A stretch of DNA of 21,352 bases, taken from assembly GCA_007131945.1 (NCBI GenBank), contig SLPP01000217.1:1-21352 (forward strand), read 5' to 3'. The DNA is from Paracoccaceae bacterium. GTDB taxonomy: Bacteria; Pseudomonadota; Alphaproteobacteria; Rhodobacterales; Rhodobacteraceae. Positions 1-21,352 of this stretch are shown in pieces. A program made the position numbers and the translations under genes. Each line of letters starts with the position of its first letter. Positions within the stretch are counted from its first letter, which is position 1. Below the pieces are notes generated by a model that did not search any database, was not told the DNA's origin, and was given only the letters and a program-made list of their open reading frames with translations.

Positions 1-827
1 ATGAACTCGACCGTGCCGGCGCCGCGATAGCCGATCGCCTCGGCCGCGCGCACCGCCGCCGCGCCCATCGCCGCGCGCACCTCCTCGGTCATGCCGGGCG
101 CGGGCGCCTCCTCGATCACCTTCTGGTGGCGACGTTGCAGCGAGCAGTCGCGCTCGAAGAGATGCAGCGCCCGCGTGCCGTCGCCGAAGACCTGCAGCTC
201 GATATGCCGCGGCTTCTCGATCCACTTCTCGATCAGGACGGCGTCGTTGCCGAACGCCGTCGCCGCCTCGCCCTTGGCACTCTCCAGCGCCTCCATGAAG
301 TCGCGCGGCCGCTCGACCCGACGCATCCCCTTGCCGCCGCCGCCGGCCACGGCCTTGATCAGCACCGGATAGCCGATCGCGTCCGCCGCGCCCGCCAGAT
401 GCTCGGGATCCTGGTTCGCGCCGTGATAGCCGGGCACCACGGGCACGCCCGCCTCCTGCATCAGCTTCTTCGCCGCGTCCTTCAGCCCCATCGCCCGGAT
501 CGCGCTCGCCGAGGGGCCGATGAAGACGAGCCCCGCCGCCTCCACCGCCTCGACGAAACCGGGGTTCTCCGACAGGAACCCGTAGCCCGGATGGATCGCC
601 TGCGCCCCTGTCGCCCGCGCCGCCGCGATGATTGCCTCGCCGCGCAGGTAGCTGTCCTTCGGCGCCGGCCCGCCGATCGCCACGGCCTCGTCGGCCATCT
701 CGACATGCAGGGCCCCGGCATCGGCCTCGGAATAGACCGCGACGGTGCCGACACCCATCGCGCGGGCGGTGCGGATGACGCGGCAGGCGATCTCGCCGCG
801 ATTGGCGATCAGGATCTTGGAAAACAT
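1..827 (-). CDS. mccA: 3-methylcrotonyl-CoA carboxylase, biotin carboxylase (alpha) subunit, N-terminal part
   Basis: Only the first 275 codons are in the window; the gene runs off the left edge. The start [20 protein letters not shown] is the classic biotin-carboxylase N-terminus. It is followed by the [10 protein letters not shown] motif, the ATP-grasp glycine loop [11 protein letters not shown] near residue 165, and [18 protein letters not shown] near residue 230. The subunit carboxylates biotin with ATP and bicarbonate; the missing C-terminus should carry the biotinyl domain (family knowledge). Propionyl- or acetyl-CoA carboxylase subunits look alike in this region. The MCC assignment rests on the nearby ivd and mccB genes. 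Its ATG shares one base with the stop of the upstream macro-domain gene (TGATG), so translation is probably coupled. Confident on family, fairly confident on substrate. Confidence 0.9.
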
Positions 828-1336
828 CACAGCGCCTCCATCGCCGCGCGGTGATGCGCGGCGCTCTCCTCGGAAAAACAGCAGAAGACGACCTCGGGGC
901 GCGGATCCTCGCGCAGCGTCCCGGCGACAGCGCCCACCGCGACCCGCGCCGCCGCCTCGGGCGGGTAGCCATAGATCCCGGTCGAGATCGCCGGGAAGGC
1001 GATCGCCGTCGCGCCAAGCTCGCGCGCGGCCTCGACGCCTCGCCGGTAGCACGCGGCGAGCAGCCCCGCCTCGCCGGCCCCGCCGCCCTTCCAGACCGGC
1101 CCGACCGCATGGATGACCCAGCGCGCCGGCAACCCGTGACCCGCGGTCACCCGCACCTCGCCCGTCGGGCAGCCGCCGAGCCCGCGGCATTCCTCCTCCA
1201 GCGCCGGCCCCGCGGCGCGATGGATCGCTCCGCAAACCCCGCCGCCGGCCAGCAGACGCTCGTTCGCGGCATTGACGATCGCATCCACCGAAAGCGTCGT
1301 TATGTCGGCGGTGATCACCCGCATCGGCAGATCCAT
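827..1336 (-). CDS. Macro-domain protein, O-acetyl-ADP-ribose deacetylase-like (YmdB/MacroD type)
   Basis: A single macro domain of 169 aa that binds ADP-ribose. The family removes acetyl from O-acetyl-ADP-ribose or ADP-ribose from proteins. Visible motifs are DAIVNAAN (residues 18-25), [18 protein letters not shown] (29-46), [18 protein letters not shown] and [12 protein letters not shown]. Asn25 of the YmdB catalytic pair is present. The position equivalent to YmdB Asp35 is Cys35 (GGGVCG rather than GGGVDG), a variant I believe occurs in other macro proteins. The ATG at 1336 follows a purine-rich GGGGGGAAGG. Met5 is an alternative start. The stop overlaps the mccA start by one base. The substrate and its link to leucine degradation are unknown. 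Confidence 0.88.
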
Positions 1337-1350
1337 GGCCTTCCCCCCTC

Positions 1351-1372
1351 AGCCCCCCTTGAGCCCCCCTTG
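1351..1372. repeat. Two perfect 11-bp tandem repeats in the divergent promoter gap
   Basis: AGCCCCCCTTG occurs twice back to back (1351-1361 and 1362-1372). A related C-run at 1343-1348 lies closer to the macro gene. The copies sit in the 68-bp gap between the divergent macro (minus) and GNAT (plus) genes, which must hold both promoters. On the minus strand they read as three G-runs ahead of the macro start, the last serving as its ribosome-binding site. The origin could be replication slippage. Confidence 0.6.
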
Positions 1373-1404
1373 CCCCGGCCGCGCCAGCGTATCAGATCAG
1401 GCGC

Positions 1405-1899
1405 ATGTACAAACGCCCCCTCCTGCCGCACGGCATCCGCCCGCCCGAGACCTTCGCCGGCCCGGGCTTCATCGCCCGGCCCCTGCGCCTGACCGATGCC
1501 GAGGACGATTTCGAGGCCGTCATCGCCTCGGCCGACAGGCTGCGCGGCGCGATGGATCCGGACGACCCCTGGCCCGAGGGCCTGAGCCTGCACGAGAACC
1601 GGGTCGATCTTGGCTGGCACGAGCGCGAGTTCACCGCCGGTCACAGCTATGCCTGGACGGTGCGCGACCGCGCCGACAGCCTCACGCTGGGCTGCTGCTA
1701 CCTCTACCCCGCCGACCGCGCGGGATTCGACGCGATGGCCTTCTGGTGGGTGCGCAGCGGCCACGAGGGGCTGGACGCGCCGCTGGGCGCGGCCTTTCGC
1801 GACCTGCTGGAAAAGCTGCCGCTGGACACCGCCCTGCCCGGCCGCGAACTCTCCTGGACCGCCTGGACCGCCTGGACCGCGCTGCCGCAGCGCGCCTGA
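1405..1899 (+). CDS. GNAT-family N-acetyltransferase
   Basis: The 164-aa protein begins with a typical GNAT beta-strand (GFIARPLRLTDAEDDFEAV, residues 25-43). It continues with HENRVDLGWHEREF, a central strand pair YAWTVRD and LGCCYLYPADR, and AFWWVR. This matches small acetyltransferases that use acetyl-CoA to modify an amine; the acceptor cannot be told. The C-terminus contains WTAWTAWTA, encoded by three 9-bp CTGGACCGC-type repeats near 1855-1880. This is the only plus-strand gene within the leucine cluster. It converges on the nuclease gene and diverges from the macro gene. No strong ribosome-binding site is seen before the ATG. Confidence 0.75.
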   Translation: MYKRPLLPHGIRPPETFAGPGFIARPLRLTDAEDDFEAVIASADRLRGAMDPDDPWPEGLSLHENRVDLGWHEREFTAGHSYAWTVRDRADSLTLGCCYLYPADRAGFDAMAFWWVRSGHEGLDAPLGAAFRDLLEKLPLDTALPGRELSWTAWTAWTALPQRA

Positions 1900-1910
1900 A
1901 ACCGTCTGCA

Positions 1911-1933
1911 AGCCATCCTTGAAACCGGTGGCT
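1911..1933. terminator. Weak stem-loop between convergent GNAT and nuclease genes
   Basis: AGCCATC (1911-1917) pairs with GGTGGCT (1927-1933), with one wobble pair and a 9-nt loop, in the 53-bp gap between the two stop codons. There is no T-run on either side, so it is at best a weak or Rho-assisted transcription end. Confidence 0.25.
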
Positions 1934-1952
1934 GGCGCCGCGTCACCGTCCG

Positions 1953-2525
1953 TCAGCCGCACCAGCCCGCGCGCCGGCCGCCATCGTAGGGCCGCGCCAG
2001 GCCCGCGGCGATCAACCCGCGCCCGACCGGCACGCCGTCGGCGCGCAGATCCACGAGCGCCCGCCCGTAGCGGTCGGTGCCGTGGTGGCGCACCGTCACC
2101 TCGCCCGCCGTCCAGAGCGTCTTGCGCAGGGCCCAGGTCGCGGCCACCGCCTTCGCCAGTTCCGACGCGCATTGCGGGCTGAACATCTCGGGCGCGTCGA
2201 ACCCGGTGAGCCGGGCGCGCTGCGTCCCGGTCGACGGGCACCACAGCGTCACCGTGTCGCCGTCGATCACCGAGACGACCCGGCACTCCGTCGAATGCGC
2301 GGCGCGAAAGCCCGAGAGCGCGTCGCCCACGGGCGGCAGCGCGCCGAGCGAGAGCAGTCCGACGACCGCCAGCTTGAGCAAGAGCCGCGAACCCCGCCGA
2401 CGCCGGTAGCGCGGGCGCCGGCCCGGCCGCCCGGACGACCGCCGGGCCGGCCTCGACCAGGCAGGTTCGGGCGGCGCGTTCGGCCCCCGCGCGGTGCGGG
2501 CCAGAAAGGCGGCGTAGCGCTTCAT
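1953..2525 (-). CDS. Membrane-anchored thermonuclease (SNase-like) domain protein
   Basis: The 190-aa protein has an Arg/Pro-rich N-terminus (residues 1-47), one hydrophobic segment (about 48-66) and a C-terminal staphylococcal-nuclease fold. The fold starts at CRVVSVIDGDTVTLWC (81-96). Residues matching S. aureus nuclease are visible: Asp88/Asp90 in DGDTV, Arg105, Asp110 and Glu113 in RLTGFDAPE, and Arg155 in DRYGRAL. The calcium and catalytic sites therefore look intact. The family cleaves DNA and RNA phosphodiester bonds. The charge pattern suggests an anchored domain facing the periplasm (inference). It lies 141 bp downstream of mccB on the same strand, with no obvious metabolic tie to it. 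Confidence 0.85.
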   Translation of the reverse strand: MKRYAAFLARTARGPNAPPEPAWSRPARRSSGRPGRRPRYRRRRGSRLLLKLAVVGLLSLGALPPVGDALSGFRAAHSTECRVVSVIDGDTVTLWCPSTGTQRARLTGFDAPEMFSPQCASELAKAVAATWALRKTLWTAGEVTVRHHGTDRYGRALVDLRADGVPVGRGLIAAGLARPYDGGRRAGWCG

Positions 2526-2620
2526 CGCCTCGAGTCTCCGCGCAAATGGTGGCGAGTTGGTGAACCGCGCCCGGAACCGGCGGACGTTGCGCGATCCCTC
2601 CCGGCAGAGCGCACCGTATA

Positions 2621-2650
2621 TGTACGCGGGGTGTACGCGCGGTGTACGCG
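2621..2650. repeat. Three 11-bp-spaced copies of TGTACGCG
   Basis: TGTACGCG occurs at 2621-2628, 2632-2639 and 2643-2650, exactly 11 bp (one helical turn) apart. A degenerate TGTGCATG follows at 2653. The array starts about 17 bp past the mccB stop and 100 bp before the nuclease start. Phasing on one DNA face is what a cooperatively bound protein would need, but simple tandem duplication would give the same pattern. Confidence 0.65.
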
Positions 2651-2666
2651 TTGTGCATGCCCGGAC

Positions 2667-4271
2667 TCACATCCGGAAGACGCCGAAACGCGTCTCGGGG
2701 ATCGGCGCGTTGAGCGCGGCCGAGAGCGACAGGAACAACACCTCGCGCGTCCGCCGCGGGTCGACGATCCCGTCATCCCAAAGCCGCGCCGAACCATAGA
2801 GCGGGTGGCTCTGGCGCTCGAACTTCTCCAGCGTCGGGCGCTTGAACTCGGCCTCCTCCTCGGCCGACCAGCTTTCGCCCGCGCGCTCGATCGCCTCGCG
2901 CCGCACCGTCGCCAGCACCCCCGCCGCCTGCTCGCCGCCCATCACCGCGACCCGCGCGCAGGGCCAGGTCCAGAGGAAACGCGGCGAATAGGCGCGGCCC
3001 GCCATGCCGTAATTCCCCGCCCCGAACGAGCCGCCGACGATCAGCGTGACCTTCGGCACCGCGGTCGAGGCGACGGCCGTCACCATCTTCGCCCCGTGGC
3101 GCGCGATCCCCTCGTTCTCGTATTTCCGACCGACCATGAAGCCGGTGATGTTCTGAAGGAATATCAACGGGATGCGCCGCTGGCTGCAGAGCTCGACGAA
3201 ATGCGCGCCCTTGATCGCGCTCTCCGAGAAGAGCACGCCGTTATTGGCCACGATCCCCACCGGGCAGCCCATCAGATGCGCAAACCCGGTGACCAGCGTC
3301 TCGCCGAAGCGCGGCTTGAACTCGTCGAAGCGCGAGCCGTCGACCACCCGCGCGATCACCTCGCGGATGTCGTATTGCCGCCGCAGATCGGCCGGCACCA
3401 CGCCGAGGATCTCCTCGGGGTCGTAGGCCGGATCCTCGGGCGCCTGCCATTGCACCGTCTCGGGCTTGCGGCGGTTGAGCTGCGCCACCGCCCGGCGGGT
3501 CAGCGCCAGCGCATGCGCGTCGTTTTCCGCCAGATAGTCCGCGACGCCCGACAGCCGCGTGTGCACGTCGCCGCCGCCCAGGTCCTCGGCCGAAACCACC
3601 TCGCCGGTCGCCGCCTTCACCAGCGGCGGGCCGGCCAGGAAGATCGTCCCCTGGTTGCGCACGATGATGGAAACGTCCGCCATCGCAGGTACATAGGCCC
3701 CGCCCGCGGTGCACGAGCCCATCACCGCGGCGAGCTGCGCGATGCCCTGCGCCGACATCCGCGCCTGGTTGTAGAAGATGCGCCCGAAATGGTCGCGGTC
3801 GGGGAAGACCTCGTCCTGGTTGGGCAGGTTGGCGCCGCCCGAATCGACCAGGTAGACGCATGGCAGGTGGTTCGCTTCCGCGATCTCCTGCGCGCGCAGG
3901 TGCTTCTTCACCGTCATCGGGTAATAGGTGCCGCCCTTCACGGTCGCGTCGTTGCACACGACCATGACTTCGGTCCCCTGCACCCGGCCGATCCCGGCGA
4001 TGATCCCCGCCCCCGGTGCGTCGCCCGAATACATCCCGTGCGCCGCCACGGCCCCGATCTCGAGGAACGGCGAGCCGGGATCGAGCAGGTTGGCGACGCG
4101 CTCGCGCGGCGGCATCTTGCCGCGCTCGACATGCCGCTTGCGCGCCCGCTCGCCGCCCCCCGCGGCGGCATGCGCCGCGGCCTCGGCGACGATCTCCAGC
4201 GCCTCGAGCTGCGCCGCACGGTTCGCCCGGAACTCCTCCGAGCCGGTCAGCGCCTGCGATCCCAGTCTCAT
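2667..4271 (-). CDS. mccB: 3-methylcrotonyl-CoA carboxylase, carboxyltransferase (beta) subunit
   Basis: At 534 aa this is the normal size for MCC beta. It moves the carboxyl group from biotin to 3-methylcrotonyl-CoA, giving 3-methylglutaconyl-CoA in leucine degradation. Landmarks are [20 protein letters not shown] (near 52-71), [63 protein letters not shown], the [11 protein letters not shown] segment and [29 protein letters not shown] and SGGANLPNQ favour MCC over propionyl-CoA carboxylase. The start has a GGGAGG ribosome-binding site about 7 bp upstream. ivd ends 67 bp upstream, so the two genes are very probably one transcript. The partner alpha subunit begins at 827. Confidence 0.96.
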
Positions 4272-4338
4272 CTCCTGCCTCCCCTGCCCGCAGCCCGCAG
4301 GCGCCGCGCCTCACCGCCGTCGAAACACCGCCCCCGGC

Positions 4339-5502
4339 TCAGCCCATCGATGCCATCAGCTCGCGCCCGACCAGCATCCGCCGGATCTCGGACGTGCCGG
4401 CACCGATCTCCATCAGCTTGGCGTCGCGGAAGATCCGGCTCACCGCGCTGTCGTTGAGGAACCCCGCGCCGCCCATCGCCTGCACCGCCTGGTGCGCCTG
4501 CTTCATCGCCTCCTCACTGGCGTAGAGCACGCAGGCCGCGGCGTCCTGTCGCGTCACCTCGCCCCGGTCGCAGGCGCGGGCGACGGCATAGACATAGGCG
4601 CGCGCCGAGTTCATCGCCGTGTACATGTCGGCGATCTTGCCCTGCATCAGCTGGAAGTTCCCGATCGGCTGGCCGAACTGCTTGCGCTCGACCATGTAAG
4701 GCATGACCTCGTCGAGGCAGGCCGCCATGATCCCCGTGCCGATCCCCGAAAGCACCACGCGCTCGTAGTCCAGCCCCGACATCAGCACCGCGACGCCCCT
4801 GCCCTCCTCGCCGAGGACGTTCTCGAACGGCACCTCGCAATCCTCGAAGATCAGCTCGCCCGTGTTCGACCCCCGCATCCCCAGCTTGTCGAAATGCGGC
4901 CCCTGGGTGAAACCCGCCATCGCCTTCTCGATCAGGAAGGCGGTGATCCCCTTCGATCCCGCCGCGGGGTCGGTCTTGGCATAGACGACCAGCGTGTCGG
5001 CGTCGGGTCCGTTGGTGATCCAGTATTTCGTGCCGTTGAGCACGTAGCGGTCGTTCTTCTTCTCGGCGCGCAGCTTCATGCCGACGACATCCGACCCCGC
5101 GCCCGCTTCCGACATCGCCAGCGCGCCGACATGCTCGCCCGAGACCAGCTTCGGCAGGTATCTCGCCTTCTGCTCGGGCGTGCCGTTCAGCCGGATCTGG
5201 TTGACGCAGAGGTTGGAATGCGCCCCGTAGCTCAGGCTCACCGAGGCCGAGGCGCGGGCGATCTCCTCGACCGCGACGACATGCGCCAGATAGCCCATGC
5301 CGGCGCCGCCATATTCCTCCTCGACGGTGATGCCGAGAAGGCCCAGCTCGCCCATCTCGCGCCAGAGCGCGTGCGGAAAGACATTCGTGCGGTCGATCTC
5401 GGCGGCCATCGGTCCGAGCCGTTCCTGCGCCCAGCGATGCACCATCTCGCGCAGCGCCTCGACATCCTCGTCCAGCCCGAAACGCATCGAAGCGGTGAAC
5501 AC
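4339..5502 (-). CDS. ivd: Isovaleryl-CoA dehydrogenase
   Basis: A 387-aa acyl-CoA dehydrogenase with N-terminal helical, middle beta and C-terminal helical FAD-binding domains. Motifs include [17 protein letters not shown] (58-74), [18 protein letters not shown] (127-144), [18 protein letters not shown] and the C-terminal [18 protein letters not shown]. The isovaleryl-CoA type is supported by [11 protein letters not shown]. Its Glu247 aligns with the helix-G catalytic base Glu254 of human IVD, whereas most other members have the base near the C-terminus. It oxidises isovaleryl-CoA to 3-methylcrotonyl-CoA and feeds mccAB. The GTG start at 5502 has GGGAGGGG six bases upstream and is preferred over Met6. 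The promoter and operator are listed separately. Confidence 0.95.
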
Positions 5503-5520
5503 GCGCGCCCCTCCCTCTAT

Positions 5521-5536
5521 TTGAACACCCGTTCAA
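5521..5536. promoter_or_regulatory. Perfect palindromic operator over the ivd start site
   Basis: TTGAAC-ACCC-GTTCAA is a perfect inverted repeat with 6-bp arms. It lies directly downstream of the -10 box, covers the predicted start point and ends 19 bp before the ivd GTG. A protein bound here would block initiation. The architecture resembles TetR-family operators. Known leucine-catabolism regulators include LiuR (MerR family) and LiuQ (TetR family), but which one acts here cannot be read from the site. Confidence 0.75.
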
Positions 5537-5537
5537 T

Positions 5538-5566
5538 AAAATACCGCCGGTGGCGGCGCGGGTCAA
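5538..5566 (-). promoter_or_regulatory. Sigma-70-type promoter of ivd-mccB
   Basis: On the minus strand, TTGACC (5566-5561), a 17-bp spacer and TATTTT (5543-5538) form a near-consensus promoter. The predicted start is near 5531, giving a leader of about 28 nt before the ivd GTG. Confidence 0.75.
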
Positions 5567-5588
5567 ACGAAAATCGAGCGCCCGACGG

Positions 5589-5645
5589 CCGGTGCCGCGC
5601 GCGAAGCGCGTGGCGCCGGCGCATGTCTTGCCGCCGCAGGCGGCA
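5589..5645. terminator. Two strong hairpins between ccdA and ivd
   Basis: The first stem pairs 5589-5602 with 5606-5619 around a GAA loop, 14 bp with two G-T wobbles. The second pairs TGCCGCC (5629-5635) with GGCGGCA (5639-5645), perfect with a 3-nt loop. Both lie 17-73 bp past the ccdA stop. Neither has a good T-tract in the minus direction, so they are transcript-end or mRNA-stabilising structures rather than textbook intrinsic terminators. Confidence 0.5.
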
Positions 5646-5661
5646 CCGCCTCACGACCCGG

Positions 5662-6417
5662 TCAGCCCAGACGTTCGAAAACGGGGAAGGTCTCGAGGAG
5701 CCAGAACGAGAAATCGGCCATCCAGCCGGTGATCAGCGCGACGCCGACGAGAATCAGCAGCACCCCCATCGCCTTCTCGATCGTGCCGAGCCAGGGCCGC
5801 ATCCGCGCCATCAGCGCCATCGACCGGCCGATGAAGACCGCAGCCAACAGGAAGGGCAACCCCAGCCCCAGCGCATAGACGGCAAGCAGGCTCGTGCCCC
5901 GCGCGACCGAGTCCTCGGTCGCGGCGAGCGTGATGATCATCCCCAGGATCGGCCCGATGCAGGGCGTCCAGCCAAAGGCGAAGGCCAGCCCCAGCACATA
6001 GGCGCCGAAGGCCGAGCCGCCCCGGTCGCCCGGGTCGATCCTCGCCTCGCGCTGCAGCAGGCCGATGCGGAAAAGGCCGAGGAAATGCACACCCAGCACG
6101 ATCACCACGACGCCGGCGACCTGCGCGAAGGTCTCGCGGTGCTCGAGGAACAGCCGCCCCAGCGACGAGGCGGTGAAGCCGAGAAACAGGAAGACCGTGC
6201 TCAGCCCCATGACGAAGAAGAGCGCCGGCACCACCGCCTTGCGCGCCCCCTGCCCCGAATCGTCGGTCAGTTCGCGCATCGAGATGCCCGACATGTAGGC
6301 GAGGTAGGGCGGCACGATCGGCAGGACGCAGGGACTGAGGAAGGAGAGCACCCCGGCGACCAGCGCGACCATCATCGCCGGCATCAGCGCCGCATCGAAA
6401 ATGTCTATCCCGAACAT
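5662..6417 (-). CDS. ccdA: Cytochrome c biogenesis / thiol-disulfide electron carrier CcdA
   Basis: A 251-aa polytopic inner-membrane protein of the short DsbD-beta/CcdA type with about six hydrophobic spans. The two signature motifs are FLSPCVLPIVPPYL with Cys30 in the first span and GWTPCIGPILG with Cys153 in the fourth. This cysteine pair carries reducing equivalents from cytosolic thioredoxin to periplasmic partners, used mainly for cytochrome c maturation (family knowledge). Length is normal. The ATG at 6417 has GGAG about 8 bp upstream. The gene stands alone, with no thioredoxin-like or ccm partner in the window. Its upstream gap holds a perfect 18-bp palindrome. Confidence 0.93.
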   Translation of the reverse strand: MFGIDIFDAALMPAMMVALVAGVLSFLSPCVLPIVPPYLAYMSGISMRELTDDSGQGARKAVVPALFFVMGLSTVFLFLGFTASSLGRLFLEHRETFAQVAGVVVIVLGVHFLGLFRIGLLQREARIDPGDRGGSAFGAYVLGLAFAFGWTPCIGPILGMIITLAATEDSVARGTSLLAVYALGLGLPFLLAAVFIGRSMALMARMRPWLGTIEKAMGVLLILVGVALITGWMADFSFWLLETFPVFERLG

Positions 6418-6727
6418 GGACCGCTCCGACCACCGTTACCGGCTGTTAGCCCGCCGGGCGGCAAAGGTCACGGGGTCAGGGTGTCACATCCGCGACATGC
6501 CGACGGCGGCAGGACGGCGTGCCCCCGTTCCCGGCGCGCCTGCGCGCCCGGCACCGCTGCGCACTCGACCTGCCGGGCCCTTTTCCAGAAGTTTCATTGC
6601 GGTTAACGACGGAAATTTATCACCTTGTATCAATACGTTGGAGAAGTGCTCAAGCTTGAGCACCCCGCCTCCGATGGCGCGAACGGGCCGTCATTCGCGC
6701 ATACAGCCCCTGATCGGAGTGACGAAA
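6418..6727. other. ccdA upstream / rne downstream gap
   Basis: About 310 bp with no convincing gene. The part near ccdA is GC-rich with short inverted repeats such as GCCCGCCGGGC near 6450. Positions 6595-6645 are more A/T-rich and may hold the ccdA promoter, though no clear -35/-10 pair is visible. A perfect palindrome lies at 6646-6663. Reading frames crossing this gap on the plus strand are continuations of antisense shadow frames. Confidence 0.5.
6646..6663. promoter_or_regulatory. Perfect 18-bp palindrome GTGCTCAAGCTTGAGCAC
   Basis: Arms GTGCTCAA and TTGAGCAC flank a central GC. It lies in the gap between the rne terminator and ccdA, about 230 bp before the ccdA start. Related palindromes are at 14111-14128 and 15462-15478. 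A shared operator for a dimeric regulator is the simplest reading (inference). Confidence 0.55.
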
Positions 6728-6751
6728 GACCCCCGCCTTTCGACGGGGGCC
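6728..6751 (-). terminator. Intrinsic-type terminator of rne
   Basis: On the minus strand CCCCCG (6749-6744) pairs with CGGGGG (6735-6730) around an 8-nt loop and is followed by TCTTTC. It begins 29 bp past the rne stop. The T-tract is interrupted, so termination is probably good but not maximal. Confidence 0.75.
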
Positions 6752-6777
6752 TCGATCCGTTGCACCGCAGGCTCGAC

Positions 6778-9522
6778 TCAGGCGCCGCGGCCGATCGACC
6801 ACCAGCCGCGCCGGCGCGGCTTGGGCGGGGCGGCGGGGCGCGCCTCCTCCGCCTCGGCGGCGACCGGTTCGCGTTCCGCCTCGGGTTCGGGCTCCGGTTC
6901 CACCTCGTCGGCAGGTGCCACGCTTTCGGCGACCGGCTCCGGCCGGGGTGCGGGCGCGGCTTCGGGCGCAGGGTCGGCCGCAGGTTCGGGTGCCGCCTCG
7001 GGGAGCGGTGCCGTCGCGACCATCGCCTCGGATTGCGCCTCCGCCGCGGCCTCGGCGGTCGCCGCGGCCTCTGCCTGGTCGGCCTTCGGCTTCGGGCTGC
7101 GGGTGCGCCGGGCGCGCGGCTTGGGCGTGGCATCTGCGACCGCGGACGCGGTTTCCGCCGCCTCTTCGGGCGCGACCCCGGCCGGCTCGGTCGCCGCCTC
7201 GACTTCCGCCTCTTCGCCGGCTACCGGCTTGCGCCGCGACCGGCGTTTCCGCGCCGGCTTCTCCTCCGCCTCGGGCGCGGACGTTTCCGTTGCCGCCTCG
7301 GCCGGCGCTTCGGCCAGCTCGGGTTCGGCGGGCGCCTCCGTGCGAGCCTCGGGCGCATCTCCGGCGTCCTCGCCCGCCGCCTCGCCGTTCTGCGCACCGC
7401 GCCGACGCCGGCGCCGGCGGCGCTTCTTGCGCCCGCCCTCGCCCGACGCGACCTCGGCCGCCTCCGGCGCGGCCTCGACCTCGACCGCCTCCTCCTCGTC
7501 GACCTCGGGCTCCTCGACGGTCTCGTCCACGTCCGACATCGTCCGCGCATCGAGCGAGACGACCGGCGTCGCCGGGACCTGCACGACGCGCGTCGCGGTC
7601 TTGAACTTCTCGATCGCGTAATCCGGGCTGACCAGCGACGGGTCGGCCTCGATCCGGATCGCCATGCCGTAGCGCGCCTCGATCTGCGCCAGGTGCTCGC
7701 GCTTGACGTTGAACAGGTAGTTCACGATCCCCACCGGCGCGCGGACCAGCGCTTCGCGCGTCTTGGCCCGCGTGCCCTCTTCCTCCAGCGCGCGCAGGAT
7801 CGACAGCGCCAGGCTGTTGTCGGACCGAATGAGCCCGGTGCCGTGGCAGTGCGGGCAGGGCTGGGTCGTCGCCTCCAGCATCCCCGGACGCAGCCGCTGG
7901 CGGCTCATCTCCAAGAGCCCGAAGCCCGAGATGCGCCCGACCTGGATCCGCGCGCGGTCGTTCTTCAGCTTCTCCTTCAGGCGCTTCTCGACCGCGGCGT
8001 TGTTCTTGCGCTCCTCCATGTCGATGAAGTCGATGACGATCAGCCCCGCCAGGTCGCGCAGGCGCAGCTGGCGCGCGATCTCCTCGGCCGCCTCCAGGTT
8101 CGTCTGCAGCGCCGTCTCCTCGATCGAGCCCTGCCGCGTCGCCTTGCCCGAGTTGACGTCGATCGCGACCAGCGCCTCGGTCACGCCGATGACGATGTAG
8201 CCGCCCGATTTCAGCTGCACCGTCGGGTTGAACATCGCGCCGAGGTAGCTCTCCACCTGGTAGCGCGCGAAGAGCGGAAGCGTCTCGGTATAGGGTTTCA
8301 CGTTCTTGGCGTGGGACGGCATGATCATCTTCATGAAATCCTTCGCCAGGCGGTAGCCCGCCTCGCCCTCGACCAGTACCTCGTCGATCTCGCGGGAATA
8401 GAGGTCGCGGATCGACCGCTTGATCAGGTTGCCCTCCTCGTAGATCGGCGCCGGCGCGATCGACTTGAGCGTCAACTCCCGGATCTGCTCCCACAGCCGG
8501 AAGAGGTATTCGTAGTCGCGCTTGATCTCGGCCTTGGTGCGGTTGGCGCCGGCGGTGCGGATGATCAGCCCGGCCCCTTCCGGCACTTCCATCTCGCCCG
8601 CGATGTCCTTGAGTTTCTTGCGGTCCGCGGCGTTGGTGATCTTGCGCGAGATGCCGCCGCCGCGGGCGGTGTTGGGCATCAGCACGCAGTAGCGGCCGGC
8701 CAGTGACAGATAGGTGGTCAGCGCCGCGCCCTTGTTGCCGCGTTCCTCCTTGACCACCTGCACCAGCATGATCTGGCGCACCTTGATCACTTCCTGGATC
8801 TTGTAGCGGCGCGGCCGCGGCCGGCGCGCGGGGCGCAACTCGTCCGATACATCCTCGTCGGCCACCGACTCGATGCGGTCGTCGAGTTCGGTGGCGTGGT
8901 CGGCGGCGCGATAGGGCTCGGGCTCGTCCTCGTCGGCCTCGTCGCGCGCGCCGTTCGCGGCCGGCACGATCGGCTCGGCCTCGAGCGCGTTCTCCTCGTC
9001 CAGATCGACGATGTCCATCCCGCCGATCGGCCGGCGCGCGACCTCGGCCTCGTCGGTCACCTCCGCCGCGACGGGTGCCGCCGTCTCCGCTGGTCCCGAT
9101 GCATCGGCGGACCGATCCGCCGCCGATGCCCCGGCCTCCGTGGCGTCGCCCTCATCCTCCGGCGCGGCCTCCGCCTTCCGCCGGTCCGAACGCTTCCGCC
9201 GCCGCTCGCCATTCTCCTCGGACTGGCTGCGGGCATAGGCGCGCTCTTCCTCGATCAGCGCCTGCCGGTCGGCGACCGGGATCTGGTAATAGTCGGGATG
9301 GATCTCGGCGAAGGCGAGGAAGCCGTGGCGGTTACCGCCGTAATCCACGAAGGCCGCCTGCAGCGAGGGTTCGACCCGGGTGACCTTGGCAAGGTAGATG
9401 TTGCCGGCTAGCTGGCGGCGATGCGCCGTCTCGAAGTCGAATTCCTCGACCTTGTTTCCGTCGACCACGACCACGCGGGTTTCTTCCGCATGGGTGGCAT
9501 CGATAAGCATTTTCTTGGCCAT
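6778..9522 (-). CDS. rne: Ribonuclease E
   Basis: The 914-aa endoribonuclease is the core of RNA turnover and rRNA processing. The N-terminal S1 domain (about 35-275) is split by a long acidic, Ala/Glu/Asp/Arg-rich insert (about 100-238), as in alphaproteobacterial homologues. The catalytic half has AIDVNSGKATRQGSIEETALQ and LIVIDFIDME, placing Asp455 and Asp498 at the Mg-binding positions of E. coli Asp303 and Asp346. CPHCHG (Cys556, Cys559) matches the Zn-link. The C-terminal third (about 620-914) is low-complexity Ala/Glu/Pro/Arg scaffold with a basic patch KKRRRRRRRRG. It ends in PRRRGWWSIG, resembling the GWW peptide that binds PNPase in Caulobacter. An organised degradosome is therefore likely. 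The long leader is annotated separately. Confidence 0.96.
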   Translation of the reverse strand: MAKKMLIDATHAEETRVVVVDGNKVEEFDFETAHRRQLAGNIYLAKVTRVEPSLQAAFVDYGGNRHGFLAFAEIHPDYYQIPVADRQALIEEERAYARSQSEENGERRRKRSDRRKAEAAPEDEGDATEAGASAADRSADASGPAETAAPVAAEVTDEAEVARRPIGGMDIVDLDEENALEAEPIVPAANGARDEADEDEPEPYRAADHATELDDRIESVADEDVSDELRPARRPRPRRYKIQEVIKVRQIMLVQVVKEERGNKGAALTTYLSLAGRYCVLMPNTARGGGISRKITNAADRKKLKDIAGEMEVPEGAGLIIRTAGANRTKAEIKRDYEYLFRLWEQIRELTLKSIAPAPIYEEGNLIKRSIRDLYSREIDEVLVEGEAGYRLAKDFMKMIMPSHAKNVKPYTETLPLFARYQVESYLGAMFNPTVQLKSGGYIVIGVTEALVAIDVNSGKATRQGSIEETALQTNLEAAEEIARQLRLRDLAGLIVIDFIDMEERKNNAAVEKRLKEKLKNDRARIQVGRISGFGLLEMSRQRLRPGMLEATTQPCPHCHGTGLIRSDNSLALSILRALEEEGTRAKTREALVRAPVGIVNYLFNVKREHLAQIEARYGMAIRIEADPSLVSPDYAIEKFKTATRVVQVPATPVVSLDARTMSDVDETVEEPEVDEEEAVEVEAAPEAAEVASGEGGRKKRRRRRRRRGAQNGEAAGEDAGDAPEARTEAPAEPELAEAPAEAATETSAPEAEEKPARKRRSRRKPVAGEEAEVEAATEPAGVAPEEAAETASAVADATPKPRARRTRSPKPKADQAEAAATAEAAAEAQSEAMVATAPLPEAAPEPAADPAPEAAPAPRPEPVAESVAPADEVEPEPEPEAEREPVAAEAEEARPAAPPKPRRRGWWSIGRGA

Positions 9523-10041
9523 GATGTCTCGCTTGCCCCGGCAGGCCCGGGCCCGGGCGGCGAGGCACCGGGCAGCAGCGTGGCGGGGAATGATGTCAAG
9601 GCGATGCCTGCGCAGGCAGACGGACCGGCGTGGCGCAGGCGCCGCCTCGGTCCCTGTCTGTCGATTGCGCCTTGCGGCATCGCGGTTCTTCTCCGACGCC
9701 CGAGGGGCGCCCGTTCTCTGCCCGGCGGCCCGAAACAGGTGCCAGACTATTCGCAGGTCCGGAACCGGACCCTAACGCCAGGGTGCCCGCGCTCGGGGCT
9801 CTGACGGTGAATTCGTTGCGGTGCGCCCCGGAAGGCGCTTTCCGACGCGCAACCATAAGGGCGAAGCGGGGCAAACTTCAATGGCGAAAACGCCGGGGCG
9901 TGCTTTCGTCCTGCTTGTGCGCAGGGAAGCGACGCTCAACCCAGGGTTTTTTCACCCGATCCGGTGGGCAGGTTCGCTGCAGTCGATGTCCCGCCCCGCG
10001 CGCGACCGGTGAGCCGTTCCGGATCCGGTCCGCGGGTCACC
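9523..10041 (-). other. rne: Long rne leader and dctD-rne gap
   Basis: 519 bp with no supported protein gene. From the proposed start near 9845 the rne leader would be about 320 nt. It contains a GGTCCGG-AA-CCGGACC inverted repeat (9756-9771). The palindrome GCCCGGGCCCGGGC (9545-9558) could fold into a hairpin just ahead of the weak ribosome-binding region. A TTGACA at 9599-9594 has no matching -10. E. coli rne also has a long, structured 5' leader used for autoregulation; that parallel is inference. A 43-codon frame from 9881 on the plus strand resembles nothing known. Confidence 0.5.
9852..9881 (-). promoter_or_regulatory. Candidate rne promoter
   Basis: Minus strand TTGAAG (9881-9876), 18-bp spacer, TATGGT (9857-9852). 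Each hexamer matches four of six consensus bases. The predicted start near 9845 gives a leader of about 320 nt. Confidence 0.4.
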
Positions 10042-11388
10042 TCAGACATAGTCCGACCGGCTCAGCCCGTATTTCGCCATCTTTTCGTTCAGCGTGCGCC
10101 GCGGCAGACAAAGCTCTTCCATCACCGCCACGATCGACCCCTTGTGCCGGCGCATCGTCGTGTCGATCAGCGTCCGCTCGAAGGCCTCGACATATTCCTT
10201 GAGCGGCTTGCCCTCGGTGGTCATGGCGCTGCCGGCGGCCTCGTTGTCGGCCATCACCAGCGAGATGATCGACCCGGTACCGCGCCGGCTCTGCAGCACC
10301 GCCTGTTCGGCAATCGAGATCAGCTGGCGAATGTTGCCGGGCCAGGGCGCCTGCAGCAGATGCGCCGCCTCCTGCGCGCTCAGGTCGGGCGCGGGGCAGC
10401 CGTATTCCTCGGCGAAGGTCTCGGCATAGGACTGGAACAGCGCCATGATGTCCTCGCCGCGCGCGCGCAGCGGCGGCAGCGTCAGCTTCATCGCGGCCAG
10501 CCGGAAATAGAGATCCGGGCGCAGCGCGTCCTCGACCGTGCGGTCGGGTGCGTGTGTGTTGCAGATCGCCACGATCCGGGTGGCCGGCGGGCTGCCCTGC
10601 TCGTTGATGAAGGACAGAAGTCGCGCCTGCAGCGCCGGGCCCAACGCCTCGATATCCTCGAGGCACAGCGTGCCGCCACGCGCCTCCTCGACCAGTGGCA
10701 GGCTCCCGCCCTCCTCGACCGGGCCGAAGAGCCGGGCGGCGAGCCTGGCTTCGTCCTCGCCCTGGCACGAGACCGAGACGAAGCGCTTGGACGCGCGCGG
10801 ACCCACCGCGTGCAGCGCATGCGCGACCAGCGTCTTGCCGGTGCCCGTCTCGCCATCGATCAGCACATGACCGTCGGCCTGGCCGTAGTCGAGGATATCC
10901 TCGCGCAGCCGCGTCATCACCGGCGAAGCGCCGACGAGCTTGCGCATGAGGGTATTGCCGTCGGCCAGTTCCTGCCGCAGGGCGCGGTTCTCCAGCGCCA
11001 GCGCGCGCGCCTTGACCGCGCGGCGGGCAAGCTCGGTCATCTTCTCGGGATCGAAGGGCTTCTCGAGGAAGTCGAAGGCGCCGAGACGCATCGCCTCGAC
11101 CGCCATCGGCACGTCGCCATGACCGGTGATCAGGATCACCGGCAGGCTCGCATCCATCCCCATCAGCCGCTTCAGCAGCGCCATCCCGTCCATGCCGGGC
11201 ATCCGGATATCGGTGATCACCGCGCCGGGGAAATCGGGGCCGATCGCGCGCAGCGCCTCCTCGGCGCTGACGAAGGCTTCGGGCTGGAAGCCCGAGAGCG
11301 ACAGCCACTGGCTGATCGACTGGCGCATGTCCTGCTCGTCATCGATCACGACGATCCGGGCGGGTCGGGGACGGTCGGCTTCACTCAT
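10042..11388 (-). CDS. dctD: DctD-like response regulator with AAA+ domain lacking GAFTGA
   Basis: The 448-aa protein has a receiver domain (about 10-125, phospho-acceptor Asp60 in VITDIRMPGMDG, Lys in FLEKPFD). A sigma-54-activator-like AAA+ domain follows (about 150-375) with Walker A GETGTGKT at 179-186. A C-terminal Fis-type helix-turn-helix ends in RRTLNEKMAKYGLSRSDY. DctD normally activates C4-dicarboxylate transport genes with sigma-54. Here the segment after LFG reads PVEEGGSLPLVEE in place of the GAFTGA loop, and the Walker B end is CLEDIE rather than FLDEI. Sigma-54 contact is therefore doubtful. ATG 11388 is preferred; a longer version would need a TTG start at 11427 without a ribosome-binding site. 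It follows dctB by 78 bp. No dctPQM transporter is in the window. Confidence 0.88.
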   Translation of the reverse strand: MSEADRPRPARIVVIDDEQDMRQSISQWLSLSGFQPEAFVSAEEALRAIGPDFPGAVITDIRMPGMDGMALLKRLMGMDASLPVILITGHGDVPMAVEAMRLGAFDFLEKPFDPEKMTELARRAVKARALALENRALRQELADGNTLMRKLVGASPVMTRLREDILDYGQADGHVLIDGETGTGKTLVAHALHAVGPRASKRFVSVSCQGEDEARLAARLFGPVEEGGSLPLVEEARGGTLCLEDIEALGPALQARLLSFINEQGSPPATRIVAICNTHAPDRTVEDALRPDLYFRLAAMKLTLPPLRARGEDIMALFQSYAETFAEEYGCPAPDLSAQEAAHLLQAPWPGNIRQLISIAEQAVLQSRRGTGSIISLVMADNEAAGSAMTTEGKPLKEYVEAFERTLIDTTMRRHKGSIVAVMEELCLPRRTLNEKMAKYGLSRSDYV

Positions 11389-11466
11389 CGTTTCGGTCCT
11401 GGTCACAACTTCTGGCACTGTCGTCAAACAAATCCGTCAACTGCGCGCGGGTTCCGGCGCGGCCGG

Positions 11467-13227
11467 TCATTCGGCGGCGGCGCGGGCGGCGCCGTGAAGA
11501 ACCGGCAGGGCGACGTCGAAGGCGGCGCCCCCCTCGGGCATGTTCCGCGCGGTGATCCGGCCGCCATGGTCGCCGACGATCCCGGACGAGATCGCCAGCC
11601 CCAGCCCGACCCCCTCGCCCGCCTTCTTCGAGGTGTAGAACGGATCGAAGACGGAGTGGATGTCCTTGATCCCGCTGCCATTGTCGCGCACCGTCAGGGT
11701 GACGGTGTCGCCCTCGGTCAGGATCAGGTCGATCTGCGGCGCGTTCACCCCGGCGGTCGCGTCGACGGCGTTGCGCATCAGGTTGATGATCACCTGCTCC
11801 AACCGCAACCGGTCGCCCATCACCATCACCGGCTGGCTCGGCAGCGTGCGCACGACCAGGATCCGCCGCTCGCGCAGGCTCGGCTCCATCATGGTCAGCG
11901 CCTCGGCCACGCAGTCGCGCAGATCGAGCGGCTCGAACGCGTCGCCGCCCTTGCGCGCGAAGGACTTCAACTGCCGGGTGATCGCGCCCATCCGGTCGAT
12001 CAGGTCGTCGATGCGCTGGAACGAGACCAGCGCCTCCTCGCTGCGCCGGCGGTTGAGCAGCAACCGCGCGCCGGCCAGATAGGTCTTCATTGCCGCCAGC
12101 GGCTGGTTGAGTTCATGACTCACCGCCGCTGACATCTCGCCCAGCACGGCGAGCTTCGAGGACTGCGCCAGCGTCTGCTCGGCGACGTCGAGGTCCTTCT
12201 GCGCCTTCTCGCGCGCGGCGATCTCGCGCTGGAGCCGCTGGTTGAGCCGCCGCAATTCGACCGACTCGCGCTCGAAGGCGGCGGTCTGCGACCAGGCCCG
12301 GCGCGAGAGGAGGTAGAAGACCAGCGCAAGGAGCAGCGCGAAACCGGTGATGACCAGCGCCAGCACGCCGTTGACGCTCTCGCGCACGCCGTCGTAGCGG
12401 GTGTAGGACACCAGCCGCCAGCCCCGGAACGGTACCCGGATCTCCGAGCGAAGCACGCCGTGGTCGCTGACGAAGGCATCGGGACCGCGTCCCGCCCAGT
12501 CGGCCGTTGCCCGGATCGCGCGCGCCAGCGCCGTCGGCGCGTCGAAAAGCGCCAGCGCCTCGGCCTCGGTCCGGCCGCGCCAGCGCGGCTCGGTCGACAG
12601 GATGATCCTGCCCTCGCTGTCGGTCAGCGCCACGACATCGGCGAAACCCGCCCAGGCGCGCTCGAACTTGCCCAGATCGACCTCGACCGCGACGACGCCG
12701 AGAAGCTGCCCGCCGGTGCGCATCGCGCGCGCGAAGCCGAAGCCGTAGCCGCCCGAGTCGCGCTCGTAGACGGCGAAGATCGTGTCGTTGGCGCGCCGCG
12801 CCTCGACGAAATGCACGTCCTGGGTGCGCGACACGCCGAGCCGGTTGCGATCGGTCGCGCCGACGACGCGGCCCGTCGCGTCCATCAATTCGATCGCGCC
12901 GGCGCCCACTTCGGACTGCACGCTCATCAGCAGTTGCGAGATCGTGGCGAAGTTGCCCGATTGCAGCGCCTCGCGCAGGGCCGGGTCGCGCGCCAGAAGG
13001 ATCGGCACGACCTGCGTGCGCTGCATCTCGGACTGGATGTTGCCGGAATAGAGGACAAGCCGCGTCTCGGCCCGGTTGCGCGTGTCGACGGTGAAGTTCT
13101 CGGTCAGGAAGTCGTTGAGCAGCCAGACGGTCACCGCCGCCACCACCGCCAGCAACCCGACGACGAGCTTGCCCCAGGCGGGCATCCCCGCCGGGCCCGC
13201 CGTCTCTGCGGCAAGCGTGGTGGTCAT
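11467..13227 (-). CDS. dctB: C4-dicarboxylate sensor histidine kinase DctB
   Basis: The 586-aa membrane kinase is partner of the adjacent regulator. It has a first transmembrane helix at about 20-38 and a large periplasmic sensor region of double-PDC/Cache type (about 40-285, with DVHFVEARRANDT and GGYGFGFARAMRTGGQLLG). A second helix lies at about 287-308, then a coiled linker. The HisKA domain has phospho-acceptor His371 in MSAAVSHELNQPLAAMKTY. The ATPase boxes are N (INLMRNAVDAT), G1 (DNGSGI), F (FDPFYTSK) and G2 (GVGLGLAIS). The architecture matches DctB, which senses succinate, malate or fumarate (family knowledge). ATG 13227 has AAGGTGAG just upstream and is chosen over a GTG four codons earlier. 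The kinase motifs are intact, unlike those of its regulator. Confidence 0.9.
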   Translation of the reverse strand: MTTTLAAETAGPAGMPAWGKLVVGLLAVVAAVTVWLLNDFLTENFTVDTRNRAETRLVLYSGNIQSEMQRTQVVPILLARDPALREALQSGNFATISQLLMSVQSEVGAGAIELMDATGRVVGATDRNRLGVSRTQDVHFVEARRANDTIFAVYERDSGGYGFGFARAMRTGGQLLGVVAVEVDLGKFERAWAGFADVVALTDSEGRIILSTEPRWRGRTEAEALALFDAPTALARAIRATADWAGRGPDAFVSDHGVLRSEIRVPFRGWRLVSYTRYDGVRESVNGVLALVITGFALLLALVFYLLSRRAWSQTAAFERESVELRRLNQRLQREIAAREKAQKDLDVAEQTLAQSSKLAVLGEMSAAVSHELNQPLAAMKTYLAGARLLLNRRRSEEALVSFQRIDDLIDRMGAITRQLKSFARKGGDAFEPLDLRDCVAEALTMMEPSLRERRILVVRTLPSQPVMVMGDRLRLEQVIINLMRNAVDATAGVNAPQIDLILTEGDTVTLTVRDNGSGIKDIHSVFDPFYTSKKAGEGVGLGLAISSGIVGDHGGRITARNMPEGGAAFDVALPVLHGAARAAAE

Positions 13228-13289
13228 GTCTCTGCTCACCTTGTCACTCTACGCGCGGCCCGCGCCGCACTCAAGCCGCTGGATTCCGC

Positions 13290-13958
13290 TCAGACCGGCG
13301 CGAGCGCCCGCATCAGCCCGGCAAAGACGCCGCGGCCGTCGGTGCCGCCGTGATGCGGATCGATGGCGCGCTCGGGATGCGGCATCATCCCCAGCACGCG
13401 GCGGTTCTCCGACAGCACCCCGGCGATGTCGCGCATCGAGCCGTTCGGATTCTCGGCATAGCGGAAGGCGACGCGTCCCTCGCCCTCCAGCCGGTCGAGC
13501 GTGAGCTCGTCGGCACAGTAGTTGCCGTCGTGATGCGCGACCGGGATGGTGACGCGCTGGCCCGGCGCATAGGCTTCGGTATAGGCACTTTCCGTGCTCG
13601 CCACGTCCAGAATCACGGGCTTGCAGACGTAACGCAGCGTCTTGTTGCGCATCAGCGCACCGGGAAGGAGCCCCGTCTCGAGCAGGATCTGGAACCCGTT
13701 GCAGATGCCCAGCACGTAGCCGCCGCGCTGCGCGAAATCGGCGACCGCGCGGGCGATGGGCGAGCGCGCCGCGATCGCCCCGCAGCGCAGGTAGTCGCCG
13801 AAGGAGAAGCCGCCGGGCAGACCGACGACATCGGTGCCTGCGGGCAGCGCGTCGTCCTTGTGCCAGACCCGAACCACCTCGGCCCCGGCCGCCTCGAAGG
13901 CCACCGCCAGGTCGCGGTCGCAATTCGATCCGGGGAAAGTGATGACCGCCGCCTTCAT
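13290..13958 (-). CDS. purQ: Phosphoribosylformylglycinamidine synthase, glutaminase subunit PurQ
   Basis: The 222-aa class I glutamine amidotransferase supplies ammonia to PurL in purine synthesis. It starts [20 protein letters not shown]. It has [18 protein letters not shown] (46-63), the nucleophile elbow [10 protein letters not shown] with Cys86, VAHHDGNY near 140, and MMPHPERA with His194 and Glu196 completing the triad. ATG 13958 has GGAGG eight bases upstream. The open frame extends 43 codons further up but that extension is not conserved-looking. purS and purL are not adjacent: the next gene upstream is an MFS transporter, the next downstream is dctB. A palindrome lies about 155 bp upstream. 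Confidence 0.96.
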
Positions 13959-14110
13959 CGAAGCCTCCATCGGTGTCGCACAGCCCTTAGCGCCAGACGT
14001 TCCCGATGGAAAGGCCCCGCCGTACCCCGGCCCGTCCAGGCCCCGCGGGAAAGGTTGCGTTACGGTTAATGCCGCCGGATAAACCACTTGAATTCAGAGT
14101 GTTGATCTGG

Positions 14111-14128
14111 GCGCACAATATTGTGCAC
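14111..14128. promoter_or_regulatory. 18-bp palindrome GCGCACAATATTGTGCAC
   Basis: Arms GCGCACAA and TTGTGCAC match at 7 of 8 positions around central TA; the inner 14 bp are perfect. It lies 5 bp past the MFS stop and about 155 bp upstream of purQ on the same strand, so it may belong to the purQ promoter region. It shares its layout with 6646-6663 and 15462-15478. Confidence 0.5.
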
Positions 14129-14133
14129 CCCCT

Positions 14134-15282
14134 TTAACGGTCCAGCCGCGCGAGCCTCGCCTGCAGCGCCAGCGCCGCCAGCAGGAGCGCGGCGACCAGC
14201 CTGTAGGAGGCGCGCAGCCCGGCCAGTTCGGCAACGAAGCCGAGGACAGGCGGGCCAAGGAAGAAGCCGACATAGCCCAGTACCGTCGTGCGCGCTATGG
14301 CGCGGCTGCGCGCGGCCGGCTCTGCCAGCCGCCCGGCCATCGCCAGCGCCGTCGGCACCACGACCGAGATGCCGAGCCCCATCAGCATGAAGGCGGCATA
14401 GGCCGCCAGCACGCCCGGTGCCGCCGCCACCGCCGCCGCGCCGGCGACCGCCACGATCAGCCCGCCGCGCAGGAGCGCCCGGTCGGCAATGCGCGCCGCC
14501 ATCGCCTGGCCGGCGAGCCGCCCAAGCCCCATCGTCAACGCCATCAACGCCGGCCCGTACGAGCCCTGCCCCGTCGCCGCGCCCAGGTCGCGCTCGATAT
14601 AGAGCGCCGACCAGGCCTCGCCCGCGTTCTCGGTGAGGAAGGCGATCAGCGTCAGCAGTCCGGCCAGAACCGGTACCGGCCCCAGCGACGGCGACGGCCG
14701 CGCACCGTAGCCGCGCCCGAATCCGTCGATCGCGCCGTCGCGCTCGATCGCGACCAGCGCCAGAAGCAGGACAGCGCCTGCGGCCAGCGTCAGGATGGCA
14801 CCGGGCGACAGGCCGGCCGCGCGCGCCAGACCGGTAAGCGCCGCCGCGCCGGCATAGGCGAAGGAATAGACCGCGTGGTTGAGGTTCATCAGCTTCATGC
14901 GCCGCGTCGCCTCGATCGTGGCGAGCCGCGCGTTCATCCAGACATCCGCGGCGCCCGAGGCCCCGCCCATCGCCAGCATCGCGCCGGCGAACCACGCCGC
15001 CGATCCCGCCTGCGCCGGCAGCATCAGCGCCACCCCCATCGCCGCCGCGCCAAGGGGCAGCGCTGCCCCGCCCAGGACGCCCCCGATGCGCGGCGCCGCC
15101 AGCATCATCGCGATCGCCGCGATCGAGCCGAAGACCAGGACAAGCCCCAGCTCGCCATCGCCGATTCCAAGCCCCTCCTTCAGGTCGGGCAGCGTCGCCA
15201 TGAAGGCGCCCCAGACGACGCCGATGCCGACGAAGGCCGCCATCGGCCCGCGCGAGGCGGCAATCGCGCTTCGCTCGAACAT
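14134..15282 (-). CDS. MFS transporter (YbjJ-like)
   Basis: The 382-aa inner-membrane protein has about 12 hydrophobic helices in two halves separated by a loop near residue 190 (ERDGAIDGFGRGYGARPSPS). VWGAFMATLPDLKEGLGI at the N-terminus and DVWMNARLATIEATRRMKLMN followed by NHAVYSFAYAGAA recall the YbjJ/FucP-like branch (WxN...E...M...H...S pattern). The substrate is not evident. ATG 15282 begins MFERSAIAASRG, with AGGGAG ten bases upstream. The frame continues 75 codons further up, but that part is Arg/Pro-rich and crosses the promoter region, so it was rejected. The upstream gap has a palindrome and a 9-bp direct repeat that could be operators. Confidence 0.85.
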   Translation of the reverse strand: MFERSAIAASRGPMAAFVGIGVVWGAFMATLPDLKEGLGIGDGELGLVLVFGSIAAIAMMLAAPRIGGVLGGAALPLGAAAMGVALMLPAQAGSAAWFAGAMLAMGGASGAADVWMNARLATIEATRRMKLMNLNHAVYSFAYAGAAALTGLARAAGLSPGAILTLAAGAVLLLALVAIERDGAIDGFGRGYGARPSPSLGPVPVLAGLLTLIAFLTENAGEAWSALYIERDLGAATGQGSYGPALMALTMGLGRLAGQAMAARIADRALLRGGLIVAVAGAAAVAAAPGVLAAYAAFMLMGLGISVVVPTALAMAGRLAEPAARSRAIARTTVLGYVGFFLGPPVLGFVAELAGLRASYRLVAALLLAALALQARLARLDR

Positions 15283-15418
15283 CCGCCGCTCGCTCCCTGT
15301 CCGCCGGTTCCTGCCCGCCGGAACCCAAGCACGCGCCGCGCGCCGCGTCCAGAGCGGCGCCGCGAAACGACCGGCCGCGGGGCGTGCGGGCACGCGAAGG
15401 CGGGTTAAGAAAGAGTTG

Positions 15419-15436
15419 CGATTTACACGATTTACA
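15419..15436. repeat. Tandem 9-bp repeat CGATTTACA x2
   Basis: Two perfect adjacent copies within the A/T-rich stretch upstream of the MFS gene. On the MFS coding strand they read TGTAAATCG twice. Direct-repeat operators of this size exist, but no specific regulator is recognised. Confidence 0.5.
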
Positions 15437-15461
15437 ATACATATCATTGCTTTGCCGGAAG

Positions 15462-15478
15462 GTGCGCAATTTGAGCAC
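15462..15478. promoter_or_regulatory. 17-bp near-palindrome GTGCGCAATTTGAGCAC
   Basis: Arms GTGCGCAA and TTGAGCAC match at 7 of 8 positions with one central base. It lies about 180 bp upstream of the MFS start and about 33 bp past the rpsI terminator. It belongs to the same motif group as 6646-6663 and 14111-14128. Confidence 0.5.
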
Positions 15479-15510
15479 TTGCCACCGACCCGGTCGGCAG
15501 GCCCCAACGC

Positions 15511-15532
15511 AAAAGGCCCGCCGAAGCGGGCC
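15511..15532 (-). terminator. Intrinsic terminator of rplM-rpsI
   Basis: On the minus strand GGCCCGC (15532-15526), a TTCG tetraloop and GCGGGCC (15521-15515) are followed directly by TTTT. It starts 24 bp past the rpsI stop and is the clearest terminator in the window. Confidence 0.9.
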
Positions 15533-15555
15533 CTGCGATACTCCGGCGGTACCGA

Positions 15556-16050
15556 TCAGCGCTTCGAGAACTGGAAGCTGCGGCGCGCCTTCCGCTTGCC
15601 GTACTTCTTCCGCTCGACGACGCGGGCGTCGCGGGTCAGGAACCCGGCCGCCTTCAACGCCGGGCGCAGCGCCGGGTCGAAGAGTTGCAGCGCTTTCGAG
15701 ATGCCGTGCTTGACCGCGCCCGCCTGGCCCGAGAGCCCGCCGCCGGCAACCGTCGCCATGACATCGAACTGGTCGCTGACGCCGGCCACCTGGAAGGGTT
15801 GACGCAGAATCATCTGCAGCACCGGACGGGCGAAGTACTGCGCCATCTCCTTGCCGTTGACGGTTACCTTGCCGTTGCCCGGCTTGATCCAGACGCGCGC
15901 GACGGCATCCTTGCGCTTGCCGGTCGCATAGGACCGGCCGAGCGCGTCGCGCACCGGCTCGCGCGGGGTTTCGGTCTGCGCCTCGGGGGCGGCGGCGTGG
16001 CCCGCCACGGCATCCTTCAGCGCGTCGAGGGTCTTCAACTCTTCGGCCAT
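15556..16050 (-). CDS. rpsI: 30S ribosomal protein S9
   Basis: The 164-aa protein has the S9 core starting at [20 protein letters not shown] (near 41-60), then [19 protein letters not shown]. The ending [17 protein letters not shown] is the basic tail that reaches the ribosomal P site. About 35 extra N-terminal residues, rich in Ala and Glu, precede the core; E. coli S9 is about 130 aa. Such extensions are common in alphaproteobacteria. It lies 2 bp after rplM, the conserved L13-S9 operon, and ends at the terminator at 15511-15532. Confidence 0.98.
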
Positions 16051-16052
16051 GG

Positions 16053-16517
16053 TCAGGCGCTCCGCGTGTTCTTCTTGTTCATCGCCCGCAGGTCCAGCAC
16101 CTCGGGCTGCTGCGCCTCGTGCGGGTGCTCGGAACCGGCATAGACGCGCAGGTTCGTCAGCTGCGTGCGCGCCAGACGGTTGCCCGGAAGCATGCGCTGC
16201 ACCGCCTTCATCACCACCCGCTCAGGATGCTTTCCTTCGAGGATCTGCCGCGCCGTGCGACTCTTGATCCCGCCGGGATAGCCGGTGTGCCAGAAATAAG
16301 TCTTGTCGTCGCGTTTCTTGCCCGTCATCTGCACCTTGTCGGCATTGATGACGATGACATTGTCACCCATGTCCATATGGGGCGTGAACGTCGCCTTGTG
16401 CTTGCCGCGCAGGCGATTGGCGATGATCGAGGCGAGACGACCCAGAACCACGCCTTCAGCGTCGATCAGGATCCATTTCTTCTCGATATCCGCCGGTTTC
16501 GCGGTATAGGTCTTCAT
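16053..16517 (-). CDS. rplM: 50S ribosomal protein L13
   Basis: The 154-aa protein begins [20 protein letters not shown]. It has [54 protein letters not shown] and [20 protein letters not shown], all standard L13 signatures. E. coli L13 is 142 aa; the extra residues are mostly C-terminal. L13 is an early-assembly 23S rRNA-binding protein. It is first gene of the rplM-rpsI operon and reads away from the tRNA-Leu gene, with which it shares a 211-bp upstream region. A good promoter lies about 58 bp upstream. Confidence 0.98.
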
Positions 16518-16575
16518 GTCAGAGCCCGGTTGTGAGAAACGGTCGGCCGGGCGATCGCCCGCACCGGATGCCCGC

Positions 16576-16603
16576 CTTCTACAGCTTTACGCGCGTGGGT
16601 CAA
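16576..16603 (-). promoter_or_regulatory. rplM-rpsI promoter
   Basis: Minus strand TTGACC (16603-16598), 16-bp spacer, TAGAAG (16581-16576). The predicted start near 16569 gives a leader of about 50 nt. The -35 matches five of six consensus bases and the -10 four of six. Confidence 0.65.
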
Positions 16604-16690
16604 GGGGTGTTTCCGCCGTAAATCACTGCTTTTTCAATGTCATATAATTTAGGTATTATTTTACCCCATTTGTTTCCGTCCGCTTACTGC
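16604..16690. other. A/T-rich segment between divergent rplM and tRNA-Leu
   Basis: Positions 16615-16680 are strongly A/T-rich, including a TATAAT at 16640-16645, in sharp contrast to the flanking genes. It lies upstream of both the ribosomal-protein and tRNA promoters, where it could act as UP-element DNA for both. No -35 partner for the TATAAT was found, so it is not called a promoter. Confidence 0.4.
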
Positions 16691-16719
16691 TTGTGCTCTA
16701 CTCGGCAAGTCGCTATTCC
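16691..16719 (+). promoter_or_regulatory. tRNA-Leu promoter
   Basis: TTGTGC (16691-16696), 17-bp spacer, TATTCC (16714-16719). The predicted start near 16726 is only a few bases before the tRNA 5' end, as is usual for stable RNA genes. Confidence 0.5.
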
Positions 16720-16728
16720 CTGCGGCGG

Positions 16729-17075
16729 GCGGACATGGCGGAACTGGCAGACGCGACGGACTTCGACCCGCGCAAGTGCGCGAAAAGGAGTGCCCTGTCG
16801 GAAACGGCGGGAGCAGAACGGCTCAAATTCGGGGAACCCTCACGGGTGGTGCCGGTGGTGATCCCGAGCCAAGCCCGGGGCTTAGATGCCTTGGGAAGGT
16901 GTAGAGACTAGACGGGCCGCAGCTACAGCCGCGCATGCGCGGCCAGGCTGAAGGGATAGTCCGGACCACGAACGCCCCTGCGGACGATCCGGGCGGGGCG
17001 GCGGCGGAAGCCGAAGTGGTGCGAAAATCCGTTTCCCGAAAGGGAGTCCGGGTTCGATCCCCGGTGTCCGCACCA
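16729..17075 (+). tRNA. trnL-UAA: tRNA-Leu(UAA) interrupted by a group I intron
   Basis: Exon 1 is 16729-16763 and exon 2 is 17024-17075, giving an 87-nt spliced class II tRNA with encoded CCA. The acceptor stem GCGGACA pairs perfectly with TGTCCGC (17065-17071). The D arm GGCGGAACTGGCAGACGC is the leucine type. The anticodon stem ACGGA (16756-16760) pairs with TCCGT (17028-17032). The split loop CTT + AAAA gives CUUAAAA, anticodon UAA. The long variable arm is CCC-GAAA-GGG and the T arm is CCGGG-TTCGATC-CCCGG. Every stem is intact, so the gene should be functional if spliced. It decodes UUA, a rare codon in such a GC-rich genome (and UUG by wobble). It converges on the SseB-family gene, 7 bp away. 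Confidence 0.95.
16764..17023 (+). ncRNA. Self-splicing group I intron (IC3-like) in tRNA-Leu
   Basis: A 260-nt intron between U34 and A35. The 5' exon ends in U and the intron ends in G, as group I requires. P1 forms between ACTTC (16760-16764) and GGAGT (16787-16791), with the splice-site U16763 opposite G16788 as the expected U-G wobble. Core elements closely resemble the Azoarcus tRNA-Ile and Anabaena tRNA-Leu introns: AAATTCGGGGAA, CCCGAGCCAAGC, AAGGTGTAGAGACTAGACGG and GGGATAGTCC. P7 pairs GACTA (16906-16910) with TAGTC (16957-16961). P8 is capped by GCCGCGCATGCGCGGC (16928-16943). No homing endonuclease gene is present. Splicing uses exogenous guanosine (family knowledge). The subgroup is judged by motif resemblance, not by a covariance model. 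Confidence 0.93.
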
Positions 17076-17082
17076 ACACTGG

Positions 17083-17880
17083 CTACCGCAGCCGCGGTGG
17101 CCGCGCCGGATCGAGCCCGACATTGGGACCGGCCAGTGACTCCGATGCGGCGAAGGGTGCAGGCGACAGTTCATGCCCGACCGCGGCGATACGCGCCATT
17201 GCCTCGGGCGGCGGGAAAACGACATCGAGCACGCTGTCCTCCAGCCCGGAAAACTCGAGCGCTTCAGCGACCGCGCGAGCGAGCGCCGGGCGCGCCGGGT
17301 CACCGACTCCGGCCAGCGCCAGAACGTGTCCATGCCCCCTGCCTTGCCAGCGCACCCCGGCGAGCACCGCCGCCGCAAGCCCCGGCACGCCGGAAAGGCG
17401 CCGCTCCAGCGCCGGCACCAACAGCGCCAGTGCCGCCTCGGGCAGCGTGACCGGGCCGAACGCCTCGGGCACCGCCTCGGCCTCCTCGGGCGCTGCCGCG
17501 GCAAGCGTCGCGCCGAGCCAGTCGAGTGCCTCGGGCGGCAATAGCGCGGCATGCTCAGCATCGGCGTTGACGATCAGCGAAAGGGCTTCGCCTGCCTCGG
17601 CCAGCATCGCGACCACCAGCCGGCCTGGCAGCGCGGCATAGGCCACCGCCTGACCGGCGAACGCCGCCATCCGAGCCTCGCTGTCGAAAACCAACACCGC
17701 ACGCATTCCCTTCAGGTCGACGACATGCGGCGTCAAGCGGTCGCCGCGCGCCTCTTCGACCAACAGGACGAACAGTTCGGAATTGATCAGTTCGGCATGG
17801 AACCGCAAGCGGAGTTCCACCTCTTCGGGGCGCGCGTGCATCTGCCTAAGCACGGCATCAAGAGTCGAGGCTTCAACCAT
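17083..17880 (-). CDS. SseB-family protein
   Basis: The 265-aa protein has an N-terminal SseB domain: RLRFHAELINSELFVLLVEEA, then VLVFDSEARMAAFAGQAVAYAALPGRLVVAML and LLPPEALDWL. The variable C-terminal half (GPVTLPEAALALLVPALERRL) is typical of longer SseB-like proteins. Function is poorly defined; E. coli SseB has been linked to serine sensitivity. No signal peptide or membrane segment is seen. ATG 17880 (MVEASTLDAVLRQMHARPEE) has GGTGGG just upstream. Longer starts at 17907 or 17901 lack a ribosome-binding site. The stop codon sits within a short stem-loop (17083-17100) and readthrough would be antisense to tRNA-Leu. Confidence 0.75.
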   Translation of the reverse strand: MVEASTLDAVLRQMHARPEEVELRLRFHAELINSELFVLLVEEARGDRLTPHVVDLKGMRAVLVFDSEARMAAFAGQAVAYAALPGRLVVAMLAEAGEALSLIVNADAEHAALLPPEALDWLGATLAAAAPEEAEAVPEAFGPVTLPEAALALLVPALERRLSGVPGLAAAVLAGVRWQGRGHGHVLALAGVGDPARPALARAVAEALEFSGLEDSVLDVVFPPPEAMARIAAVGHELSPAPFAASESLAGPNVGLDPARPPRLR

Positions 17881-18201
17881 AGCGCCCACCGCATGGACCA
17901 TCGGCAAGAAAACTACAACCGATCCCGCAGCACGACCCCGTCCCTAGCCATCTCACGCACTGTCCCGCTGCCCCCAGTACGAGAAAAAAAAGACCGGCGT
18001 CGCATGAAGCGGACCCACGGAGAAACCGCCTCCTTATTGTAACCTATCGCGCGAAACACCCGCACTGCCGAGCGAAGGAGGCCGGAACCCCGGTTTCGTT
18101 GTCGTTGCATGAGCAGAACCGCGTGACGCTTGCCCGATTTTGCGAGTTGCGCCATCTGAACGACCGAGAGCGCCCAGTGCACCGCAGCAAAGGAGACCGC
18201 C
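17881..18201. other. Divergent gap between SseB gene and sulfur operon
   Basis: About 320 bp with no supported gene. It contains an A8 run at 17984-17991, a 12-codon frame at 18004-18042 (MKRTHGETASLL) of no recognisable type, and a short CCGG-rich inverted stretch near 18080. Promoters for both flanking genes must lie here. TTGCCC near 18128 is a possible -35 for the sulfur operon, but its -10 is poor. Confidence 0.4.
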
Positions 18202-19149
18202 ATGCAGACTTCCTCTCGCCTCGCCCTCCCCGCAGCGCTGGTCGCGGGCTTGGGCGTGACGCCCGTCCTTGCAGCCCCGGAAGGCTGGGCACCACTGCTC
18301 GAACCGGTCGATCTCGCAGCGCTGCTCGACACGCACGGCAACGAGATCCGCGTGATCCATGTCACAGGCGCCTTTGATGAGGGCCACATCCCGGGAGCCG
18401 CCTCGGCCCCCTACGGCCAGTGGCGCTCGGGCTCCGAGAACCCCGGCGCACTACGCGACCGCGCGGAATTCGCCGAACTAGCCCGCGCGCTCGGCCTGAC
18501 CTCCGCGACGCCAACAGTCGTCGTCCATGCCGGCAGCAACCCGACTGACATGGGCGCCGCGGCGCGCGTCTACTGGACGCTGAAGTCGCTCGGCGTCGAG
18601 GATCTGGCGCTGCTCAACGGCGGATTCGCCGCCTGGACCGAAGCAGGGTTGCCGGTCTCGACCACGCCCGCCGCGATCGAATCGACCGACTATGCGTTCG
18701 AATGGCAGAACACATGGCGCGTCTCGACCGAGGAAGTTGTGGAGTTGGTCGAAGCCGGTGATTCACGGCTGATCGACGCGCGCCCGACCGGGTTCTTCGA
18801 AGGGCTCCAGTGGTCGATCGCCGCGCCGGGCACGATCCGGAATTCGGCGAACCTCACATACGAGGCATTCTTCGACGGCAACCGCATGCTCGGTGCCGAG
18901 GCGGTCCGCGATATGGCCGAGCGCGAGGGCTATACCGATGCGCCGCTGACCGTCAGCTTCTGCAATACTGGCCACTGGGCGGCGATAAACTGGTTTGCGC
19001 TCAGCGAACTGGCCCAGGTGCCCAATACCCGCCTCTATGCCGAGAGCATGGCCGAATACGCGGCCAAGGGGCACCCGCTTGATAACGCCCCGAACCGACT
19101 GGTCTATTTCTGGCGGTCGACCTCTCGTTGGGTGTCTGAGTTCTTCTAA
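18202..19149 (+). CDS. Secreted tandem-rhodanese sulfurtransferase
   Basis: The 315-aa protein has an N-terminal signal peptide (about 1-25, ending VLAAPEG), so it should act in the periplasm. Two rhodanese domains follow. The first (about 35-155; HVTGAFDEGHIPGAASAPYG, LLNGGFAAWTEAGLPV) has VVVHAGSN where the active cysteine loop would be and looks inactive. The second (about 170-300) has IDARPTGFFEG and the active loop SFCNTGHWA with Cys254. The family moves sulfane sulfur from thiosulfate or similar donors to thiols or cyanide. AAAGGAG lies 8 bp before the ATG. The TAA stop overlaps the next ATG by one base, so it is coupled to the permease. The probable role is processing a sulfur compound at the membrane exterior. 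Confidence 0.88.
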   Translation: MQTSSRLALPAALVAGLGVTPVLAAPEGWAPLLEPVDLAALLDTHGNEIRVIHVTGAFDEGHIPGAASAPYGQWRSGSENPGALRDRAEFAELARALGLTSATPTVVVHAGSNPTDMGAAARVYWTLKSLGVEDLALLNGGFAAWTEAGLPVSTTPAAIESTDYAFEWQNTWRVSTEEVVELVEAGDSRLIDARPTGFFEGLQWSIAAPGTIRNSANLTYEAFFDGNRMLGAEAVRDMAEREGYTDAPLTVSFCNTGHWAAINWFALSELAQVPNTRLYAESMAEYAAKGHPLDNAPNRLVYFWRSTSRWVSEFF

Positions 19150-20264
19150 TGCTGGCACGGCGCGGCCTTCTCGGGCTTTCTGCCCTCCTGCTCGTCGGCG
19201 CGGTCACTGTCATCGCCGGGCCGCGCGCCGGGCTTCTGGCAGCGCTCGGCATTGGCTTCGGCCTCGTGCTCGAGGGGCTGCGCTTCGGCTTCGCCGGCCC
19301 CTGGCGGCTGATGATCACAGAGCGCGACGCACGCGGGCTCAATGCGCAGCTCCTGGCGATCGGACTCACCGCAGCGGTCGGATTCCCGCTGATGGCTGCC
19401 GCGCCGGGCGAGATCATGGCTGCGCATGCGCCGGTGGGCCTCGGCGTGATCCTCGGTGCCTTCGTCTTCGGAGCGGCGATGCAAGTCGTCATGGGCTGCG
19501 GCTCGGGCTCACTCGTCAATGCGGGTTCGGGCAACCTGGTCGGGCTGGTGGCGTTGTTCGGCTTCATCGCCGGCAGCTTTCTTGGCACGCTGCATCTGGG
19601 CTTCTGGACGGCGCTCGGAACGCTGCCGGTGATCTCCGCACAATCGTTGGCGGGGGCGCAGGGCGGGCTCTGGCTGACGCTGGCAGGTTTGGCCGCGCTC
19701 GCCGCCCTGCTCGCCGTGCGCGCTGCGCCGGGAAAGCGGCTGCCAGGCGGGCGGCTCGCGCTCGCCGCGGTGCTGATCGCCGCCCTCGCTGCGCTCAACC
19801 TCGTCATCGCCGGCCAGCCCTGGGGCATCGTCTACGGTCTCGGCCTCTGGGGGGCGAAGATCGCACAGGCAGGCGGCGCCGATGTCGCGGCGACGGCCTT
19901 CTGGTCGAATCCGGTCCATGCCGAGCGGCTGTCGCAAAGCGTGCTGACCGATGTCACCTCGCTGACCAATATCGGGCTGGTTTTCGGTGCCTTCCTGATC
20001 ATGCGCGGCCGCGCCCGGCCTGACGCGCCGGTCGCGGCGCTGGCCTTGCGAGGCTGGGCCGGGATCGCCATCGCCGGGCTGGTGCTGGGCTACAGCGCCC
20101 GCATAGCATTTGGCTGCAATGTCGGCGCCTTCTTCAGCGGCATCTCGACCGGCAGCCTGCACGGCTGGATCTGGTTCGCAGCCGCCTTCCTTGGCTCGGC
20201 GGCCGGGCTGAAGCTACGCCCGCTGGTCCTGGTCCCGGCAACGCCGGCACGGGCCGCGGCATGA
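19149..20264 (+). CDS. YeeE/YedE (TsuA-like) sulfur-compound permease
   Basis: The 371-aa protein is almost entirely membrane helices (about nine or ten). The family's two repeated cysteine motifs are clear: VVMGCGSGSLVNAGSGNLVGL with Cys117, and RIAFGCNVGAFFSGISTGSLHGW with Cys323. In E. coli and Spirochaeta YeeE these cysteines line the thiosulfate path. Transport of thiosulfate or a similar anion is therefore inferred. No TusA-like YeeD partner is encoded nearby; instead the gene sits between a secreted sulfurtransferase and a 61-aa membrane protein. The start overlaps the upstream stop by one base and the stop overlaps the downstream ATG by four (ATGA). Confidence 0.9.
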   Translation: MLARRGLLGLSALLLVGAVTVIAGPRAGLLAALGIGFGLVLEGLRFGFAGPWRLMITERDARGLNAQLLAIGLTAAVGFPLMAAAPGEIMAAHAPVGLGVILGAFVFGAAMQVVMGCGSGSLVNAGSGNLVGLVALFGFIAGSFLGTLHLGFWTALGTLPVISAQSLAGAQGGLWLTLAGLAALAALLAVRAAPGKRLPGGRLALAAVLIAALAALNLVIAGQPWGIVYGLGLWGAKIAQAGGADVAATAFWSNPVHAERLSQSVLTDVTSLTNIGLVFGAFLIMRGRARPDAPVAALALRGWAGIAIAGLVLGYSARIAFGCNVGAFFSGISTGSLHGWIWFAAAFLGSAAGLKLRPLVLVPATPARAAA

Positions 20265-20446
20265 CCGCGCCCCGTCCCTCGCGCCTTGCGCGGCCAGTGG
20301 TCGGGCTGTTGGCGCTCGCGCTCGTCGGCGGGATCATAGTCTGGGACCTCGCGCAGGCGGGCCTGCCCGATCCGTTCCACGCGCCGCCCCCGCTCGCACT
20401 CGGCTCTGGCACCGCCCCCACAGGAGCCCATTGCGCCGCGAATTAG
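20261..20446 (+). CDS. Small single-span membrane protein of the sulfur operon
   Basis: The 61-aa protein starts with a basic tail (MTAPRPSRLARP), followed by one hydrophobic helix (about residues 13-32, VVGLLALALVGGIIVWDLAQ). A Pro/Ala/Gly-rich tail ends GAHCAAN, probably on the periplasmic side by the positive-inside rule. I recognise no family. Its ATG overlaps the permease stop as ATGA, so it is almost certainly translated with it. It could be a small subunit or stabiliser of the permease. The single Cys58 could receive sulfur or form a disulfide. All functional statements are inference from position. Confidence 0.65.
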   Translation: MTAPRPSRLARPVVGLLALALVGGIIVWDLAQAGLPDPFHAPPPLALGSGTAPTGAHCAAN

Positions 20447-20529
20447 GGCGCATTTGCCGCGAAAACCGCTTTCCGTGATGCCGGGCCTCGTCTAGGTTGC
20501 CCCGAAGGAACCGCGCAGAGGGGAGTGTT

Positions 20530-21099
20530 ATGCGTATCATCACCGCCGCCGTGGCCGGGGTCGTCCTGTTTCTGTCAGCCTGCATCGATGTGGACATGGA
20601 GACGACGGTGCTCGGTGCCGACGAGGCGCGGGTGACAGGTTACATGCAGGTGCAGCGCCAGATGTTCGACATGATGGGCGGGTCGTCCGATTTCTGCCCC
20701 GAGGATGAGGGCGGCACGATCGAGCTCACCGATACCCATGCCCGCTGTACGATCAGCCAGACCGGCACCTTCGCCGAAATCTTCGAGACCAGCAGCGACG
20801 GCACGCCGTCGCCGGTCGCGACCTATCTGGGCGATGGCACCGTGCGCGTGACCTTTCCGCTAGGAGAGATCTCGGGCGAAATGGACGAGATGGCCAGCGA
20901 CCCGAACATGATCGCGATGTTCCGCCCGATGATGGAAGGTCACAGTATCGTGCTGCGTATCTCGGGGGCCGAGATCGTTTCGTCGAACGGCACGATCTCG
21001 TCAGACGGATCCAGTGCCATGCTGAAGATCCCGCTGACCGATCTGCTCGAGGGTCCGAAAGCGATCCCCGAGAGCTTCGAGGCTGTCGTGCGCTACTGA
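20530..21099 (+). CDS. LppM-like lipoprotein
   Basis: The 189-aa protein has a lipoprotein signal: MRIITAAVAGVVLFLSAC with the lipobox FLSAC and Cys18 as lipidated residue. The mature part opens with IDVDMETTVLGADEARVTGYM, resembling the alternating-strand start of LppM-domain lipoproteins. It contains two further cysteines (near residues 56 and 76), which could form a disulfide, and a Met-rich acidic stretch around 118-140. It is probably anchored in the cell envelope; function is unknown. ATG 20530 has GGGGAG about 5 bp upstream; an earlier in-frame ATG at 20497 would destroy the signal peptide. An 83-bp gap separates it from the sulfur operon, so cotranscription is possible but not required. 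Confidence 0.75.
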   Translation: MRIITAAVAGVVLFLSACIDVDMETTVLGADEARVTGYMQVQRQMFDMMGGSSDFCPEDEGGTIELTDTHARCTISQTGTFAEIFETSSDGTPSPVATYLGDGTVRVTFPLGEISGEMDEMASDPNMIAMFRPMMEGHSIVLRISGAEIVSSNGTISSDGSSAMLKIPLTDLLEGPKAIPESFEAVVRY

Positions 21100-21325
21100 C
21101 GACGACGCCGGACGCGCCGACCGGTCGGGTGTTCGTGGGCCAACCTTCACGATCCGACGCGCGCCCTGCGGGTTCGTCGGTGACGAGATCTTGACGGGGC
21201 GGGCGCGGGGATTCAACCCGGATCACCGGAGTTCGCACACTACACGACACACGGGATTTTTGACTGGCAACGGCGGGGGAAAGGGATTCGACTGGGGGAC
21301 TCGCCCTCAGCAAAGGAGCTGCCCG
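21100..21325. other. Non-coding region before the window edge
   Basis: It contains a perfect CCGACCGGTCGG palindrome (21117-21128) just past the lipoprotein stop, without a T-tract. Two possible -35 boxes, TTGACG (21191-21196) and TTGACT (21260-21265), have no convincing -10. No gene is seen. Confidence 0.35.
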
Positions 21326-21352
21326 TTGAACGCCCGCAGCCTCGACGATCTC
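21326..21352 (+). CDS. Possible start of a downstream gene (partial)
   Basis: AAAGGAG (21312-21318) precedes a TTG codon by 7 bp, and the nine codons to the window end read as (M)NARSLDDL. A good ribosome-binding site before a TTG is suggestive, but nine codons cannot identify the product. Confidence 0.3.

Follow-up and report, generated by a model that had tools for sequence, protein, structure and literature searches.

A group I intron in an alphaproteobacterial tRNA-Leu(UAA) gene and the probable replacement of the native intron-free gene

The intron of tRNA-Leu(UAA) has become the textbook ancient intron, based on its identical place in cyanobacteria and plastids (excerpt of PMC4033280). 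What does it mean, then, when the same tRNA is interrupted in an alphaproteobacterium? The stretch of DNA analyzed here, hereafter called the window (21,352 nucleotides, from a Paracoccaceae bacterium), contains such a gene. Its structure, its place in the genus and the kinship of its intron are considered in turn.

The interrupted gene and its intron

Positions 16729-17075 of the window (347 bases) correspond to a tRNA-Leu(UAA) gene in two halves (Table 1). Run without its intron option, ARAGORN found no tRNA anywhere in the window and, with introns allowed, it placed the gene at 16729-17075 while misjudging the splice site. Cutting out exactly 16764-17023 yields, by ARAGORN on the spliced sequence, a canonical 87-nt tRNA-Leu(UAA) whose stems pair and whose CCA is encoded. 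The first-pass annotation, according to which the halves fold after removal of 260 nt between U34 and A35, is thus upheld, as are the U–G splice-site pair and the terminal G that it had read (U16763·G16788 and G17023), at a junction that fits the spliced fold. By eye, the tRNA is preceded in two congeners, G012 and G008, by the same promoter-like layout as in the window (there TTGTGC, 16 nt, CTATGN); the element at 16691..16718 is absent from the list given by a consensus promoter scan.

Table 1. Features of the intron-bearing tRNA-Leu(UAA) locus, in window coordinates.
Feature	Position	Strand	Basis
S9 gene, beside the L13 gene	15556-16050		
Ribosomal protein L13 gene, left flank of the new locus	16053..16517	-	Pfam, synteny
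Promoter-like TTGTGC, 16 nt, CTATTC, directly 5' of the tRNA	16691..16718	+	by eye; weak evidence
5' exon of tRNA-Leu(UAA), through U34, ending ..GGACUU	16729..16763	+	ARAGORN on spliced sequence
P1: exon ACUU (16760-16763) with guide GAGU (16788-16791), U16763·G16788 at the splice site	16760..16791	+	read from sequence
Group I intron, 260 nt, terminal G at 17023	16764..17023	+	Rfam match, spliced fold, model R2
P2, GAAA loop (16793-16800 with 16805-16811)	16793..16811	+	consensus fold, 7 introns
Catalytic core (P3-P8 with P7)	16814..16970	+	spanned by models R1 and R2
P3 (16819-16824 with 16914-16919), two-sided changes in 4 of 6 pairs	16819..16919	+	7-intron alignment
P4 (16829-16834 with 16862-16867), invariant among the 7	16829..16867	+	7-intron alignment
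P7, guanosine site: GACUA (16906-16910) with UAGUC (16957-16961)	16906..16961	+	7-intron alignment
3' exon of tRNA-Leu(UAA), A35 to the encoded CCA	17024..17075	+	ARAGORN on spliced sequence
SseB-domain gene, right flank of the new locus	17083..17907	-	Pfam

At the level of sequence, the insert is confirmed as a group I intron by its core, its P7 guanosine site, the U·G pair and the terminal G. The first-pass annotation had pointed to Rfam Intron_gpI as a check: the family does align to 16772-16972 (E 5.5e-5), but its 27.4 bits fall short of the gathering score, which is 50, so that at the default threshold the window has no match and an E-value threshold is needed. Model R2 gives 133 bits (E 2.1e-29) on the window, its sole match in the 21 kb up to E 1. 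It was built from 86 matches (80 named genome loci, one plasmid, one phage record), and its training set is free of the window and of the intron-bearing congeners G008 and G012. The R2 alignment was fitted to the structure of R1, a model that includes the window and whose score on it is therefore circular.

Two alignments, A1 and A2, gather seven related introns from BLAST, the window's among them. In the seven-sequence alignment, 97.1% of the cells of P3, P4, P5, P6, P8 and the pseudoknotted P7 are paired, where shuffles average 85.0% and slid structures lie at 29-48% (at most 47.5%), and two-sided changes occur in 18 of the 41 pairs, the shuffle mean being 7.2 pairs. The last pair of P7 is A-U, G-C or U-A among relatives, the other four of its five pairs being invariant. 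The R2 score and these compensatory changes, in P3 and P7, bear out the group I core with P7 pairing claimed earlier. The fold of the gene has a z of -3.1, an equally good fold being reached by 1 of 100 shuffles. Inspection by eye showed an extra hairpin in the P1 loop, of which G012 and G008 have other forms, and no convincing P10 pairing of the guide with the 3' exon.

IC3 introns are compact introns devoid of P5abc, related to the Anabaena Leu and Azoarcus Ile introns. The P5(a-d) regions have been described as missing from this subclass (excerpt of PMC11835236). With 260 nt, a short P5 and a core alignable with cyanobacterial Leu and betaproteobacterial Ile introns, the window's intron would be, from its compactness and its kin, IC3-like.

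In group I chemistry, P1 pairs the exon with the guide, a guanosine held in P7 cuts the 5' site and the exons are joined. Here, the precursor is predicted to remove its IC3-like intron of 260 nt by itself: the P7-bound guanosine would attack the 5' splice site marked by the U·G pair, the freed U34 would attack after the terminal G, and U34 would be joined to A35. The spliced tRNA, once charged, would be the only detected UUA reader in the genome.

No intact second tRNA-Leu(UAA) was detected in the genome of the window (92% complete, 417 contigs), in which other tRNAs were missed too. The congener G012, rated 100% complete, has no intact tRNA-Leu(UAA) among its 36 tRNA matches over the cut-off, the Leu anticodons found being CAA, UAG, CAG and GAG; a 37th match, which scores too low to pass, corresponds to the 3' part of the split gene. 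This tRNA-family search, which is not exhaustive, returned no Asn, Ile or Tyr tRNA either. The pattern ACTTAAAATCNG is an incomplete test for an intact tRNA-Leu(UAA): with one match examined per genome, 10 of 32 intron-free genomes yielded an intact gene. The case for absence is therefore built on the comparison within the genus and on the tRNA-family searches, in which some tRNAs are missed as well. In 35 of the 36 other genomes in which the family and class searches gave a Leu intron (G274 left out), none of the 15 pattern matches is an intact tRNA, which is suggestive only. The dependence of UUA reading on a ribozyme, as first proposed, is therefore in line with the lack of any intact copy seen, but searches that are not exhaustive fall short of proving that absence; UUA reading probably hangs on the intron-bearing gene. 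As UUA represents 2 of the 532 Leu codons in the 14 presumed reading frames of the window, slow splicing would be cheap. Genomes can also wrongly seem to be without a UUA reader, because ARAGORN in its intron-less mode missed the gene and tRNAscan-SE was not designed for such introns (excerpt of PMC8450103).

Probably foreign exons at a new locus in the genus

Among the 18 genomes of the genus, three carry the intron: that of the window (G000), G012 and G008. Twelve of the 15 intron-free congeners possess one intact, intron-free tRNA-Leu(UAA) gene located away from the L13 gene (the pattern has 13 matches in these 15 genomes, one of them not a tRNA), and the three congeners with neither intron nor intact gene are 85, 64 and 70% complete. 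The native-type tRNA-Leu(UAA) pattern is absent from all three carriers; in genomes at least 90% complete, it was found in 10/10 intron-free ones and in 0/2 carriers. The native genes are of the GGCCGC.. or GGCCCC.. type and share 55-59 of 87 positions with the exons of the window (63-68%). These exons are closest to intron-bearing alphaproteobacterial genes (best identity outside the genus, 87%), and the 19 nearest rows, in a comparison that took in 22 intron-free genes, are all intron-bearing.

In the carriers, the intron-bearing gene has the L13 gene on one side and the SseB-domain gene on the other. The intron-free congeners with which this arrangement was compared have a relative of the SseB-domain gene directly beside the L13 gene, no tRNA separating them, and no tRNA was found at the L13 loci of the 13 other congeners for which an L13 gene was found. 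Three congeners aligned directly show an empty site in the L13 spacer, with no remnant recognised. The native locus has the order BKACE, TetR, tRNA, acyl-CoA synthetase-like gene in G002, and the same in G004; in G000, G012 and G008 its left part is kept through BKACE and synteny ends right after. The L13 protein of the window is 93-94% identical to that of the two other carriers and 78-90% to the rest, identities which would fit a single event in the common ancestor of the carriers. A block, TAGGTATTATTTTACCCCA, lies upstream of the L13 gene at 16650-16668 of the window and has similar counterparts in G008, G002, G001 and G011 and a weaker one in G012.

We consider that the locus encodes a working, self-splicing tRNA-Leu(UAA) and that the whole gene was acquired with its intron, the native intron-free gene being lost (probability of about 0.8). 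Replacement of the entire gene is favored because the exons have so little in common with the native ones, the locus is new and the native gene seems to be missing in the carriers. An ancestor of the three species would have received the complete unit, foreign exons and intron together, in the spacer that separates the L13 gene from the SseB-domain gene, and would have lost its native gene. The genus would thereby be a neat example of one tRNA gene replaced in full, in which the native, the empty and the occupied site can all be seen.

The same presence and absence pattern, taken alone, would be produced if the ancestor of the genus had carried two tRNA-Leu(UAA) genes, most species then losing the intron-bearing copy and three species the native copy. 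We give this scenario a small chance, roughly one in eight: it calls for additional losses, none of the congeners was observed to possess both genes, and in three relatives the spacer can be aligned right through the point of insertion. Alternatively, the gene might be the genus's own, the intron alone having entered the resident tRNA-Leu(UAA) by homing or reverse splicing. Introns with HNH-like ORFs (L323 and L291) indicate that homing into the site may occur elsewhere, but 28-32 of the 87 exon positions differ from the native genes, the locus of the carriers is not the native one, and the window's intron contains no homing endonuclease ORF (longest open stretch, 66 codons), all of which makes this route highly improbable.

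Kinship of the intron and the cyanobacterial question

The seven cyanobacterial Leu introns classified interrupt the tRNA at the same nucleotide, U34/A35, and the first-pass statement that the intron has the tRNA and position of its cyanobacterial counterparts is therefore correct; the plastid tRNA-Leu(UAA) intron shares this site. Cyanobacterial and plastid introns also resemble that of the window in their compact core, an alike P7-P3 strand and the U·G pair. In contrast, the cyanobacterial Leu cores are at most 59% identical to that of the window (median 57%), the lowest of the groups compared, they form a separate clade, and the exons are 67-71% identical. Core identity to the window is at most 65% for Ile(CAU) introns, 73% for phage Leu introns and 74% for Arg(CCU) introns; alphaproteobacterial Leu introns have a median of 75% and a best value outside the genus of 82%, and an intron from an unassigned proteobacterial MAG (L263) reaches 83%. 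Among the three carrier species, it is 85-87%.

For phylogeny, 5 of 259 aligned matches were dropped for N runs or shortness, and the remaining 254 were reduced to 209 tree rows without partial, odd, second-copy, tRNA-less viral and duplicate viral matches, and then to 166 by taking out near-copies and four long rows. In the 166-row core tree, whose bootstrap had not settled and whose alignment of 155-158 columns is too short to settle deep order, cyanobacterial Leu introns group together (100/100), with fMet introns nearby. Those of alphaproteobacterial tRNA-Leu are intermingled with Arg(CCU) and Thr introns; a supported set of 48 rows (99/95) mixes the Leu and Arg(CCU) introns found in this class. 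The trio of the window, G012 and G008 is itself a clade (100/97), which lies outside that set. Nearly all Ile(CAU) introns fall in one clade.

Approximately unbiased (AU) tests were run on 68 of the 166 rows, drawn at random with quotas and leaving out the group 'other', for clades picked after the 166-row tree was seen. A clade of alphaproteobacterial and cyanobacterial Leu introns was rejected (p 0.0169), as was one of all Leu introns (p 0.00586). Cyanobacterial Leu with fMet introns (p 0.316) was not rejected, nor were alphaproteobacterial Leu introns alone (p 0.0761) or all alphaproteobacterial introns (p 0.0695). The clade of the window trio with cyanobacterial Leu introns was not rejected either (p 0.468), a result that runs against our reading. 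Based on a core identity of at most 59% and on the AU p of 0.017, the window's intron is probably not of the cyanobacterial Leu lineage. The shared site had been thought to bear on whether the intron is ancient or transferred: the site is indeed the same, but it does not entail a common intron lineage (p 0.017 for alphaproteobacterial and cyanobacterial Leu introns as one clade), and exons and locus suggest that the whole gene was transferred.

An ancient Leu(UAA) intron inherited vertically, common to cyanobacteria, plastids and this lineage and lost in most alphaproteobacteria, would account for the same tRNA and nucleotide in the seven cyanobacterial loci and would accommodate the trio clade that the AU test retains. 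This reading is set against the separate and fully supported cyanobacterial clade, the low core identity, the rejection of both wider Leu clades (p 0.017 and p 0.006) and the presence of the intron in just three of the 18 congeners, and we regard it as a shade less probable still than homing into a resident gene. Kindred introns occupy this site in alphaproteobacteria, Bacteroidota, an Acidobacteriota MAG and phages, so that an identical site is weak evidence of common descent. That the gene would be a dead pseudogene with a decaying intron is very improbable, although a decayed copy in G044 shows that decay occurs, since its exon stems are paired, its core is kept in three species and none of these carriers showed a second reader of UUA.

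Besides the cyanobacterial introns, other known systems come close. Alphaproteobacterial tRNA-Arg(CCU) introns (Agrobacterium; BbgpI of Bartonella) are of the same kindred as the window's intron but lie after the anticodon CCU (36/37), in another tRNA, with cores at most 74% identical. Among them, BbgpI has been shown to splice in vivo and in vitro (excerpt of PMC7717549). Betaproteobacterial tRNA-Ile(CAU) introns of the Azoarcus type are likewise small group I introns of the anticodon loop with an alike P7-P3 strand; they differ in being located at 36/37 and in core identity (at most 61% in bacteria and 65% in a viral contig). ARAGORN labels their tRNA Met(CAT), and Ile(CAU) is our own reading. 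In the gammaproteobacterial Beggiatoa and Thiomargarita, putative group I introns have been described in tRNA-Leu(UAA) and tRNA-Arg(UCU), their structure and type being left undetermined in that account (excerpt of PMC4853749); likened by description alone, they represent Leu(UAA) genes interrupted outside cyanobacteria. We found no prior report of a Leu(UAA) intron in Alphaproteobacteria in the open-licence literature. Since such introns have already been reported as putative outside cyanobacteria, the interest lies in the replacement history and in the breadth of carriers.

Related introns in genomes, phages and plasmids

The R1 core was found in 3/18 genomes of the genus, in 27/295 genomes of the family, sampled at nearly one per genus, and in 49/385 genomes of the class, the window's genome being counted each time; the family and class figures are lower bounds, obtained with strict filters and few candidates scored per genome. 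When the core matches of the window, the congeners and the family and class genomes are pooled (85 in all), the host was called tRNA-Leu(UAA), at 34/35, in 39 cases, followed by Arg(CCU) (12), Lys (11), Thr (10), Leu(CAA) (4) and Arg(UCU) (2), with no host tRNA in 7. These tallies may lean towards known tRNA/site pairs, which the classifier prefers; it superseded a first version with ambiguous junctions and required an exon T and an intron G, so that for the relatives the U·G pair and terminal G are assumptions. A wider pattern scan of genomes gave at least 119 matches, 80 of which were taken into the set; in this wider set, plasmid L252 included, 34 of the 83 kept matches are in tRNA-Leu(UAA). 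The hosts include Rhodovulum steppense, Falsigemmobacter faecalis, Bradyrhizobium lablabi and Sphingomonas yantingensis, Carnimonas nigrificans (Gammaproteobacteria), three Bacteroidota, one Acidobacteriota, one Bacilli MAG, one Vulcanimicrobiota and seven cyanobacteria. The case is thus not an isolated one, the site being shared by many alphaproteobacteria, other phyla and phages.

Sister introns were observed in alphaproteobacterial tRNA-Lys(UUU/CUU), Thr(GGU/CGU/UGU) and Leu(CAA) genes (L078, L087, L092, L104, L115, L117, L119 and kin), sites which are not named for Alphaproteobacteria in the portions of the literature examined. Introns in tRNA-fMet (L269, L277 and L290, from Nitrospirota, Omnitrophota and Actinomycetota MAGs) are placed just as the one in an Oscillatoria genome (L279). 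Genome G044 contains, in addition to an intact Leu(UAA) intron, a decayed second copy with a piece of the 3' exon (L011). HNH endonuclease-like ORFs occur in the introns of a Bacilli MAG (L323, 609-1151) and a Chloroflexi MAG (L291, 1233-1664), the former above and the latter below the Pfam cut-off; the flanks of both look Leu(UAA)-like by eye, and the classifier named no tRNA. Two BLAST matches were rejected as kindred introns: L009 (G041) is an intron-free Leu(CAA) gene, and L010 (G035) has no tRNA there.

In viruses, an exact 20-base core pattern is present in at least 120 IMG/VR contigs, 80 of which (L132-L211) form the viral set, with 86 R1 matches, near-duplicates included. Forty-two of these 86 matches were called tRNA-Leu(UAA) at 34/35, and 25 have no recognised tRNA, some of which may sit in protein genes. 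Introns in this set were called in Leu(UAA), Arg(UCU), Lys, Glu, Ser, Asn and other tRNAs. Contig L164 codes for relatives of RIIA, RIIB and a clamp loader, and seven of the eight phage loci scanned, from the 80 contigs, contain further tRNA genes (up to 11). According to a 2014 review, all phage introns then known were in protein genes, despite the many phage tRNA genes (excerpt of PMC3984707).

A complete intron-bearing tRNA-Leu(UAA) gene is also found on the Citrobacter freundii plasmid pCTX-M3 (L252, 2960-3260), where no feature is annotated. It lies less than 1 kb from the aminoglycoside-resistance gene aac(3)-IId and beside an AAA-ATPase gene, which we take to be tmrB. The 301-base piece matches 1,280 of 72,556 plasmid records, 1,257 of them over at least 80% of its length and 1,277 with at least 99% identity in the matched part, the gene itself having been read in pCTX-M3 alone. 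The pCTX-M3 core groups with alphaproteobacterial ones in the 166-row tree (99/92), and the exons also look alphaproteobacterial, possibly a trace of the origin of that segment.

More broadly, we lean slightly towards a picture in which intron-bearing tRNA-Leu(UAA) genes would move as whole genes, phage tRNA arrays and plasmids being among the carriers, and would displace resident ones; the U34/A35 site would have been filled repeatedly by different introns of a single kindred, with no part played by the lineage of cyanobacteria and plastids. Recipients would come to depend on a foreign ribozyme for UUA, a codon that their genes hardly use.

In the Gordonia phage Daredevil (L253, record 41895-42054), an unannotated tRNA-Lys(UUU) gene with a group I intron is located near the integrase gene; its core groups with Microbacterium and Tsukamurella introns (100/90).
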